From positions 2,320,501 to 2,384,500 of the forward strand of contig NZ_JAQGPL010000001.1 of assembly GCF_028826105.1 (NCBI RefSeq): 64,000 nucleotides of DNA, in the 5' to 3' direction. Positions 1-64,000 of the stretch are shown here, piece by piece (the first letter of the stretch is position 1; each line of letters starts with the position of its first letter). The translations under genes were made by a program, and so were the position numbers. The notes below the pieces were generated by a model. It saw only the letters and a program-made list of their open reading frames with translations. It did not search any database and was not told the origin of the DNA. This DNA is from Paenibacillus humicola. GTDB lineage: Bacteria > Bacillota > Bacilli > Paenibacillales > Paenibacillaceae.

Positions 1-444
1 ATTCCCGATAAAGTAAGCGGCTTTGAGCACGGCGCCAACGATTACGTGACCAAGCCGTTTGCGATGGAGGAGCTGCTGGCGCGCGTCCGCAATTTGCTGC
101 GCATCTTTCAGGCGCAGCCGCGCGAGGCGGAAAGCGCCGACGTTATCAAAACGGCGGATTTGGCGATCGAGCTGCGCACCCGCAAAGTGTACCGCAAGGA
201 TTTGCCGATCGAGCTGACGCCGCGCGAATTCGAGCTGCTCGTCTATTTGGCGGAGCATCGGAACGAAGAAAAATCGCGCGAAGAAATTTTGTCCGAGGTA
301 TGGGGCTACGACTTTATCGGCGAGACCAACCTCGTCGATGTCTATATCCGTTATTTGCGCCAGAAAATCGATAAAGGCTTCAGGCATAAACTCATTCATA
401 CGGTGCGGGGCGTCGGCTACATGCTGAAGGAGCCGGATGCATGA
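1..444 (+). CDS. OmpR/PhoB-family response regulator, 5' end missing
   Basis: Two-component DNA-binding regulator. The frame is open to the window edge, so most of the receiver domain lies outside. What is visible begins near the receiver's end, with the conserved lysine in TKPF at about residue 17, followed by a winged-helix effector domain: LTPREFELLVYLA, a REEILSEVWG turn, VDVYIRYLRQKID recognition helix and the IHTVRGVGYML wing typical of the PhoB/OmpR class. The stop overlaps the next gene by 4 nt (ATGA), so it is translationally coupled to its histidine kinase. The phospho-acceptor aspartate cannot be seen. The target regulon is unknown. Confidence 0.95.
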   Translation: MPDKVSGFEHGANDYVTKPFAMEELLARVRNLLRIFQAQPREAESADVIKTADLAIELRTRKVYRKDLPIELTPREFELLVYLAEHRNEEKSREEILSEVWGYDFIGETNLVDVYIRYLRQKIDKGFRHKLIHTVRGVGYMLKEPDA

Positions 445-1796
445 CGCTGCGAAGAAGGTTTACGTTTTTTACGATATTTTGGCTCATTTTCATTTTGATC
501 CTGTTCAACATCTTCGTTTATTTGTTCGTCATCAATATCACGCTTCGGAGCGAGGATCAGCTGATGACGAACAAGGTGAATATTTTGCTCGAGGACAAGC
601 GGATCGACAAGCCGGCGGGGCTGTCGGATCCCGACCTGCTGACCGATTATTATAATGCCAGCGAACTGATGCGGATCGTCTCGCCGGAAGGCAGGGTGCT
701 CAATACGTCCGGCTCCGATCCGCAGCTGCTGGCGCTGAAGCCGGTGTTCAGCGTTCAGCACGATACCGGGATGATCTATATCGACAACCGCCGCGTGCTG
801 TATATGAAAGTGCCTCTATATAACGGTACGCAGGTGATCGGAACGCTGGAGCTGTACCGCATGCTGACGCTGCTGGACAGCTATTTGCGGGTGCTGGTCA
901 TCGCACTGACCGTTACCAGCGTCGGGGCGATCATGTTCGCCATTCTCGGGACTTACTGGTTCACGTCGCGCCTGACATCGCCGATTCAGCACATGGTGCA
1001 AACGATGCGGGAGATCGACCGGAGCGGCAAGCTGCGAAAAATCGAGCTCGGCGGCAAAGACCAGTCCGCCGAGCTGCTGTCGCTGGCGCGGGCTTTCAAT
1101 CAAATGATCGACCGGCTCGACCGGACGTTCGAGCGGCAGAAGCAGTTCGTCGCCGACGCTTCGCACGAGCTGAAGACGCCGCTGACCGTCATCAGCAGCT
1201 ACGCTGGGCTGCTGAACCGCTGGGGGCGGGACGACGAGAATGTGCGCGACGAAGCGATCGAGGCGATTTCGAAAGAATCGGCCCGGCTTCAAAATTTGAC
1301 GAAATCGATGCTGATGCTGGCCGAAGCCGAGCAGGAGGACTGGCTCAAGCTCGAAACGTTCGATCTTGTCCATCTCGCCGATGAAACGGCCGACATGCTC
1401 CATATGACGTTCCACCGGCTCATCCGGGTGCAGGCGCCGAAGACGGATGTCCGGCTAACGGCCGATAAGGAAAAAATCCGGCAGCTGCTCGTCATTTTGC
1501 TCGATAATGCCATTAAATACAGCAAAGAAACGATCGACGTGACGCTGTCCGTAAACAAAGGGCTTGTCCGGATGGCGGTGGCGGATAAAGGGATCGGGAT
1601 TCCGCCCGAAGAAATGCCGCATTTGTTCGAGCGGTTCTTCCGGGTGGACGGCGCGCGCCGGCGGTCGACCGGCGGTGTCGGCCTCGGGCTGTCGATCGCC
1701 AAACGGATCGTGGACCTGCACGACGGAAAAATCGACGTATTCAGCAAACCGGACGAAGGCACGACGATCACCGTCACGCTGCCACAAAAAAAATAG
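441..1796 (+). CDS. Membrane sensor histidine kinase (HAMP-HisKA-HATPase)
   Basis: Partner of the upstream response regulator. The 451-residue protein has a first membrane segment at about residues 10-33, an extracellular sensor loop of roughly 115 residues, a second membrane segment at about 150-173 and a HAMP linker to about 226. HisKA follows with the H-box SHELKTPLTV (phospho-acceptor His near residue 242). The ATPase domain has the N-box LLDNAIKYS, G1 motif DKGIGIPPEE, F-box RFFRVD and G2 motif GGVGLGLSIAKRIV. All catalytic motifs look intact. The length and order are those of CssS/ResE-like kinases. The sensor loop gives no recognisable ligand clue, so the stimulus is unknown. Confidence 0.95.
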   Translation: MTLRRRFTFFTIFWLIFILILFNIFVYLFVINITLRSEDQLMTNKVNILLEDKRIDKPAGLSDPDLLTDYYNASELMRIVSPEGRVLNTSGSDPQLLALKPVFSVQHDTGMIYIDNRRVLYMKVPLYNGTQVIGTLELYRMLTLLDSYLRVLVIALTVTSVGAIMFAILGTYWFTSRLTSPIQHMVQTMREIDRSGKLRKIELGGKDQSAELLSLARAFNQMIDRLDRTFERQKQFVADASHELKTPLTVISSYAGLLNRWGRDDENVRDEAIEAISKESARLQNLTKSMLMLAEAEQEDWLKLETFDLVHLADETADMLHMTFHRLIRVQAPKTDVRLTADKEKIRQLLVILLDNAIKYSKETIDVTLSVNKGLVRMAVADKGIGIPPEEMPHLFERFFRVDGARRRSTGGVGLGLSIAKRIVDLHDGKIDVFSKPDEGTTITVTLPQKK

Positions 1797-1820
1797 CCGG
1801 CCGGCCGCGGCGCCCGGCGC

Positions 1821-1841
1821 GCAGTCCTGCATGAGGACTGC
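1821..1841. terminator. Short perfect hairpin between convergent genes
   Basis: GCAGTCCT and AGGACTGC form an 8-bp perfect stem with a 5-nt loop, lying between the convergent kinase and NlpC/P60 genes. There is no T-run on either strand, so function as an intrinsic terminator is only suggested by position. Confidence 0.35.
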
Positions 1842-1904
1842 CGGCGGACGCGTTCGCGCCGATCGGCTTGTTGTTCACCGCTTCATGCTGCCTAGCTTGT
1901 CCGG

Positions 1905-2390
1905 TCAGAGGACGCGGCGGGCGGTAATATAACGCTTGCTCCAGTACGAATTGATCGTCGAAAATTTTACGCCGCCTTGACCGTACGTATGAAGCATGCG
2001 GTTGTTGCCGGCATAAATGCCGACATGCCCGATTTTTCCGCGCGAATCCGGCGTGGAGAAGAACACCAGGTCGCCTTTTTGCAAATGGCTGCGGGAGACG
2101 TATCGGCCTTTGGCCGCCTGCTGCTTCGACAGGCGCGGCAGATGAACGCCGACTTTGCGGAACACATATTGCGTAAACGACGAGCAATCGAAGACGTAGC
2201 TGACGCCGGTCGGCGCACCGAATTTATACCGGACGCCCAAATAGTTGTCGCCGATGGCGAGTACGCGCGCGCCGGTTGCGGAAGAGGCCGCCGCTTTCGG
2301 GGCATGCCCGAAGGCAGCCGCGGCGGAAAAACCGATCATTGCAGACAGCAGTATAGCCGTAAGTTTACGAAAAAGTTTGTTTTGTGCCAT
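1905..2390 (-). CDS. Secreted NlpC/P60 peptidoglycan endopeptidase
   Basis: A 161-residue cell-wall hydrolase. It has an N-terminal signal peptide (KLFRKLTAILLSAMIG core, Ala-rich cleavage region near residues 30-36) followed directly by a single NlpC/P60 papain-like domain with no SH3 or LysM cell-wall-binding module. The catalytic cysteine is in VFDCSSFTQYV, the histidine is in KIGHVGIYAG, and the third polar residue is probably the histidine in MLHTYG. The family cleaves gamma-D-Glu-diaminopimelate bonds in stem peptides. An AGGAGG site lies 12 nt upstream of the ATG. It is transcribed alone, convergent with the two-component system. Confidence 0.92.
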   Translation of the reverse strand: MAQNKLFRKLTAILLSAMIGFSAAAAFGHAPKAAASSATGARVLAIGDNYLGVRYKFGAPTGVSYVFDCSSFTQYVFRKVGVHLPRLSKQQAAKGRYVSRSHLQKGDLVFFSTPDSRGKIGHVGIYAGNNRMLHTYGQGGVKFSTINSYWSKRYITARRVL

Positions 2391-2559
2391 AAGATGTCAT
2401 AACCTCCTATACGGTAGTCGATTCGGACACCCGATCACTATAACAGAGATTTGCCGTGCCAGCCTTTGGCAAAGGAGGCGCTATGCCAGCGCTCTCAACG
2501 GTTTGCATAGAATTATGAGAATTGCATTAGAATCTTCTAATTTAGGAGGAGTGAGGAGA

Positions 2560-3420
2560 TTGACGATAAGGGTTTGTGCGGTTCAGTACAAGCTGGAGGA
2601 CATCAGTCAATTCGAACAGTTTGCCGCCCAGGCTTCCCATTACGTTCGCAATGCTTCGGAGTACGACGCGCAGTTCGTCCTGTTCCCGGAATTTTTCACC
2701 ACTCAGCTGCTGTCCGTCCCTGACGGGCAGGGCAATCCGCTCGGCATCGAGCGGCTGCCGGAGTTCACGCCGCGTTACTTGGCGCTGTTCCAGGGGCTGG
2801 CCCGGCAGTACGGCATGCATATCGTCGGGGGCACGCACGTCGTCGACGCCGGAGGCGGCAAACGCCAAAATGCGGCACACCTGTTCTATCCCGACGGGCG
2901 GATCGCCGTGCAGCCGAAGCTGCATTTGACTCCGACCGAGGTGGAAGCGTGGGACATGACGCCGGGCGAATCGCTGGACGTCTTCGAAACGGAGTTCGGC
3001 ACCATCGCCATGCTGACCTGCTACGACATCGAATTTCCGGAAATCGTGCGGATGGCGAAGGCAAAAGGGGCGGACATCGTGTTTTGCCCGTCCTGCACGG
3101 ACGACCGGCACGGCTTCTACCGGGTGCGGTACTGCTGCCATGCCAGAGCGGTCGAGAACCAGGTGTACGTCGTGACGACGGGCACCGTCGGTTCGCTGCG
3201 CAGGGTCGATTTTATGCGCGCCAATTTCGGGCAGGCGGCGATTCTATCGCCGAACGATATCCCGTTCCCGCCGGCCGGCATTGTCGCCGAAGGCGTGATC
3301 AACGACGACATGCTTGTCGTCGCCGATCTGGACTTGCAGCTGCTTGAGAAAGTAAGGGCCGCCGGTTCCGTGACGACGTGGCGGGACCGCAGAACCGATC
3401 TGTATCCGGATTGGAGTTAA
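2560..3420 (+). CDS. Carbon-nitrogen hydrolase (nitrilase superfamily)
   Basis: A 286-residue cytosolic amidohydrolase of the nitrilase superfamily. The Glu-Lys-Cys catalytic triad is visible: Glu in LFPEFF (about residue 45), Lys in QPKLHLTP (about 121) and Cys in MLTCYDIEFPE (about 152). The TTG at 2560 is preferred because AGGAGG at 2544-2549 lies 10 nt upstream, whereas the in-frame GTG at 2551 touches that site. Substrate specificity within the superfamily (amidase, N-carbamoylase, omega-amidase) cannot be read from the motifs. An acetyltransferase follows within 25 nt, so the two may share a transcript. Confidence 0.93.
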   Translation: MTIRVCAVQYKLEDISQFEQFAAQASHYVRNASEYDAQFVLFPEFFTTQLLSVPDGQGNPLGIERLPEFTPRYLALFQGLARQYGMHIVGGTHVVDAGGGKRQNAAHLFYPDGRIAVQPKLHLTPTEVEAWDMTPGESLDVFETEFGTIAMLTCYDIEFPEIVRMAKAKGADIVFCPSCTDDRHGFYRVRYCCHARAVENQVYVVTTGTVGSLRRVDFMRANFGQAAILSPNDIPFPPAGIVAEGVINDDMLVVADLDLQLLEKVRAAGSVTTWRDRRTDLYPDWS

Positions 3421-3443
3421 TCGAGGGGGAGAGCGAGCGTCCG

Positions 3444-4110
3444 ATGCGTAAACAACTGATTGTCTATGTTTCGGGAAAGCCTGTCCCGGCGACGATTCGG
3501 AATTATTCGCTTGCGGATGTCGAGGGCATGATCGCCGTGCAGCGGGAATGCTTTCCGCCGCCGTTTCCGTCCGGGCTGTGGTGGAATGAGGATCAGCTGC
3601 GCGAGCATGTGACGCGGTTTCCCGAAGGTGCGCTGTGCGCGGAGATCGGAGGACGGCTCGTCGGTTCGATGACCGCTCTCCTGGTTAGTGAAGCGGCGGC
3701 CTCCGGAACGCACAGCTGGGAATCGGTGACGGACGGCGGCTACATCCGCAATCATGACCCGAATGGCACGACACTGTATGTGGTGGACCTTTGCGTCGTG
3801 CCGGAGTACCGCAAAGCCGGCATCGGCAAATGGCTGATGCAGACGATGTACGAAGTCGTCGTACATCTCGGCCTGAAGCGGCTGCTCGGAGGCGGCCGGA
3901 TGCCGGGCTACTCCCGATATGCGGGCGAAATGCACAGCACCGCAGTATTTGGACAAGGTCGTGGCTGGAGAGCTGCGCGACCCGGTCGTCTCGTTTCTGC
4001 TCGGCTGCGGCCGGATGCCGGTCGGCGTAGCTGCGGACTATTTGCAGGATGAGGAATCGTGCGGCTTCGCCGCGCTGATGGAATGGCGAAATCCGTTTTA
4101 CGGAGAGTAG
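3444..4110 (+). pseudogene. GNAT acetyltransferase broken by a +1 frameshift
   Basis: The frame from the ATG at 3444 encodes an N-acetyltransferase fold, with the acetyl-CoA loop region VVPEYRKAGIGKWLMQ near residues 117-132. It leaves the family pattern after GYSRYAGEM. From 3934 the +1 frame continues TAPQYLDKVVAGELRDP and runs to GFAALMEWRNPFYGE at 4110, which reads as the natural C-terminus. One extra C at about 3933, next to ATG, restores a continuous protein of about 221 residues when removed. Without that correction the frame runs on to an aberrant stop at 4052. It is either a recent pseudogene or a sequencing error. The neighbouring gene is also a GNAT. Confidence 0.8.
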
Positions 4111-4184
4111 TGAAGGAACGGCCCGTAGATGCAGTTTTTGCTCGTTTTGCCGAAAGTACATAGGAGAGAGGGAGAGTTGTCCGT

Positions 4185-4853
4185 ATGGAATATAAGCGCA
4201 TTCAGTCGATCGACGATCCTTTATTCGCGAGCATGCACCGCATGATGCAAACCGTCTTTCCGCCCGAAGAAGTGCTGGCTTTCGACAAATGGAAGGAGCC
4301 GCTGGAAGACCGCGGCATCCAGGTTTACGCCGCGGTTCACGAAGGAGAGGTCGTCGGGGCGACCGAATACCGCTTTTACCCGGATTTGAAGGTCGCGATG
4401 ACCGACTTCACCATTATCGGCCAACCGGCGCTCGGCATCGGGCGATTCCTGATGCGGAATCGGGAGCGGGATCTCGCGCGGCTGGCCGAGGCGGCCGGGA
4501 CGGACCGGATCGGGATGTTCGCGGAAATCTACAATCCCGCCAAGACGGAGCATGATTTCGGCGGCGTAACGCCGATGAACCCTTACGTCAGGCGGGAGGT
4601 GCTGTCGCATATCGGATACAAGCGGCTCGATTTCCCCTACCTTCATCCGTCGTGGGAAGAAAACGGCGAAGGCGTCGGCGGTCTCGATCTCTGCTTCCTG
4701 CCGCAGGATGAAGCGCTCGATCGGCTGCCGGCTTTGCTTGTCACGACGTTTCTCGACCGCTATTATTCGGCATTGCCGGACAAGCCGAAGGAATGGCACG
4801 ACATGATGGAGCGGCTGCGGCAGCAGGACGATATTGCGTTAAAGCCGATTTGA
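4185..4853 (+). CDS. GNAT-family acetyltransferase
   Basis: A 222-residue protein with an N-acetyltransferase-like core: a beta-strand GEVVGATEYRFYPDLKVA, then the TDFTIIGQPALGIGRFLMRNRERDL segment, which resembles the acetyl-CoA pyrophosphate loop and following helix. The C-terminal third (LDFPYLHPSWEENGEG and DLCFLPQDEALD) is longer than in minimal GNATs and is typical of Firmicute GNATs of unknown substrate. A purine-rich ribosome site (GGAGAGAGGGAGAG) precedes the ATG. It follows the frameshifted GNAT and precedes a metallo-beta-lactamase-fold hydrolase. The substrate is unknown. Confidence 0.8.
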   Translation: MEYKRIQSIDDPLFASMHRMMQTVFPPEEVLAFDKWKEPLEDRGIQVYAAVHEGEVVGATEYRFYPDLKVAMTDFTIIGQPALGIGRFLMRNRERDLARLAEAAGTDRIGMFAEIYNPAKTEHDFGGVTPMNPYVRREVLSHIGYKRLDFPYLHPSWEENGEGVGGLDLCFLPQDEALDRLPALLVTTFLDRYYSALPDKPKEWHDMMERLRQQDDIALKPI

Positions 4854-4879
4854 CGCTTGCTTAAGGAGGCGTGGACGCA

Positions 4880-5662
4880 TTGACGACCATTACATTTTGG
4901 GGAACCGGCGATTCGATGGGCGTGCCCCGGGTTTATTGCGATTGCGAGGTATGTATGGAAGCGCGCCAAGGCGGGGTTAACCGGCGCTTTCGTTCGCTCG
5001 TTCATCTCGACGATCCCGAATTCGGAGACATGCTGATCGACTGCGGACCGGATTGGCGCGGCCAAATGGAGATGGCGAACCGGCGGCGGATCGACCGGAT
5101 ACTGATCACCCACGCGCATTTCGATCACATCGGGGGGCTTGCGGAGTGGGCGGATTTGTGCCGGTGGCGGGAAATGAAGGGCCAGGCGTACGCCATGCCG
5201 GAAGTCATCGACGAAATCAACAGCCGCTTTCCGTGGATTCACCGGCAAATCGACTTCATACCGATCCCTTCGGACGGCCGGATTCGTTTCGGCGGCTGGC
5301 AGGTGCTGTGCTGGAAAGTGAACCACGGGAAAAACGGGTATGCGTATGCGTTTCGATTCCATCATGAGACGACTGGGCGCGCCTGGGCGTACTGCTCGGA
5401 TTCGATCGCGCTGCCGGAGGAGCAGCTCGCCCCGCTCCGCGGACTGGATCTTCTCGTGCTCGGGACGAACTTTTACCGTGAGCCGTTTCCGCTGGAAACG
5501 AGATCGGTCTATGACGTAACGGAGGCGCTGGACGTGATCGCGTCATGCAAGCCGCGGCGGACAATATTCACCCATTTGTCGCACGATATCGATCTTCGAC
5601 GCGATTACGGTCTGCCCGAGCGCGTCTCGTTCGCGTCAACCGGCTTGACGGTAACCGTCTGA
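4880..5662 (+). CDS. Metallo-beta-lactamase-fold hydrolase, PhnP-like
   Basis: A 260-residue protein with the metallo-beta-lactamase signature ITHAHFDHIGG (HxHxDH) near residue 78 and a late metal-ligand histidine in FTHLSHDID. The N-terminus has FWGTGDSMGVPRVYCDCEVC; a glycine-rich start with a Cys pair is typical of the PhnP/RNase Z-like subgroup. That subgroup includes cyclic ribose phosphate phosphodiesterases, but no phn genes are nearby, so PhnP function is not claimed. AAGGAGG at 4863-4869 is correctly spaced for the TTG at 4880 and too close to the GTG at 4871. It follows the GNAT gene by 26 nt and is probably co-transcribed. Confidence 0.88.
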   Translation: MTTITFWGTGDSMGVPRVYCDCEVCMEARQGGVNRRFRSLVHLDDPEFGDMLIDCGPDWRGQMEMANRRRIDRILITHAHFDHIGGLAEWADLCRWREMKGQAYAMPEVIDEINSRFPWIHRQIDFIPIPSDGRIRFGGWQVLCWKVNHGKNGYAYAFRFHHETTGRAWAYCSDSIALPEEQLAPLRGLDLLVLGTNFYREPFPLETRSVYDVTEALDVIASCKPRRTIFTHLSHDIDLRRDYGLPERVSFASTGLTVTV

Positions 5663-5743
5663 GCCGATCGCGTTGATGAGGCGCTGCGGCTCAATGCCTC
5701 TTCCGGATCTCGGACAACTCGCGGCGCGATGCTTTCCAGCCGC

Positions 5744-5773
5744 TTGACATCCGGGGTTGTCCCGGGATATGAT
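5744..5773 (+). promoter_or_regulatory. Sigma-A promoter for the structured RNA
   Basis: A consensus -35 TTGACA (5744-5749) and near-consensus -10 TATGAT (5768-5773) are separated by 18 nt. Transcription should start near 5780. No plausible start codon with a ribosome site follows; a structured RNA does. Confidence 0.75.
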
Positions 5774-5779
5774 GGACGT

Positions 5780-6033
5780 GATTCGATAGGTAAGGGGAAA
5801 TGTTCATGATTACAGGTGTTCTTAACTCATAATTGGATATTCGGCACGCTCCCGCTTTATTGTAACGGGAGAAGTCTGCGCGATTTGCTTCACTCCATTC
5901 CGGCGGCTTCGGAACCGGGATTGGTTTGTTGTACGGATCGCAGTCAACGTGTCGGCCAAGAGTTAAGAACATGACGATTCCCCCTTTATCCATAAACGGG
6001 TATAATCGCGTGCTCTTTGAGCACGCTTTTTTT
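5780..6033 (+). ncRNA. Candidate structured non-coding RNA (6S-like rod)
   Basis: A free-standing transcript is bounded by a sigma-A promoter and a strong terminator. Its ends pair: an 11-bp perfect stem (GTTCTTAACTC at 5818-5828 with GAGTTAAGAAC at 5960-5970) is extended outward by GGGGAA/TTCCCC (5794-5799 with 5978-5983). Inside lie ATTGG/CCAA and GGCACG/CGTGTC pairings, a CTCCCG/CGGGAG hairpin, CTGCG/CGCAG, and a TTCCG/CGGAA terminal hairpin. The long rod with paired ends, an interrupted centre and a terminal loop resembles 6S RNA, but no sequence match to a known family is claimed. No open frame with a ribosome site is seen on this strand. Confidence 0.55.
6008..6033 (+). terminator. Intrinsic terminator of the structured RNA
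   Basis: An 8-bp perfect stem, GCGTGCTC/GAGCACGC, with a 3-nt loop is followed by seven T residues. Confidence 0.9.
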
Positions 6034-6218
6034 GTTCGATAGGAAAGTTTTGTAAACTTTCGCTATGGATTCGCGGGCTAAGATGCGTTTTGCCGGAATG
6101 GCAGGCGTCAGCTTTTTGCCCGCGGACCGGCGCTTCGGGAAAATCACCGGTACCGCTTCCGTACGGGCGAGGCCGGCAATTTCCGAAGTGAACGCCGGCA
6201 ATCCGTTAACATCGACAG

Positions 6219-6250
6219 GGCCGGGACGCGCATGCGTTCCGGCCTTTTTT
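6219..6250 (+). terminator. Intrinsic terminator or attenuator before the MutS2-like gene
   Basis: GGCCGGGACGC (6219-6229) pairs with GCGTTCCGGCC (6234-6244), with one G-U pair, and is followed by six T residues. It lies only 48 nt before the GTG of the MutS2-like gene and 185 nt after the ncRNA terminator. The 6034-6218 segment carries no recognisable gene or known riboswitch motif. Confidence 0.8.
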
Positions 6251-6298
6251 GTATGGATTTTATCGAATCGATTCCGCACGTCAAGGAGGCAAATACAG

Positions 6299-8290
6299 GT
6301 GAACGAAGCAAGCTTTATCAAGCTGGAGTATGACAAAATAAAGAAGCGTCTGGTCGAATATACGGTTTCCGATGCTGGAAGAACGTTGGCGGAACGCCAT
6401 CGGCCGAGCGGCGACGAGCGGCCGGTGCGAGCCTGGCTGCGCGAAACCGGCGAAGCGGCGCAGCTGTTGGCAACCGGGGCGAGCGTACCGCTGTCGGCGA
6501 TGGAAGGGATCGAACCGTTCATCGCGCTGCTCGGTAAGGGAAAAATGTATACCGAGGAGGAGCTCGGACGCCTCGCTTCATGGCTGGCTGCGGTTGCCCA
6601 CATGAAGCGTTACATGGACGCCAAACGGGATACGGCGCCGACGATCAGCGAATACGCCGATTCGATGTCCGACTGTCCCAGTCTGCGCGAGGAACTCGAC
6701 CGCTGCATCCGGTACGGGGAGCTGACGGATCAGGCAAGTCCGGAGCTTGGCGATATCCGCCGACATCTCGCGGCCGCCGAAGACCGGATCGAGAAAAGGC
6801 TGCAGCAGCTGACGGCTAAATATAAATCGGCGCTGCAGGAGCAAATCGTGAGCAAGCGGGCGGGTCATTTCGTCCTCCCGGTCAAGCGCGATCTGCGCAG
6901 GCAGGTGCCGGGCACCGTATGGGACGAATCGGCGAGCGGGCAGACGCTGTTCGTCGAACCGGCCGACGTCGCCGGGCTGCAGGCGGAATGGCAGATGTGG
7001 AAGGCGGAGGAGGACCGGGAGCGGACAATCGTTTTGTCCCGCCTGTCGGAAATGGCCGAAGCGGAAGGCGAGCGGCTGAAATGGAATTTGGAAGCGATGG
7101 CGGCGTTCGATTTTATTTTCGCGCGGGCGAAGCTGTCCCGGTCGTATGACGGCATCGCGCCGGAGCTGCTGGACCGGCCCTATATCCGACTGGTCGGCGC
7201 CAGACATCCGCTGCTCGGCGAAGGCTGCGTGCCGCTTGACGTCGAAATCGGCGGCAGCCGCCTCCAGCTGATCGTGACGGGGCCGAATACGGGCGGAAAA
7301 ACGGTGGCGCTCAAAACGATCGGCCTGCTGGCGCTGATGGCGCAATCCGGCCTGCTCGTCCCGGCGGCGCCGGGAACTGCTTTCGGCTTGTTCCGCCATA
7401 TTATGGCCGACGTCGGCGACGGGCAGAGCATCGAGCAGTCGCTCAGCACCTTTTCAGCGCATATGGCAAGCATGCGCGAGATACTGGATTCGGCGGACAG
7501 CCGCACGCTCGTTCTGCTCGACGAGCTGGCGGCAGGCACGGACCCCGGTGAAGGGATCGCACTCTCGATCGCCATTCTGGAAGAACTGCTGAATCGCGGG
7601 TCGGTCGCCGCGGCGACGACCCATTTCAACGAAATCAAGCGGTACGCCGCGCAAACCGAGGGCTGCACGAACGCACGAATGGCGTTTGATGCTGAAACGC
7701 TGATGCCGCTGTACAGGCTGGAAATCGGCGAAGCGGGGGAAAGCTATGCGTTTGCGATCGCCCGCCGGTTCGGTTTGCCGGAGCGCGTCGTCGCCCAGGC
7801 GGAAGCGCGCATCGCCCGGGTAGGGCAAAGCCGTCAGGAGCCGAGCGTACCGGCAGCGGGCGTCCGGAAGGAACTCCGGCCCCGGGAAGCGGAATTTGTC
7901 GCTCCGGACACTCAATCCTCCGCTCGTCGTGACGGAGCCGGCGAACAAGCGACGGAAAATCCGCACTCCGCCGCGCAGCCGGAGCGAACGAAGCATTTTC
8001 AGGTCGGAGACTGCGTATGGATTCATCCGCTGAAACGGACCGGCATCGTCTACCGGCCGGCCGACGAGCGCGGAGAGGTCGTCGTGCAGATCCAGGGCCA
8101 AAAGCGTCGGTTCAACCGCAAGCGGCTGTCGCTCTACATCGAAGCGGCGAAGCTGTATCCGAGCCAGGATTACGATATGGATATCGTCTTCGACACGAAG
8201 GCGAACCGCAAGACGCGCAAGCTGATGGGGCGCAAGTACGTGACCGGTCTGCAGATCGAAACGCCGAATCCGGATGAGCCGGACCGGTAA
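6299..8290 (+). CDS. MutS2-like DNA-binding ATPase lacking the Smr domain
   Basis: A 663-residue MutS-superfamily ATPase. The N-terminal core and clamp region (ERLQQLTAKYK coiled coil) is followed by the ABC-type ATPase with Walker A TGPNTGGKT, Walker B LVLLDELAAGTDPGEG and the switch region ATTHFNEIK. Typical MutS2 is about 785 residues and ends in an Smr nuclease domain. Here the C-terminus stops after a small barrel-like segment (FQVGDCVWIHPLKRTGIV) and a basic tail, with no Smr motif. MutS2 acts on branched DNA and collided ribosomes; the Smr-less form presumably lacks the nuclease step. The GTG start has AAGGAGG nine nt upstream. A terminator precedes the gene. Confidence 0.88.
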   Translation: MNEASFIKLEYDKIKKRLVEYTVSDAGRTLAERHRPSGDERPVRAWLRETGEAAQLLATGASVPLSAMEGIEPFIALLGKGKMYTEEELGRLASWLAAVAHMKRYMDAKRDTAPTISEYADSMSDCPSLREELDRCIRYGELTDQASPELGDIRRHLAAAEDRIEKRLQQLTAKYKSALQEQIVSKRAGHFVLPVKRDLRRQVPGTVWDESASGQTLFVEPADVAGLQAEWQMWKAEEDRERTIVLSRLSEMAEAEGERLKWNLEAMAAFDFIFARAKLSRSYDGIAPELLDRPYIRLVGARHPLLGEGCVPLDVEIGGSRLQLIVTGPNTGGKTVALKTIGLLALMAQSGLLVPAAPGTAFGLFRHIMADVGDGQSIEQSLSTFSAHMASMREILDSADSRTLVLLDELAAGTDPGEGIALSIAILEELLNRGSVAAATTHFNEIKRYAAQTEGCTNARMAFDAETLMPLYRLEIGEAGESYAFAIARRFGLPERVVAQAEARIARVGQSRQEPSVPAAGVRKELRPREAEFVAPDTQSSARRDGAGEQATENPHSAAQPERTKHFQVGDCVWIHPLKRTGIVYRPADERGEVVVQIQGQKRRFNRKRLSLYIEAAKLYPSQDYDMDIVFDTKANRKTRKLMGRKYVTGLQIETPNPDEPDR

Positions 8291-8328
8291 CGTATGGTAC
8301 CGCCTTGCCGCCGTTCGCGCATCTGCCG

Positions 8329-8976
8329 TCAGTCCCGGCTTTCGATGACGAGCAGTTCGCCGTCGCGGATGCGCACGATGCCGGTTTCCGCCTCCAGCAC
8401 GTTGCTGATACCAAGCGACTGGCCGATTTCAAGCGTCGCCTCGCGCAGCGGATAGCGGAACCCCTCCAGCGTAATGCCGGTCACGGACGGTGTGAGCGGA
8501 AGCAGCGATACGTACGGGAAACCGGAGGCAGGCAGCGTCAGCTCCTTTGCCGCGAGCCGGATCCGGTTGTGCTCGTCGACAATCATGGCCTCTACGCCGT
8601 TACGGGCTGCGGTCCGGAGCAGGTGCACGTTCGCCAGCGAGTGGTCGAACCGCGTGCCGAGCACGCCGAGCAGGAGCACGCTTGCCGGGCGTTTCGTCAA
8701 CGCGAGGCGGAACGCAAGCTCCGTGTCGGTATAATCTTTGTCGACCGGGTCGCAGTCCAGTGTTTCGCCGCTGCGCAGGCGAATTTCCCGGAGCTGGCCG
8801 GGCGAGACCGAATCGAAATCGCCGAGCGCCGTATCGGGCCGCAGACCGTTGTCGATCAAAAATAAGGCGCCGCCGTCGGCTCCGATCAGCACATCGTCCG
8901 GCTGCACGGCTTCCAGCGCCCAGGGTCCGAGCCGGCCGCCGGAAAAAATAACGATTCGCGGGTTGTCCATTCTCAC
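8329..8976 (-). CDS. thiN: Thiamine pyrophosphokinase
   Basis: Transfers pyrophosphate from ATP to thiamine to make thiamine diphosphate, the cofactor used by the pyruvate dehydrogenase and 2-oxoacid oxidoreductase encoded in this window. The 215-residue length fits ThiN. Motifs include IGADGGALFLIDNGLRPD, a TALGDFDSV loop, KDYTDTELA (the acidic catalytic segment), LLGVLGTRFDHSLAN and a C-terminal beta domain with VSLLPLTPSV and GISNVL. A GTG at 8976 has AAAGGA nine nt upstream; the ATG six nt further in would be too far from it. It is convergent with the MutS2-like gene and divergent from the channel gene. Confidence 0.92.
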   Translation of the reverse strand: MRMDNPRIVIFSGGRLGPWALEAVQPDDVLIGADGGALFLIDNGLRPDTALGDFDSVSPGQLREIRLRSGETLDCDPVDKDYTDTELAFRLALTKRPASVLLLGVLGTRFDHSLANVHLLRTAARNGVEAMIVDEHNRIRLAAKELTLPASGFPYVSLLPLTPSVTGITLEGFRYPLREATLEIGQSLGISNVLEAETGIVRIRDGELLVIESRD

Positions 8977-9147
8977 GGGTATCAGTCCTTTGCCGATGGA
9001 GTCGCTTCTGCCAGTATACTCGTATCGGGCGGGGTTGAACAGAACGCTCTTGCCGATTGTCCCCTCCGCGGCTAAAATGAGATAGGACAAAAATCAGCCC
9101 CGTTTTTTGTGCATGAGCGAAGACGGGGAAGCGGGGAGCATCATGGT

Positions 9148-9846
9148 GTGAACTGGCATATGGACATGGATATTTTTACTTGGCTCAGCATTATCGGCAC
9201 GATCGCGTTTGCGGTGAGCGGCGCCATCGTCGCCATGGAAGAAGAATACGACATTCTCGGCGTCTTCGTGCTCGGACTCGTGACGGCATTCGGCGGAGGC
9301 GTCGTTCGCAATCTGCTGATCGCCGTGCCGATCTCCACGCTGTGGACCCAGGGCATGCTGCTCAAAACGGCGGTCATCGCAATGGCGATCGCGTTTGTGA
9401 TGCCGGCCAAATGGATCCAGCGCTGGCGCAAAAGCGAAGCGTTTTTCGATGCGATCGGACTGTCGGCGTTTGCGATTCAGGGCGCGCTGTACGCAACGGG
9501 CAAGCATCCGCTGAGCGCGGTCATCGTGGCGGCCATGCTGACGGGCATCGGCGGCGGGATGATCCGTGACGTTCTTGCGGGGCGCAAGCCGCTTGTGCTG
9601 CGGGACGAAATTTATGCGGTGTGGGCGATGGGCGCCGGCGCGGCAATCGGGCTCGGCTGGTTTCAAACCCCGCTCGAGCTGTTTATCCTGTTTTGTATCG
9701 TCATTGTATTTCGCATGCTTTCGGTTCATTATAAGTGGAGATTGCCCCGCCGGTCGCTGAAATTCACGCTGGCGCAATCGGTACACGCCGAAGAGCAGCG
9801 GGCGGCGATGCAGGAAAGCGATCAGCCTAAGGAGGGACGCCCGTGA
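9148..9846 (+). CDS. TRIC/YicG-family membrane channel protein
   Basis: A 232-residue polytopic membrane protein of the YicG (UPF0126) family, related to prokaryotic TRIC cation channels. It shows two copies of the family repeat, each with a glycine-rich kink: FGGGVVRNLL and IGGGMIRDVL. Seven hydrophobic helices can be drawn, beginning with FTWLSIIGTIAFAVSGAIVA. The channel activity is known for homologues and is inferred here. The GTG at 9148 has GGGGAG nine nt upstream; ATG at 9160 is an alternative. The end overlaps the phosphatase gene by 4 nt (GTGA), so the two are coupled. Confidence 0.88.
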   Translation: MNWHMDMDIFTWLSIIGTIAFAVSGAIVAMEEEYDILGVFVLGLVTAFGGGVVRNLLIAVPISTLWTQGMLLKTAVIAMAIAFVMPAKWIQRWRKSEAFFDAIGLSAFAIQGALYATGKHPLSAVIVAAMLTGIGGGMIRDVLAGRKPLVLRDEIYAVWAMGAGAAIGLGWFQTPLELFILFCIVIVFRMLSVHYKWRLPRRSLKFTLAQSVHAEEQRAAMQESDQPKEGRP

Positions 9847-10331
9847 TATCCGTATTGTTCGTTTGTCTGGGCAACATATGCCGCTCGCCGATGGCGGAGG
9901 CGGTGTTTCGGCATCAAGTGAAGGAGCGGGGGCTGGAGGACCGGATTGCCGCCGATTCCGCCGGTACCGGCGACTGGCACCTGGGCAAGCCGCCGCACGA
10001 GGGGACGCGCGCCCTGCTGGATCGGCTCGGCATTTCGTACGAAGGCATTCGCGCCCGGCTGGTGCGGCCCGCCGATTTCGAGTCGTACGACTATATCGTC
10101 TGCATGGACAGCGCCAACGAGCGGGATGTGCGCCGGCTGTTCGGCTGCAGGTCCTCGGAGCGGGCGCAAGTTTTGAAATTTATGGATCTGCTGCCGGAGA
10201 AAAAGACGGCGGACGTGCCCGACCCTTATTATACCGGCAATTTCGAGGAAGTGTACGAGCTCGTGGACGAAGGCTGCGGGCGGCTGCTGGAGCGGATTTG
10301 CAGCGAGCGGCTGAATGAAAGCCGCGTCTAG
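9843..10331 (+). CDS. Low-molecular-weight protein tyrosine/arginine phosphatase
   Basis: A 162-residue phosphatase with the N-terminal P-loop VCLGNICRSPMAEA (CX5R: Cys near residue 8, Arg near 14) and the general-acid DPYYTGNFEEV loop near residue 122. These are the full signature of the low-molecular-weight class, which removes phosphate from tyrosine or, in YwlE-type members, arginine. The sequence does not allow a choice between the two. The start GTG overlaps the stop of the channel gene. A strong terminator follows 30 nt after the stop. Confidence 0.93.
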   Translation: MISVLFVCLGNICRSPMAEAVFRHQVKERGLEDRIAADSAGTGDWHLGKPPHEGTRALLDRLGISYEGIRARLVRPADFESYDYIVCMDSANERDVRRLFGCRSSERAQVLKFMDLLPEKKTADVPDPYYTGNFEEVYELVDEGCGRLLERICSERLNESRV

Positions 10332-10360
10332 CCGCCCGGAAAGGCATCCTGTTATGAAAT

Positions 10361-10415
10361 AAAGACCGCACGGTCACAGGCTGGATTGAAGCCGGTTTGA
10401 CGGGTGCGGTCTTTT
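10361..10415. terminator. Bidirectional intrinsic terminator
   Basis: AAAGACCGCA (10361-10370) pairs perfectly with TGCGGTCTTT (10405-10414). The T-run serves the phosphatase transcript on the plus strand, and the A-rich flank gives a weaker T-run for the convergent esterase. Confidence 0.85.
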
Positions 10416-10424
10416 GTTTTGCCG

Positions 10425-11165
10425 TTACGGTTCGGTGCGGAGAAAAGCTTTCAAGGCGTCCGGAATATACTGCTGCCAAAATCCCCATACATGCCGCCCG
10501 TCATGCTCGCCGTAACGGACGCCGGCTCCGTTTGACGTCAAGATTTCGTTCATGCTCCGGTTCATGGCGACAAAATCGAATACGCCGCGGTCGGTTTCGA
10601 ACGCCGTTTCCTGCAGACCGACAATCATGTACACCGACAGCCAGTCCAGCGGGCCGGCCTGCTTCGCGATCCTTTGCGATTCGGGATAATAGGCGCCGGA
10701 AAGCGAAATGACGCGGCGGAACAGGTGCGGGAAAGCGAGCGCCAGGTGAAGGGAGACCGTGCCGCCGAGCGAATCGCCGGCCAGCACCCGCTCCGAAGGA
10801 TCGCGGCGCACGGGATACTTGGCCTCGATAAACGGGACGAGCTCTTCGCCGAAAAAGGCCGCGTACGGCCGATGCCGCTCGCCGTCCGGCGAATATTCCG
10901 CGGTTCGCACCTTTTTGTCCACATCTACTCCGACGATGATGCACGGCTCCAGCCCTTCGTCCAATATAAGCCGGCCTGCGATTGTCGCCACCCGTCCGAA
11001 GTTGAAAAAATCTTCTCCGTCCTGGCAATAGACGGCCGGATAGCTGAGCAGCTCGTTGTAACCGGGAGGCAAATAGACGCGCAGATTACGGCGGCCCTCC
11101 GGAAGATATGCGCTGTCAACCGTTTCTTTTACAATCGTTCGTTTCAGAAAGCGGGCGTCGGTCAA
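10425..11165 (-). CDS. Alpha/beta-hydrolase, esterase-D/enterochelin-esterase type
   Basis: A 246-residue hydrolase with the esterase fold: RNLRVYLPPGYNELLSYPAV at the start, the nucleophile elbow AGDSLGGTVS (Ser near residue 121) and the catalytic histidine in GEHDGRHVWGFW near the end. It lacks a signal peptide, so it acts in the cytosol. It is similar to the Fes/YjcH-type group that hydrolyses ester-linked siderophores or other esters, but there are no iron-uptake genes here, so the substrate is left open. A TTG start at 11165 is chosen because AAAGGAG lies 8 nt upstream; the ATG at 11192 has no ribosome site. Confidence 0.9.
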   Translation of the reverse strand: MTDARFLKRTIVKETVDSAYLPEGRRNLRVYLPPGYNELLSYPAVYCQDGEDFFNFGRVATIAGRLILDEGLEPCIIVGVDVDKKVRTAEYSPDGERHRPYAAFFGEELVPFIEAKYPVRRDPSERVLAGDSLGGTVSLHLALAFPHLFRRVISLSGAYYPESQRIAKQAGPLDWLSVYMIVGLQETAFETDRGVFDFVAMNRSMNEILTSNGAGVRYGEHDGRHVWGFWQQYIPDALKAFLRTEP

Positions 11166-11364
11166 ACCAAAAACTCCTTTCGGAAACTGCATGGATTGCG
11201 TGCATTGTGGGTAAACAAAAGAAAGGAAACACTGCCGTTATTCGTGCTTTTTCGCCACGTTGTATCACCCTGTTACATAAGATTCTAAGTCCTGTTACAT
11301 ATACAATGCATGAATAATCAAGGGGGAAAACAAGCGAAATCAACGGTTTCTTTCCGATTTGTCT

Positions 11365-11394
11365 TTGACCGTATCACTTAAACAGGTTTATAAT
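11365..11394 (+). promoter_or_regulatory. Sigma-A promoter of the pdh operon
   Basis: TTGACC (11365-11370) and a perfect TATAAT (11389-11394) are 18 nt apart, leaving a 5' leader of about 48 nt before pdhA. No riboswitch-like structure is evident in the leader. Confidence 0.8.
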
Positions 11395-11442
11395 CATTCT
11401 ATAACAGAGACACGCGGTTTTTCAAATACTCCACCGAGGTGA

Positions 11443-12528
<1,086 letters not shown>

Positions 12529-12552
12529 TAGTGGCGGGAGGAACCTTCGACA

Positions 12553-13530
12553 ATGGCTCAAATGAATATGAAAGAAGCGATCCGCGACGCGATGCGCGCG
12601 GAGCTTAAGAACGATCCGAATGTACTCGTGTTTGGCGAGGACGTGGGGAAGGTCGGCGGCGTATTCCGCGCAACCGAAGGGCTGCAGGGCGAATTCGGAG
12701 CGGAGCGCGTTTTCGACACGCCGCTCGCCGAGTCGGCCATCGCCGGCCTTGCGGTCGGTATGGGGACGCAGGGCTTCCGCCCGATAGCCGAGATCCAGTT
12801 TGTCGGCTTTATTTACGAAGCGCTCGACCAGATGTTCGTCCAGGCGGCGCGCATGCGTTTCCGTTCCGGCGGCCGCTATCATGCGCCGATCGTGTTCCGC
12901 ACGCCGTTCGGCGGCGGCGTAAAAGCGGCCGAGCTGCACACCGACTCGCTGGAGGGGCTCGCCATTCAAACGCCGGGCATGAAGGTCATCGTGCCTTCCA
13001 ATCCGTACGATGCGAAGGGCCTGCTTATCTCTGCGATCCGCGACAACGACCCGGTCTTTTTCATGGAGCATCTGAATTTGTATCACGCGTTCCGCCAGGA
13101 AGTGCCGGAGGACGCCTATACGGTGCCGATCGGCAAAGCGAACGTCGTCCGCGAAGGCAGCGACGTCACGATTATCGCATACGGCCTCATGGTTCATACG
13201 GCGCTCAAAGCGGCCGACGAGCTGGAGAAGAAAGGCGTCAAGGCGGAAGTGATCGACCTTCGGACGCTGATGCCGCTCGATATCGACACGATCGTCGCCT
13301 CGATTCAGAAAACGAACCGGGCGATCGTGGTCCAGGAAGCGCAGAAAACATCGGGCGCGGCGGCGGAAATCATCGCCCAAATCAACGAGAAAGCGATTCT
13401 TCATCTGGAAGCTCCGGTTCTTCGCGTGGCGGGCCCGGATACGGTATACCCGTTCGCCCAAATCGAGGACGCATGGCTGCCCGGCCCCGCTCGCATCATG
13501 GCGGCCGCCGATAAAGTCGTGAACTTTTAA
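12553..13530 (+). CDS. pdhB: Pyruvate dehydrogenase E1 component, beta subunit
   Basis: The beta half of E1. The 325-residue protein has the transketolase pyrimidine-binding domain ([40 protein letters not shown]) and the C-terminal transketolase domain ([32 protein letters not shown]). The [20 protein letters not shown] loop contacts thiamine diphosphate and E1-alpha in homologues. It starts with ATG after GGGAGGAACC. It lies between pdhA and pdhC in the standard Firmicute order and shows no internal disruption. Confidence 0.97.
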
Positions 13531-13587
13531 CCCCATCTCTACGAAATGAACGGCAGGGCGCCAAGATGAAGAAGGAGGTCGCGGAAA

Positions 13588-14892
13588 GTGGCGAAATTTG
13601 AGTATCGTTTCCCTGAGCTGGGCGAAGGGCTGCACGAAGGCGAAATTATAAAAATGAATATCCAGCCGGGCCAAACGGTAACGGACGAAGATATCATCAT
13701 GGAAGTACAGAACGATAAAGCGATTGTGGAAGTGCCGTGTCCCGTAAACGGCAAAGTGCTTGAGGTGCTCGTAAAAGACGGACAAGTATGCCGCGTCGGC
13801 GAGCTTGTCGCCGTCATCGACGCCGAAGGGGAGCTGCCGGCCCAGCCGGAAGCGGCCGGCGGCGGACACGATGAGTCGGCATCCGCTCCGGCTCCGGCGG
13901 CGGAAGCGCCGAAGGCCGAGCCGGCGGCACCGGCAGCCGCGGAAGCTCCGGCGGCTCCGGCGAAAGCGCAGGGCGGGCTCGTCCTGGCGACGCCAAGCGT
14001 GCGCAAATACGCGCGCGAGAAGGGCATCGATATCGGTGCCGTAACCGGTACCGGCAAGAACGGCCGCATCACCCGCGAGGATATCGACGGCTTTGCGGCG
14101 GGCGGAGCGCCTGCGGCGGCTGCTCCGGCTCCGGAGAAAGCGGCGGCCGACGCGAAGCCGGCGGCGGCCGCAGCTGTGCCGACCGGCGAACGCGTCGAAG
14201 AGCGCGTGCCGTTCAAGGGCATTCGCAAAGTGATCGCAAACGCGATGACCAAGTCGGTGTACACCGCTCCGCACGTAACGCTGATGGACGAGGTCGACGT
14301 GACCGAGCTTGTCACGCTCCGTACGAAAGCGAAGCCGCTCGCCGAGAAGAAAGGCGTCAAGCTGACCTACCTGCCGTTCATCGTCAAAGCGCTCGTAGCG
14401 GCATGCCGCCAGTTCCCGGTCATGAGCTCGATGCTTGACGAAGAGAAGCAGGAGATCGTATATAAGAAATATTACAACATCGGCATTGCGACCGACACCG
14501 AGAACGGGCTGATCGTTCCCGTCATTCACGATGCCGACCGCAAGAGCGTCTGGATGATCGCGGACGAGATCCGGGATCTGGCTACGCGCGGCCGCGACGG
14601 CAAGCTCGCCCCGCACGAAATGAAGGGCGGCACGATCAGCATTACGAATATCGGCTCCGCCGGCGGCATGTTTTTCACTCCGGTCATCAACTTCCCGGAG
14701 GTCGCGATTCTCGGCACGGGCCGGATCAGCGAGAAGCCGGTCGTACGCGGCGGCGAGATCGTTGCGGCTCCGGTCATGGCGCTGTCACTCAGCTTCGATC
14801 ACCGTCTCATCGACGGCGCAACGGCGCAAAATTTCCTGAACTATATCAAGCAGCTGCTGGCCGATCCGCAATTGCTGGTTATGGAGGTGTAA
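13588..14892 (+). CDS. pdhC: Dihydrolipoamide acetyltransferase (E2)
   Basis: Core of the pyruvate dehydrogenase complex; transfers acetyl groups from lipoyl-lysine to CoA. The 434 residues contain one lipoyl domain (lysine 44 in [12 protein letters not shown]), an Ala-Pro-rich flexible linker, a peripheral subunit-binding domain ([17 protein letters not shown] to ITREDIDGF, about 131-170), a second Ala-Pro linker, and the catalytic domain ending in [15 protein letters not shown] with the active-site histidine. Only one lipoyl domain is present, as in B. subtilis. The GTG at 13588 has AAGGAGG upstream. The stop is 4 nt from pdhD. Confidence 0.97.
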
Positions 14893-14895
14893 CCC

Positions 14896-16311
14896 ATGGT
14901 CGTAGGCGACGCTTCACTCGATATCGATACGCTGGTCATCGGAGCAGGCCCCGGCGGTTATGTGGCGGCGATACGCGCCGCTCAGCTCGGCCAAAACGTG
15001 CTTGTCGTGGATAAACAATACGTCGGCGGCGTATGTTTGAATGTGGGCTGCATTCCTTCCAAAGCGCTGATTTCGGCATCGCATCAATACGAATCGATGA
15101 CGCACGCTTCCTCGTTCGGCATCACGGCCGGAGACGTGAACGTCGACTGGAGCAAGGTGCAGGCGTTCAAGGACGGCGTGGTCAAAAAGCTGACCGGCGG
15201 CGTGGCAACGCTGCTCAAAGCGAACAAAATTCAATATTTCGGCGGCGAAGTCATGTTCATCAACGAGAACGAAGCCCGCGTTTTCAACGAGCATGAGGCA
15301 CCTCGCTACCGCTTCAAAAACTGCATCATCGCCACCGGCTCCCGGCCGATCGAGCTGAAGGCGTTCCCTTTTGGCGGACGCATCGTTTCGTCGACCGAGG
15401 CGCTGTCGCTGCCGGAAATTCCGAAGAGCCTCGTTGTTATCGGCGGGGGATACATCGGCATCGAGCTCGGCCAAATGTACGCCCGTTTCGGCGCAAAGGT
15501 GACGATCATCGAAGGCGCGGACACGATTTTGCCCGGCTTCGATACGGATATGTCCTCGCTCGTCGCGCGGAAGCTGAAGGGCGCGGGAGCCGAAATCGTG
15601 ACCGGCGCGCAGGCGAAAAGCGCGGAGCAGACGGACAGCAGCGTCACGGTGACGTATACCGCCGGCGGCGAAGACAAGCAGGTGACCGCGGATTACCTGC
15701 TCGTAACGGTCGGCCGCCGTCCGAACACGGACGGAGAGCTCGGTCTCGACCTGATCAACATGAAATTGACCGACCGCGGGCTGATCGAAATCGACGAGCA
15801 GTGCCGCACCAGCATTCCGCATATTTACGCGATCGGCGATATTACGGCCGGTCCCGCGCTCGCGCATAAGGCGATGTACGAAGGCAAAGTCGCAGCCGAA
15901 GCGATTGCGGGGATGCCGAGCGTGATCGATTACAAATGCATTCCGCTCGTCGTCTTCTCCGACCCCGAATGCTCGAGCGTCGGCTACAACGAGAAGGAAG
16001 CGAAGGAAAAAGGCCACAATGTCAAGGTCGGCCGCTTCCCGTTCAATATTAACGGCCGCGCGCTGTCGCTCGGCGTGAACGAAGGCTTCGTCAAAATCGT
16101 GTCCGACGCCGATACGGGGCTTGTGCTCGGCGCGCAAATTGCCGGTATCGAAGCGTCGAACATGATCGCCGAGCTCGGGCTGGCGATCGAAATGGGCGCG
16201 ACGCTGGAGGATATCGCACTGACGATTCATGCGCATCCGACGCTCGGCGAAATCGTGCTCGATGCCTCCGAGGTGGCGCTTGGTCATCCGATTCACGCGA
16301 TCGGCAAATAA
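14896..16311 (+). CDS. pdhD: Dihydrolipoamide dehydrogenase (E3)
   Basis: FAD-dependent E3 that reoxidises dihydrolipoamide with NAD. The 471 residues show the FAD-binding GAGPGGYVAAIRAAQLG, the redox-active disulfide GGVCLNVGCIPSKALI, the NAD-binding GGGYIGIELGQMYARFG, the second FAD motif YAIGDITAGPALAHKA and the dimer-interface active-site HAHPTLGEIVL with the catalytic His-Glu pair. It ends the pdh operon; a terminator follows 27 nt later. As in other Firmicutes it may also serve other 2-oxoacid dehydrogenases. Confidence 0.97.
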   Translation: MVVGDASLDIDTLVIGAGPGGYVAAIRAAQLGQNVLVVDKQYVGGVCLNVGCIPSKALISASHQYESMTHASSFGITAGDVNVDWSKVQAFKDGVVKKLTGGVATLLKANKIQYFGGEVMFINENEARVFNEHEAPRYRFKNCIIATGSRPIELKAFPFGGRIVSSTEALSLPEIPKSLVVIGGGYIGIELGQMYARFGAKVTIIEGADTILPGFDTDMSSLVARKLKGAGAEIVTGAQAKSAEQTDSSVTVTYTAGGEDKQVTADYLLVTVGRRPNTDGELGLDLINMKLTDRGLIEIDEQCRTSIPHIYAIGDITAGPALAHKAMYEGKVAAEAIAGMPSVIDYKCIPLVVFSDPECSSVGYNEKEAKEKGHNVKVGRFPFNINGRALSLGVNEGFVKIVSDADTGLVLGAQIAGIEASNMIAELGLAIEMGATLEDIALTIHAHPTLGEIVLDASEVALGHPIHAIGK

Positions 16312-16337
16312 TTTGCCTTGTTATTTTGGTTCAGAGC

Positions 16338-16376
16338 AAGAGGTCAAGCCCGCTTGAAGCGGCTGGACCTCTTTTG
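16338..16376 (+). terminator. Intrinsic terminator of the pdh operon
   Basis: AAGAGGTC and AGCC pair with GGCT and GACCTCTT around one mismatch, with a 10-nt loop and a TTTT tail. Confidence 0.85.
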
Positions 16377-16430
16377 TGCATTTTCCGCCCGGGTTGAAAC
16401 AAGCCCGAATTTAAAGGGGGCCGCGCACGC

Positions 16431-16931
16431 ATGGCAAAGCAAAGCAAATCCGCAAGCGAATCCCGTTCCACGATGACGCAGCTTATTTTTCCGTCGGATA
16501 CGAATTACCACGGCACGATGTTCGGCGGCAAGTTGATGGAGTACATGGACAAAATCGCGGCCATTACCGCCATGCGACATGCGCGCGGGCCCGTCGTGAC
16601 CGCGTCCACTGACAGCCTGGATTTTGTCGCGCCGATCCGGGTCGGAGAGGTAATCGAAGTGGCCGCTGCCGTCACCTGGACGCACAACAGCTCGATGGAA
16701 GTGTTCGTCAAGGTTCAATCCGAAAACGTGTATACGGGGGAACGGCGAACGGCGGTCACCGCTTTTTTCACCTTCGTGGCCTTGGACGAGAACGGCAGAC
16801 CGACGCTCGTGGCGGCTGTCGTCCCGGAAACGGAGGAAGAGAAGACGCTGCACGCAACCGCCCCGGAACGGTATAGCCAGCGAATGGAACGCAAGCAGGA
16901 CCGAAATCGGGACAGACAAAACGAAGGCTAA
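16431..16931 (+). CDS. Hot-dog-fold acyl-CoA thioesterase (YkhA-like)
   Basis: A 166-residue acyl-CoA hydrolase of the BFIT/YkhA hot-dog group. The signature region is MTQLIFPSDTNYHGTMFGGK with MEYMDKIAAITAMRH helix, and ASTDSLDFVAPIRVGEVIEV strand, which carry the CoA-binding and catalytic Asn/Asp residues in homologues. The C-terminal tail is hydrophilic and basic. The enzyme hydrolyses medium- or long-chain acyl-CoA; the preferred chain cannot be read. A GGGGG-type ribosome site precedes ATG. It sits between the pdh operon terminator and thyA, about 50 nt ahead of the latter. Confidence 0.9.
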   Translation: MAKQSKSASESRSTMTQLIFPSDTNYHGTMFGGKLMEYMDKIAAITAMRHARGPVVTASTDSLDFVAPIRVGEVIEVAAAVTWTHNSSMEVFVKVQSENVYTGERRTAVTAFFTFVALDENGRPTLVAAVVPETEEEKTLHATAPERYSQRMERKQDRNRDRQNEG

Positions 16932-16981
16932 ATGGTATGATAAAGAGATGAAGATTGCCGATGAGGGGAGAGTCTGCAGGT

Positions 16982-17776
16982 TTGAAAGACTACTTGGACT
17001 TGCTGAGGGACGTGTTGGAGAACGGAACCGATAAAGCCGACCGGACCGGCACGGGTACGCGTTCGGTGTTCGGGCGGCAGCTCCGTTTCGACCTGGCGGA
17101 AGGCTTTCCGCTTGTGACGACGAAACGGGTGCATGTCAAATCGATCATCCATGAGCTGCTTTGGTTCTTAAAAGGGGACACGAACGTCCGCTATTTGCAG
17201 GAGAACGGCGTGACGATATGGGACGAATGGGCCGACGCGAACGGCGATCTCGGGCCGGTATACGGCTCGCAGTGGCGCGCCTGGGAAACGCCGGACGGTC
17301 GCAGGATCGACCAGATCGCCCAGGTGGTCGAATCGATCAGGCGGAACCCCGATTCGCGGCGTCATATCGTCAGTGCGTGGAACGTGGCGGAAATCGACCG
17401 GATGAAGCTGCCGCCATGCCATTTCGTTTTTCAATTTTACGTGGCGGACGGGAAGCTGTCCTGCATGATGACGATGCGTTCGTCGGATACGTTTCTCGGA
17501 CTGCCTTTCAATATTGCGCAATATGCGCTGCTGACGCACATGATCGCCCAGCAGTGCGGCCTTGAAGCCGGCGAACTTGTATATTCGGGCGGCGACGTTC
17601 ATATTTACAGCAATCATTTTGAGCAGGTCAAGCTGCAGCTGACTCGCGAGCCGTATCCGCTGCCGAAGCTGGTCATCAAACGAAAGCCGGACTCGATTTT
17701 CGATTACAGGTTCGACGACTTCGAAATTGTCGGCTACAAGCATCATCCGACGATTAAAGCCGAAGTCGCCGTTTAG
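16982..17776 (+). CDS. thyA: Thymidylate synthase
   Basis: Converts dUMP to dTMP using methylenetetrahydrofolate. With the TTG start at 16982 the protein is 264 residues, exactly the E. coli-type length; GAGGGGAG lies 11 nt upstream. The catalytic cysteine is in [12 protein letters not shown] and the substrate-binding segments are [19 protein letters not shown] and [11 protein letters not shown]. The dihydrofolate produced is recycled by the adjacent dfrA, 20 nt downstream, forming the classic thyA-dfrA pair. Confidence 0.97.
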
Positions 17777-17796
17777 GAAGGAGCGGGCTTTGCGGA

Positions 17797-18288
17797 ATGT
17801 CCATAACACTGATCGCCGCGATGGCGAAAAACCGGGTCATCGGCGCAAATAACGGCATGCCCTGGAGGCTGCCGGCCGAAATGGCGCATTTCCGCCGGTC
17901 GACGCTCGGCAGGACGGTGCTGATGGGGAGGAAGACGTTCGAATCGCTTGGCGGGAAACCGCTGAAGGACCGGCGCAATGTCGTCCTGACGCGGCAGGCG
18001 GGCGCGGTGTTCGCGGGCTGCGAAACGGTCCGCTCCGCAGAGGAAGCGATCGAACGCTTTGCCGCAGGCGAAGAACTGGTTGTGATCGGCGGCGCGGAGG
18101 TGTACAAGCTTTTCCTGCCTGCTGCGGATAAGCTGCTGCTGACGGAGATCGATGCGGAGCCGGAAGGGGACGCCTTCTTTCCCGTTTTCGACCCGGGCGA
18201 ATGGCTTCTGACCGGCACCGAAGCGCATCCGAAGGACGAGAAGAACGCATACGATTTTTGCATCCGGACCTACGAGCGAAAGCCTTGA
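17797..18288 (+). CDS. dfrA: Dihydrofolate reductase
   Basis: NADPH-dependent reductase that regenerates tetrahydrofolate after thymidylate synthesis. The 163-residue protein has ITLIAAMAKNRVIGANNGMPWRLP (shown in parts: the active-site loop NGMPWRLPAEM with the acidic Glu equivalent to Asp27), LMGRKTFESLG for NADPH binding and VVIGGAEVYKLFLP. The only plausible in-frame start is ATG 17797, with GGAAGGAG about 13 nt upstream, so translation may rely partly on coupling to thyA. It is the target of trimethoprim; no unusual residues were recognised. Confidence 0.95.
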   Translation: MSITLIAAMAKNRVIGANNGMPWRLPAEMAHFRRSTLGRTVLMGRKTFESLGGKPLKDRRNVVLTRQAGAVFAGCETVRSAEEAIERFAAGEELVVIGGAEVYKLFLPAADKLLLTEIDAEPEGDAFFPVFDPGEWLLTGTEAHPKDEKNAYDFCIRTYERKP

Positions 18289-18335
18289 ACGAGGCGCACT
18301 CGGCATCTTAGGATTGACGAACGTTATGTTATATA

Positions 18336-18351
18336 GTACAAATGATTGTAC
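18336..18351. promoter_or_regulatory. Palindrome upstream of gltD
   Basis: GTACAA-ATGA-TTGTAC is a perfect 6+6 inverted repeat 80 nt ahead of the gltD -35 box. It could be an operator. The protein that might bind it is unknown. Confidence 0.35.
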
Positions 18352-18431
18352 GGAAAATCCATTTCACGGAATCGGCGCACTTGCTACGATAGTGAAAATG
18401 ACTTCCCGCTCCGGGTGGGGAAAGTTTGATA

Positions 18432-18460
18432 TTGAATAATGAGCGTTTTCCCGATATAGT
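18432..18460 (+). promoter_or_regulatory. Probable sigma-A promoter of gltD
   Basis: TTGAAT (18432-18437) and TATAGT (18455-18460) are separated by 17 nt. The leader to the ATG at 18514 is about 47 nt. The AT-rich composition contrasts with the surrounding DNA. Confidence 0.65.
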
Positions 18461-18513
18461 TTTAACAGATGGTAGAGTTGGCAACAGGGAAATGGATGGA
18501 GGATTAAGCGATC

Positions 18514-20001
18514 ATGTCTACACCTACTGGATTTATGGACTATAAACGCGAGCTGCCCGCCGACCGCGATCCGCTTGAGCGGATCAAGGATTGGGACGAA
18601 TTTCATAAACATTTCAGCGAAGATCAGCTGCGCACGCAGGGCGCCCGCTGCATGGATTGCGGAACTCCGTACTGTCATACCGGGATCGAAATGTACGGCT
18701 CGGTTTCGGGCTGCCCGGTCAACAACCTGATTCCCGAGTGGAACAATTTGATCTATCGCGGATTGTGGCGCGAAGCGCTCGACCGTTTGCATAAAACGAA
18801 CAATTTTCCCGAATTTACGGGACGGGTTTGTCCGGCTCCATGCGAGGGCTCGTGCACGGTAGGCCTGATCGGCGATCCGGTGACGATCAAGACGATCGAG
18901 CAGGCCATCATCGACAAAGGCTTCGAGGAAGGCTGGGTCGTGCCTGAGCCTCCCAAAATGCGTACCGGCAAGCGCGTGGCCGTCGTCGGCTCCGGCCCGG
19001 CCGGTCTCGCCTGCGCCGCCCAACTGAACAAGGCGGGTCATACGGTAACCGTATACGAGCGCGCCGACCGGATCGGCGGTTTGCTCACCTACGGCATCCC
19101 GACGATGAAGCTGGATAAGAAAGTTGTCCAGCGCCGCGTCGATCTGCTCGAAGCCGAGGGCGTTCAATTCGTCACCAATACGGAAATCGGCAAAGATATC
19201 GGGGCGCAGCAGCTCGTCGACGATTTCGATGCGGTTGTCCTTTGCGGCGGAGCGACGAAAGCGCGCGAGGTTCAAATCGAAGGCCGTGAGTTGAAAGGCA
19301 TCCATTTGGCCATGGATTACTTGAACGGAACGATCAAAAGCTACCTCGATTCGAATCTGGAAGACGGGAACTATATTTCGGCCAAAGACCAGAACGTCAT
19401 CGTCATCGGCGGAGGCGACACCGGAACGGACTGCGTGGCGACCGCGCTCCGTCACGGCTGCAAATCGATTACGCAGTTCGGTACGCATGCGAAAGCGCCG
19501 CTCGAACGCGATCCGGAGACCAACCCGTGGCCGCAGTTCCCGAACGTGTATACGCTGGATTATGCGCAGGAGGAAGCCCGCGCGTTGTACGGCTCCGATC
19601 CGCGTGCGTTTTCGGTCCTGACGAAGAAATTCGTCGGCGACGAGAACGGCAACGTGAAGGAACTGCACACGATCCAAATCGAGCGCTACGTCGATGCGGA
19701 AGGACGTAAAATCTACAAAGAAATTCCGGGCACCGAGCAAGTGTGGCCGGCGGATCTCGTGCTGATCGCCGTCGGTTTTGAAGGACCGGAAAACACGATT
19801 ATCGATCAGCTTGGCATTGCGCAGGACCGCCGCTCCAACGTAAAAGCGAAATACGGCGACTACCGGACGAGCGTCGACAAAGTATTTGCCGCCGGCGATA
19901 TGCGCCGCGGACAAAGCCTTGTCGTTTGGGCCATTAACGAAGGCCGCGAAGCGGCACGCGAGGCGGACCGCTTTCTGATGGGCTCCACGATGCTTCCGTA
20001 A
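18514..20001 (+). CDS. gltD: Glutamate synthase small subunit (NADPH-dependent)
   Basis: A 495-residue flavoprotein that feeds electrons from NADPH to the glutamate synthase large subunit. It has N-terminal iron-sulfur cysteine motifs ([28 protein letters not shown]), FAD-binding [22 protein letters not shown]-binding [14 protein letters not shown] and a C-terminal FAD motif [20 protein letters not shown]. Length and motifs are complete. The large subunit gltA/gltB is not adjacent: upstream is dfrA and downstream a small unknown gene, so the partner must be elsewhere or this is a homologous electron-transfer subunit serving another enzyme. Confidence 0.93.
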
Positions 20002-20081
20002 TCATATTCGACTTTTTCAACTGCTTCACGGCATTAGCCGTTTCTTTATCGGACGCCAACAAACGCGGCCGAATGACTTTC

Positions 20082-20101
20082 AGCGCCTGCGGGCGCTTTT
20101 T
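20082..20101 (+). terminator. Intrinsic terminator after gltD
   Basis: AGCGCC-TGC-GGGCGCT followed by TTTTT makes a compact stem-loop about 80 nt after the gltD stop. Confidence 0.75.
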
Positions 20102-20223
20102 GTCGTTTTTGGCATTTTCATTGGATGACCTTGTGGACCCAAGCGGTTTGCCGTCTCAACAGGCGGCGAACGATGATAAGGATTTTACAGCTCCGGCTGT
20201 GTTCGAAGAAAGGGGAGAATCTC

Positions 20224-20544
20224 GTGATTCAATATGGAGCCGATCATACAACGGAGCTGTCATTTACCGCCTTCCACCCGCGCATCGAGCAGAGAGACGA
20301 ACAATGGGTCGATATCGAGCTGCGGATGGAGCTGGCCGAACAAACCCCCGTACCGGAGGGATTGACCGACCTGACGGCGCTCGTGATCTGCACGTCGGGA
20401 GGCGTCATTGCGCAAATCGTGCCGCTCGACGAAGGCTGCGACTGTGAATTTCAATTTACGGCGGGAGAGAAAGAGCAGATCCGCGCCTATATCGAAGGGC
20501 CGGAAGTCCAGGCCGCCATTGCCGGTCACTCCTCCACAAGCTGA
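20224..20544 (+). CDS. Small conserved-looking protein of unknown function
   Basis: A 106-residue acidic soluble protein with no signal peptide or membrane segment. Alternating hydrophobic/polar strands (TELSFTAFHPRIEQRDEQWVD, shown as part of a longer beta-rich run) and a DEGCDCEFQFTAGEKEQI segment with two cysteines suggest a small beta-rich domain. GGGGAG lies seven nt before the GTG at 20224, which supports translation. It stands between the gltD terminator and topB and is about 107 nt upstream of topB, so co-transcription with topB is possible. The family was not recognised. Confidence 0.7.
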   Translation: MIQYGADHTTELSFTAFHPRIEQRDEQWVDIELRMELAEQTPVPEGLTDLTALVICTSGGVIAQIVPLDEGCDCEFQFTAGEKEQIRAYIEGPEVQAAIAGHSSTS

Positions 20545-20650
20545 GGAGCGGTATGGTAGACTTATAGCAAGAGCAGACGAAACGGGTCATGACCCAAGAA
20601 CTGCTGCGGATCAGTCGTATTCGCGTCATGCGACATTCGGAGGGGAAACA

Positions 20651-22975
20651 TTGAAGACGTTAATTGTTGCCGAGAAGCCGGACATGGGCCGGACGATTGC
20701 GGCCGCGATCGAGCCGAAAGCCCAAAATAAGCGCACTTATTTGGAGGGCGAACGGTATATCATCACGTGGGCGATCGGCCATTTGATCGGACTGGCCGAG
20801 CCGGATCATTACGACGCGCGGTACAAACGTTGGAACGACGCCGATTTGCCGATTATACCGGACAGGTTCAAGCTGTGGCCGAACCCGCGCACGAAGGATC
20901 AGCTGAAGACGATCGGCGAGCTCGCCAAGCGGTGCTCCCGGCTTGTCAATGCCTGCGATGCCGGACGCGAAGGCCAGCTGATCTTCCATTTTATCCGGCA
21001 ATATTTGAATCTGAAGCAGCCGGTCGACCGGCTGTGGATATCCGATTTGACGCCGGAGACGATCCGGCGAGGGTTCGGCTTGCTGCGAAGCGACCGGGAA
21101 TACGAGCCGCTGACGCGCGCGGCCCGGGCCCGCAGCGAAGCGGATTGGCTGATCGGCATGAACGCCTCGCGCGCATTTACGATTCGTCACCGGGAGCTGC
21201 TGTCGGTCGGCCGCGTGCAAACCCCGGTGCTGGCGCTGCTGTATGACAAGCATCGGGAAATCGCCGCGTTTACGAGCGAGACGTTTTTCGTCGTACAAGC
21301 CGCTTTCGCTCAGCCGAAGGCCGCTTATAAAGGGATATGGGTCGGAGACCGGATCACCGAGCGGGAAAAAGCCGAATCGCTGGCCGCAAAGGTTAAAGGG
21401 AAGCCGGGCAGGATCGTGAGCTTTGAAACGAACGAAACGAAAGAATATCCGTTCCGTCTGTACGATCTGACGCTGCTGCAGCGTGAAGCAAACGGCAGGT
21501 TCGGCTACCCGGCCAAAAAAACGCTCGATATCGCGCAGGCGCTTTACGAGAAGCATAAGCTCATTACATATCCGCGTACCAGCTCCAACTATGTGACGGA
21601 AGAAAACATCCCGGTGATGGGCAGCGTGCTGAATATGCTGAAGCAAACGGAATATGCCGAGCTGGTTGAAGGCGCGGACCGCGGCAGAGTCCATAAAGGG
21701 AACAGAGCCGTCTGCAATCCGGCGAGAGTGGAGGACCACCACGCGATTTTGCCGACGCCGAAAAAGCCCGGCGCGCTCAGCGCCGAGGAACGCAATTTGT
21801 ACGATATGATCGTCCGGCGATTCTTGTCCCACTATTATCCCCCTGCGGTATATCGCAATCACGAGGTGATGACCGAGGTGGAGGGAGAGACGTTTCGGAC
21901 GCGGGCGAAAGAGCAGCTCGACCCGGGCTGGCGGGTTGTGCTGAGCAAGGACGAAGGCGAAAGCTCCGCCCGGAAAAACGCCAGAAAGAAAAACGACGAT
22001 CCGGCCGATGACGCCGCCGACGAGCTGCTGACGACCGACAAGCCGTTTACCGTCGATGCCGGCCAGCCGGTGCGGTGCGAGGATGCTGAGGCGCTCGAGA
22101 AGGCGACCCAACCGCCGAAGCCGTATACCGAGGGCACGCTGCTCAAGGCGATGGAGAGCGCAGGCAAATCGATTGAGGTCGAGGAGCTTCGCGACGCAAT
22201 GAAGGAAACGGGGCTCGGAACGCCGGCCACCCGCGCAGCTACGATTGAACGTTTGAAGCAGGTCGGCTATATCAAGCCTTCCGGCAAACGGCTCGATATT
22301 ACGGCGAAAGGGTGTGCGGCCATCGAGCTGATCCGCGGAGCGGGCGTCGAGCTGTTGGCTTCTCCCGAGATGACCGGACGCTGGGAGCAGCGGCTGCACC
22401 AAATTTCAAAAGGCGAGGCTTCGGACGAGTCCTTCATGGAAAAGGTGAAGCAGTTCGCCGAGCTGATCGTGCAGAAGGTGCGGCTGCAGCGCCCGGCCGA
22501 CTCGAGTCTGTTTGCGTCGGCGAAGGAACCCGGTACGAAGCAGCGGACCAAAGGGTCCGGACGCAAAGCGCGAGCCTCGACCGGAACGGGAAGTCGGGGA
22601 GGCTTGAAGCGGACGAGCAGCCGTACGGAGCTATCGGAGCGGGCGGCGGGCACCGGGCCGAAGGCGGCGGTTCGGACAGCCGATGCCGAGGCGCCGCGGG
22701 TTATCGCGCCGTGTCCCCGGCCCGGCTGCGGCGGCAGTCTGGTCGAAGGCAAGCGCGGCTACGGCTGCTTGCGATTTCGCGAAGGGTGCACCTTCGTCAT
22801 TTGGAAGGAGCAGCAGGGGCGAAAAGTGACGTCCGCCATGGCCAAGTCGCTCGCGGTGAAAGGGGAGACGCGCAAAATGTCCGTCAAGTCGGCGGACGGG
22901 TCCGCCTCATCCGGCAAGCTGATTTTAACCGATCCGTCGAAAGGAACCGTGCGGTTCGTCCATACGTCCTCATAA
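20651..22975 (+). CDS. topB: DNA topoisomerase III
   Basis: A 774-residue type IA topoisomerase that decatenates DNA. The TOPRIM domain starts at the N-terminus (LIVAEKPDMGRTIAAAI, with the acidic DAGREGQLI triad region), and the catalytic tyrosine lies in LITYPRTSSNYV near residue 310. After the toroidal core comes a basic Lys/Arg/Ser-rich linker and one zinc-ribbon-like repeat with CPRPGCGG and GYGCLRFREGC. The TTG start has AGGGG upstream. The C-terminal zinc module is typical of Firmicute TopB. A large perfect inverted repeat follows the stop. Confidence 0.96.
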   Translation: MKTLIVAEKPDMGRTIAAAIEPKAQNKRTYLEGERYIITWAIGHLIGLAEPDHYDARYKRWNDADLPIIPDRFKLWPNPRTKDQLKTIGELAKRCSRLVNACDAGREGQLIFHFIRQYLNLKQPVDRLWISDLTPETIRRGFGLLRSDREYEPLTRAARARSEADWLIGMNASRAFTIRHRELLSVGRVQTPVLALLYDKHREIAAFTSETFFVVQAAFAQPKAAYKGIWVGDRITEREKAESLAAKVKGKPGRIVSFETNETKEYPFRLYDLTLLQREANGRFGYPAKKTLDIAQALYEKHKLITYPRTSSNYVTEENIPVMGSVLNMLKQTEYAELVEGADRGRVHKGNRAVCNPARVEDHHAILPTPKKPGALSAEERNLYDMIVRRFLSHYYPPAVYRNHEVMTEVEGETFRTRAKEQLDPGWRVVLSKDEGESSARKNARKKNDDPADDAADELLTTDKPFTVDAGQPVRCEDAEALEKATQPPKPYTEGTLLKAMESAGKSIEVEELRDAMKETGLGTPATRAATIERLKQVGYIKPSGKRLDITAKGCAAIELIRGAGVELLASPEMTGRWEQRLHQISKGEASDESFMEKVKQFAELIVQKVRLQRPADSSLFASAKEPGTKQRTKGSGRKARASTGTGSRGGLKRTSSRTELSERAAGTGPKAAVRTADAEAPRVIAPCPRPGCGGSLVEGKRGYGCLRFREGCTFVIWKEQQGRKVTSAMAKSLAVKGETRKMSVKSADGSASSGKLILTDPSKGTVRFVHTSS

Positions 22976-23008
22976 CGGGTTTAAGACCGTCAAACGGGTC
23001 ACAACAAA

Positions 23009-23054
23009 CAGGCTTGCTATTCATGGTCGAACATGGCCATGAATAGCAAGCCTG
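23009..23054. repeat. 18-bp perfect inverted repeat downstream of topB
   Basis: CAGGCTTGCTATTCATGG (23009-23026) is perfectly complementary to 23037-23054, with a 10-nt loop. There is no T-run, so it may be a Rho-dependent or processing hairpin, or an extragenic palindrome, rather than a standard terminator. Confidence 0.8.
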
Positions 23055-23136
23055 CCTCGGCTTCCGGCAATAAGATGCGGAACACCCTGACCGGAACGCG
23101 AGAAAAACCGTTGTCTGTAAGCTCTGCAATGCCGTT

Positions 23137-23895
23137 CTATCCTTGACCGGACCGGCGCCGGACGTAGTCGCTGATATTCGGAGGAACATCCTTTAAATCG
23201 GAAAGCGTCAAGAACGCGCCTTGCGGCGGCACGTTAATGTTGACTATGTTATAAGCCCATTCTTCTTCGCTCTTCATATGAATGGCGTTGATCCCCGCTG
23301 TGAGCGCAGGCAGGACGTCGGTGCGAATCGAGTTGCCGATCATCCATGTCGAACTGCGGGGAAAGCCGCCCTCCGTCAAGATCCTCTCCATCGCTTCAAG
23401 GTTTTTATGCGGCCGTACATAAATTCGCGTGCCGAAATAACGCTCGAGCCGCATTAGCTTAATTTTTCGCTGTTGAATGAGCAGCTCCCCGCCCGTGTAT
23501 AAGTGCAGGTCGTGCCCTTGCTCCGACAGCTTGTTGAGCGTTTCCTCCATATTCGGATACGGCTCCACTTCATGCTCGTACACGCTTCGCCCAAGCTTCC
23601 AGAGCAAATCCTCCTCGACAGCCGAACGGGCCCGGCCCGTCAAATCGGAGAAATACCGATAAGATTCCACAAAAGATTGAGGAAAATGATCGCTTGCAAA
23701 TCCGATGACCTGGACGCCGGCAATATCGATTTCCGTCTGCTTGTCCCTGATCGTATCCGGGGAGATGCCGCAGCCGCCAAACCAGGAAGCCATTGCATCG
23801 ATAAATTGATTGATGACCAGATAAAAATAACGGTTGCAGTAAATTAATGTATCGTCCAAATCGAACAATATCGTTTGTTTATTCTCTTGTGTCAT
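23137..23895 (-). CDS. HAD-superfamily phosphohydrolase
   Basis: A 252-residue haloacid-dehalogenase-type hydrolase. Motif I is LFDLDDTLIY with the nucleophile Asp and acid/base Asp, motif II is HLYTGGE, motif III is the lysine in VRPHKNLEAM, and motif IV is WMIGNSIRTDVLPA. The insertion between motifs I and II (FYLVINQFIDAMASWF and following helices) is a helical C1-type cap. The phosphatase substrate cannot be inferred. The gene is transcribed alone, convergent with topB, with AGAAGGGG upstream of its ATG. Confidence 0.88.
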   Translation of the reverse strand: MTQENKQTILFDLDDTLIYCNRYFYLVINQFIDAMASWFGGCGISPDTIRDKQTEIDIAGVQVIGFASDHFPQSFVESYRYFSDLTGRARSAVEEDLLWKLGRSVYEHEVEPYPNMEETLNKLSEQGHDLHLYTGGELLIQQRKIKLMRLERYFGTRIYVRPHKNLEAMERILTEGGFPRSSTWMIGNSIRTDVLPALTAGINAIHMKSEEEWAYNIVNINVPPQGAFLTLSDLKDVPPNISDYVRRRSGQG

Positions 23896-24010
23896 CCGTA
23901 TGGCCCCTTCTCAGTAATTCCGTATAACCAATCTACTCCATTCTATGAAGAAACGTCAAATCGCATACGGACCGATGATTTAACAAATACTGTAACCGGA
24001 GGTGAGAGCG

Positions 24011-24148
24011 ATGCCATGGAATAAAGCGGACGAGAAGGAGAACAAATCGAACGAATCGAGCGTCAGGGAAGAAGCGAGAACGCCGGACAGCCGAAAAATA
24101 GCCGAACGGCCGGCCAGCCTGGACGGTGTAAATAAGGAAAAGCCATGA
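24011..24148 (+). CDS. Small hydrophilic protein, 45 aa
   Basis: A strong site GGAGGTGAG is placed directly ahead of ATG 24011, and a 45-residue, highly charged, Trp-containing peptide follows (MPWNKADEKENKSNESS at its start). It has no hydrophobic core and is likely disordered, like the small acid or spore-associated proteins common in Bacilli, but no family was recognised. The ribosome site is the main evidence. It is divergent from the HAD gene and convergent with the 73-residue gene. Confidence 0.5.
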   Translation: MPWNKADEKENKSNESSVREEARTPDSRKIAERPASLDGVNKEKP

Positions 24149-24162
24149 TCGGATAACGCTTC

Positions 24163-24208
24163 AAAATAAACGCGCCCCGCTCCGCGTCCGAGCGGATGCG
24201 AGGCGCGC
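24163..24208 (-). terminator. Intrinsic terminator for the 73-aa gene
   Basis: On the minus strand a CGCGCCTCGC/CGGGGCGCG-rich stem with one bulge is followed by a T-rich TTTATTTTG tail. Confidence 0.7.
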
Positions 24209-24240
24209 GGCGAAGCGGCAACGCCGGACTCCGGGCGGCT

Positions 24241-24462
24241 TCAGGCATATTTTAGCTTTTTGGCGTTCAAATCCCGCTTGATGAATGCGATCCGTTTGCG
24301 CACGTAGAAATCATAGCTCTCGCCTTTCAAATCGCGAGGCGTGATCACCTCCCCCGCCGTATTGTCGATAATGGTGAGCGTGCCGTCGGCATAAAACTTG
24401 AACGTCAAGTCCCGAAACGGCCGGTGCTTCTCGATAAAACGGTAGTTTTCACAGTTGCGCAT
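24241..24462 (-). CDS. Small protein of unknown function under LexA-like operators
   Basis: A 73-residue basic cytosolic protein. The first half contains FRDLTFKFYADGTLTIIDN, a beta-rich stretch, and the second half is a charged helix (YVRKRIAFIKRDLNAKKLKY). AAAAGGAGG lies close upstream of ATG, and a clear promoter is overlapped by two LexA-box-like palindromes. The gene is therefore likely damage-inducible. It does not resemble YneA, which has a membrane segment and LysM, and it is not a recognised SOS protein. A terminator follows. The promoter is shared territory with the divergent ABC ATPase gene. Confidence 0.75.
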   Translation of the reverse strand: MRNCENYRFIEKHRPFRDLTFKFYADGTLTIIDNTAGEVITPRDLKGESYDFYVRKRIAFIKRDLNAKKLKYA

Positions 24463-24495
24463 ATGATCAACCTCCTTTTTGAAAAGACGAGAGAA

Positions 24496-24515
24496 AACAG
24501 AACGTTTGTTCTGTT
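24496..24515. promoter_or_regulatory. LexA-like operator, downstream site
   Basis: AACAGAAC-GTTT-GTTCTGTT is a perfect 8+8 inverted repeat containing GAAC-N4-GTTC, the core of the Firmicute SOS box. It covers the predicted transcription start of the 73-aa gene. Confidence 0.55.
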
Positions 24516-24518
24516 TTG

Positions 24519-24524
24519 ATTATA
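24519..24524 (-). promoter_or_regulatory. -10 box of the 73-aa gene
   Basis: A perfect TATAAT on the minus strand. The -35 region is weak (TTTCCA-like). The -10 box lies between two LexA-like palindromes. Confidence 0.6.
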
Positions 24525-24525
24525 C

Positions 24526-24539
24526 CAAACATTTGTTCG
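24526..24539. promoter_or_regulatory. LexA-like operator, upstream site
   Basis: On the minus strand this reads CGAACAAATGTTTG, which fits the B. subtilis LexA box CGAAC-RNRY-GTTYC except for the last base. It lies between the -35 and -10 elements. Confidence 0.6.
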
Positions 24540-24614
24540 GATGGAAACTATTTTTTGTTTCCCGTAAACTAGATAAATAGAATTGACTTTCCGATGGTTA
24601 AAGGAGCGCCTGTC

Positions 24615-25340
24615 ATGATAAAAGTCATCAATTTGTCGAAGCGAATTCCGGGCGGTCCGGAGGTGCTGTCGGCCATATCGCTGGATATACAGCCTGGCGA
24701 ATTCATTGCCGTCAAGGGAGCGAGCGGAAGCGGCAAGTCGATGCTGCTGAAATGTTTGGCTTTGCGGGAGAAATGGAGCGGCGGCTCCTATATGGTGGAT
24801 GGCGTCGATATATTGAACAAAGGATTGTCCGGCTTGATGAAAATCCGCCGGGAAATCGCTTACCTCGAAGAAAAACCGATTCTGTACCCGAACCGAACGG
24901 CCCTGAAAAACGTTTTGATCGGTGCCGCCTACCAGACGCCGATTTTTCGCAGAATTACCGGTATGGTGCGGAGTGACGATTACATGGGCGCGATGGACGT
25001 CATCGAGAAAATGGGGCTGCTCGACAAAGCGCACATGAAAGCGGAAAAGCTGAGCGGCGGCGAACGGCAGCGCGTCGCGGTGGCAAGGGCGATCGTGCAT
25101 GGCGCCAATACGCTGCTGGCGGACGAGCCGGTATCGGGCCTCGATCCCCATACGGCCGAGCGGGTACTGACCGACCTGAAGCAGATGTGCCGGACGCAGA
25201 ACATATCCGTGGTCGCCGTGCTTCATCAGGGCGATTGGGCGGAGCGCTTCTCCGACCGCATTGTCGGGCTTAACGCCGGAAGGCTGGTGCTCGATATCCG
25301 GGGACGCAGAATGACCGAACGGGAGAAAATGCTGCTGTAA
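24615..25340 (+). CDS. ABC transporter ATP-binding protein without adjacent permease
   Basis: A 241-residue nucleotide-binding subunit with Walker A GASGSGKS, Q-loop region, signature LSGGERQRVAVARAI, Walker B TLLADEPVSGLDP and the switch histidine in VAVLHQGDWAERF. The pattern is closest to PhnC/LolD-type ATPases. No permease or binding protein is encoded next to it, so the partner is elsewhere. AAAGGAG is correctly spaced for ATG 24615. The DNA upstream holds two LexA-like boxes and the divergent promoter of the 73-aa gene, so this gene may also respond to DNA damage. Confidence 0.88.
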   Translation: MIKVINLSKRIPGGPEVLSAISLDIQPGEFIAVKGASGSGKSMLLKCLALREKWSGGSYMVDGVDILNKGLSGLMKIRREIAYLEEKPILYPNRTALKNVLIGAAYQTPIFRRITGMVRSDDYMGAMDVIEKMGLLDKAHMKAEKLSGGERQRVAVARAIVHGANTLLADEPVSGLDPHTAERVLTDLKQMCRTQNISVVAVLHQGDWAERFSDRIVGLNAGRLVLDIRGRRMTEREKMLL

Positions 25341-25462
25341 CCGGGCTTAATGCCTGAATCGAATCGGTTACGAGGGCGCTTACAAAGCGACATATCTGGA
25401 AAAGGGAGCAAGCCGCCGGCATACAATGGAGCATCAACCTATAACAGGCAGGTGTCTAGGGC

Positions 25463-26074
25463 ATGGCTTTTCAATTCCCGGCGGTCGTTCACGCCTCCAG
25501 AATCACGTTTCCGAAAGCGGAGCTCTGGGTTCCCGTCATCAGCGGTCTGCACAATGCGGCCGCGCGCAACGCCATCAACGAAGCGATCCGAGCCGCCGTC
25601 CGCGAGCTGGTCGCCGGACAAGGGTCGCTGGACGATCCCCGTGCCGAAATGCAGGGTTGGTTCGAAATCAAAAACAATCAAAAAGGGATTCTCAGCCTGT
25701 CGCTGTTTAATTATGCGTATACGGGCGGAGCCCACGGCCTCACACTGCAGCAATCGCTGACTTTCGATATGGGCAGCGGCAAATCGTATACGCTGCCGGA
25801 GCTGTTCAAGCCGGGCAGCCCTTACGTCAGGCGGCTGTCCGATCTGATCAAACTGCAAATTCAAGCCCGCCAAATCGCAACCATCGAGCCATTCGAGTCC
25901 ATACGGCCGGATCAGCCTTTTTATATCGCCGACCGGTCGCTGGTCGTTTATTTCGCGCTCTACGAGCTTGCGCCATATGCATTCGGTTTTCCTTATTTTC
26001 CGATTTCGGTTTACGACCTGACGGATATCATCAATCCGAACGGTCCTCTCGCGCCTATGACCGTTAACGACTAA
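25463..26074 (+). CDS. DUF3298/DUF4163-like protein without signal peptide
   Basis: A 203-residue protein with the features of the DUF3298-type fold seen in RsiV-like and peptidoglycan-associated proteins: the turn YAYTGGAHG in the middle, the strand FDMGSGKSYTLPELFKPGS and a C-terminal beta strand LVVYFALYELAPYAFG before PISVYDL. Homologues are usually exported or membrane-anchored, but no signal peptide or membrane segment is visible here, so it appears to be cytosolic or the export signal is unusual. The function of the domain is not firmly known. It lies between the ABC ATPase and the tethered receiver gene. Confidence 0.75.
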   Translation: MAFQFPAVVHASRITFPKAELWVPVISGLHNAAARNAINEAIRAAVRELVAGQGSLDDPRAEMQGWFEIKNNQKGILSLSLFNYAYTGGAHGLTLQQSLTFDMGSGKSYTLPELFKPGSPYVRRLSDLIKLQIQARQIATIEPFESIRPDQPFYIADRSLVVYFALYELAPYAFGFPYFPISVYDLTDIINPNGPLAPMTVND

Positions 26075-26154
26075 TCGGCATGCCGCAGGGAGCAGGCGAG
26101 CCTGCCCGCGGACGCCGGCAGGGCGGTCCGGACAACATGAAGGAGCGCTCTAAG

Positions 26155-26721
26155 ATGATCGTTGGAATCGCAATACTCGTTTTAATTGCCTTCACCGCCG
26201 TGTTGTTCCTCCGCGGCAGGCTGAGCCGTCGAACAGCGGGAACGACACGCCCGCAGCCGCAGGCTTTCATCCCGGAGCGGCAGCCCGGGCCCGCAGCCGA
26301 TGCCGGCGCGCCGCCGCCTGAGCCGGCGTCCAAGCCGGATCCGGCGCAAAAAGGCGCGCTGCCCTGCGGCGTCCTGATCGCCGACGACCAGCGGGCGATC
26401 CGGATGCTGCTGCGGGAGCTGCTCGAGCTCGGCGGGCTGACGGTATATGAAGCTTCCAACGGCCGTTCGGCGATCGAGCAGGCCCGCAATAAGGGGATCG
26501 GTTTTATTCTGCTCGATCTGAAAATGCCGGATATGGACGGAATCGAGGTGTTGGAGGCGATCCGCGCGTTCCGTCCCGACGTGAAGGTTGCCATGATTAC
26601 GGCCAGCAGCGATCCGGACAAGCAGGAAGCCGCCAATCGGCTCGGCGTACGCGCTTTTTTTACGAAGCCGTTTGATATCGAATACGTAAAATCGTTTGTG
26701 ATTTCCGAATTGGGCGGTTGA
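26155..26721 (+). CDS. Membrane-tethered single-domain response regulator
   Basis: A 188-residue protein: an N-terminal membrane helix (IVGIAILVLIAFTAVLFL, residues 2-19), a Pro/Ala-rich linker to about 70, then one complete receiver domain with no output domain. All receiver catalytic residues are present: the acidic pair in LIADDQRAIR, the phospho-acceptor Asp in LLDLKMPDMDG, the Thr in AMITASSD and the Lys in FFTKPFD. It is Spo0F-like in having only a receiver, but membrane anchoring is unusual. AAGGAG lies nine nt before ATG 26155; ATGs at 26080 and 26137 lack a good site. No kinase is adjacent. Confidence 0.85.
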   Translation: MIVGIAILVLIAFTAVLFLRGRLSRRTAGTTRPQPQAFIPERQPGPAADAGAPPPEPASKPDPAQKGALPCGVLIADDQRAIRMLLRELLELGGLTVYEASNGRSAIEQARNKGIGFILLDLKMPDMDGIEVLEAIRAFRPDVKVAMITASSDPDKQEAANRLGVRAFFTKPFDIEYVKSFVISELGG

Positions 26722-26753
26722 ACGATACATCCAAGAGGAGGCACCGAGATCAT

Positions 26754-27044
26754 ATGAAGCCCGTTCAATGGATTGGAGCCGCCGTTCATCTGCTGCTCGG
26801 TCTTGTTTTTCCGTACGTGCTGGGCGGAACGGTTGTCCTGACGTATGGATTGATGTCCCCTTCCACGGCAAAGCAGAAGCTGGCAGGCGCCCTTATCGCC
26901 ATTGTCTACGTCGCGATGATTACCGCGGTCAACGTTATGGTGCTCAAATACTTGCCCCGCAAAAGCAAAATCAATTCGGCCGTCATCCATGCCGCGCTTT
27001 TTGCCGCAGGGGCTGCCGTCATGTTTGCGGCGCTGCGCCGCTAG
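26754..27044 (+). CDS. Small integral membrane protein of unknown function
   Basis: A 96-residue protein with three hydrophobic helices: VQWIGAAVHLLLGLVFPYVL, LAGALIAIVYVAMITAVNVMV (approximately) and a C-terminal AALFAAGAAVMFAAL segment, with basic residues between the second and third helices. GAGGAGG lies 12 nt before ATG. It follows the tethered receiver gene by 32 nt and may be in its operon, so a role connected with the membrane receiver is possible but unproven. The family was not recognised. Confidence 0.72.
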   Translation: MKPVQWIGAAVHLLLGLVFPYVLGGTVVLTYGLMSPSTAKQKLAGALIAIVYVAMITAVNVMVLKYLPRKSKINSAVIHAALFAAGAAVMFAALRR

Positions 27045-27267
27045 CTTGTGCCGGGGGCGTATTTCGGCTGAAACGGTGACGCTTGTCAGACGGCTTCCAC
27101 GCCTTCGATGAAATGGACCGAAAATTCAATCCGTAACATGTCCCGCCATAAAATTTCCCGGCCGTCTGCGGCCATTTCCCGGGGAAGCGCAGGATGCAAC
27201 AGATTGAGATTATTTTCGACAAACAGAGGAGAGCAGCAGCATGATCAATGCGGATGGAGGCGAAACG

Positions 27268-27924
27268 ATGCCAACGCTCGGAAAATTAATGTCCTTAAAT
27301 ATCGCGCGTCCGATTTCCGTCCGGCACGGCTCGAAGGAAGTGCAAACCGGGATATTCAAGCAGCCGGCAGGCAGGCCGCTGGAGCTGTCGAAGACCGGTC
27401 TCGAAGGCGACGCTCAAGCCGATCTGGTCAATCACGGAGGCGCGGACAAGGCGGTCTGCGTTTACCCGTTCGCGCATTACGATTTTTGGGAAAAGGAGCT
27501 TGGTGCGGCGCTGGCCTTCGGTGCCTTCGGCGAAAATTTCACGGTATCGGACCTGGACGAGCGTTCGCTTTGTATCGGCGATACCGTGCACGTCGGGACC
27601 ACGCTGCTGCAGGTGAGCCAGCCCCGCCAGCCTTGCTTCAAGCTCGGCCTGAAACACGGCCGGCAGGACCTTCCGGACCTTGTGCAGCTGCTTGGGTATA
27701 CAGGCTTTTATTTCCGCGTGCTCCGGGAGGGGAAGGTCGCGGAGGGCGATGAGCTGATACTGGAGCGGCGCCATCCGGAGGGGATGACGATCGCCGAAGC
27801 GAACCGGCTGCAATACCGGGACAAATCGGATATTAACGGCATGAAACGTCTGCTTGGCATAGCGGAACTGTCGGACAGCTGGCGGAAATCATTCGAGTTC
27901 CGGCTCGCCGGACTGCAGGCGTGA
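27268..27924 (+). CDS. MOSC-domain protein, YiiM-like
   Basis: A 218-residue MOSC protein. The N-terminal strand GKLMSLNIARPISV, the loop GLEGDAQADLVNHGG, the KAVCVYPFAHYDFW region, FGENFTVSDLDERSLCIGD, and the sulfur-carrying region VSQPRQPCFKLG with the conserved cysteine are all typical. MOSC proteins relay sulfur or handle molybdenum cofactor; YiiM homologues reduce N-hydroxylated compounds with molybdenum cofactor. ATG 27268 has GGAGG seven nt upstream; ATG 27241 also has a good site and would add nine residues. No molybdenum cofactor genes are adjacent. The stop overlaps the start of the following kinase-like gene. Confidence 0.88.
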   Translation: MPTLGKLMSLNIARPISVRHGSKEVQTGIFKQPAGRPLELSKTGLEGDAQADLVNHGGADKAVCVYPFAHYDFWEKELGAALAFGAFGENFTVSDLDERSLCIGDTVHVGTTLLQVSQPRQPCFKLGLKHGRQDLPDLVQLLGYTGFYFRVLREGKVAEGDELILERRHPEGMTIAEANRLQYRDKSDINGMKRLLGIAELSDSWRKSFEFRLAGLQA

Positions 27925-28955
27925 AGATGATGGAGCGTCCGGGAACGAAGGCGGCGGATGGAAGCAGATTTGCCGTCTTTTTGGAGCAGTATGCATTTGA
28001 CGAACCGTGGCGGGCCGTTAAGGAAGAAAGCGGCATGAACAACACGACGCGCATGGTATACGCGGACGGCCGGAAATACGTGCTGCGCGTATACGACAAC
28101 CACTGCGACCCGGCAATCGTTACTGTCGAGCACGCCGTCCTGCTCGGGCTGTCGCGCTCTCGGCTGAGGTTTCAGGTGCCCCGCCCGGTGTCGAATCGCG
28201 GCGGCGGAACGATTACGGCGGCGAAGGACGGCAAGCTGGCTGCGCTGTACGGCTATATCCAGGGCACTCGTCCGTCCGCGGATGACAGGGACCATATCCG
28301 GGGGCTCGGGGCTGCGGCCGGCGAGCTGTCCGTCGCGCTGAAAACGGCTTCAATTGCGGCGGCGCCTCTATACACGCCTTATTATGATTTCGCGGAAACG
28401 CACGGCTGGGCTGAAGGCGAGGTGCTTCACCGGCTTGCGGAGCGCGAATCCGGGACGGGCGGCTGCAGGCGGGAGCTTGAATTGCTGCTTGCGGAGCGGG
28501 TACGGCTCGCTGCGCTGAAGGAACGGTTCGCCGCGCTGCCGCGCCAATGGATTCACGGCGATCTAAACTTTACGAACGCGGTTGCCAGGGAGGATCAAAT
28601 CGCCGGCCTGCTCGATTTCGAATTTTGCGCGGTGGACGCCCGTGCGATGGAGCCGGCGGTCGTGCTTGCCGAATTCCCGGACGCGGACCTTGAAGCGGCG
28701 CTGGACAAGTTCGCTCTGTTCTGCGAAGGTTTCGGACGGCATGTCCGGCTGAGCGGAGACGAGATCCGGCTGCTGCCCGAACTGATCAAGCTGCGGATGA
28801 TGGATGTTGTTCTCCATTTTGCCGGGAGGTTTCGCGAAGGACTCGATCCGGGGTCTGTCTGGGAAGGGCAGATCAGGCGAGCCGCATTCGTGACGGAATG
28901 GCTGGACGGTCATCGCGGCGCGCTGGCGGCGCTGTTCGAACGGTATTTCGCGTAA
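27921..28955 (+). CDS. APH-family phosphotransferase
   Basis: A 344-residue protein with the aminoglycoside-phosphotransferase/choline-kinase fold. The catalytic loop is IHGDLNFTNAV and the metal-binding site is LLDFEFCAVDARAMEP, so the usual DxD/DFG-type motif is DFE. The N-terminal region has a nucleotide-binding beta sheet (RMVYADGRKYVLRVYDN). These folds phosphorylate small molecules such as aminoglycosides, homoserine or choline; the substrate here is unknown and antibiotic resistance is not implied. The GTG start overlaps the MOSC stop. ATGs at 27927 and 27930 are alternatives. Confidence 0.85.
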   Translation: MKMMERPGTKAADGSRFAVFLEQYAFDEPWRAVKEESGMNNTTRMVYADGRKYVLRVYDNHCDPAIVTVEHAVLLGLSRSRLRFQVPRPVSNRGGGTITAAKDGKLAALYGYIQGTRPSADDRDHIRGLGAAAGELSVALKTASIAAAPLYTPYYDFAETHGWAEGEVLHRLAERESGTGGCRRELELLLAERVRLAALKERFAALPRQWIHGDLNFTNAVAREDQIAGLLDFEFCAVDARAMEPAVVLAEFPDADLEAALDKFALFCEGFGRHVRLSGDEIRLLPELIKLRMMDVVLHFAGRFREGLDPGSVWEGQIRRAAFVTEWLDGHRGALAALFERYFA

Positions 28956-29073
28956 TGGCGGCGGAGGATGGTAGACAGGCGGATATTTTTCGAAGCATCA
29001 TCGGCTTCGGAACCGCCATATACATATAAGATGAGCGAAAATGAAAAAGAAAACACCCGGGAGGAAAGCGGCG

Positions 29074-29997
29074 ATGAATCTCGCGCAAGCGCTCGGCTAC
29101 GGTCCTCAGGACCGGCTTCTGATTGTAAACGCCGACGACTTCGGTTTATGCCATTCGACGAACCAGGGCATCCAGCAGCTGCTGGCCGATGGCGTCGTTT
29201 CTTCGGCGACTGTGATGATGCCGTGCCCTTGGGCGAGGGAGGCGGCGCTTTGGAGCGCCCGTCACCCTCATCTGGACGTCGGCGTCCATTTTACGTTTAC
29301 GAGTGAATGGGATTTGATGAAATGGGGGCCGGTGAACCGCGGCGGCGCAACGAATTCGCTTGTGACCGGTGAAGGCTATTTCCCGAAGGACACCAAAACG
29401 TTCGAGCGGCAGGCCGATCCGGTGCAGGTGAAGAACGAGCTGACCGCGCAGGTGGAAATGGCGCTCGCGCTCGGCATCGAGGTTACGCATGCCGACAACC
29501 ATATGGGCAGTTTATATGGCCTGCAGACAGGCCGGCATTTCTTGAGCGAAGTGTTCGACGTATGCGCGCGCTTCGGCCTTCCGTTCCGGCTGCCGCGCCA
29601 CCTGCTGCTTGAGGATGGCCAGATCGCCCCGCCGGAGCTGGCGAGCCAGGCCGCGAAGCTTGCCGGCGAAGCGGACGCGAAAGGCGTCGTCGTTCTGGAT
29701 TATTTGCTCGGACTGCCGTTCCATGAGGCCCCCGGCGATACGTATGACAGCTTCAAGGCGGATATGATCGCGCTGCTCCGCAATCTTCATCCGGGCGTAT
29801 CCGAGATCATAATCCATCCGGCGCTCGTGACGAACGAACTGCTCGCCTTTCACGGGGCGCCGGCGCGCAGGGGAATGGAAATGGAGCTTTTCCGGGACCC
29901 GGATATCCGGCAGACGATTCGCTCCGAAGGCATCGTCCCGATCCGATGGCGCGATCTCCGCACGCTTCAAAGACGGCTGTCCGGCTTCGGCAAATAA
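29074..29997 (+). CDS. YdjC/ChbG-family carbohydrate deacetylase
   Basis: A 307-residue member of the YdjC/ChbG/HpnK polysaccharide deacetylase-like family. The metal site motifs are visible: VNADDFGLCHSTNQGI near the N-terminus (Asp-Asp), DVGVHFTFTSEW and THADNHMGSLYG (His ligands). A late histidine, SEIIIHPALV, also fits. Family members remove acetyl groups from chitooligosaccharides or related sugars. GGGAGG lies ten nt before ATG 29074; an upstream ATG at 29041 has no site. It is preceded by the APH-like gene and has no PTS or chitin genes nearby, so its sugar is unknown. Confidence 0.92.
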   Translation: MNLAQALGYGPQDRLLIVNADDFGLCHSTNQGIQQLLADGVVSSATVMMPCPWAREAALWSARHPHLDVGVHFTFTSEWDLMKWGPVNRGGATNSLVTGEGYFPKDTKTFERQADPVQVKNELTAQVEMALALGIEVTHADNHMGSLYGLQTGRHFLSEVFDVCARFGLPFRLPRHLLLEDGQIAPPELASQAAKLAGEADAKGVVVLDYLLGLPFHEAPGDTYDSFKADMIALLRNLHPGVSEIIIHPALVTNELLAFHGAPARRGMEMELFRDPDIRQTIRSEGIVPIRWRDLRTLQRRLSGFGK

Positions 29998-30100
29998 AAG
30001 CACTCCGAGCATGTACAGCGGGGCGCCAAACAGCGGCCTGCCATACGAGCCGGCGGACAAGCCGGGCCGAAAAGAAACTCTATTCGTTTTTTGTCAAAAA

Positions 30101-30109
30101 TGGTATACT
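30101..30109 (+). promoter_or_regulatory. Extended -10 promoter before the oxidoreductase genes
   Basis: TGG-TATACT at 30101-30109 gives an extended -10 element (TGnTATACT). The -35 region is weak. The leader to the TTG at 30163 is about 47 nt. Confidence 0.5.
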
Positions 30110-30162
30110 GATAGTTGTGAATTTCATAAGTTTTCTGATAAATCGGGAAGGGAGTGGGGGAA

Positions 30163-31170
30163 TTGGCGGTTCTTCCAAAACAGAACGAACTCGGTTTCTT
30201 CGAAATTCGCCTGGAGTCGATCGGCGGATTGGGCGCCAACCTGGCCGGCAAAATGCTGGCTGAAGCAGGCGTGGTTGGAAGCGGTTTCAATGGGGTCAGC
30301 TTTTCCTCATACGGATCGGAGAAGAAAGGCTCGCCGGTTAAGGCGCATATCCGGTTTTGCGACCTGGACACGAATATCCGCGATACGACGCCGGTTGAAC
30401 GGCCGCATGTCGTGGGCATTTTTCACGAAAATTTGTCCAAAACGGTCAACGTCATCAGCGGCATTTATGAAGACAGCGTCGTACTGGTCAACTCCTCGAA
30501 AACGCCGGACCAGCTGAAGGAAAAAATGAAGCTCCTCGGCGGAACGATCGCCGTCGTCGATGCCACCGGCATTGCGCTCGAAGAGAACAACCGGGTGAAT
30601 ATGGCGATGCTTGGCGGCCTGTTCCGGCTTTGCGATTTCCTCGATTTCGAACATATGAAAGGCATCATCCGCAAATCGCTCGAGAAAAAGTACCCGCAGG
30701 CGGTCGAACCGGCCCTCCGTACGTTCCAGCGCGGCTACGACGAGGTGAAGTCGCAGTCCTTCAAGCTGGCGGAAGGTACGGCGATGCCGGCGTTCAAACG
30801 GTGGGACATTCCGGCGCTCGGCTACGAAACGCAGCCGCTCGGCGGCATGATCACGAATCCCGGCAACAGCGTGCTGAAAGATTTGAGCATCTCCCGCAAC
30901 GGGATGATGCCGCATTTCGACGATGACAAATGTATCCACTGCGCCGCGTGCGACACGGCCTGCCCGGATTTCTGCTTCGTTTGGGAAGAGCAGCCGGACA
31001 AGAAAGGCCGCCCGCAGATGTTTCTGCAGGGCATCGATTATCAGTACTGCAAGGGCTGCCTGAAATGCGTCGTGGCGTGCCCGACCGAAGCGCTCAGCTC
31101 CGAGCGGGAAACGGACGGTTACGGAGACGAGCACCGCGTTCCGCATCGCTTCGCCTGGGCTGCAAACTGA
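30163..31170 (+). CDS. 2-oxoacid:ferredoxin oxidoreductase, gamma-delta fusion subunit
   Basis: A 335-residue protein combining a gamma-type domain (FFEIRLESIGGLGANLAGKM nucleotide-binding start, residues about 8-180) with a C-terminal 2[4Fe-4S] ferredoxin-like domain: CIHCAACDTACPDFC and CKGCLKCVVACPTEAL. Such subunits carry electrons away from a thiamine diphosphate/iron-sulfur 2-oxoacid oxidoreductase to ferredoxin. TTG 30163 is favoured by AAGGGAG eight nt upstream; the GTG nine nt earlier overlaps that site. The alpha-beta gene follows after 173 nt. The substrate (pyruvate or another 2-oxoacid) is not determined. Confidence 0.9.
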   Translation: MAVLPKQNELGFFEIRLESIGGLGANLAGKMLAEAGVVGSGFNGVSFSSYGSEKKGSPVKAHIRFCDLDTNIRDTTPVERPHVVGIFHENLSKTVNVISGIYEDSVVLVNSSKTPDQLKEKMKLLGGTIAVVDATGIALEENNRVNMAMLGGLFRLCDFLDFEHMKGIIRKSLEKKYPQAVEPALRTFQRGYDEVKSQSFKLAEGTAMPAFKRWDIPALGYETQPLGGMITNPGNSVLKDLSISRNGMMPHFDDDKCIHCAACDTACPDFCFVWEEQPDKKGRPQMFLQGIDYQYCKGCLKCVVACPTEALSSERETDGYGDEHRVPHRFAWAAN

Positions 31171-31343
31171 GTCGGACCCGGAGGCATACGGACTGCATAA
31201 TTTGGTAATAGAAGGTTTCAAGGCCCAATGGACTGAATATACAGGCGATTTTCTCGGGGGCTGATCGGTTATCCGCGCTGCCATAAGCGGCGGGAACGGA
31301 TCTTATTGCGTCAGCTCGATAAGAGAGGGGAGAAGCAGCAGTT

Positions 31344-33650
31344 ATGGCGATTGAAATCAATAAAGAAGTGAGCCGGGGCACCGTCGAACAGCGCATGGTT
31401 TACGAATCCGGCAACGAAATGGCGGCTTATGCCGCACATCAGATCAATTACCATGTGATGGGGTATTTTCCGATTTCGCCTTCGACCGAAGTGGCGCAAT
31501 TTCTCGACTTGATGAAAGCGAACGGGCAGCACGATATCAAGCTGATTCCGGCGGACGGCGAGCACGGCTCGGCGGGTATCTGCTACGGCGCTTCCGCGGC
31601 AGGCGGACGCGTGTTTAACGCAACAAGCTCGAACGGTTACCTGTATATGCTCGAGCAAATGCCGGTGCAGTCCGGAACGCGCTTCCCGATGGTGATGAAC
31701 CTCGTCTGCCGCTCCGTATCCGGTCCGCTCGACATTCACGGCGACCACTCGGATTTATATTTTGCGCTCAATACGGGCTGGCCGATTCTGATGTGCCGCG
31801 ATCCGCAGGCGGTTTACGACATGAACATCATGGCGATCAAGCTGGCGGAGGACTCCGACGTTCGTCTACCGGTGCTCGTTGCGTCCGACGGCTATTTCAC
31901 GTCTCACCAGAAGCGCCGCGTCCAAACGTTTGCGAACCGCTCCGACGTGCATGCGTTTATCGGCGAGCTTCCGCCGCAAGGATACGCGCACGTGCTGGAC
32001 CGGAACAATCCGATCACGGTCGGGCCTTACATGAACGAGCCGGATTATATCAACAACTGCTATCAGCAGTCGATGGCCATGTACAGGGCCGGCGTCGTAT
32101 TCGACCGCATCCGCAAGGAATATGCGGCGCTGACCGGCCGCGACTATCCGATACTCGACCTGTACCGGATGGAGGATGCCGAAGTGGCGGTATTCCTGAT
32201 GAACTCCGCATCCGAGATCATCAAGGACGTGGTCGACCAGCTCCGGGCGAAAGGCATCAAAGCCGGATCGATCGCGCCGAACATGATCCGTCCGTTCCCG
32301 GCCAAGGAAATCGCCGAGGCGCTGCGCGGAGTCAAAGCGGTAACGATCGGCGACCGCGCCGATTCGTACGGCGGCCACGGCGGCAACATGGCCAACGAAA
32401 TCAAGGCGGCGCTGTTCACGCACGGCGTCAAGGATACGCTCGTCATCAGCCGAATATACGGACTCGGCGGCAAAGATTTCTACGCGGAGGACGGCCATCA
32501 TTTCTTCGAGCTGGCGATCGAGGCCGCCAATACGGGCAAAATCGAGAAGGCGTTCGATTATTACGGCCATACGCCGGGAGATCCGGACAAAGCGCCGAAG
32601 CGCGTGCTGGAGCCGTTAAAATACGAGGATCTGAAGACGGGCCTGATTACGGTTAACCGCGACGAATCGACAGGCAAGCTGAAGGTGAAGGTGCCGCCGG
32701 TCCGCCAGCTGACGAAAAAGCCGAAAAGGCTGGCGCCGGGCCACGGTGCATGTCCGGGCTGCGGCATTTTCTCGGGGCTGGAGCTGTTCTTCAAAGGCAT
32801 CGAAGGCGATATCGTGGCGCTGTATCAAACGGGCTGCGCCATGGTCGTCACGACCGGCTTCCCGTATTCGTCGCATAAAGCGACGTATATCCATAACCTG
32901 TTCCAGAACGGGGCGGCCACGCTTTCCGGCGTCGTCGAAATGTTTTGGGAGCGCAAGCGCCGGGGTGAGCTGGACCATCTCGGCCTGAAGGACGATTTTA
33001 CGTTCGTCATGATCACCGGCGACGGCGGCATGGACATCGGCATGGGTCCGGCGATCGGCAGCGCGCTTCGCAATCATAAAATGATCATTGTCGAGTACGA
33101 TAACGAAGGCTACATGAATACCGGAGCTCAGCTGTCCTACTCAACGCCGCTCGGCCACCGCACCTCGACGTCCAACGTCGGGAAGCATCAGGGCGGCAAG
33201 CTGTTCCATCATAAGGATACGGCGCAAATTATGGCCGCGACGAATATTCCGTACGTGTTTACCGGTTCGGAATCGGTGCCTCAGGACCTGCTGCGCAAAG
33301 CGGCGAAAGCGCAGTACTACGCGCAGAACGTCGGCCTTGTGTACGGAAAAATATTGATCACCTGCCCGCTGAACTGGCTTTCGGAAGAGAAAATCGGACA
33401 GACGCTGATCGACGACGCGGTCAATTCGTGCTTTTTCCCGCTGTATGAGGTTGAAGAGGGCGTAACGACGATCACATTCAACCCGGAGGAAAAAGGCAAA
33501 CGGATTCCGCTCGGCGACTGGCTGAAAAATATGGGCAAGACGCGCCATATGACCCGTCCGGAATACGCGGAAGCGCTCAAATCGTTCGAGGACGAGGTCG
33601 AGCGCCGCTGGCAGCGGCTGAAAGCCAAGCACGAAAGTCCGTATTTGTAA
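31344..33650 (+). CDS. 2-oxoacid:ferredoxin oxidoreductase, alpha-beta fusion subunit
   Basis: A 768-residue protein whose N-terminal part is the PorA-like pyrimidine-binding domain (YESGNEMAAYAAHQINYHVM, GYFPISPSTEVAQF) plus domain II (GGHGGNMANEIKAAL), and whose C-terminal part, from about residue 465, is the PorB-like thiamine diphosphate domain: GHGACPGCGIFSGLEL, MITGDGGMDIGMGPAIGSAL and EYDNEGYMNTGAQLS. Cysteines in CPGC, QTGCAM and ITCPLNW match the proximal [4Fe-4S] ligands. With the preceding gamma-delta subunit it should form a full oxidoreductase, distinct from the NAD-linked pdh complex encoded earlier. It is unusual in domain partition. GGGGAG precedes ATG. Confidence 0.92.
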   Translation: MAIEINKEVSRGTVEQRMVYESGNEMAAYAAHQINYHVMGYFPISPSTEVAQFLDLMKANGQHDIKLIPADGEHGSAGICYGASAAGGRVFNATSSNGYLYMLEQMPVQSGTRFPMVMNLVCRSVSGPLDIHGDHSDLYFALNTGWPILMCRDPQAVYDMNIMAIKLAEDSDVRLPVLVASDGYFTSHQKRRVQTFANRSDVHAFIGELPPQGYAHVLDRNNPITVGPYMNEPDYINNCYQQSMAMYRAGVVFDRIRKEYAALTGRDYPILDLYRMEDAEVAVFLMNSASEIIKDVVDQLRAKGIKAGSIAPNMIRPFPAKEIAEALRGVKAVTIGDRADSYGGHGGNMANEIKAALFTHGVKDTLVISRIYGLGGKDFYAEDGHHFFELAIEAANTGKIEKAFDYYGHTPGDPDKAPKRVLEPLKYEDLKTGLITVNRDESTGKLKVKVPPVRQLTKKPKRLAPGHGACPGCGIFSGLELFFKGIEGDIVALYQTGCAMVVTTGFPYSSHKATYIHNLFQNGAATLSGVVEMFWERKRRGELDHLGLKDDFTFVMITGDGGMDIGMGPAIGSALRNHKMIIVEYDNEGYMNTGAQLSYSTPLGHRTSTSNVGKHQGGKLFHHKDTAQIMAATNIPYVFTGSESVPQDLLRKAAKAQYYAQNVGLVYGKILITCPLNWLSEEKIGQTLIDDAVNSCFFPLYEVEEGVTTITFNPEEKGKRIPLGDWLKNMGKTRHMTRPEYAEALKSFEDEVERRWQRLKAKHESPYL

Positions 33651-33770
33651 AGGGCGGACACGGTTCATCCGGGGCGCGCATATGCGCCCCGTTTTGATTG
33701 GAGCGTCCCCCTTAAGGGACATCGAGGCGATCATTGCTGCATGATCGCCGAAGGCGGGAGGAATGGCGGA

Positions 33771-34067
33771 ATGCCGGTTGTGTTGAGGCACCGGGTCACC
33801 GGCGAAGTTGCAGCCGGGATGCTGCGCAATGCGTACGATATTATGTATTACGGCGCGCTTTGGTGGGAGAATACGGAAAGTGCGGAAGCGCTGTCCGGCG
33901 ATGCGCTGGCCGCCGCCGGTTATGGCGAAGGATCTGATTGGGACCTTCTGGAAATTGGTGAAGACCGGCTCAAGATGATGAACGTCAAGCTGAACAACGA
34001 TTCCGGCCGCCGTCTTCTGCTGGGGCGGGACGGCACGATCACCATGGAAAGAAGCCGGCCGCGCTAA
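33771..34067 (+). CDS. Small protein of unknown function
   Basis: A 98-residue acidic cytosolic protein. It contains LRHRVTGEVAAGMLRNAYDI, IMYYGALWWENTESAEAL and a C-terminal strand segment (LKMMNVKLNNDSGRRLLLGRD), without cysteines, signal peptide or membrane segment. GGGAGG lies nine nt before ATG 33771. A 5' extension to 33741 has no site. It follows the oxidoreductase by 120 nt and ends 14 nt before a hairpin-repeat array. No family was recognised. Confidence 0.65.
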   Translation: MPVVLRHRVTGEVAAGMLRNAYDIMYYGALWWENTESAEALSGDALAAAGYGEGSDWDLLEIGEDRLKMMNVKLNNDSGRRLLLGRDGTITMERSRPR

Positions 34068-34080
34068 ACGCCGCCGAGCA

Positions 34081-34261
34081 GCGTTTTCTTCGAAAACACT
34101 AAAGTGAGTGCTTACGAAGCGGCGTTTTCTTCGAAAACGCTTAGCCTATGCTTACGAAGCGGCGTTTTCTTCGAAAACGCTAAAGCGAGTGCTTACGAAG
34201 TTGCGTTTTCTCCGAAAACGCAAAGCTTATGCTTACGAAGTTGCGTTTTCTCCGAAAACGC
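34081..34261. repeat. Array of five hairpin repeats, 40-41 bp period
   Basis: Hairpins GCGTTTTC-TTC-GAAAACGC start at 34081 (right arm altered to GAAAACAC), 34122, 34162, 34203 and 34243. Steps are 41, 40, 41 and 40 bp. Linkers alternate between AAAGNGAGTGCTTACGAAG-like and CCTATGCTTACGAAG-like forms, so the higher-order unit is 81 bp. The last two hairpins carry a covariant loop change (TTC to TCC). The array ends two nt before the AGGAGG of the following gene. Confidence 0.9.
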
Positions 34262-34275
34262 TTAGGAGGGTAGAC

Positions 34276-34803
34276 ATGAACGTCGCGCAGAGCGATCATT
34301 TTATACTGCTGAAGGAGCTTCGGCCGGGTACGGGGGCGGATGCGGAGGCGTTTCGGCTCGGCGAAGGGATGCGGAGCGAAGGCTTTGCGGCCGTGCGGCG
34401 GTTTTTGGACGATTTTCGCGGCTATTTGCGCGAATTCGACGAAACGGAATGCGGGCAAGCGGCGGAGCTGCTGCGGTTAGGGCGGCTTGTCCTTCCGGAG
34501 CCCGGCCGCATCAGTCCGTCGTGGACCTATATCTGGCAGGAATTTGACGGCATTATCCGCACGAAACGGTATTTGTTCGGCAGCATCCCCGAGCGGGGCC
34601 GTGTCGGGGAGTGGCAGGTGCTGCTGGATAATCCGTTTTCCAACCAGAACATCGCGGTATACCCCGGGCTGACATTCCTGGAGGCGGCGTACATGTTCGC
34701 CTACTTCCGGACCGATTTGACGAATAACGAATACATCCGTCTGCAAAAGGTTGATACGGTCGTCACCTTCACGGGGGCTGATAGGGACGGTCTCGATTCG
34801 TGA
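34276..34803 (+). CDS. Conserved-looking protein of unknown function
   Basis: A 175-residue cytosolic protein, without signal or membrane segments. Notable segments are FRLGEGMRSEGFAAVRRFLDD, SPSWTYIWQEFDGIIRTKRY and a C-terminal SNQNIAVYPGLTFLEAAYMFA with DLTNNEYIRLQK. AGGAGG at 34264-34269 precedes ATG 34276. Reading further upstream runs into the hairpin repeats and gives only repeat-encoded Arg/Lys-rich peptide, so this start is secure. The repeat array lies in its 5' leader and a terminator follows. The family was not recognised. Confidence 0.75.
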   Translation: MNVAQSDHFILLKELRPGTGADAEAFRLGEGMRSEGFAAVRRFLDDFRGYLREFDETECGQAAELLRLGRLVLPEPGRISPSWTYIWQEFDGIIRTKRYLFGSIPERGRVGEWQVLLDNPFSNQNIAVYPGLTFLEAAYMFAYFRTDLTNNEYIRLQKVDTVVTFTGADRDGLDS

Positions 34804-34822
34804 TGAAGTGCCTCTTTAATGC

Positions 34823-34879
34823 AAAAAAAGGTTTTGATGATCCGGCCCGGCGAAGCCGGCGTTCATCAAAGCCTTTTTG
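34823..34879. terminator. Bidirectional intrinsic terminator
   Basis: AAAAAAAGGTTTTGATGA at 34823-34840 pairs, with G-U pairs, with TCATCAAAGCCTTTTTG at 34863-34879. A CCGGC-rich inner hairpin fills the loop, and T- or A-runs flank both sides. Confidence 0.85.
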
Positions 34880-35035
34880 TCATGAAGGGCGGAGTATTGG
34901 CTTCCGGCCCGGCTGATCCCGGATACGCGCCCGTTCATTTGCCCGGACGGGAATAGCCGCTCGTATAAATGACGACAAGAATCAGAAAACTTCAGATGTG
35001 CCGTGCTGCCGGCATAACGTTTTACATCTGGTCGA

Positions 35036-35233
35036 TCAGCCGATGTTCAAGACTAACCAGCAGGCAGCCCCGAGTGCTAGAGCCGCAGCTGCGGCGACAA
35101 ATGCAGCATAGCCGATTTTTGTCTGCACCGTGGCGGTTTGGCGGTCGTAAAAATCCGGTTTCCGCCCCATGCCGAGCCACATTTCACCGGTCAGATTCGC
35201 GACGGTCAAGGCGAAGCTTTTCAGGATCGTCAT
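35036..35233 (-). CDS. Small single-helix membrane protein
   Basis: A 65-residue protein with a hydrophilic N-terminal half (FALTVANLTGEMWLGMGRKP, DFYDRQTATVQTKIG) and a C-terminal membrane helix of about 23 residues (AAFVAAAAALALGAACWLVL). AGGAGGTG lies 5 nt upstream of ATG on the minus strand, which is good evidence that it is translated. It lies just downstream of the YpdA-like gene on the same strand and may be co-transcribed with it. The family was not recognised. Confidence 0.65.
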   Translation of the reverse strand: MTILKSFALTVANLTGEMWLGMGRKPDFYDRQTATVQTKIGYAAFVAAAAALALGAACWLVLNIG

Positions 35234-35284
35234 CCGAACACCTCCTGGAACGATTAATGAAAAGATATTCCGATTGCGCTGCCG

Positions 35285-36277
35285 TTAGTCCACGCCGGCC
35301 TGAAGCGCCTTTTTGAGATAATCGGCAATTTTTCGGCCGTGGAAGCGGCCCGATTCGATGAAGATTTCGTTCGCCTTGTGCCTGGACGCGACGACGCCGG
35401 CCAAAAAAATGCCGGGCACGTTCGTCTCCATCGTCTCATCGTCGAAAGTCGGATAGCCTTCCGGCTCGATCGTAACGCCGATCGAGGTCAGAAACTCGCG
35501 GTCCGGATGGAATCCGGTGAGCGCCAGCACAAAATCGTTCGGCAGCCGTTCCGATCCGTCCGGACCTTCGATGAGGACGTCCCGGGAAGTGATTTCTACG
35601 ACGCGCGATGAAAAACGTATGGCTACCCGGCCATTGTTAACGAGGCTTTCGAACGCCGGACGCACCCAGGGCTTTATGCTGGGCGAGTAGGTTTCGCCGC
35701 GATACACGATCGTTACGCGGGCGCCCGCACGTTCCAGTTCGATCGCGGCATCGATCGCCGAGTTGTTCCCGCCGATGATGGCAACCTCCGTACCGGTATA
35801 CGGATGCGCTTCGCGGAAAAAATGACTCACTTTTTCCAGCTGCTCCCCCGGAATGCCGAGCTCGTTCGGATGATCGAAATAGCCGGTTGCCACGATGACG
35901 GCCGATGCGCGGCGGGTTAACGTCTCTCCGTGCCCGGTAACGCTTTGCACCTCGAATCCGCCTCCGGGAACCGGCCGGACGGCCGTAACCGTTTCATAAG
36001 CTCGGATGCGCACGCCGCTGCGGAGCGCAACCGTTCGGTAATAATTGAGCGCCTCGAGGCGCGACGGCTTCTCGCCTGCGGTCGTGAACGGAACGCCGCC
36101 GATTTCCAAATTTTGCGGAGAGCTGAAAAACTGCATGTAAGTCGGGTACTGGGAAATTGAATACACGATGTTCCGCTTTTCAATGAGTAACGGGTTATGG
36201 CCGGCTGCCTGCAAATCGATTGCCGCGGCAAGACCGCACGGCCCTGCTCCGATGATGATGATTTGTTCGTCGTGCAT
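35285..36277 (-). CDS. ypdA: FAD/NAD(P) oxidoreductase, YpdA-like (putative bacillithiol disulfide reductase)
   Basis: A 330-residue flavoprotein of the thioredoxin-reductase-like YpdA family. The FAD site is IIIIGAGPCGLAAAIDL (Cys immediately after GAGP is the conserved YpdA cysteine), the NADPH site is VAIIGGNNSAIDAAIELERAG, and the C-terminal FAD motif is NVPGIFLAGVVASR. YpdA reduces bacillithiol disulfide in Bacillus and Staphylococcus, which fits a Firmicute host; the assignment is by family pattern. AAGGAGG precedes the ATG on the minus strand. It is divergent from the conserved gene at 36600. Confidence 0.9.
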   Translation of the reverse strand: MHDEQIIIIGAGPCGLAAAIDLQAAGHNPLLIEKRNIVYSISQYPTYMQFFSSPQNLEIGGVPFTTAGEKPSRLEALNYYRTVALRSGVRIRAYETVTAVRPVPGGGFEVQSVTGHGETLTRRASAVIVATGYFDHPNELGIPGEQLEKVSHFFREAHPYTGTEVAIIGGNNSAIDAAIELERAGARVTIVYRGETYSPSIKPWVRPAFESLVNNGRVAIRFSSRVVEITSRDVLIEGPDGSERLPNDFVLALTGFHPDREFLTSIGVTIEPEGYPTFDDETMETNVPGIFLAGVVASRHKANEIFIESGRFHGRKIADYLKKALQAGVD

Positions 36278-36522
36278 TTGCGCTAAAGCTCCTCCTTGGT
36301 CCTGATTAAAGCGCGGATGAATGGGAACCGCCGCGTGCCATGAGTTCTATTTTATCACATTTCGACCGCTCGTTCCCGGCTATAGGCGGCCGCCCCATCG
36401 TTTTCCGGTTGACAGCGGTTCGGCAGAAAGGGCAATTGACTCTGTGTACAGGCGGCGGAATGTTGTATAATAAGCTGAAAACGCGAGTTTAACATAATGA
36501 AATAAACAGATGCCACAAAGAA

Positions 36523-36583
36523 GCGTTTGTTTTGCAAACGCCAGCTCATACTTGCGAAGCCAAGTTTTGCTTACGCAAAACTT
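36523..36583 (+). promoter_or_regulatory. Tandem hairpin leader directly before a ribosome site
   Basis: Two stems, GCGTTTG-TTTTG-CAAACGC (36523-36541) and AAGTTTTGC-TTAC-GCAAAACTT (36562-36583), are joined by CAGCTCATACTTGCGAAGC, which resembles the linker TGCTTACGAAGC of the 34081 array. The second stem ends 3-4 nt before AGGAGG (36587-36592). The same architecture appears in both leaders. Confidence 0.75.
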
Positions 36584-36599
36584 CTCAGGAGGAGATAGA

Positions 36600-37133
36600 A
36601 TGCGACGGCGTTTTGTAATCGAAGCCGTAATGGTAGCCACGTATGGACAATTGCTCGTGCCCAGCAGGCCGGTCGATTTTGTCTTGCCCTATTCGACGAT
36701 TCTGGAGCTTTACGATATGAAGGACGGCGCGGAGCCGGTCATGGACGATCCCGAGGACGACACACACGTCAAGCAGAAAATTGCCGAGCTGATCGGCTTT
36801 TTCGAGGATCCGTTCAACCGTAAGAAAATCGAGCGCGCGCTCCAGATGCCGTGGCGCGAAAGTCCGCCGCTCCTGCTCAACGACACCATTCAGTTCACCG
36901 TCGTGCACGCGGTGGACAACGCCCAGTACGGCGAATATTTCGATCCGATCGAGACGGAGCTTGTCCTGACGTCGATGAAGCTGAACGTGCCGCTGCTTTC
37001 CGACCAATTCGAGTTTCAGGACCGTCTGCTCGAGGCGGAGGTGCCGGTTCAAATTTACGATATCGAGGATTACGAATTTGCGGTCGAGGAAGGGATCGCG
37101 CCTTCGGAATGGGAATCCTCGCGGGATTTGTAA
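36600..37133 (+). CDS. Conserved Paenibacillaceae-type protein of unknown function
   Basis: A 177-residue acidic cytosolic protein. Its strongest segments are MRRRFVIEAVMVATYGQLLV, VDFVLPYSTILELYDMKDG, DPEDDTHVKQKIAELIGFFED and ETELVLTSMKLNVPLLSDQ, ending DIEDYEFAVEEGIAPSEW. I recognise this as a protein found in related genomes but know no firm function. AGGAGG precedes ATG 36600, and two hairpins sit immediately upstream in the leader. A terminator follows 38 nt after the stop. It is divergent from ypdA. Confidence 0.8.
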   Translation: MRRRFVIEAVMVATYGQLLVPSRPVDFVLPYSTILELYDMKDGAEPVMDDPEDDTHVKQKIAELIGFFEDPFNRKKIERALQMPWRESPPLLLNDTIQFTVVHAVDNAQYGEYFDPIETELVLTSMKLNVPLLSDQFEFQDRLLEAEVPVQIYDIEDYEFAVEEGIAPSEWESSRDL

Positions 37134-37171
37134 CGCCGCGGAAAGAACAATTTATAAAAAAAATTTATTTT

Positions 37172-37203
37172 CACCCCTTCTTGCGTTTCCGCGGGAAGGG
37201 GTG
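37172..37203 (+). terminator. Intrinsic terminator-like hairpin
   Basis: CACCCCTTC (37172-37180) pairs perfectly with GAAGGGGTG (37195-37203). The tail is TTAAAATTTATTT rather than a pure T-run. Confidence 0.65.
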
Positions 37204-37252
37204 TTAAAATTTATTTGTTCTTAAATTTGTCAAATTTGCCGAAAGGGGTCTG

Positions 37253-37336
37253 ATGGCTATGATTTTGCTTCGGTTCGGCGACCGGCGGCTTAAGCGGATC
37301 GTTGCCCATCGGCCTTGCTTCTTGCGCACCCTATAG
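37253..37336 (+). CDS. Leader peptide of the ABC exporter operon, 27 aa
   Basis: A short open frame, with GAAAGGGG upstream of ATG 37253, encodes MAMILLRFGDRRLKRIVAH and then RPCFLRTL. It is rich in Arg and contains RRLKR, which includes the Arg-Leu-Lys form of the +X+ motif known to arrest ribosomes in the presence of macrolides or ketolides. A terminator lies 32 nt after its stop, followed by the two exporter genes. B. subtilis bmrCD is preceded by a leader peptide (BmrB) with this arrangement, and I infer the same type of transcription attenuation. The peptide itself is not homologous in any way I can show. Confidence 0.55.
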   Translation: MAMILLRFGDRRLKRIVAHRPCFLRTL

Positions 37337-37368
37337 GCGAACACACATTCTGCCTAGGCTGTACGTAC

Positions 37369-37409
37369 AAGGAGACTTCGAGCCCATGCGGCCCGGAGCC
37401 TCCTTTTTT
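37369..37409 (+). terminator. Attenuator terminator of the exporter operon
   Basis: AAGGAG (37369-37374) and downstream bases pair with CTCCTT (37400-37405), followed by a T-run. An alternative pairing is possible: CTTCTTG (37318-37324, inside the leader peptide) with CAAGGAG (37368-37374), which would remove the left arm of the terminator. Confidence 0.75.
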
Positions 37410-37452
37410 ATTGGACAAAATGAAGAATAAATGAAAAAAAAGGAGTGAAAAC

Positions 37453-39201
37453 ATGAATGTATTGTTACGGCTGGTCAAATATTTGCGGCCGAGCGCCAAA
37501 TGGGTCGTCCTGTCGACGCTGCTGCTCATGCTGGGTACCGTCGTCGATTTGATCGCTCCCTGGCTGCTGCGGGAAATTTTCGATAAAGGCATTCAGCAGG
37601 GAAGCATGGCCGTTGTCCTGACGTACGTGTTTCTGCTCGCGGGCGTTCAGGTCGTCAAAAGCATCGGGATGTTCTGGCAGGGCCGCTCGCAGGAGCTTGT
37701 CGGGCAGAACGTCGTGTTCACCCTGCGCAAGCAGCTGTACGACCATCTGCAGCGGCTGTCATTCAGCTACTACGACAAGGCGCAGACCGGACAGCTGATG
37801 TCCCGGATGACGGGCGATATCGAGGCGGTCAAAAATTTCATCGGCTTCGGCGCGATGATGATGTTCATGGGCGTGCTGACGTTCGCCGGCACGATCGGGT
37901 TTATGCTGGCCATGCAGTGGCAGGTCACCCTGATCAGCATGGTGACCATTCCGCCGCTCATGCTGGCGCTGTGGAGCTTCAACCGGAAGGTCGGGCCGGC
38001 CTGGGGGCAGATTCGCGAGCAGATGGGCCGGTTAACCACGACGCTTCAGGAGAACATATCCGGCATCCGCGTCGTCAAAGCGTTCGCGAGGGAACAGTCG
38101 GAGAAAACGAAATTTCAGGGCCGGAACGAACAAAATTTCGATACGAACATGGATCGCGCCAAAATCGAGGCGAAGGCGTTTCCGCTGATGGGCTTTTACG
38201 GCGGCCTGACGTTTCTGATCATGATCTGGCTCGGTGGCTGGTATGTGGCGAAAGGCGAAATGACGCTCGGCACGTTTATGGCGTTCCAGTGGTATACGTG
38301 GGGAATCATTTGGCCGCTCAATATGCTGGGCTGGCAAATCAATATTTTTCAGCAGGCGGTCAAGGCTGCGCCCCGCGTGTTCGAGGTGCTCGACACCCCG
38401 GTTGCCATTGCGTCGCCGTCGGCGAATGCGGCCGATCCGTCCCGGATCGCCGGCAATGTATCGTTTGAGCAGGTATCGTTCCATTTTGCCGATCAGGACC
38501 CGGACAAAGACAACGGCGTGCTCCGCGACATTACGCTGAACGTCCGGCAGGGCGAAGTCGTGGCCGTGCTCGGCGCGACAGGCTCGGGCAAAAGCAGCCT
38601 GATCGCACTGCTGTCCCGCTTCTACGACGTGTCGCGCGGCAAGCTGCGCATCGACGGCGTCGATGTGCGTGAATACGAGCTGGACGGACTCCGCCGGAAA
38701 ATCGGCATCGTGCCGCAGGAGACGTTTCTGTTCTCGGCTTCGATCCGCGACAACATCGCTTACGGCGTGCCGGACGCGACGCAGGAGCAGATCGAATGGG
38801 CGGCGCGCAAGGCGCAAATCCATACCTTCATCGAGCAGATGCCGTACGGCTACGATACGCTGATCGGAGAGCGGGGCGTAGGGCTGTCCGGCGGCCAGCG
38901 GCAGCGGGTCGCGCTTGCCCGGGCGATTCTGATGGACCCGCCGATTCTCGTCCTCGACGAAGCGACCGCCAGCGTCGATACGGCGACGGAATCCGCGATT
39001 CACGAGGCGCTGCTCGAAGTGATGAAGGGGCGCACGACGTTCATCATCGCACAGCGGCTTTCGTCCGTGCAGCGGGCCGACCGGATTGTCGTGCTGGACC
39101 GCGGACGGATCGTCCAGCAGGGGACGCATAAGGAGCTGCACGCGCAGGAAGGGTTTTTCCGGAATCTGTTCAAGCAGCAGGAAGCGGCCGCCGCGCGGTA
39201 A
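37453..39201 (+). CDS. ABC exporter half-transporter, first subunit
   Basis: A 582-residue fused permease-ATPase, exporter type I fold. Six membrane helices occupy about residues 15-310 and the ATPase the rest: Walker A LGATGSGKSSLIALLSR, Q-loop VPQETFLF, signature LSGGQRQRVALARAI, Walker B ILVLDEATASVDT. The H-loop histidine is replaced by glutamine (IIAQRLSSVQ), marking one nucleotide site as atypical. Together with the next gene it should form a heterodimeric multidrug-type exporter. Its leader carries a small peptide gene and a terminator, so expression is likely inducible by translation inhibitors. Confidence 0.93.
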   Translation: MNVLLRLVKYLRPSAKWVVLSTLLLMLGTVVDLIAPWLLREIFDKGIQQGSMAVVLTYVFLLAGVQVVKSIGMFWQGRSQELVGQNVVFTLRKQLYDHLQRLSFSYYDKAQTGQLMSRMTGDIEAVKNFIGFGAMMMFMGVLTFAGTIGFMLAMQWQVTLISMVTIPPLMLALWSFNRKVGPAWGQIREQMGRLTTTLQENISGIRVVKAFAREQSEKTKFQGRNEQNFDTNMDRAKIEAKAFPLMGFYGGLTFLIMIWLGGWYVAKGEMTLGTFMAFQWYTWGIIWPLNMLGWQINIFQQAVKAAPRVFEVLDTPVAIASPSANAADPSRIAGNVSFEQVSFHFADQDPDKDNGVLRDITLNVRQGEVVAVLGATGSGKSSLIALLSRFYDVSRGKLRIDGVDVREYELDGLRRKIGIVPQETFLFSASIRDNIAYGVPDATQEQIEWAARKAQIHTFIEQMPYGYDTLIGERGVGLSGGQRQRVALARAILMDPPILVLDEATASVDTATESAIHEALLEVMKGRTTFIIAQRLSSVQRADRIVVLDRGRIVQQGTHKELHAQEGFFRNLFKQQEAAAAR

Positions 39202-39256
39202 AAGACTGATAACTAATGGCATAAGTCATTAATGACATTAAATAAAGGAGGCGGAC

Positions 39257-41065
39257 ATGAGTCAATTCGAATGGGATTCCGACGACGAGATTGAAGAGAA
39301 GCCGTTTAACCGGACGTACATGAAAAGGCTGATGCGTTACGCGCTGCCCTACCGAAGCGTGCTGGGCTTCATTATCGCGATCGTCCTCGTCAATATGGTG
39401 CTTAGTCTGGCCGAGCCGCTGCTGCTCGGGTATATGATCGACGACGGCATCACGCCGAAGCATTTTGCCGTCATTCATTGGATCGGCGCGTCGCTGCTTG
39501 CGATCCGGCTGATCAGCTGGCTGCTCGGTTATTTTCACACGAAGATGATCAATTTTACCGGTCAGCGGATTTTGTACGATTTGCGCCAGCAGCTGTTCGA
39601 TCATTTGCAGATGCTGTCGTTCCGCTTCTTCGACGGAAGGCCGGCGGGAAAAATTATGTCCCGGATTACGAACGACACGAATGCGATCGGCGAGCTTATT
39701 AACGGCGGCCTCATTACCATTGTGATGGAGACGACGCATTTGGTCGGCATCGTCGCGATTTTGCTGTGGATGGATTGGAAGCTGGCACTGCTTTCGTTTG
39801 TGACGATGCCGCTGCTGTATTTGATCGTCGCCAAGCTGCAGCCGAAGATCGAAGGGGCTTGGACGCGCTCGCGCAAAACGATGTCGGCCATCAACGGCAA
39901 TCTGAACGAAACGATTCAGGGGATCCGCGTCATCCAGGCGTTTTCCCGCCAAAAGACGAATAACGCGAGGTTCGAGCAGCTGAACGCGAACAACAAACAA
40001 GCCTTCATGCGGGCCGTGACGCTGGAATCGACCGTTTGGCCGCTCGTCGAAATGATCGGCATGCTCGGAACCTGCATCGTTATCTGGTTCGGCGCCCGGC
40101 AGGTCATGAACGAGGCTTTTACGCTTGGTTTTATGATGGCGTTCATCAATTACCTTTGGCGCTTTTGGGGACCGCTCAGCGCCTTGTCGAAGGTGTACAG
40201 CCAGGTGCTGTCCGCCATGGCTTCGGCCGAGCGGATTTTCGAGGTTCTCGATACCGAGCCGGAAGTGAAGGACCGCTCCAACGCGCGGGAGATGAAGCCG
40301 ATTGGCGGCGAGGTCGTATTCGACAACGTGTCGTTCCGGTACGGAGCGGATAAGCCGGAGGTGCTGCGCGGCGTCAACCTGCATATTCGGCCGGGCCAGC
40401 GCGTTGCGATCGTCGGGCCGACCGGCGCAGGCAAAAGCACCATCGTCAACCTGCTGATGCGGTTTTACGACGCGACCGGCGGGCGGATTTTGATCGACGG
40501 GCAGGACGTGCGGGACGTGACGCTGTCTTCGCTGCGCCGGCAGATGGGCATCGTGCTGCAGGACTCGTTTATTTTCTCCGGCACCATCGAGGAAAATTTG
40601 CGCTACGGCAACGAGGAAGCGTCGGACGAAGCGCTGCGCGCCGCGGCCGGGCATGTCCGGATCGACCGGTTCGTTTCGCAGTTTGCGGACGGCTACGACA
40701 CACAGGTCGAGGAGCGCGGCTCAAAGCTGTCCGTCGGCCAGCGCCAGCTGCTCGCGTTCGGCCGGGTGCTGCTGTCGGATCCGCGTATTCTCATTTTGGA
40801 CGAGGCGACGTCGAGCGTCGACACGGAAACGGAGCAGCATATTCAAGAAGCGCTGCAGCATGTGCTGCACGGACGGACCGCCTTCATTATCGCGCACCGG
40901 CTGTCGACGATCCGGGATGCCGACCTGATTTTGGTCGTTCAGGACGGCCGGATTTCCGAGCAGGGCACCCACGACGAACTGATGAAGACGGACGGGCTGT
41001 ACCGCAAGCTGTATACGACGCAATTCGAAATGCAGCAGGCGCTTGCGCTGCAGACAGGCGCGTAG
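39257..41065 (+). CDS. ABC exporter half-transporter, second subunit
   Basis: A 602-residue partner of the preceding half-transporter. It has an acidic N-terminal extension (SQFEWDSDDEIEEKPFNRTY), six membrane helices, then an ATPase with Walker A VGPTGAGKSTIVNLLMR, Q-loop VLQDSFIFSG, Walker B ILILDEATSSVDTETE and a normal H-loop IIAHRLSTI. The signature reads LSVGQRQLLAF instead of LSGGQ. So each subunit carries one changed motif, as in heterodimeric exporters with one consensus and one degenerate site. The substrate is not predictable. AAAGGAGG precedes the ATG. A terminator follows. Confidence 0.93.
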   Translation: MSQFEWDSDDEIEEKPFNRTYMKRLMRYALPYRSVLGFIIAIVLVNMVLSLAEPLLLGYMIDDGITPKHFAVIHWIGASLLAIRLISWLLGYFHTKMINFTGQRILYDLRQQLFDHLQMLSFRFFDGRPAGKIMSRITNDTNAIGELINGGLITIVMETTHLVGIVAILLWMDWKLALLSFVTMPLLYLIVAKLQPKIEGAWTRSRKTMSAINGNLNETIQGIRVIQAFSRQKTNNARFEQLNANNKQAFMRAVTLESTVWPLVEMIGMLGTCIVIWFGARQVMNEAFTLGFMMAFINYLWRFWGPLSALSKVYSQVLSAMASAERIFEVLDTEPEVKDRSNAREMKPIGGEVVFDNVSFRYGADKPEVLRGVNLHIRPGQRVAIVGPTGAGKSTIVNLLMRFYDATGGRILIDGQDVRDVTLSSLRRQMGIVLQDSFIFSGTIEENLRYGNEEASDEALRAAAGHVRIDRFVSQFADGYDTQVEERGSKLSVGQRQLLAFGRVLLSDPRILILDEATSSVDTETEQHIQEALQHVLHGRTAFIIAHRLSTIRDADLILVVQDGRISEQGTHDELMKTDGLYRKLYTTQFEMQQALALQTGA

Positions 41066-41075
41066 AAGCCCTGCC

Positions 41076-41112
41076 AGCCTCCTTACCCGAATTTTGGAGT
41101 AAGGGGGCTTTT
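41076..41112 (+). terminator. Intrinsic terminator of the exporter operon
   Basis: AGCCTCCTTAC (41076-41086) pairs with GTAAGGGGGCT (41099-41109) with one G-U pair and is followed by a short T-run. Confidence 0.85.
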
Positions 41113-41156
41113 CTTCAGGAAGCCGAGAGATCGGCTGTGCACTTGCCGGATTCCCC

Positions 41157-41186
41157 TTGCTTCAGATCCTCCGTCGAAGATAAAAT
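41157..41186 (+). promoter_or_regulatory. Probable promoter of the methyltransferase leader
   Basis: TTGCTT (41157-41162) and TAAAAT (41181-41186) are 18 nt apart. The predicted start is near 41193, which leaves room for a leader peptide and attenuator. Confidence 0.5.
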
Positions 41187-41237
41187 AAGGTTCGGGACTT
41201 CCGATCCCAAATCGTTTCTTGTGAGGTTGTTACGACG

Positions 41238-41270
41238 ATGAACTGCACAACTTTCGTTCGTTTAAGGTAA
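41238..41270 (+). CDS. 10-aa leader peptide ending in Arg-Leu-Arg
   Basis: ATG 41238 opens a 10-codon frame, MNCTTFVRLR, ending at TAA 41268-41270. GAGGT lies 10 nt upstream as a ribosome site. The peptide ends in RLR, the +X+ macrolide-arrest motif found in ErmD-type leader peptides. The left arm of the terminator begins 2 nt after the stop (41272), so a ribosome held at RLR would cover it. The downstream gene is an RlmA-type methyltransferase, whose Gram-positive form (RlmA-II/TlrB) acts at G748 in the macrolide site. The gene call rests on this combination, not on homology. Confidence 0.5.
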   Translation: MNCTTFVRLR

Positions 41271-41271
41271 G

Positions 41272-41341
41272 AAAAGGCACGGTATGCAGCCCCGCGTTTT
41301 TTTGTTCGTGATGCGCGGGTTTGTTTGACTGTGCCTTTTTT
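41272..41341 (+). terminator. Attenuator terminator of the methyltransferase gene
   Basis: AAAAGGCACGGT (41272-41283) pairs with ACTGTGCCTTTT (41328-41339), 12 bp with one G-U, followed by further T residues. An inner CCCGCG/CGCGGG stem (41291-41296 with 41314-41319) fills the loop. The left arm begins directly after the leader peptide stop. Confidence 0.75.
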
Positions 41342-41375
41342 CATTCACCGAAATCGAATGAAAGGGTGCATATAA

Positions 41376-42239
41376 ATGAGTAATTCGTTTTTTTTCGGCC
41401 ATGAAGGCCTGTTCCGTTGTCCGATTTGTCATGACGCCATGCGGCTGATCAGCGGCAAAAGTCTGATCTGCTCCCGCCGCCACGGCTTCGATATTGCCCG
41501 GCAGGGCTACGTCAATTTTCTTCGGCGGCCGCCCAAATCCGGATACGGCAAAAGCATGTTCGAATCGCGTGCGGCAATCGTCCGAAGCGGATTTTTCAGA
41601 CCGCTGCTGGAACGGGCCGGAAGCGAGCTGTCGCTTCTGCTGCAGGCAAGCGGGGAGCGGATAGCCATCCTCGACGCCGGCTGCGGTGAGGGCTCCCATC
41701 TGGCTTTTTTGCGGGAGGAGCTTATAAGAAAGACGGAGCGCGGCGTAATCGGGGCCGGGCTGGATATCGCGAAAGAAGGTGTGAGGATCGCCGCAAGGCA
41801 GCATCCGGATCTCGTCTGGTGCGCGGCGGATATTGCCGAGTGCCCGTTTCAAGACGGCTGTTTCGATGCGATTCTGAACATTTTGTCCCCGTCCCGCTAT
41901 GCGGAATTTCAGCGATTGCTCGTACCGGGCGGAATTGCGCTGAAAATCGTCCCCGGGAACGATTATCTCCGTCAATTGCGCGTAAAGCTATACGGCTCGT
42001 CGTTCAGAAGAACTCATCCGGGCGATTCGGCCGCCGGTCTTTTCCGCACTCGCTTCGAGCTCCTGCGGGAAGAGCGCGTCCGGTACGAGGTCAAGCTGGA
42101 CCCTTCGCTGCGGGAACATCTTTTCCGCATGACGCCTTTGTCGTGGGCGGCGCCGGAAGAGGAGGTGCAGCGCGCAATGGACTCGGTCGGCGGTGAAATT
42201 ACGGTTGATTTGACGATGCTGATTGGGAGAAAAAGGTGA
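41376..42239 (+). CDS. rlmA: RlmA-type 23S rRNA guanine-N1 methyltransferase
   Basis: A 287-residue SAM-dependent methyltransferase. A zinc-finger-like N-terminus (FRCPICHDAMRLISGKSLIC and RRHGFDIARQGYVNFL) is followed by the Rossmann core with the SAM motif ILDAGCGEGSHLAFL, acidic GLDIAKEGV and a LNILSPSRYAEFQRLLVPGG segment. This zinc-ribbon plus methyltransferase arrangement is that of RlmA, which methylates G745 (type I) or G748 (type II, TlrB, tylosin resistance) in 23S rRNA. In a Firmicute type II is expected, but the motifs do not prove it. The attenuator and RLR leader peptide precede it. Confidence 0.85.
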   Translation: MSNSFFFGHEGLFRCPICHDAMRLISGKSLICSRRHGFDIARQGYVNFLRRPPKSGYGKSMFESRAAIVRSGFFRPLLERAGSELSLLLQASGERIAILDAGCGEGSHLAFLREELIRKTERGVIGAGLDIAKEGVRIAARQHPDLVWCAADIAECPFQDGCFDAILNILSPSRYAEFQRLLVPGGIALKIVPGNDYLRQLRVKLYGSSFRRTHPGDSAAGLFRTRFELLREERVRYEVKLDPSLREHLFRMTPLSWAAPEEEVQRAMDSVGGEITVDLTMLIGRKR

Positions 42240-42302
42240 TCGGCGGCAATTCCGCCAACCTGTTCGCCACGGGCAGCCGTCCGAAACCGGTGTGCCTGCC
42301 CC

Positions 42303-42331
42303 TTGCATGACAGGTCATCAAGCGATATAAT
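42303..42331 (+). promoter_or_regulatory. Promoter of serS
   Basis: TTGCAT (42303-42308) and a perfect TATAAT (42326-42331) are 17 nt apart, directly before the T-box leader. Confidence 0.75.
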
Positions 42332-42339
42332 AAGCGGCA

Positions 42340-42561
42340 ATAATCAAACAGTCCGATCATGCCGATGAAGAGCATCCAACTCGGAGGCGTTACGACCGGG
42401 ATGTCCCAAGGCTCAAGCGGCCTCGAAAAGGCGTCCTCTAAGTATTCCGGCACCGCCCCGTTACCGGCGGATCGAGATGGCCGGACCTGTGCGTCCGGCA
42501 ATTTGGGTGGCACCGCGAGCGCGCTCCTCGTCCCATGGACGGATGAGGAGCGCTTATTTTT
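42340..42561 (+). promoter_or_regulatory. T-box leader of serS
   Basis: A tRNA-sensing leader. The conserved antiterminator bulge GGGTGGCACCGCGAGC is at 42505-42520 and overlaps the terminator stem that follows. Stem I begins near 42352 (TCCGA pairs with TCGGA). A TCC at about 42375 is a possible serine specifier codon but was not proven. Uncharged tRNA-Ser should favour antitermination and induce serS. Confidence 0.85.
42521..42561 (+). terminator. T-box terminator hairpin
   Basis: GCGCTCCTC (42521-42529) pairs perfectly with GAGGAGCGC (42545-42553), followed by TTATTTTTG. Confidence 0.88.
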
Positions 42562-42586
42562 GTTCGCGAAAAGGAGTGTTTCACCC

Positions 42587-43861
42587 ATGCTGGACATGAA
42601 AATGATCCGCTTGCGGGCGAAGGAAGTTCAGGAAGCCGCAATCCGGAGAAAAATTCCGTTTGACGTGAAGGAGCTGATCGCCGCTGACGACTGGCGCCGC
42701 ATGCAGATGGCGGCGGCGGAGAAGCTGCGGGAAGAGCGTAACCGGTTTGCCGCCGCCATTAGTGAGCTGTTGCGAGGCGGACGGATACGGGAAGCGGAGG
42801 AGAAGAAGAAGGAGGCTGCAGCGCTGCACGACAGGCTGGCTCTGGCAGAGACCGGGCTGAGGGACGCCCGAGAGGAGTTTGACCGGCTGATGCGGCTTGT
42901 GCCGAATTTGATATCGCCGGATACGCCGGAAGGGGATAACGACCGGGACAATGTGGAGCTGCGAACGGACGGTCAGCCGCCGCAATTTGAATTCGCCCCG
43001 AAGGATCACGTCGAGCTGGGCCGCCTGCTGGACCTGATCGATGTCGATCGCGGCGTCAAGATCGGAGGTTCGCGGCAATATGTGCTGAAAGGAAACGGTG
43101 CGCTGCTTCATCGCGCGGTCCAGCAGCTGGCGGTCGATCTGCTGCTCGAGCAAGGTTTTACGCTGCTTGAACTGCCGGCGATGACGAAGGAGGAGGCGTT
43201 TGTCGGAACCGGATTTTTTCCCGCAAGCCGCGACCAGAGCTTTGCCGTCGATGGCGAGAACCTGTTTTTGGCCGGCACGGCGGAGGTGCCGCTTGTTTCG
43301 TATTATGCCGGGGAGACGCTCGATTTAAGCCAGCCGCTGCTGCTTGCCGCCGCGGGGCCCTGCTTCCGGAGCGAGGTCGGTTCGGCAGGCCGCGACGTAC
43401 GCGGGCTGTACCGGGTACACCAATTTGCTAAGGTGGAGCAAGTCGTCCTGTGCCGCGCCGATTTGACGCTTGCGGAGGAACTGCTCGTGCGGATCACCGC
43501 TCACGCGGAACGGCTGCTGCAGCTGCTCGAGCTGCCCTACCGGGTCGTGGCGGTATGCGCCGGCGATTTGTCGGCCAAAAATTACAAGCAGTTCGACATC
43601 GAGACGTGGATGCCGAGCCGGAACGCGTATGGCGAAACGCATTCGGCATCGCTGCTGCTCGATTATCAGGCGCGGCGTTCGAATATCCGGTACTGGGACG
43701 AAAACGGTCGGCTCGCCTTCGCCTATACGCTGAACGGCACGATGGCAGCCAGCCCGCGCATCCTCATTCCGCTGCTCGAATGCCATCAGCGCGAGGACGG
43801 CACGGTTCGCATCCCGAAAGCGCTCCGGCCTTACATCCGCGGATTGGAGGAACTGAAGTAA
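42587..43861 (+). CDS. serS: Seryl-tRNA synthetase
   Basis: Charges tRNA-Ser with serine. The 424-residue length is standard. An N-terminal tRNA-binding coiled coil (REERNRFAAAISELL, REAEEKKKEAAALHDRLALAE) is followed by class II motifs: motif 1 near LHRAVQQLAVDLLLEQGFTLL, motif 2 GPCFRSEVGSAGRDVRGLYR and motif 3 TLNGTMAASPRILIPLLE. ATG 42587 has AAAAGGAG upstream. It is controlled by the T-box leader immediately upstream. The gene downstream of it is moxR, and a strong GC-rich hairpin lies between them. Confidence 0.97.
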   Translation: MLDMKMIRLRAKEVQEAAIRRKIPFDVKELIAADDWRRMQMAAAEKLREERNRFAAAISELLRGGRIREAEEKKKEAAALHDRLALAETGLRDAREEFDRLMRLVPNLISPDTPEGDNDRDNVELRTDGQPPQFEFAPKDHVELGRLLDLIDVDRGVKIGGSRQYVLKGNGALLHRAVQQLAVDLLLEQGFTLLELPAMTKEEAFVGTGFFPASRDQSFAVDGENLFLAGTAEVPLVSYYAGETLDLSQPLLLAAAGPCFRSEVGSAGRDVRGLYRVHQFAKVEQVVLCRADLTLAEELLVRITAHAERLLQLLELPYRVVAVCAGDLSAKNYKQFDIETWMPSRNAYGETHSASLLLDYQARRSNIRYWDENGRLAFAYTLNGTMAASPRILIPLLECHQREDGTVRIPKALRPYIRGLEELK

Positions 43862-43947
43862 GGCGGCTTGGAGCGGAGTTTAAACGCCGAGACAGATGGC
43901 CTTGCGAATACCGGAAGCCGCGTGCAAGATTCGGCCGGCTGCATAAC

Positions 43948-43983
43948 GGGGTGCCGGGGCGCTGACAGACGCTTCGGCACCCC
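43948..43983 (+). terminator. GC-rich hairpin after serS
   Basis: GGGGTGCCG (43948-43956) pairs with CGGCACCCC (43975-43983), with an inner GCG/CGC pairing. A T-run is missing, so termination is uncertain. Confidence 0.5.
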
Positions 43984-44096
43984 GGCCGGTGCAAGATTTT
44001 CCCAAAGGGCTATGCTCCGCCCTTCCTCAAGCGGTATACTGGTTCTATCGGCTTGAAACCGCTATTTGAATGGAAAATGAGAGGAGCGCTTACCAG

Positions 44097-45062
44097 ATGA
44101 GCCTGCAATCGATCCACACGTTGGCCGAACGCATCCGAACCAATGTTGGAAGCGTTATCGTCGGCAAAGAAGAGATTATCGACAAGCTGCTGATCGCCAT
44201 CATTTCGTCGGGGCACGTTCTGCTCGAGGACGTTCCGGGAACCGGCAAAACGCTGCTGGCGAAGGCGCTGGCAAAATCGATCGACAGCACGTTCAAGCGG
44301 ATCCAGTTCACGCCGGACCTGCTGCCGTCCGATCTTAGCGGCATTCATTTCTATAACCAGAAGCTGTCCGAATTCGAATTTCGGCCCGGGCCGCTCTTCG
44401 CGAATATCGTGCTCGCCGACGAAATCAACCGGGCCACGCCGCGGACGCAGTCGAGCTTGCTCGAATGTATGGAGGAGCGGCAGCTCAGCATCGACGGGAC
44501 GACGCACCGCTTGGACCGGCCTTTCCTTGTCATTGCGACGCAAAATCCGGTCGAGCAGCAGGGCACGTTCCCGCTGCCTGAAGCTCAGCTCGATCGTTTC
44601 TTGTTTAAGCTGAAAATGGGCTACCCGACGAGGGAGGAAGGACTCGGCATTTTAAAACGGTTTCTCGTCGAGAATCCGATCGACCGCCTGGAGCCTGTCG
44701 CCGGGCGGGAGGAAATCGCCGAAGCGCAGAACGCTTTTCCGAGTGTCTTTGTAAGCGACGATCTGCTGATGTACATGCTCGCGATCGTGGAGGCGACGCG
44801 CAGCCATCCGGACGTATCGCTCGGCGTCAGCCCGCGGGGCAGCCAGGCGCTGCTGCGCGCCAGCCAAGTGCATGCGGCGCTGCGCGGCCGGGATTTCGTT
44901 CAGCCGGACGATGTGAAGGCGATGGCCGTCCCCGTACTGGCGCACCGCATCGCGCTCCGCAGCGCGCAGCGGCTTCGGGCCGATGCGGCCGAGCAGCTGG
45001 TCGCAAACATCCTGAATACGATCGAGGTGCCGTCGGACGCTCCGCTCGCATCGCGGTCCTGA
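44097..45062 (+). CDS. MoxR-family AAA+ ATPase
   Basis: A 321-residue chaperone-type ATPase. The P-loop is EDVPGTGKTLLAKALA, Walker B is VLADEINRATPRTQSSLLE, and sensor I is FLVIATQNPVEQQGTFPLPEAQ (in parts). GAGGAG lies 10 nt before ATG 44097; an ATG at 44070 has no site. MoxR ATPases work with DUF58 proteins that bind metal ions or targets, and here DUF58 follows 30 nt downstream, then a DUF4129 membrane protein. This three-gene cluster is common in Firmicutes. Its process is not established. Confidence 0.93.
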   Translation: MSLQSIHTLAERIRTNVGSVIVGKEEIIDKLLIAIISSGHVLLEDVPGTGKTLLAKALAKSIDSTFKRIQFTPDLLPSDLSGIHFYNQKLSEFEFRPGPLFANIVLADEINRATPRTQSSLLECMEERQLSIDGTTHRLDRPFLVIATQNPVEQQGTFPLPEAQLDRFLFKLKMGYPTREEGLGILKRFLVENPIDRLEPVAGREEIAEAQNAFPSVFVSDDLLMYMLAIVEATRSHPDVSLGVSPRGSQALLRASQVHAALRGRDFVQPDDVKAMAVPVLAHRIALRSAQRLRADAAEQLVANILNTIEVPSDAPLASRS

Positions 45063-45092
45063 CAGGCGCTTGGCGAACGGAGGTGATTGCCG

Positions 45093-46190
45093 GTGGGTAT
45101 CCATTGGTTTATTTTAAGCGCTGTCGCCGTCATTTTGGCCCAGAGGTGGCTGTTCCGCGGCTTCGCCATGAAACGGGTAAGCTACACGCGCACGTTCAGC
45201 GTAAACCGCTGCTTCGAGGGCGACCGGATCGAAATGATCGAACGGCTTGTCAACCGCAAGGCGCTGCCGCTGCCGTGGCTGCGCGTCGAATCGCTGCTGC
45301 ATACGGGGCTGAAATTCGAAAGCGGCGCCAATTTCGACGTCAGCAACGGTCAATTTTACCAAAATCATAAAAGCCTGTTCAGCCTCATGGGCTACAAGCA
45401 GCTGACGCGCCGTCATGCCGTTCAATGCGTGCAGCGCGGCTGCTACCGGTTGACCGGCGCTTCGCTGACGACCGGAGATCTGTTCGGGCTGTTCAAAAAA
45501 TGGACCCAGGTCCCGCTGCAGGAGGAGCTGCTCGTCTATCCGCTGCCTGCGGAGCATCCCGAGCTTAGACTGCCTTCCCGCAGCTGGCAGGGCGATATTA
45601 CAGTGCGACGCTGGATCGTCGAGGACCCGTTCTACGTGACGGGCGTGCGCGATTATCAAGCGGGCGATCCGCTGAAGTCGGTCAACTGGAGCGCGACGGC
45701 GCGCGCCGGAAAGCTGCAGGTGCACCGCCGGGATTATACGGCCGATTACCGGCTTCTCGTGCTGCTGAACGTCGAAGATCACGAGGATATGTGGGAGGTC
45801 GTGAACAACACCCCGCTGATCGAGCAGGGAATCCGTTATGCGGCGGGGCTGCTCCAGTATGCGACCGAACAAGGGCTGGAGACGGGCTTTGTTACGAACG
45901 GGCACGATCTGGACGTTCCCGGCGTGCCGGTCGCGACGCCGATGGGCAGCGGCAACGAACATTTGACGTACCTTCTCGAATGTATGGCGAAGCTGGTTAT
46001 CGCGCGCACCGTTCCGTTCGACGAATTGCTGCTTCAATTGGCCGAGGAGCGGGAGGAGCGCTGCGATTTGGTCATCCTGTCCGCTTTCATGAGCGACAAA
46101 ATCGCACTTGCCGTCGAACGCCTCCGGCGGGCCGGACACAGCGCCGAATGGCTGCCGATCGAAGAGCGGCGTGAAGGGGGAGCGGCATGA
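45093..46190 (+). CDS. DUF58-domain protein, MoxR partner
   Basis: A 365-residue protein with an N-terminal hydrophobic segment (residues about 2-17, WFILSAVAVILAQRWLF) and the DUF58 core: VRDYQAGDPLKSVNWSATAR, RRDYTADYRLLVLLNVE and a von Willebrand A-like region at the C-terminus. The GTG at 45093 is favoured because GGAGG lies nine nt before it, whereas TTG 45087 is too close. The DUF58 protein is the regular second member of MoxR operons. The stop overlaps the following membrane protein gene by 4 nt. Confidence 0.9.
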   Translation: MGIHWFILSAVAVILAQRWLFRGFAMKRVSYTRTFSVNRCFEGDRIEMIERLVNRKALPLPWLRVESLLHTGLKFESGANFDVSNGQFYQNHKSLFSLMGYKQLTRRHAVQCVQRGCYRLTGASLTTGDLFGLFKKWTQVPLQEELLVYPLPAEHPELRLPSRSWQGDITVRRWIVEDPFYVTGVRDYQAGDPLKSVNWSATARAGKLQVHRRDYTADYRLLVLLNVEDHEDMWEVVNNTPLIEQGIRYAAGLLQYATEQGLETGFVTNGHDLDVPGVPVATPMGSGNEHLTYLLECMAKLVIARTVPFDELLLQLAEEREERCDLVILSAFMSDKIALAVERLRRAGHSAEWLPIEERREGGAA

Positions 46191-47479
46191 ACCGGGACTT
46201 GCGGATCGGAACCATCGGACTTGCTTTCGTCCAGGGGCTCGCGGAGCTGCTTATGTTTTTGCCCCTGGCCATGATGATTTCCGCTTATTTTCTGCACGAT
46301 GCCGGCGATTGGCTCTGGCTCGCGCCGGCACTGGCGGGCTATCCGGCTGGACGGGCGCTGAACGGACTGCTGCGTTTCCGGCATCCTTTTCCCGTTGCGC
46401 TGGCCGCCTTGATCGTCGGCGCTTTGACCGGGTGGCTGCTTTTCGGGTTGAGCCGCGCAGGAGCGGCCTCTGCTTTGGCCGTTTGGATCGCCTGCTACCG
46501 GGGCGGCATGACGGCGGTCACGCCGTGGAGCAGGCGGTTTATGACCCGGCATTATATCGTGGGGCTTGCGGTTTATTTTCTCGTATCGGGCATTTTTGGA
46601 CGGATGGCCCCGATGCGTCCGCTGCAGCTGCCGCTGATCGGCTTCGGCATCGCGGCCCTGCTGCTGTCGCTGTTTGCGCTCAATCGCGGCTTCGTAAACG
46701 ACGAAGCGCTGTCCGCGGACGACAAGCCGCGGATCGAACCGACCGTTCGCAAGCACAACCGGCTGCTTGTCGCGGTCATCACGGGAATTGCCGTTCTGAT
46801 CGTTCTGTCGTATCAGCTGCAGGCGATATTCGGCGCCTTGTGGGAGCAGGTGCGAGGCTGGCTGAACCGGCTGCTCACCTTTTCGCCCCCAAAATCGCCG
46901 CAGCAGACGCAGGAGCCGGCGCTGCCGCAGCAGCCGGCTTTACCGCCGGGCAGCGGCAAGCATTTGCCGCACTGGGTGGATTGGCTCACGTACGGCCTGA
47001 CCATTCTGGTGGTGCTGGCCGCTCTCTGGCTGCTGCTGCGCAAGCTGCGCAGCCTTCCGGAATGGCTCAACCGGCTTCGCGCCAGGCTGGCCGCCATGTT
47101 CGGACGCGATAAAAACCGGCCCGATCAAGGGTACACCGACGAGGTGGAAAACCTGCGAAAACCGCCGCTTATCGACCGCTTTCGGCGCAGCATCGGCTGG
47201 GAGAAACGGGAGCGGTGGAAGGATCTTCACGATAACGAATCGCGGCTTCGTTATTTGTATCGTCTCGGCGTCGGCCGCACGGTCAAGAGCGGCTATGCAT
47301 TCAAGCCATACTTGACGCCGGAGGAGCTGAGGGAGGACGCGCGCGCCGCCGGAAAAGGCGATCCGCTGCCGGAAGAGCTGGTGAGGCAGTATAACAGCGT
47401 CCGCTACGGCGCGAAAAAAGTGACGGATGAGCAGCTGAATGCTTATTCATCCGTTAAATTGGAGCCGAAAAAACGCTGA
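46187..47479 (+). CDS. Membrane protein with C-terminal DUF4129-like domain
   Basis: A 430-residue integral membrane protein with about six N-terminal helices (FVQGLAELLMFLPLAMMISA first) and one more helix near residues 268-286, followed by a cytoplasmic DUF4129-like tail: RLRYLYRLGVGRTVKSGYAF, LTPEELREDARAAG and LPEELVRQYNSVRYG. In other MoxR clusters the third gene often adds a transglutaminase-like domain before DUF4129; none is visible here, so this is the shorter version. It overlaps the DUF58 gene by 4 nt. A specific function is unknown. Confidence 0.8.
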   Translation: MNRDLRIGTIGLAFVQGLAELLMFLPLAMMISAYFLHDAGDWLWLAPALAGYPAGRALNGLLRFRHPFPVALAALIVGALTGWLLFGLSRAGAASALAVWIACYRGGMTAVTPWSRRFMTRHYIVGLAVYFLVSGIFGRMAPMRPLQLPLIGFGIAALLLSLFALNRGFVNDEALSADDKPRIEPTVRKHNRLLVAVITGIAVLIVLSYQLQAIFGALWEQVRGWLNRLLTFSPPKSPQQTQEPALPQQPALPPGSGKHLPHWVDWLTYGLTILVVLAALWLLLRKLRSLPEWLNRLRARLAAMFGRDKNRPDQGYTDEVENLRKPPLIDRFRRSIGWEKRERWKDLHDNESRLRYLYRLGVGRTVKSGYAFKPYLTPEELREDARAAGKGDPLPEELVRQYNSVRYGAKKVTDEQLNAYSSVKLEPKKR

Positions 47480-47557
47480 TTTTGGGAGCGGCATATACAT
47501 AAAGTTCCAGTCCAAGGCGCATCCTAATTTTGGATCAAATTCAAGGAGGAGACGTTC

Positions 47558-48064
47558 ATGGACAATCAAGGACAGCCGCTTAACAGCCAGCAGCTCACGT
47601 ACCAGCAATTTCAGGAGCAGATGCAGAAACGGCAGGAGCTCGAACGGATGCAGGCGCAGCAGGCGATTCGCAGCGTCGGTCTGGACCGGAATTCGATGCA
47701 GATCAACCAGCTTGTAATCGAGCTGCAAAACATCCAGCGCGAGCTTCAGCTTGCCGAGAACCAGCTGCAGCAGCAAATGGATGCGCAGAAACGGCAAATT
47801 CAAAATATTCAGCAGCGCTTGCAGCAGGCCGAGCAGCAGGTAAGAAGCTCGATGTCCGCGGTCGTATCGCAACCCCAGAACCAGCCGATATCTGCGGCCG
47901 CGTCGCAATCCATGCCCGCGATCGCATCGCAACCCCAGAACCAGCCGATATCTGCGGCCGCATCGCAATCCATGTCCGCGATCGCATCGCAGCCCCAGAA
48001 TCAGCCGATATCTGCTGCCGCGTCGCAATCTCAGCAGACGCCGGGCAGCGGCTACTTCCAGTAA
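47558..48064 (+). CDS. Gln-rich coiled-coil protein with C-terminal 20-residue repeats
   Basis: A 168-residue protein of unknown function. The first two thirds form a Gln-rich predicted coiled coil (QLVIELQNIQRELQLAENQL, QQQMDAQKRQIQNIQQRL) and the last third consists of three nearly identical 20-residue repeats, each containing SQPQNQPISAAASQSM. No signal peptide or membrane segment is present. AGGAGG precedes ATG 47558. The repeat region is encoded by a 60-bp tandem DNA repeat that could vary in copy number. It follows the MoxR operon by 78 nt and a terminator follows it. Confidence 0.75.
   Translation: MDNQGQPLNSQQLTYQQFQEQMQKRQELERMQAQQAIRSVGLDRNSMQINQLVIELQNIQRELQLAENQLQQQMDAQKRQIQNIQQRLQQAEQQVRSSMSAVVSQPQNQPISAAASQSMPAIASQPQNQPISAAASQSMSAIASQPQNQPISAAASQSQQTPGSGYFQ
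47852..48031 (+). repeat. 60-bp tandem repeat, three copies, in frame
   Basis: Three consecutive 60-bp units (47852-47911, 47912-47971 and 47972-48031) differ by only a few substitutions. The copy length keeps the reading frame and encodes 20 residues per unit. Confidence 0.92.
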
Positions 48065-48090
48065 GCCTATTGCTGTAAATCGTACGTACG

Positions 48091-48124
48091 GAGACTCTTG
48101 GACTTTTTGTCCAAGGGTCTCTTT
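48091..48124 (+). terminator. Intrinsic terminator
   Basis: GAGACTCTTGGAC (48091-48103) pairs with GTCCAAGGGTCTC (48109-48121) around a TTTTT loop, with G-U pairs, followed by TTT. Confidence 0.85.
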
Positions 48125-48201
48125 GCCGTTTACACATAGCCGGACGTAAACCGGGGCAACCTGTAGATACGTCCAATTCAAATCCAAGGAGAGTGGATCG
48201 A

Positions 48202-48543
48202 ATGGTAAACTTTATCGTCAAATGGGCCATAAACGGCGTCATCGTCACGCTATTGATGATGTGGTTTTCGGATGCCGATTTCTGGGAAGCCGCGCTGACG
48301 GCGACGATTTTAACTGTAATCGCTTATATCATCGGCGATCAATGGGTTTTAAGAACGACGAACAATACGATTGCCACGATTGTGGATTTTCTGCTGGCGG
48401 TCGTGTATTTGCTGATTGCCGAGTATATTTTCGATTGGGGTCTGAACTTCGGCGAAATTCTGATTATTTCGGCCCTTGTGGGAATCGCCGAATTTTGTTT
48501 TCACCGATATTTCCTTCAGGATGAAGGAACGACCGCATCATGA
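48202..48543 (+). CDS. YndM-like membrane protein (DUF2512)
   Basis: A 113-residue protein with four hydrophobic helices: FIVKWAINGVIVTLLMMWF, ALTATILTVIAYIIGDQWVL, IATIVDFLLAVVYLLIAEYI and ILIISALVGIAEFCFHRYF. The overall pattern resembles the DUF2512/YndM family of Bacilli, whose function is unknown. AAGGAG is spaced 10 nt before ATG 48202; an in-frame GTG at 48193 is too close to it. The stop overlaps the next gene by 4 nt (ATGA), so both are in one operon. Confidence 0.82.
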   Translation: MVNFIVKWAINGVIVTLLMMWFSDADFWEAALTATILTVIAYIIGDQWVLRTTNNTIATIVDFLLAVVYLLIAEYIFDWGLNFGEILIISALVGIAEFCFHRYFLQDEGTTAS

Positions 48544-49082
48544 CCGACCGCCATTCGTCCATTCAGTTTCAAATCCGGGATCTGAAGGCCGAGCTGTCCG
48601 CAGCCGCCCTGGAAAGCGGTCAAATGGTGCCGGAAACGATTGCGGGCGATCTGGATCGACTTTCCGCCATGATCGAATCGTGCGGGCAAGCGCGGATCGC
48701 CGGACACGACCAGAACAAGCCGCTTGCAGATTTGTCGCGCTGCCGCGCGGAAGCGACGAAGGTGTCGAAGAGGCTGGATGAGCTTCGCACGGAAGCCGCG
48801 CAGCGATACCGGCAGCAAATCGGAAGCGATAAAGACCGTTTCGAGAAGCTGCCGGAAACGATTCAGCAGCAGCAGGCTCCCGCTGCCTTCGGATGGAAAA
48901 ACGCTTTTCACAGGATGACCTCCTGCCTCGATGAGCTGGACCGGATTAAGGCAAGTCTGCTCGACTGGGAAGGAGAGCTGGAAAGGCGGGAACTGAAGCG
49001 GAAAGGCGTACCGTTCGGGGATGAATCGGCCGCCGCCGTCCATTTCGCGGATAGCGAGGACCGGCCGACCCTGTCGCCGTAA
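48540..49082 (+). CDS. Coiled-coil protein of unknown function
   Basis: A 180-residue soluble protein rich in charged residues, with predicted coiled-coil stretches (RRCRAEATKVSKRLDELRTE-like region, ELDRIKASLLDWEGELERRE) and no signal or membrane segments. Two cysteines are near the N-terminal and middle parts. It is translationally coupled to the YndM-like gene by an ATGA overlap, so a role at the membrane with that protein is possible but unproven. A weak terminator follows. The family was not recognised. Confidence 0.7.
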   Translation: MTDRHSSIQFQIRDLKAELSAAALESGQMVPETIAGDLDRLSAMIESCGQARIAGHDQNKPLADLSRCRAEATKVSKRLDELRTEAAQRYRQQIGSDKDRFEKLPETIQQQQAPAAFGWKNAFHRMTSCLDELDRIKASLLDWEGELERRELKRKGVPFGDESAAAVHFADSEDRPTLSP

Positions 49083-49125
49083 TCCCGGAGTCAAACAACC
49101 GAATCGAATGCGAGGCAGAAATCGC

Positions 49126-49160
49126 GCCGCCGCAGCGACGAAAGTCGAAACGGCGGCTTT
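49126..49160 (+). terminator. Intrinsic terminator-like hairpin
   Basis: GCCGCCG (49126-49132) pairs with CGGCGGC (49151-49157), with inner CGAC/GTCG pairs, and is followed by a short TTT. Confidence 0.65.
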
Positions 49161-49242
49161 GTCGTATTATTAGGGTTTCTATTACTGGAGAAGAAAAGCT
49201 GTTTCACAGTCAAATGGGGCGGCCGGCTGTTTCTTCTTTCAA

Positions 49243-49887
49243 TTAATGCGGCAGCCTGATGCTCCGTTTATAGAGCGGATAGAGCCATTTGACGCCGCTC
49301 GGCGTCAGCGTGTCCGCGGCAAGATGCGAGAAATAGCCCGCAGCCGCCACGGCTGCGATCCCTTGCAGGGCAAGCTGCTTCTCAAGCCCCCAGCCGATCG
49401 CCGACCATGCCGCCAGCGCCCAGCACGTATGAGACAGCCCCCGGTGATTGAGCCACGGCACCCAGGCGATATAAACGCCGAGTCCGGTCAGCCAGTTCAT
49501 TCCCGTCTGAAGTCCCCAATAGATCAGTCCGCAGCCCGCCAGACAGACAAGCGCGTTGCGCAGCATCCCTTCCTTCGTGACCAGGCCGAGAAGAAACGCA
49601 ACGACAGCGGCAATTGCAAAATTCGGATAAAGCAAATGGCGGAAGACATACAAATATACCGCTGCGGCAATCATGCCGAGGCCGCCGAAAAGGGCCAGCT
49701 CTCGCAGCAGGTGAGACAGCTTGCCGAGCTTGCTGCTCAGCATGTTCGTCCCGTCCAGATCGGGGCTCAGCGCCGAAAAAGCCGCGACGGCGATATAGAT
49801 CGTGGCGTTGGCCGGCGCGAACGGGTAATAGGCGGCAGCGGCGGCTCCGATGGCGATGCCGATGGCAAGATGCGTAGAACCTTTCAT
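49243..49887 (-). CDS. YdjM-like membrane protein (DUF457, metal-dependent hydrolase-like)
   Basis: A 214-residue polytopic membrane protein. The N-terminus MKGSTHLAIGIAIGAAAAA with the His at residue 6, the aspartates in SALSPDLDGTNM and the histidines in WLNHRGLSHTCWALA and YFSHLAADTLTPSGV are the conserved polar residues of the YdjM/DUF457 family. In E. coli ydjM is LexA-controlled, and here a LexA-like box overlaps the start of the transcript. Function is unknown in both. AGGAGG is not perfect but a GGAGG lies upstream of the ATG. Confidence 0.85.
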   Translation of the reverse strand: MKGSTHLAIGIAIGAAAAAYYPFAPANATIYIAVAAFSALSPDLDGTNMLSSKLGKLSHLLRELALFGGLGMIAAAVYLYVFRHLLYPNFAIAAVVAFLLGLVTKEGMLRNALVCLAGCGLIYWGLQTGMNWLTGLGVYIAWVPWLNHRGLSHTCWALAAWSAIGWGLEKQLALQGIAAVAAAGYFSHLAADTLTPSGVKWLYPLYKRSIRLPH

Positions 49888-49910
49888 AAAACCTCCATTA
49901 TGTAAAAATA

Positions 49911-49924
49911 CGAATGTATGTTTG
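49911..49924. promoter_or_regulatory. LexA-like operator of the YdjM-like gene
   Basis: CGAATGTATGTTTG resembles the Firmicute SOS box CGAAC-N4-GTTCG with two mismatches, and lies directly after the -10 box of the YdjM-like gene, over the predicted transcript start. Confidence 0.45.
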
Positions 49925-49927
49925 CTT

Positions 49928-49956
49928 ATTATACACGTTCAGGGACAATGTGGCAA
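49928..49956 (-). promoter_or_regulatory. Promoter of the YdjM-like gene
   Basis: On the minus strand TTGCCA (49956-49951) and a perfect TATAAT (49933-49928) are 17 nt apart. Confidence 0.75.
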
Positions 49957-50057
49957 CAAAATCGCATACGAACTCGCTATAAGCGCGCCTAGTTTTATCG
50001 GCGTCGAATTGTTATCGTTGTCATAGAATCGATTCTATTCGAAATGGAGTGATTTTA

Positions 50058-50888
50058 ATGCTGAAAAACCGGCTTTCCATCAGCAGCTGGAGCCTGCACC
50101 GCTGCCTGGGGCCGCTGCGCTGGACGGTATGGGACGACGCCGCCAAGACGCAGTCGGTCAAAATCGAGGATCAGCCGTCCGAGCTGGAACTGACCGAGCT
50201 GCCGAAAGCCGCCGCCGAGCGCGGGCTGTCGTTTTTGGAATTATGCGATTTTCATTTCCCTTCGCGGGACGAAACGTATTTGACTGAACTGCGCCGGGCA
50301 TTCGATGACGCGAACGTCAAATTTCATACGCTGCTCGTCGATTACGGGGATATATCGTCGCCCGATCCGGTGCGGCGCAGCTCGGATATCCAATATTTGA
50401 AAGGCTGGATCGATACCGCCAAAGCGGCCGGGGCGGCGTCCGTCCGGATTGTGGCCGGCGAGCAGCCGGCAAACGACAAGGAAGCGATAATGCGCAGCGT
50501 TCAGGCGCTGCAGGAGCTGGAGCGTTATGCCGAAGGCAGCGGCGTTGCGGTCGTCACCGAAAATTTCCGCGAGCTGACGTCTGCGGTAAGCAGCTGGTCG
50601 CAAATTGTCGATGGCGTCGGCGGCGATTTCAGCACGATCATCGATTTCGGCAACCTGGCTGCGGCTGAAAAGGAGGATGGGGTCCGGTATGGCGCGCCGA
50701 AAGCGCATTCCATTCATGCGAAGCCCGATTACGAAAACGGTGTGATGAATGAAGAACGGTTTATCCGGATGCTGTCCATCCTGGACGAAATGGGATGCGA
50801 CGCACCTGTATCGATCATATTCGATCGGCAAGGAAACATGTGGGAGGGCATCGAGCGGATCAAGCAGGTTATGCTTCAGACGACCTGA
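50058..50888 (+). CDS. Sugar phosphate isomerase/epimerase-like TIM barrel
   Basis: A 276-residue protein with the xylose-isomerase-like TIM-barrel pattern: NRLSISSWSLHRCLGPLRW at the start, LSFLELCDFHFPSRD, VKFHTLLVDYGDISS, VVTENFRELTSAV and STIIDFGNLAA, ending SIHAKPDYENG. The Glu, Asp and His of these strands would be metal ligands. The substrate is unknown. GGAG precedes ATG 50058 by 8 nt. It is alone between the YdjM-like gene and a terminator. Confidence 0.85.
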   Translation: MLKNRLSISSWSLHRCLGPLRWTVWDDAAKTQSVKIEDQPSELELTELPKAAAERGLSFLELCDFHFPSRDETYLTELRRAFDDANVKFHTLLVDYGDISSPDPVRRSSDIQYLKGWIDTAKAAGAASVRIVAGEQPANDKEAIMRSVQALQELERYAEGSGVAVVTENFRELTSAVSSWSQIVDGVGGDFSTIIDFGNLAAAEKEDGVRYGAPKAHSIHAKPDYENGVMNEERFIRMLSILDEMGCDAPVSIIFDRQGNMWEGIERIKQVMLQTT

Positions 50889-51027
50889 ACGGCGATCCAA
50901 CAGGTACATGGATCTCTGCCGCGCCGACAAAAGTAATCGCGGCCGCTGCCGAATACTCATCACATGCGGCCGAACGGCATCGTGCAGCGCATACGGCGCG
51001 CCGGGAGCTGCATGCGGTGCGAAAATC

Positions 51028-51062
51028 AAGGCCGGCGTTCCGATAAGGAGCGCCGGCCTTTT
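51028..51062. terminator. Intrinsic terminator
   Basis: AAGGCCGGCG (51028-51037) pairs perfectly with CGCCGGCCTT (51051-51060), followed by TTTT. It serves the isomerase-like gene and perhaps the convergent alkA. Confidence 0.88.
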
Positions 51063-51068
51063 CGCCGC

Positions 51069-51980
51069 TTAATACAGGCTGCGCCACAAATAAAAGGTCG
51101 CATACGCCTCCCAGCCTTTCCAGCCGGCGGCAAGGGCACGGATTTCGGCAACCGTCGGTTTGGCGTCCGTACCGAGCGACGCTTTGATTGCGTTATGCAG
51201 ACCGACGTCGTCAATCGGAAAAGCCGCCGGATGCCGCAGGCAGCGCATCAGCACGTAGTTGGCCGTCCAAGGGCCGATGCCGCGAATGCCGACAAGCCGT
51301 TTCTCGGCCAGATCCAGGCTTTCCGCTTCCAGCAGATCGGCTTTGGTCAAGCTTCCGTCAGCAATCAGCTGCGCGGTTCCGATTAAATATTCGGCTTTCC
51401 TCGACGTGATCTGAAGCCGCGTCAGCTCCCGCGGATCGAGCGCCGCTATCCGCTCCGGCTTCGGAAAGAGCCGGTACGATCGCTCCTCCCAGACGGCCTC
51501 GGAACCGAACGTCTCCACGAAACGTTTCTTGAGCGTATAAGCAAAAGCAAGATTGATTTGCTGCCCGAGTATGCCCCAGCACAGCGCTTCGAATAGATCG
51601 GGAATGCCGATGTTGCGCAGGCCGCGAAAACGCTCCGCGAGCGGCTTCAGCAGCGGGTCCTCTGCAGCAAGGCCGTAAAACGGGCCGAGGTCGGTATCCA
51701 TATCGAACCATTCCGTCAGATACAGCTCCACCGCCTGCTTCGTCTGCGTATCCACCGGACCGTCGGCGGCCAGGATGCGGATCGCCAGTCCGCCTTCCGG
51801 AGCAGGGCGGATATGGGCCAGCACGGCTCCCTCGCAGCGTTCGATCAGCTTGTAAATGCCGCTTTCGTCAATATGGTACAGGCATTCGTCGGGGGAACGG
51901 GACAGATATGCCGCCGTTTCCGCATAACTGAACGGATCGGGGACCGGCATCGTCCAAGCGAATTGTCGTTCGGTGAGCAT
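51069..51980 (-). CDS. alkA: DNA-3-methyladenine glycosylase II
   Basis: A 303-residue DNA glycosylase for alkylated bases. The helix-hairpin-helix is RLVGIRGIGPWTANYVLMRC, followed by the catalytic aspartate in PAAFPIDDVGL. The N-terminal domain (FAWTMPVPDPFSYAETAAYL) is AlkA-like. The ATG at 51980 has AGGAGG six nt upstream; an upstream methionine at 52004 has no site. It is divergent from adaA, as in B. subtilis, where both belong to the adaptive response to alkylation. The intergenic region probably holds the Ada-dependent promoters. Confidence 0.93.
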   Translation of the reverse strand: MLTERQFAWTMPVPDPFSYAETAAYLSRSPDECLYHIDESGIYKLIERCEGAVLAHIRPAPEGGLAIRILAADGPVDTQTKQAVELYLTEWFDMDTDLGPFYGLAAEDPLLKPLAERFRGLRNIGIPDLFEALCWGILGQQINLAFAYTLKKRFVETFGSEAVWEERSYRLFPKPERIAALDPRELTRLQITSRKAEYLIGTAQLIADGSLTKADLLEAESLDLAEKRLVGIRGIGPWTANYVLMRCLRHPAAFPIDDVGLHNAIKASLGTDAKPTVAEIRALAAGWKGWEAYATFYLWRSLY

Positions 51981-52143
51981 CGGGCGCCTCCTGACCAAGC
52001 ACAATCGTTTATTCTAGTTGTACCATAAAACGGCCGCCGGCGCTTTGGCAATCTTGCTATTCCATTTTATAATCCTGCCAATCGACTTCGATTGCCTTAC
52101 GATTAGGCTGCCGGAGAGGTATACTGACGTTGGAGGTGGGAAG

Positions 52144-52713
52144 ATGAACGGAACGAAACCGACCGACGAACAGTGGCAGGCCGTTGTCCGGAACGATGCG
52201 GCGTTCGACGGGACTTTTTATTACGCGGTCAAAACAACCGGCGTGTTCTGCAGACCTTCTTGCAAATCGAAACCGCCGCTAAGAGCGAACGTCATCATTT
52301 TTTCCGATGCGGAGCAGGCGCTTTTGGCGCGTTTCCGCCCCTGCAAGCGGTGCCGACCGTCGGACCCGCTGAGCCCGGATGAAGCGTGGACGGAGCGCAT
52401 CGCAGGCTGGATCGACAGCCGGTACGGGGAACCTCTCTCGCTCGGCGCGCTGGCCGAATTGTTCCACGGCAGCCCTTTTCACCTGCAGCGGACGTTCAAA
52501 CGGATAAAAGGAACGACGCCGGCCGTTTATATGCAGCGCGTCCGTATCGAGAGAGCCAAAGAAACGCTTGCGGCCTCGGATAAACCGGTCTCGGCGGTCG
52601 CCGCCGAGGTAGGCATACCGAACGCCGCACACTTTGCGACCTTGTTTCAGAAGCAGACGGGCATGACTCCGACCGCATTCCGCAGCGCCTGCCGGACGGA
52701 TCGCACGCAGTAA
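52144..52713 (+). CDS. adaA: AdaA-type methylphosphotriester-sensing activator
   Basis: A 189-residue regulator with an N-terminal Ada zinc domain, with cysteines in VFCRPSCKSKPP and RPCKRCRPSD forming the tetra-Cys site, one of which accepts a methyl group from DNA methylphosphotriesters. A C-terminal AraC-type pair of helix-turn-helix motifs follows (GSPFHLQRTFKRIKGTTP, AAEVGIPNAAHFATLFQKQ). After methylation it activates the adaptive response, likely alkA across the divergent promoter. The usual partner adaB (O6-methylguanine methyltransferase) is not adjacent. GGAGGTGG precedes ATG 52144. Confidence 0.93.
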   Translation: MNGTKPTDEQWQAVVRNDAAFDGTFYYAVKTTGVFCRPSCKSKPPLRANVIIFSDAEQALLARFRPCKRCRPSDPLSPDEAWTERIAGWIDSRYGEPLSLGALAELFHGSPFHLQRTFKRIKGTTPAVYMQRVRIERAKETLAASDKPVSAVAAEVGIPNAAHFATLFQKQTGMTPTAFRSACRTDRTQ

Positions 52714-52798
52714 ATCGGCTTTTTAATGGAAAAACGTAACATTACAGGAAGATAAAGCGTCTATTCTATCGGTTTCCATTCAATAGGAGGTCGATAGC

Positions 52799-54235
52799 AT
52801 GCATGGCTCGATAAAAAAATTTACTCGTTTCGCTGCAGCAGCGGCAGCGGCGGTATTGTTTGCCCTTCCTGCGCAGGCGGAAGGGCATTCGCCGCCGCAA
52901 GCTTTTTCATCCGCCCCTTACGCTTTTATCGGCGTTGAAGCCGGTGAATTCCATTCCGTGGCTGTTCGCAAGGACGGATCGGTCTGGACGTGGGGACGGA
53001 ATCTGTTCGGCGAGCTCGGCACACAAGAGCATCCGACCGTCGGCGTCGTAGAAGCGCCGGTTCGGCTCACGGGGCTGTCGCATATCGTGTCCGTCGCGGA
53101 TCAGCTTGCGGTCAAATCCGACGGAACGGTATGGGAATGGGGGGGCTCCGCCGGTCTGCCCAGGCAGATTCCGGGTTTAAAGGATGTCCGGTCCGTCATG
53201 CTGACGGCCGGCGCCGGATACGCGCTGCAGAAGGACGGCGGGATTGTTACTTGGGCGATCGGCGGCGATTCTGGCGGACGAAATCTGAAGCACGTACCGA
53301 TTAAACCTGCGGCTGCAATTGCCGGAGCAAACATAAGCGGAATCGCTTATGCGGTCACTTCCGGCGGTGAAGTATGGTGGTGGCAAACGGCTATCAATGC
53401 CGATTCGGGCGCCGTCATGATTTCGAGGCCGTCCAAAGTCGCGGGACTGCCGGCGATGAAGCGGGTTTCCGCTTTCGATGAGCAGGCTTACGGTGTCGAC
53501 CGGTTGGGCCGGGCATGGAGCTGGAAGCTGGCGAGCGTGTACAAGCCGGGAATCAATGCCCGTTACGAAACGGTCGCGGGCCGGCCTTCATTATTTCATC
53601 CCGAGCTGAAAATAGCCGATATCAGCGCCGGAAACGGCTGCGTGCTGCTGCTGACGGTATCCGGGGACGTTTATGCGTACGGCCGAACGGCGAACGGGAA
53701 GAGCGGGAAAATAAGCAATCTCTCCGGTATTCGGGCGATTGCCGCCGGCTGGCATCATAATTTGGCGATCGACGGGCAGGGCCGGATATGGGGCTGGGGC
53801 GGCGACCGGTGGTACGAAGCCGGAGCCGATCCGACTTCCCCCGTCGACGGAATGGTGTACCGGCCGATACGCGCCAGCCGGGCGGTCACGGTAATTGTCA
53901 ACGGCGCGCTGCTCGATACCGCTTTCCCGGCGATGATTTCCGGCGGTGCCGTTCAGGTTCCCGCGAGGGCGGCGGCCAAATCCTTGGGCATGACCTTCGG
54001 CGTCCGGACCGGCCCGGACGGGACGATGACGTATACCTTGAAGAACGGCGACCGTACGGCTGCGTTCAAGCTGGGCGACCGGAGCGTCCTCATCGGCGGC
54101 ACGACCGTCCAAATTCCGAACGCGGCCAAAGCGATGCCGGGAGCGACCCTGGTTTCGGCGGACGTCCTGAGGCAGCTCGGCTTTAGCGTGAACTGGGACC
54201 AGTCGTCCGCCACGCTCGCCATAACGAACCCGTAA
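52799..54235 (+). CDS. Secreted RCC1-repeat protein with copper-amine-oxidase-N domain
   Basis: A 478-residue exported protein. A signal peptide of about 28 residues (IKKFTRFAAAAAAAVLFALP then AQA) leads into RCC1-type beta-propeller repeats: VAVRKDGSVWTWGRNLFGELG-like units, LAVKSDGTVWEWGG and LAIDGQGRIWGWGGD. The last 110 residues form a copper-amine-oxidase-N-like substrate-binding/stalk domain (VIVNGALLDTAFPAMISGGA, VPARAAAKSLGMTFGV, LRQLGFSVNWD). Such proteins are common at the surface of Paenibacillus; function and ligands are unknown. AGGAGG precedes ATG. Confidence 0.88.
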   Translation: MHGSIKKFTRFAAAAAAAVLFALPAQAEGHSPPQAFSSAPYAFIGVEAGEFHSVAVRKDGSVWTWGRNLFGELGTQEHPTVGVVEAPVRLTGLSHIVSVADQLAVKSDGTVWEWGGSAGLPRQIPGLKDVRSVMLTAGAGYALQKDGGIVTWAIGGDSGGRNLKHVPIKPAAAIAGANISGIAYAVTSGGEVWWWQTAINADSGAVMISRPSKVAGLPAMKRVSAFDEQAYGVDRLGRAWSWKLASVYKPGINARYETVAGRPSLFHPELKIADISAGNGCVLLLTVSGDVYAYGRTANGKSGKISNLSGIRAIAAGWHHNLAIDGQGRIWGWGGDRWYEAGADPTSPVDGMVYRPIRASRAVTVIVNGALLDTAFPAMISGGAVQVPARAAAKSLGMTFGVRTGPDGTMTYTLKNGDRTAAFKLGDRSVLIGGTTVQIPNAAKAMPGATLVSADVLRQLGFSVNWDQSSATLAITNP

Positions 54236-54317
54236 TCTGGTTCGACGGGTTAATTTCAGGCCCTAGAAGCCATATTAAAGCCGAGCTTCAATATCATGCG
54301 ACGAAGTAGGTGGACAT

Positions 54318-54692
54318 ATGGCGGACAGAAATATCCTGGCCTTTTTTGACCGTCCGGAGCAGGCGGAAAAGGCATTGTCCGAGCTGAAGCAGCTTGCGCT
54401 GACGGCCAGCTCGATCGACCGGGTGGACGGTTACCCGGGCGACGGCAGCGACCGGATCATGAACCCGATTACGAGCGATTTTCCGGGTCTCGGCTATTTG
54501 ACGCTCGGAGGCGATTTCGACAGCCGCGACGCGGGCATTTTGGCGGCGGCAAGCGTGAGCGCGAGCGGCATGAGCTCGGGCGGCGAGGACAACGAAGTCA
54601 GAGGCAAAAACATAGTTCTGACGGCCGTCGTGAATGAAAAAGACTACGAGCAGGCGATGCGGATCGTCGAACGAAACGGCGCGCTCGTCTGA
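54318..54692 (+). CDS. Small stress-protein-like protein of unknown function
   Basis: A 124-residue cytosolic acidic protein. It starts ADRNILAFFDRPEQAEKALS and ends NIVLTAVVNEKDYEQAMRIVE, a pattern of two helix-strand units resembling the general stress protein 17M/YflT-like domain (residue spacing and the AEKALSEL-type helix), but this likeness is weak. No signal or membrane segment is seen. AGGTGG is close upstream of ATG 54318. It lies between the RCC1 protein gene and a small transpeptidase gene, with no obvious operon relation. Confidence 0.65.
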   Translation: MADRNILAFFDRPEQAEKALSELKQLALTASSIDRVDGYPGDGSDRIMNPITSDFPGLGYLTLGGDFDSRDAGILAAASVSASGMSSGGEDNEVRGKNIVLTAVVNEKDYEQAMRIVERNGALV

Positions 54693-54881
54693 ACCGAAAA
54701 GCGGCCGGTCCGGCAAACGGGCCGGCTGTTTTCCCGCGTTCCGGCGACGGCGCTGTCCTTGATCGGCGTTCTTTTATCCGGCATCAGCCATTAACCATCC
54801 ATCCGGCTTATCATTGCGGGGAGCGTCACCGGTTCTGCAGACATACGATAGGATAAACGGATGAGAGGTGACCGGCCGCTT

Positions 54882-55220
54882 ATGCCATCCTATCGGATTA
54901 TCGTCGATTTGTCGGACAGACAGCTTTATTTGCTGGACGGAAACATCGTCGTGCGCGGATTTCCCGTCGGTATCGGCAAAATGGTCACGAAGACGCCGAA
55001 AGGCGAGTTTACGATCATCAATAAACAGGCCAATCCGGGCGGCCCTTACGGGGCATTCTGGATGGGACTTTCGAAGCCGCATTACGGGATTCACGGGACG
55101 AACGATCCCGCCTCGATCGGAAGAGAGGTTTCACACGGCTGCATCCGTATGTATAACGCCGATGTCGTCGCTTTATCGCAGCTCGTGCCGATTCATACCC
55201 GCGTGACGATCCGTCCCTAG
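54882..55220 (+). CDS. Minimal L,D-transpeptidase (YkuD domain)
   Basis: A 112-residue protein consisting only of the YkuD catalytic domain. The signature [20 protein letters not shown] has the conserved His near the start and the catalytic Cys at the end (about residues 73-92). It begins with the strand [18 protein letters not shown]. There is no signal peptide, LysM or membrane segment, unlike B. subtilis YkuD (164 residues, LysM), so its site of action is unclear. The family makes 3-3 peptidoglycan cross-links or links proteins to the wall. ATG 54882 is preferred over 54861 because GAGAGGTGA precedes it. It is separated by 100 nt from the LTA synthase-like gene. Confidence 0.88.
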
Positions 55221-55289
55221 CTTCCCAATGCACGAACTTTCCAAGCGCGGGCTCCCGGCCGCGCGCTTTTCTATCCCGGCTGATTCGTC

Positions 55290-55295
55290 TATAAT
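55290..55295 (+). promoter_or_regulatory. -10 box before the LTA synthase-like gene
   Basis: A perfect TATAAT with a weak -35. A start at about 55302 supports translation from 55321 or 55327 and argues against the longer frame from 55228. Confidence 0.55.
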
Positions 55296-55320
55296 AGATA
55301 GGATTATGCATCGGGAGTTG

Positions 55321-57201
55321 ATGGATGTGCCCTTCTTGCATCGTTTGCGCGCGGTGCTTTCGAAACCGTTCCTGTTCTTTACGCTCATTATGGCGGTTAA
55401 ACTGGCTGTCGTGTGGAGCGTCGTCTTTCACGGCAGCGGAAGCAGTCTGTGGCTGATGCTGGCGACGGGGATCCCGTCCGTCTGGTTCCTATTCTGCCTT
55501 GTGGAGCTGGCGTTATACCGCCGCAAGCTGGGCGCCTATCTGGTATTCGATCTTATTTTGACCGGCATTTATTTTGCCGTCATCATGTATTACAAATATT
55601 TCGGCGTCATCGTTACCTTCCACGAGCTGCGGCAGGTCAATCAAGTGTCGGATGTGAACAGCAGCGTCATTTCGCTGCTTGCGCCGTACTATCTGTTCAT
55701 CTTCACCGATATCGTCGTGTTGGGCGGACTGCTGCTGTTCCGCCGGAAAGCGAGAGCCTGGGGGCGGCGGATTGCCGTCCGCGGACGGCGAAGCTGGGCC
55801 GGAGCCGGCACGGCGGTTTCGCTCGCCGCCTGTATCGGCAGCATCGTTCCGCATATGGACAGCATGAATGAATTTATGCAGGCGCAGGGAATGGGCATTT
55901 TAAATTATGAGGTGTATGTCGCCTTCGCGAAGCCGACCATGCCTGCGTTCAACTCCGTTGACGTGACGCAGGAGAAGATCGACCGGGCTAAAGGCGTCGC
56001 GCAGCCGGCGAAGCCCGCATTATGGCAGGCCGCGCAGGGCAAAAATCTTATTATCATACAGCTTGAAGCGTTTCAAAATTTTCTGATCGGTCTGAAAATC
56101 GACGGCAAGGAAATAACGCCGAACATGAATGCGCTCGCGGACAGAAGTTATTATTTTCCTCATTTCTTCCAGCAGGTCGGTCCGGGAAATACGTCGGACG
56201 CCGAGTTTGTCGTCAATACTTCTCTGTATATTCCGCCGAACGGCGCCGCCGCGGAAATCTACGCCGACAAGGCGCTGCCGAGCATGCCGAAGCGGCTTGC
56301 CGCCGCCGGCTACGATACGGCGACGTTTCACACGAACGACGTCAGCTTCTGGAACCGTGACCAGCTGTACCAGGCGCTCGGTTGGGGCACGTATTACGAC
56401 CACGGCTTTTTCGGCGATGAGGACCCGGTCATGTTCGCTGCGTCGGACGAGGTGCTGTACGACAAGACGGCCGCCAAGCTGGCGGAGATGGACCGAAGCG
56501 GGAAGCCTTTTTACGCACAGGTGATCTCCATGTCCGGACACCACCCGTTCGGCATTCCGGAGCGCAAGGTAAGGATCGGGCTGCCGGAGCAATACAGGGA
56601 CACGATGGTCGGGGATTATCTGGAGGCGCAAAATTACGCGGATTTTGCTCTGGGACAGTTCATTGCGAAGCTGAAAGCAAGCGGCGTTTGGGAGAACAGC
56701 GTGGTCGTCCTGTACGGCGATCACCAGGGCTTGCCCATCTATTCGCTGAACAGCAGGGAACGGGAGCTGATGAACGGCTTCTATAAACGCGAATACGGCG
56801 TCACCGATATGATGAATATCCCGCTGATCGTATCCGTTCCGGGCAAAGACGGACAGCAGATGGAGCAGATCGGCGGCCAATCGGATATTTTTCCGACGGC
56901 GGCGAATTTGCTCGGGATATCGCTGAACGATCAGCTGCATTTCGGGCAGGATTTGTTCAACCAGACGGTCAATTTCCTCCCGCAGCGTTATTATTTGCCG
57001 TCCGGGTCGCTTATTACCGGTCAAGGGGCTTTCGTGCCCGGCACGGGCTACGAAGACGGAACCGTTTATCCGTTGAACGGCGGAGCCGCGTCCGCCGGGG
57101 CCGTCACCCGGGACGAGTTCGAGCGGGCGTACGAGCTGATCGGCATGTCCGATTCTTATGCCGCCTCATTACCCGAAAGGAAATCGGCGATTAAGGGCTG
57201 A
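55321..57201 (+). CDS. Lipoteichoic acid synthase-like membrane sulfatase
   Basis: A 626-residue membrane protein. Five N-terminal membrane helices (about residues 12-190; PFLFFTLIMAVKLAVVWSVVF first) precede an extracellular sulfatase-fold domain with the catalytic threonine in GPGNTSDAEFVVNTSL, EAFQNFLIGLKI near the metal site, MSGHHPFGIP and LYGDHQGLP. The LtaS family polymerises or primes polyglycerol phosphate on the outer face of the membrane. The GTG at 55327 is an alternative start. A C-terminal domain with low-complexity GGAASAGAVTRDE ends it. It sits beside a transpeptidase gene, in an envelope-related stretch. Confidence 0.9.
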   Translation: MDVPFLHRLRAVLSKPFLFFTLIMAVKLAVVWSVVFHGSGSSLWLMLATGIPSVWFLFCLVELALYRRKLGAYLVFDLILTGIYFAVIMYYKYFGVIVTFHELRQVNQVSDVNSSVISLLAPYYLFIFTDIVVLGGLLLFRRKARAWGRRIAVRGRRSWAGAGTAVSLAACIGSIVPHMDSMNEFMQAQGMGILNYEVYVAFAKPTMPAFNSVDVTQEKIDRAKGVAQPAKPALWQAAQGKNLIIIQLEAFQNFLIGLKIDGKEITPNMNALADRSYYFPHFFQQVGPGNTSDAEFVVNTSLYIPPNGAAAEIYADKALPSMPKRLAAAGYDTATFHTNDVSFWNRDQLYQALGWGTYYDHGFFGDEDPVMFAASDEVLYDKTAAKLAEMDRSGKPFYAQVISMSGHHPFGIPERKVRIGLPEQYRDTMVGDYLEAQNYADFALGQFIAKLKASGVWENSVVVLYGDHQGLPIYSLNSRERELMNGFYKREYGVTDMMNIPLIVSVPGKDGQQMEQIGGQSDIFPTAANLLGISLNDQLHFGQDLFNQTVNFLPQRYYLPSGSLITGQGAFVPGTGYEDGTVYPLNGGAASAGAVTRDEFERAYELIGMSDSYAASLPERKSAIKG

Positions 57202-57208
57202 AGCGAAG

Positions 57209-57757
57209 ATGGATATCGTCATTTTGGAGCAGTTGGACGAAACGTACTGGCCGGCGGCTGCGCAGCTGTACGACGAGGCGTTTCCGAAGGAAGGCCGGAA
57301 AAGCGAGGCGATTATCCGCGCCATGTTTACGAAAGGAATGTGCCGGCTTTACGTCGGGCTGTCCGGCGGGGAGACCGTCGCCATGGCGATTGCCGGCGAG
57401 ACGGAGGAGGGGCGGATGCTCCTGATCGACTATCTTGCCGTCCGGGAAAAGCGGCGGAGCACCGGCATCGGCGCCGAATTCGTTCGGCGGATCGCCGATT
57501 GGGCGAGACGTTCGCAGCGGCTCCGCGGCATCTTAATCGAAGTCGAGTGCGAGCCGGGCGAGACGAACGAGCGGCGGATCCGCTTCTGGCAAAAATGCGG
57601 CTTTGCGCTGACCGGTTACGTTCACCGCTACATTTGGGTTCCCGAGCGTTACCGGGCGATGACGCTTTCGTTTGATCCCGGGAACCCGCTGCCTGCGGAC
57701 GGCGAAGAGCTGTTTCGGCACATTGCGGCGTTTCATGCACGGGCTTACCGCAAATAG
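57209..57757 (+). CDS. GNAT-family acetyltransferase
   Basis: A 182-residue N-acetyltransferase. The core has LLIDYLAVREKRRSTGIGAEFVRRI, with the acetyl-CoA loop RRSTGIGAEFV, and RGILIEVECEPGETNERRIRFWQKCGF with the C-terminal strand and helix. The C-terminal extension (FRHIAAFHARAYRK) is short. It follows the LTA synthase-like gene by 7 nt and is probably translated with it. No strong ribosome site is visible before ATG 57209. The acyl acceptor is unknown. Confidence 0.85.
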   Translation: MDIVILEQLDETYWPAAAQLYDEAFPKEGRKSEAIIRAMFTKGMCRLYVGLSGGETVAMAIAGETEEGRMLLIDYLAVREKRRSTGIGAEFVRRIADWARRSQRLRGILIEVECEPGETNERRIRFWQKCGFALTGYVHRYIWVPERYRAMTLSFDPGNPLPADGEELFRHIAAFHARAYRK

Positions 57758-58017
57758 CCGTCCGGCGAAACGGCCCCACCGGCGTCCTCCGCTTCCGGGA
57801 GAACCGGCCCCAAGCCGATGGCCGCAGCCGGCGCCGTCAGGCCGATTTCCAAATTCGGATCGACCTGAAAGGAAGAGCCGATAAACGTACAGCGGTCGAA
57901 ATCGAAATCGGGCGAAGTGATCAGGATCGTGCAATCGGTAAACGAGCACCCGATATAATGGTTGCCTTCAAATACGACCGTTTCGTTAAGGAATTCTTCG
58001 TTCATGACAACATTCAT
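57745..58017 (-). CDS. Small protein with pentapeptide-like start, unknown function
   Basis: A 90-residue protein. Its first part, NVVMNEEFLNETVVFEGNHY, and following IGCSFTDCTILITSPDFDFD resemble short right-handed beta-helix (pentapeptide-like) sequence with alternating hydrophobic residues. The rest is Ala/Pro-rich. GGAG lies 8 nt upstream of ATG 58017 on the minus strand; a longer frame to 58125 has no site. It overlaps the C-terminus of the convergent GNAT gene by 13 nt. The function was not recognised. Confidence 0.6.
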   Translation of the reverse strand: MNVVMNEEFLNETVVFEGNHYIGCSFTDCTILITSPDFDFDRCTFIGSSFQVDPNLEIGLTAPAAAIGLGPVLPEAEDAGGAVSPDGYLR

Positions 58018-58121
58018 CGCATTCACTCCAATTCTTAGATAGGATTTCACTATCGTAACAGATTCAATCTGCGATGTTTGTCGCAAATTGCGCCGACGGA
58101 AAACGAATTTTTGAAAAGGCA

Positions 58122-58177
58122 GCAAAGCCGCGCAGGCTTCGGGACTCTCACCCGAGCCGTCATCTGCGCGGCTTTGC
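58122..58177 (-). terminator. Long hairpin, likely terminator on the minus strand
   Basis: GCAAAGCCGCGCAG (58122-58135) pairs perfectly with CTGCGCGGCTTTGC (58164-58177), with an inner CTTCGGG/CCCGAG hairpin. A short T-run follows on the minus strand. Confidence 0.7.
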
Positions 58178-58233
58178 TCTCATTATATGCAGCGTCCGGC
58201 TGCGAATTGCCACCGGACAACCCGCGCAGCCGC

Positions 58234-58262
58234 AAAAAAACGGCGGCCGAATCGGCCGGCCG
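58234..58262 (-). terminator. Intrinsic terminator of the Gly/Pro-rich gene
   Basis: On the minus strand a GGCCGA/TCGGCC-based stem with CGGC/GCCG extensions is followed by seven T residues (A7 at 58234-58240 on the plus strand). Confidence 0.8.
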
Positions 58263-58274
58263 CGGCGAGAGGAT

Positions 58275-58865
58275 TTAACACAAGGCGAATACAATTTGAA
58301 AATCGGGCACGATGCACGGATTGAGGAACGGATAGCAGTAACCGATGACGAAGCCGAACAGATTCGTAACCGGGAACATCACGAACACGTTCGAGAATGT
58401 AAAAACGAGCGACCACCGGTTATAGCAGAAGCCGGGCAAAATGCGTTCTTCCGGCTCGCGCTGAACGAACCCCGGGCCAAACTGCGCGAACTGCACGGCC
58501 TGCTGCAGCGATTGCGGTCGCTGCTGAATGAACGACTGCAGAAGACCGGGATTGTTCTGGAGCATGTTGAACAGGAATATCATCTGCTGCGGCGGCTGGC
58601 CGAACGGGCGCTGGAACTGGCCCAAAATGCCGGGAAGGTTGGCCGGCGCCAGCTGCGGCGGTACCCCGCCTGGTTGTCCGGGCAGGAAGCCGCCGCCGCC
58701 GGGAAGTCCTCCGCCGGGAATTCCTCCTCCGCCGGGCAGGAACGGAATTAAGCCGCCCGGCCCCGGCTGGCCGGACAAAGGCAGCGGGCTTTGACCTTGA
58801 ATAGGGAATGCGCGCTCCGGTGAAGGAACGAACACGTATTGAAATTGCTGACAATTGCAGGGCAT
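58275..58865 (-). CDS. Gly/Pro/Gln-rich protein with hydrophobic Cys-containing tail
   Basis: A 196-residue protein without a classic signal peptide. The N-terminus has CNCQQFQYVFVPSPE, then a Gly/Pro-rich stretch (GGGGIPGGGLPGGGGFLPGQ), a Gln/Phe-rich middle (FIQQRPQSLQQAVQF), and a hydrophobic aromatic tail (LVFTFSNVFVMFPVTNLFGF, GYCYPFLNPCIVPDF) with three cysteines. It looks like a spore-coat or surface assembly protein, which is an inference from composition only. AAAGGTG lies 12 nt before the ATG on the minus strand. A strong terminator follows. No family was recognised. Confidence 0.75.
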   Translation of the reverse strand: MPCNCQQFQYVFVPSPERAFPIQGQSPLPLSGQPGPGGLIPFLPGGGGIPGGGLPGGGGFLPGQPGGVPPQLAPANLPGILGQFQRPFGQPPQQMIFLFNMLQNNPGLLQSFIQQRPQSLQQAVQFAQFGPGFVQREPEERILPGFCYNRWSLVFTFSNVFVMFPVTNLFGFVIGYCYPFLNPCIVPDFQIVFALC

Positions 58866-59032
58866 CTCGGTTTACGCACCTTTCGTTGTGTGGTTCGCAT
58901 CGATCCGATAATAGCCTATGCGGCATCCGCCCAACGGTGCATCCAAAACGCGATATCGACAGCCGGGGATGGACGCGAGTATAATGGGCGGTGATGCATG
59001 CAGCTTTTTCGGGGCGAAGGAGGATGCCGGAT

Positions 59033-59599
59033 ATGGAAGTTTATTTTTGTATGACGTGCGGTTCGCCGCTCGAAACGAGACTGGTTGACGGAACGGAGCG
59101 AAGAGCGTGCTCCTCGCCGGACTGCAAGTTCGTTCATTGGGGAAATTACAGTATCGGCGTCGGGGCGCTCGTCATCAAGGACGAGAAAATATTGCTCGTC
59201 AGACGGGCACAGGACCCCGGCAAAGGCTTTTGGACGAACCCCGGCGGATATGTGGAGCAAACCGAGCTGATTCACGAGACGATCCGCCGGGAAGTGATGG
59301 AGGAAGCGGGGGTCGAGGCTGCGGTCAGAAGCGTCATAGCGGTTCGCGATCAGCCTCGCCAGATCCATAACGTGTATATCGCGTTCGCGATGGATTATGT
59401 CGGCGGCGATCCGGTTCCGGACGGGTTTGAGGTGGACCGGGCGGGATTTTTCAGCCTGCGCGAGATGGAAGAAATGAACGTGGCCGGGTTCACGCGCTGG
59501 CTTGTGCATGCCGCGCTGCAGCGGAAGCAGGACGGACTTACGATCGACAAAGAGCCGATCGTGTCTCTTGACGGCTATGGGCTGTACCGCACGGAATGA
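59033..59599 (+). CDS. NUDIX hydrolase with N-terminal zinc ribbon
   Basis: A 188-residue NUDIX enzyme. The N-terminal zinc ribbon has CMTCGSPL and CSSPDCKFVH. The NUDIX box GGYVEQTELIHETIRREVMEE continues AGVE and fits GX5EX7REUXEEXGU. The arrangement resembles NADH pyrophosphatase/ADP-ribose hydrolase homologues (NudC- or YjhB-like), but the substrate cannot be read. AAGGAGG lies nine nt before ATG 59033; ATG 59024 is too close to it. It overlaps the next gene by 4 nt (ATGA), so the two are co-translated. Confidence 0.9.
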   Translation: MEVYFCMTCGSPLETRLVDGTERRACSSPDCKFVHWGNYSIGVGALVIKDEKILLVRRAQDPGKGFWTNPGGYVEQTELIHETIRREVMEEAGVEAAVRSVIAVRDQPRQIHNVYIAFAMDYVGGDPVPDGFEVDRAGFFSLREMEEMNVAGFTRWLVHAALQRKQDGLTIDKEPIVSLDGYGLYRTE

Positions 59600-60159
59600 A
59601 GAAAGCGCTTTTTGCGCTGCTCGTGTTCGCGATCCTTGCCGGATTAGGCGGTTACGGGGCGATGCGTTATGCTGCCCCCCGCCAGCCGCTCGACCTGAAC
59701 TACAAGCATGTCCCTATCGGGGACCTCGCCTTCGGGATGGTTCGCCGGCTTTCGCTCGACCTGATTTTGACCGAGGCCGACGTCAATAATATCGGTAAGG
59801 AAGCGCTGGCGGGCAAACGCGACTACAGCCCGGGCGTGCGCATTGATGGGGCCCGTTTCCGCCTGAGCGGCGGCCGGCTTATAGCCGACGTAAACGTGAC
59901 GGTCAAGAACCGGATTCCCGTAGGCCTCACCGTGACGTACAAGCTGGATTGGCGCGACCCTGATTTGATCGCCGAGGCGGAAAAAGCGAACGTGCGAAAT
60001 ATTTCGCTGCCGGTGCACCATTTTCGGGATATTGTGATTCCGCTTGGGAACAAGGTGCCAAAGCCGCTTCGGATCGAGAGCGTTACTGCCGGGGAAGGTG
60101 AGCTGACGGTCCGTTTGATGCGGCCGAGCCTGAAGGATTTGCCACTACTAACGGAGTGA
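59596..60159 (+). CDS. Membrane-anchored protein of unknown function
   Basis: A 187-residue protein with one N-terminal hydrophobic segment (ALFALLVFAILAGLGGYGAM), then a soluble beta-rich domain of about 160 residues with segments KHVPIGDLAFGMVRRLSLDL, FRLSGGRLIADVNVTVKNRI and LTVTYKLDWRDPDLIAEAEK. This resembles DUF2140/YpmS-like membrane-anchored domains in outline only. It overlaps the NUDIX gene by 4 nt. No lipobox is present. Function is unknown. Confidence 0.75.
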   Translation: MKKALFALLVFAILAGLGGYGAMRYAAPRQPLDLNYKHVPIGDLAFGMVRRLSLDLILTEADVNNIGKEALAGKRDYSPGVRIDGARFRLSGGRLIADVNVTVKNRIPVGLTVTYKLDWRDPDLIAEAEKANVRNISLPVHHFRDIVIPLGNKVPKPLRIESVTAGEGELTVRLMRPSLKDLPLLTE

Positions 60160-60220
60160 TTGCTGACTCATGCTAAGGAAAGACCCTGCGGGGCCAATCG
60201 ATCCGAGGAGGAGTCGTGGC

Positions 60221-60523
60221 ATGAGCCGCAAAATGTTCAGGCTAGCATGCGCCGCCGGCTTGAGTTTGTCTTTGGCGGCCGGTTCCGGCTGCGCGCAGAA
60301 AGCCGACGATAACGGCGTGACGACGAAAAGCGTCAAACGAAGCGTTCCGGCGCCGAAGCAGAAGGCGTTCGTCCCGGACAATTCGACGGGCTATGGCAGG
60401 TCGAACTCGCTGTCGTACGACCTGCGCGGCACGCCGGTCAATCCGGACACCGGGAAGCCGGCGAAAGGAAAGGAATACGTCCGGGACGCAAAAGGCAGCA
60501 TGAAATCGAATGTGAAGAAATGA
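60221..60523 (+). CDS. Putative small lipoprotein or secreted protein
   Basis: A 100-residue protein with a positively charged N-terminus and a hydrophobic stretch MFRLACAAGLSLSLAAGSGCA. The Cys after SG could be a lipobox, but the -3 residue is not the typical Leu, so lipoprotein status is uncertain. The rest is hydrophilic and basic (KADDNGVTTKSVKRSVP, GTPVNPDTGKPAKGKEYV). GAGGAGGAG precedes ATG 60221. The preceding gene ends 61 nt upstream. A strong terminator follows. The family was not recognised. Confidence 0.72.
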   Translation: MSRKMFRLACAAGLSLSLAAGSGCAQKADDNGVTTKSVKRSVPAPKQKAFVPDNSTGYGRSNSLSYDLRGTPVNPDTGKPAKGKEYVRDAKGSMKSNVKK

Positions 60524-60563
60524 ACTTCCTGCCGCATAAACAGCGATCACCGGTTCCAGCTCG

Positions 60564-60591
60564 AATCCGCCTGACGAAGGCGGATTTTTTT
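60564..60591 (+). terminator. Intrinsic terminator
   Basis: AATCCGCC (60564-60571) pairs perfectly with GGCGGATT (60579-60586), followed by a run of seven T residues. Confidence 0.92.
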
Positions 60592-60771
60592 ATTTGCAAG
60601 GTTTTTTTCTCTGCCCTTTCGCTGCAGTATTTAAGCGGTAGAAGCTTGTGCCCGCCGCCCAAAAACGTCTCGGCTGTTGTTTCTGAACAGGCAAAGCGAC
60701 CCAAATTCGTATCGCTCCGCGAAAATTGTAAGTTCAACATCCTTATGCTTGCGGAATACGAAAGGACGGTT

Positions 60772-62877
60772 ATGAAAACGACAGTCGAACGACAACCGGC
60801 GCAGCAAAAGCCGGCAAAACGAACTGCAGCCAAACGGAAAACAGGCAAACGATTTTTCGGGAAGACGATGCTTCTCGTTGTGGCGTTTCTGGTGATCGGA
60901 ACGGCGCTGTCCTTCGGAGCGTTTCGCGTGCTGGTGGCGGCGCAGGACGTCTCCCGGCTTGACGACCCGCTGCCGGCGCCAACGGTCATTTACGATTTTG
61001 GCGGGAAAGAAGCAAGCCGGATTTCGCTGAACAAAATCGAACCGGTCCGATACGAGGAGCTGCCGCAAATGCTGATCGACGCGGTCGTCGCGGTGGAGGA
61101 TAAACGGTTTTTCGAGCATGACGGCATGGACCTGCGCGGCATGGCGCGGGCGCTCGTCACCGATGCTTTCGCGGGGGCGAAGGTGCAGGGCGGGAGCACG
61201 ATCACGCAGCAGCTGGCCAAAAACGTCTTTTTGTCAAGGGAACGGACATGGAAGCGGAAGTGGGACGAAGCGCTCCTCGCGCGGAAAATCGAGCAGCAAT
61301 ACAGTAAGCCGCAAATCATGACCATGTATTTGAATCAGATTTACTTCGGCGAAGGCGCCTGGGGTATCAAACGCGCCGCGGCCGTTTATTTCGGCAAAGA
61401 GCCGGCCAAGCTGACGCTGCCGGAAGCGGCGCTGCTCGCAGGTCTCGTCAAGGCGCCGTCCGCGCTGACGCCTTACAAGCATCCGGATCAAGCGAAGGAA
61501 CGCCGCAATCTGGTGCTGCAGCTGATGAAGGAGCAGGGCTATATCAGCGCGCAGGCGTACGCAATCGCCAGCAAGGAGCCGATCAAGCTGAGGGACGCGG
61601 GTGACGGCGGTCAGGAATCCGGCATCCAGTACCCCTATTACGTGGATGAGATCATTCGCGAGGCGGGCGAGCGGTACGGGCTGAGCGAAAACGATGTGCT
61701 GCACGGAGGCCTGCGCATTTACACTGCGCTCGACCCGGCCGTGCAGCAGGCGGCTGAGAAGGTGTACGCCGACGATGCGCTGTTCCCGAAAGGAATGGGC
61801 GGCGAGCTCGTGCAGAGCGGCGCCGCGCTGGTCGATCCGCGGGACGGCGGGATCCGGGCGCTCGTCGGCGGGCGGGGCAAGCAGCCGTTCCGCGGCTTCA
61901 ACCGTGCCGTGCAGCTGAAGCGGCAGCCCGGCTCGGCGATGAAGCCGATCGCCGTGTATACGCCGGCGCTGGAGCAGGGCTACAAGCCGACGGATACGGT
62001 GCTGGACGAGCCCGTCGATTTCGGCGGCTATGCGCCGAAAAATGCGGGCGGTACCTATCACGGCGAAGTGACGCTTCAAGATGCGCTGGTAAATTCGTAT
62101 AACGTTCCGGCGGTCAAGCTGCTCGACCAAATCGGCATCGACGCGGGCATGGAGGCCGCCGCCCGGTTCGGCATCCCGCTGACGGACGCCGACCGGACGC
62201 TCGGCCTGGCGCTCGGCGGATTGCAGGAAGGCGTCTCGCCGCTGCAGATGGCCGAGGCGTTCGGGGCGTTCGCGAACGACGGACGGCGCCTGCCCGCCCA
62301 TACGATCGTCCGCATCGAAGCGGCGGACGGCACGGTGCTCGCCGAAGCGGCGGGGGGCGGAGCCGTACAGGCGACAAGCGCGGACGTCGCCCGGACGATG
62401 ACGGCGATGATGGAGGGCGTCGTCAGCGACGGGACCGGCGAAGCGGCCGAGCTGGACGGCCGCCCGGTCGCGGGCAAAACCGGAACGACGCAGATGCCCG
62501 GCACGGGAGGCGACGGAGCGAAGGATAATTGGTTTGTCGGGTATACGCCTCAGCTTGTCTGCTCCGTCTGGCTCGGTTACGACCAATCGGATGCGAGCCA
62601 TTATTTAACGACGACGTCCAAAGCGGCCGCCGAGGTTTTCCACGCGCTGATGACGGCGGCCCTGCAGGGCCAGCCGGTGATGGAGTTTCCGAAGGCCTCT
62701 TTGCCGGGCGGCGGCAAACCGTCCAAGGAAGATAAGACGAAGGACCGCGAAGACGGCGGCGAACGCGGCCGCGGCGGGAAGAAGCAGGACGACAAGCACC
62801 CGGATGACGACGGACCGCGGGACGATACCGGCAAAGGCCACGGGCACGGCCGGGGTCATGGTAAAGACAAGGATTAA
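60772..62877 (+). CDS. Class A penicillin-binding protein (PBP1-type)
   Basis: A 701-residue bifunctional peptidoglycan synthase. A short basic N-terminus and one membrane helix (MLLVVAFLVIGTALSFGAF) precede the GT51 glycosyltransferase domain (EDKRFFEHDGMDLRGMARAL, GGSTITQQLAKNVFL, YLNQIYFGEGAWGIKRAAA) and the transpeptidase domain with SxxK in PGSAMKPI, SxN in NSYNVP and KTG in GKTGTTQ. The C-terminus ends in a 50-residue, highly charged Lys/Asp/Gly/His tail, likely disordered. AAAGGA lies before ATG 60772; an upstream frame extension is unsupported. It is monocistronic, after a strong terminator. Confidence 0.95.
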   Translation: MKTTVERQPAQQKPAKRTAAKRKTGKRFFGKTMLLVVAFLVIGTALSFGAFRVLVAAQDVSRLDDPLPAPTVIYDFGGKEASRISLNKIEPVRYEELPQMLIDAVVAVEDKRFFEHDGMDLRGMARALVTDAFAGAKVQGGSTITQQLAKNVFLSRERTWKRKWDEALLARKIEQQYSKPQIMTMYLNQIYFGEGAWGIKRAAAVYFGKEPAKLTLPEAALLAGLVKAPSALTPYKHPDQAKERRNLVLQLMKEQGYISAQAYAIASKEPIKLRDAGDGGQESGIQYPYYVDEIIREAGERYGLSENDVLHGGLRIYTALDPAVQQAAEKVYADDALFPKGMGGELVQSGAALVDPRDGGIRALVGGRGKQPFRGFNRAVQLKRQPGSAMKPIAVYTPALEQGYKPTDTVLDEPVDFGGYAPKNAGGTYHGEVTLQDALVNSYNVPAVKLLDQIGIDAGMEAAARFGIPLTDADRTLGLALGGLQEGVSPLQMAEAFGAFANDGRRLPAHTIVRIEAADGTVLAEAAGGGAVQATSADVARTMTAMMEGVVSDGTGEAAELDGRPVAGKTGTTQMPGTGGDGAKDNWFVGYTPQLVCSVWLGYDQSDASHYLTTTSKAAAEVFHALMTAALQGQPVMEFPKASLPGGGKPSKEDKTKDREDGGERGRGGKKQDDKHPDDDGPRDDTGKGHGHGRGHGKDKD

Positions 62878-63004
62878 CCGTATTCTCATAACCGAAGGCA
62901 ATCGCTTCTTATCTATCGTCCATGAGCGCTAAACGCATTCCCCATTCAGGTGCGGCAGCAGCCGATTTCGGCGGGTACTCCGTCCAGATAGGGCTATTTC
63001 CATA

Positions 63005-63045
63005 AAACGCACAGAGCCGTTCGCGCGGCGGGCTGTGCGTTTTTT
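63005..63045 (+). terminator. Intrinsic terminator after the penicillin-binding protein gene
   Basis: AAACGCACAG (63005-63014) pairs perfectly with CTGTGCGTTT (63033-63042), followed by T residues, 128 nt after the stop. The 62878-63004 stretch holds no recognisable gene. Confidence 0.88.
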
Positions 63046-63259
63046 CGCTTCATTTGACGGAGAAGTTTGCATGCCTCTTCGGCTCATGTCCTCTGCATGC
63101 GGCGGAGAGGGTTCCAGGATAGCTTAGATGCTGATCGAAAAGCTGCCGCGACGTCTCCCGTGACGTCTCCCGTGATGATTGGTGATATCACCGGCTGGAG
63201 CTTACTTTTCTTTTGCCTCCCGCCATTGTTTTTCCGTTCCTACAAAAAAGGTCGTTTTT

Positions 63260-63343
63260 TCAGCTTCCCGCAATCATACAAACCGCTGCGAGCGAAATGA
63301 AAACTAGAGCCCAAAATCCGGAACGACGTGACATTCTAATCAC
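63260..63343 (-). CDS. Possible 27-aa hydrophobic peptide
   Basis: On the minus strand GGAGGTG lies 8 nt before a GTG start at 63343. The 27-residue product begins MIRMSRRSGFWALVFISLAA and ends VCMIAGS. It is basic at the N-terminus and then a single membrane helix. ATG 63334 is a possible second start. A TATACT-like -10 lies upstream. Such peptides can be small membrane regulators or type I toxins, but no family was recognised and no antisense RNA is evident. The gene call rests on the ribosome site and the composition. Confidence 0.4.
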   Translation of the reverse strand: MIRMSRRSGFWALVFISLAAVCMIAGS

Positions 63344-63527
63344 AGCCGATCCACCTCCATTTACAAATTTCTTCCATTCGAGCATAACCACACAGTATAA
63401 TAAAAACCAATTCGTATGGGAACGGAGATTAACCCGGGCCGAAAAATGAGTGCAAAGACGTTTGTACGATGCGCCCGTTTTGTGCTATTGTCAGGGTTGA
63501 CACTAGTTTGCCAGGGAGGGGTTTGAC

Positions 63528-64000
63528 GTGGCCGAGAAGCAGCGTGTGCTTGTGTTTGCCGGCTCTTACGCGGAAGCGGAGTCGAAGGGCGTCTATGTCT
63601 ATGAGTTTGATGAAACGACCGGGAATCTGACCTTGCTGGACGAGGCCGCGGGCCTCAAAAATCCGACGTTTTTGAATGTCGATGCGCAGGGCCGCAAACT
63701 TTATGCCATCACCGAAGGCGTTTCGGCCGACGGGACGAAGATCGGGGAAGCGGCCACGTTCGCGTTCGATCCGGCTAGCGGCAGGCTCAGTCCGCTCGGG
63801 CGGACGGCAACGGTCGGCGCCCCGACGTGCCATATCCAGCGCGACGCGGACAGCCGCGTGCTGATCGTCGTGAGCTATCACGGCGGCATGGTCGGCCTGC
63901 TCTCCATTGCGGAGGACGGACAAGCCGGAGAGCTGCTGGACGTGAAGCAGCACGAGGGACGGAGCGTTCATCCGGAGCGCCAGGACCGGCCGCACCCGCA
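63528..64000 (+). CDS. Lactonase-family beta-propeller protein, 3' end outside the window
   Basis: The frame is open from the GTG at 63528 to the window edge, so only about 157 residues are visible. AGGGAGG lies 7 nt before the start. The N-terminus VLVFAGSYAEAESKGVYVYE, EFDETTGNLTLLDEAAGLKN, VDAQGRKLYAITEG and APTCHIQRDADSRVL are the beta-propeller blades of the YkgB/6-phosphogluconolactonase (PF10282-type) family. If complete it should have about 340-360 residues. The enzyme activity of this branch is not confirmed for the present protein. Confidence 0.85.
   Translation, partial: MAEKQRVLVFAGSYAEAESKGVYVYEFDETTGNLTLLDEAAGLKNPTFLNVDAQGRKLYAITEGVSADGTKIGEAATFAFDPASGRLSPLGRTATVGAPTCHIQRDADSRVLIVVSYHGGMVGLLSIAEDGQAGELLDVKQHEGRSVHPERQDRPHP

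Follow-up and report, generated by a model that had tools for sequence, protein, structure and literature searches.

The window, the whole stretch of 64,000 nucleotides that was analysed, lies in a 5.9-Mb genome (G000) and contains the gene rlmA at 41376–42239 on the forward strand. Domain models identify the product as a tlrB-like 23S rRNA guanine-N1 methyltransferase of 287 residues. It scores above the cut-off of the Zn_ribbon_RlmA model and matches both NF008300 (G745) and G748-type models, in each case below their cut-offs. We infer that the enzyme may methylate G748. The region described here separates rlmA from an ABC transporter gene of the same orientation, whose last base is at 41065.

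Two boxes, TTGCTT (41157–41162) and TAAAAT (41181–41186), spaced by 18 nt on the forward strand and agreeing with consensus at 8 of 12 positions, can be recognised by eye as a weak sigma-A-like promoter. The first-pass annotation had placed a weak promoter here; the boxes stand, but a consensus promoter scan calls nothing at 41157–41186, the candidate falling under its threshold. Several relatives carry TATAAT-like boxes at this place, again as judged by eye. Transcription is predicted to start at about 41194, some 182 nt ahead of rlmA.

A ten-codon frame on the forward strand (41238–41270), with a GAGGT ribosome site about 10 nt 5′ of it, encodes the peptide MNCTTFVRLR. Its translation bears out the Arg-Leu-Arg-stop ending, an R-X-R motif, that had been annotated. 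The stop is not doubled, as TAA is followed by GAA AAG. Two bases past the stop, an intrinsic terminator begins on the same strand. Its left arm, AAAAGGCACGG (41272–41282), pairs with the right arm, CTGTGCCTTTT (41329–41339), and a T-run spans 41336–41341. The left arm starts at 41272 and the T-run is present, as had been noted, but the stem contains 11 pairs, one of them G-U, rather than 12. At the terminator apex, the sequence and fold reveal a putative pause hairpin formed by CCCGCG (41291–41296) and CGCGGG (41314–41319). Immediately 3′ of this hairpin, TTGTTT (41321–41326, forward strand) matches the motif TTNTTT, described as a NusG pause motif in PMC12288461.

A second predicted structure connects the leader with the start of rlmA. 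Part of the leader frame, CTTTCGTTCG (41251–41260), is complementary to CGAATGAAAG (41355–41364), which lies just before and extends into the rlmA ribosome site, within a Shine-Dalgarno (SD) region of sequence CGAATGAAAGGGTGCA (41355–41370). The helix is extended by TGCAC (41244–41248) pairing with GTGCA (41366–41370). In the window fold, this long-range pairing has a predicted probability of 1.0. The minimum free energy of 41190–41375 is −70.4 kcal/mol, compared with −48.0 ± 4.3 kcal/mol for 200 shuffles (z −5.26), none of which folds as well. The leader:SD pairing and the TTNTTT motif had both been overlooked in the first-pass annotation. The element (41242–41376) is nearly palindromic, and for this reason the covariance model described below also scores the minus strand, at 38.9 bits. 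A 60-residue antisense frame is listed at 41162–41344. No Rfam family reaches its gathering score anywhere in the window, and sub-threshold matches over the leader, to viral and miRNA families, were judged to be chance. Downstream, a T-box leader (42356–42538) precedes serS (42587–43861) and scores 45.6 bits (E 1.9e-8), the Rfam gathering score being 93.

The arrangement closely resembles that of B. subtilis tlrB (yxjB), for which attenuation together with ribosome stalling by tylosin at R-X-R was established experimentally by Yakhnin in 2019 (PMC6851288). According to the text of that paper, stalling, termination, pausing and induction were all demonstrated, NusG-dependent pausing is needed, G71 and G72 are required for termination, and a toeprint appears at U74. 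The paper also reports that RlmA protects B. subtilis against tylosin, and that 180 leaders are predicted ahead of tlrB homologues in Gram-positive organisms. As described in PMC6851288, the B. subtilis system and the window share a short leader of similar length that ends in R-X-R, an overlapping intrinsic terminator, a leader pairing that sequesters the SD, a NusG pause (a motif in the window) with a hairpin at the apex, and an RlmA gene. The distance from transcription start to gene is about 182 nt in the window and 177 nt in tlrB. The leaders, compared through the text of PMC6851288, differ in sequence: MNCTTFVRLR, with RLR, in the window and MIIQFIRYR, with RYR, in B. subtilis. The latter is also followed by tandem stops, which the window does not have. 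Some relatives likewise lack tandem stops, and these were therefore kept out of the definition of the type.

ErmD-type attenuation has long been known, and it had served as the model for the initial reading; the nearest system is tlrB instead. An ErmD-type element consists of an MTHSMRLR-like leader before an Erm gene, whereas the window has MNCTTFVRLR before RlmA. The ermD/ermK leader (ErmDL, MTHSMRLR..., PMC8298421), compared with the window by published description and not by DNA, does share the RLR arrest motif, macrolide stalling, and hairpins before an rRNA methyltransferase gene. It differs in the enzyme that is controlled and in that RLR occupies residues 6–8 of a longer leader, while in the window it abuts the stop. 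PMC8298421 also describes that ErmDL with an altered N terminus lost arrest at RLR. Two further B. subtilis systems are related in outline, as far as their published descriptions go. The bmrB-bmrCD operon (PMC4191407) likewise uses a leader peptide and a terminator to govern a resistance gene, but its leader has 53 residues, its terminator lies within the leader coding region, and its inducers are lincomycin, erythromycin and chloramphenicol. The vmlR leader (PMC9226507) shares NusG pausing and a combination of transcription and translation attenuation; however, arrest occurs at translation initiation of the uORF and not at R-X-R, the gene encodes an ABCF protein, and other drugs are involved. 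The same paper counts vmlR, after tlrB, as the second resistance gene in which NusG plays an essential part.

A different leader-like element is present farther upstream in the window. A 27-residue frame (37253–37336) with the ribosome site MAMILLRFGDRRLKRIVAHRPCFLRTL precedes the ABC transporter pair (37453–41065), and a terminator-like hairpin with a T-run lies between them at 37370–37409. Of 20 loci with the first ABC gene, the window's own included, 17 contain a frame in which [HY]RPxF lies close to the C terminus. The hairpin pattern AGGAGAC..GTCTCCTTTTTT occurs in 13 of the 20, and the window hairpin deviates from it in letters. The window fold of this region is unremarkable by itself (z −1.68). 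The frame and hairpin are likely a second leader-peptide attenuator, similar to bmrB in position and dissimilar in form as the latter is described in PMC4191407.

The element ahead of rlmA is very probably a macrolide attenuator of the tlrB type, and the proposal that an RlmA gene is under macrolide-responsive attenuation appears, by analogy with tlrB/yxjB (PMC6851288), to be right. The mechanism is already known from B. subtilis tlrB (2019), and the window copy is a further member whose leader has clearly diverged. Both the ability of this divergent leader to stall ribosomes and the identity of the macrolide involved are extrapolated from the characterised systems. Erythromycin or tylosin had been put forward as inducer. 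Tylosin agrees with B. subtilis tlrB; erythromycin does not, as it gave neither reporter induction nor a toeprint in the experiments described in PMC6851288.

In the proposed mechanism, ribosomes would complete the ten-codon leader when no drug is present, and the terminator (41272–41341) would form. In any RNA that escapes termination, the leader codons would base-pair with the ribosome site of rlmA. A NusG-dependent pause of RNA polymerase at TTGTTT (41321–41326) would leave time for a ribosome to engage the leader. Once a macrolide occupies the exit tunnel, this ribosome would stall, its P site on the Leu codon and its A site on the last Arg codon. In this position, its front edge would shield AAAAGG at the terminator base, and its body would shield the leader arm that takes part in SD sequestration. 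With both structures blocked, RNA polymerase would read through and rlmA would be translated. When the P-site codon is taken to begin at base 1 (41262), the GG of the terminator base (41276–41277) falls on bases 15–16, a position that fits the earlier suggestion of a stalled ribosome sitting over the left arm of the terminator. The spacing seems close to that of G71/G72 and U74 in B. subtilis, as matched through the text of PMC6851288.

The leader is widely conserved ahead of rlmA genes. A scan of genome contigs with the single RlmA protein found no relatives, and the search was repeated with an alignment (A1). A total of 138 rlmA loci were collected, which gave 116 distinct upstream regions after removal of 22 near-duplicates. 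A frame of 5–16 residues ending in +X+ is present in 71 of the 116, compared with a mean of 7 (range 2–14) in 20 rounds of dinucleotide shuffling. A stricter filter on leader and position is passed by 66, with leaders of 8–11 residues that include MIIQFIRYR, MIIQFIRLR, MIIKFIRLR and MIHYIRLR. The other 50 were excluded from the alignment as no leader in them matched the pattern, although two of them (L006 and L015) visibly have one with a shifted stop. Conservation of the leader frame in relatives had been set beforehand as a check, and its absence as grounds for abandoning the reading; with 66 of 116 distinct upstream regions carrying the frame, that refutation failed. The N-terminal half of the window leader (N, C, T, T) is unlike the I-I-[QK] of most relatives. 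A sequence profile built from the other 65 leaders, with the window left out, matches 41251–41369 with 77.4 bits (E 4.5e-23 in 64 kb).

The remaining parts of the element are conserved to different degrees among the 66 aligned leaders. The GG at the terminator base begins at base 15 from the P-site codon in 62 (the window and 61 of 65 others). In the terminator helix, 94.2% of cells are paired and 4 of 11 pairs are altered on both sides, in line with the expectation that its arms covary. In the leader:SD helix, 82.7% of cells are paired, and sliding it by 1–3 columns brings the share down to 52.1% or less. Its covariation is modest: 3 of 15 pairs are altered on both sides, and shuffles give a mean of 3.1 and reach this number in 478 of 500 cases. 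TTNTTT is found in 64 leaders, the window included. Only its N position varies freely (A 50, G 9, C 7); the five T columns each contain T in 65 or 66 of the 66. The apical hairpin is paired in 45.2% of cells, in an alignment that does not keep this hairpin in register. A conserved 5′ hairpin ahead of the leader was not established, with z below −1.5 in 23 of the 66.

An additional predicted hairpin would complicate the release of the rlmA ribosome site. At about 41334–41366 on the forward strand, CATTC...GAATGAAAG (41342–41364) is predicted to fold into a local hairpin (CATTC...GAATGAA with CC...GG) of −8.0 kcal/mol. Flanked by the terminator T-run on one side and the rlmA ribosome site on the other, the hairpin is conserved (columns 117–142 of alignment A2). 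It competes with the leader:SD helix and is predicted to cover the SD too. In an equilibrium model of the 66 leaders, masking the footprint of the stalled ribosome lowers the mean SD unpaired probability from 0.32 to 0.07; it raises the value in 10 of the 66, among which the window changes from 0.25 to 0.29. The SD remains mostly paired in the masked fold because the local hairpin takes over. In terms of this model, either the local hairpin is weak enough to permit initiation or the induced state requires an additional step. For B. subtilis tlrB, PMC6851288 states that the antiterminator was not identified.

To follow the element through genomes, a covariance model (R1) was made from the 66 leaders with the window among its rows, the 65-leader sequence profile serving as the leave-one-out test; antisense matches were excluded from all counts, and an alignment (A3) into which antisense matches had been mixed was set aside. 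R1 matches 99 of 295 genomes of the family, three of which (G007, G252 and G323) contribute nothing to the matches listed. Those matches comprise at least 109 sense copies, 80 before rlmA and 29 elsewhere. RlmA is encoded in 97 of the family genomes, at least 80 of them with an attenuator among the matches listed. Of 22 genomes in the genus, the window's own included, seven encode an RlmA match (E ≤ 1e-20), and the attenuator is present in six of the seven; the remaining one, G006, gives no attenuator match. Across the family, 17 of the 97 RlmA-bearing genomes, such as G006, G039 and G062, are without one among the matches listed. Their RlmA genes may be constitutive or differently regulated, or the attenuator may have been missed.

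The 29 other copies precede 15 erm genes, 8 genes of α/β-hydrolase macrolide esterases, 5 Mef-like genes and 1 O-methyltransferase gene (among the matches listed), as classified by mutual likeness and by NCBIfam models on exemplars. Erm models score above cut-off for two exemplars (L186 and L197) and the macrolide esterase model for L205, whose top PDB sequence match is a chain of the macrolide esterase EstT. Mef(B) gives 317 bits for L198, below its cut-off of 800. Of 398 genomes across the phylum, 10 have R1 matches, and seven matches outside the family precede 5 rlmA genes (one cut) and 2 erm genes. A second model (R2), containing all classes known at that point, matches 57 of 398 genomes of the class and 145 of 392 of the order. 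Among the fetched or listed matches, 135 R2 loci were classified as 66 rlmA plus two broken rlmA (L249 and L348), 33 erm, 16 esterase, 13 Mph-like, 2 Mef-like, 1 another MFS and 2 unclassified; loci already covered and matches in G1172, G1174, G1205, G1210 and G1211 fall outside this set. The Mph label rests on two exemplars, with Mph model matches below their cut-offs. Broken or cut frames occur at erm loci L187 and L195 and at rlmA loci L173, L235, L249, L266, L299, L316 and L348.

In sum, at least 251 copies (109 + 7 + 135) are distributed over rlmA (153), erm (50), esterase (24), mph-like (13), mef-like (7) and other genes (4). With related genomes pooled and matches as listed or fetched, a gene of one of five macrolide-resistance families lies downstream of 247 of the 251 classified copies. 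Two or more kinds of copy are found in 47 of 193 genomes with a copy (one tally of the matches listed), and G762 and G972 each carry rlmA, esterase and mph copies. Four loci were kept out of the resistance classes. In L203 (G065:C1), an attenuator with a ...CIRLR stop lies before an O-methyltransferase gene (Methyltransf_2), which may be a candidate new macrolide-related gene or may reflect a displaced attenuator. L294 (G971:C44) precedes an MFS gene that is 24% like the mef exemplar. L276 (G1091:C9) precedes what looks by eye like an ABC-2-like membrane frame, and the 3′ end of the element appears decayed. The fourth, L285, is unclassified. Attenuator-like DNA is also present on mobilizable plasmids of Bacillus and Priestia (NZ_CP127373.1, NZ_CP015327.1 and NZ_CP071469.1), before an α/β hydrolase gene in Bacillus arachidis and a putative RNA methyltransferase gene in two Priestia; a fourth match is a Klebsiella record without annotation. 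A plasmid DNA search with the window leader itself gave zero matches.

Most leaders of these copies fall into two types. I-I-x-F (I-I-[QKE]-F) or a near form is found in 125 of 132 rlmA entries, a few genomes being entered twice, and in 24 of 24 esterase entries. In contrast, [GC]-I-x-F or T-H-S is found in 42 of 48 erm, 13 of 13 mph and 7 of 7 mef-like entries. Three of the erm exceptions match the opposite type and three match neither. Leaders found ahead of mef-like genes in the attenuator family include MTHSMRLR, MTHSIRLR and MCTHSMRLR. Since the types differ between genes expected to act on 16-membered macrolides and genes expected to have a broader range, the distribution suggests that N-terminal leader residues may encode drug choice, with patterns set post hoc and related genomes pooled. 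The window leader fits neither type: it has Cys at a position taken by Cys or Gly in erm leaders, and Thr at a position that is mostly Ile. Its length of ten residues, and a Cys eight residues from the end, recall the MYCIAFIRIR leaders of erm genes rather than the I-I-[QKE]-F or near form of most rlmA and all esterase entries. The window might thus contain the same attenuator with a changed inducer, responding to 14-membered macrolides or ketolides, as expected for erm, mph and mef leaders, rather than to tylosin. We regard such a change as unlikely, if the most serious of the alternatives: Thr-Thr at the next positions fits neither leader group, the leader types were defined after the data had been seen, and the downstream enzyme is RlmA, which is protective against tylosin in B. 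subtilis as reported in PMC6851288.

The likeness of the attenuators before different resistance genes could also reflect convergence instead of shared descent, as the same geometry of ribosome and polymerase constrains all copies. A sequence profile derived from rlmA leaders only, without base pairs, recovers every erm copy (48 of 48) and every esterase copy (24 of 24) at E ≤ 1e-10, as well as 6 of 7 mef-like copies at E ≤ 1e-8, in a search space of 6 Mb. Moreover, exact stem and linker sequences, such as CTGTGCCTTTTTCATT and GAATGAATGAGGTG, recur in many attenuators across classes. The mph attenuators show the weakest likeness to this profile (18–46 bits), with 12 of 13 at 18–37 bits and one at 46, and one mef-like copy (L198) reaches just E 5e-4. 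On balance, convergence is improbable. TTNTTT is retained in 45 of 50 attenuators across classes, the exceptions being 3 erm copies, 1 esterase copy and the O-methyltransferase copy. In a rough tree of these 50, erm copies appear in three places and esterase copies lie beside some rlmA copies; the placement, from short sequences and with low support, suggests that the attenuator has been swapped between gene classes more than once.

We favour, with fair but far from full confidence, the reading that one homologous sensor, composed of a +X+ leader, TTNTTT, a terminator and SD sequestration, controls at least five unrelated macrolide-resistance families and regulates regulons of two to three genes. 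Within Bacilli and some further members of Bacillota, the families are RlmA, Erm, Mph-like, Mef-like efflux and α/β-hydrolase macrolide esterase. Among the papers listed in searches of open-licence full text (the best 7–25 of each), none describes a single attenuator common to them, and the main text of a 2025 survey of macrolide esterases (PMC12704417) contains neither 'leader' nor 'attenuat'. The extension to five families looks new; the mechanism at the window does not.

The spread of the element over erm, mph-like, mef-like and esterase genes also provides independent support for macrolide sensing. A true attenuator that answers another signal, such as arginine shortage, a lincosamide, a phenicol or general translation stress, would draw on the terminal Arg codons, which could sense Arg-tRNA, and on the unusual N terminus of the leader. 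It is very unlikely, as macrolides are the common theme of the Erm, Mph-like, Mef-like and macrolide-esterase genes behind related attenuators, and B. subtilis tlrB responds to tylosin through R-X-R stalling (PMC6851288). Least credible of all is that the hairpin, with its T-run, merely terminates the ABC transporter operon ending at 41065 on the same strand and that the short frame arose by chance, since a separate 10-bp hairpin with four T lies just past the ABC stop (41077–41112, by eye) and the leader, its spacing, the pause motif and the SD pairing are conserved before rlmA in other genomes. The hairpin at 41077–41112 is missing from the terminator scan because its loop exceeds the loop limit of the scan.

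The tlrB-type macrolide attenuator of the window takes a known mechanism to a clearly diverged leader, and the wider family to which it belongs matters more. The alignments obtained here are a step towards the systematic TTNTTT search suggested in PMC9226507, and the natural leader variants offer a comparative set for the nascent-peptide residues that select the drug. If the five-family reading is true, the attenuator could be used as a probe for unrecognised resistance genes, for example the O-methyltransferase of L203, and a single genome would place two or three resistance genes under copies of the same sensor. The wider family also predicts that the erm, mph-like, mef-like and esterase genes of soil Bacillota would be induced by macrolides through a common sensor that involves NusG pausing.
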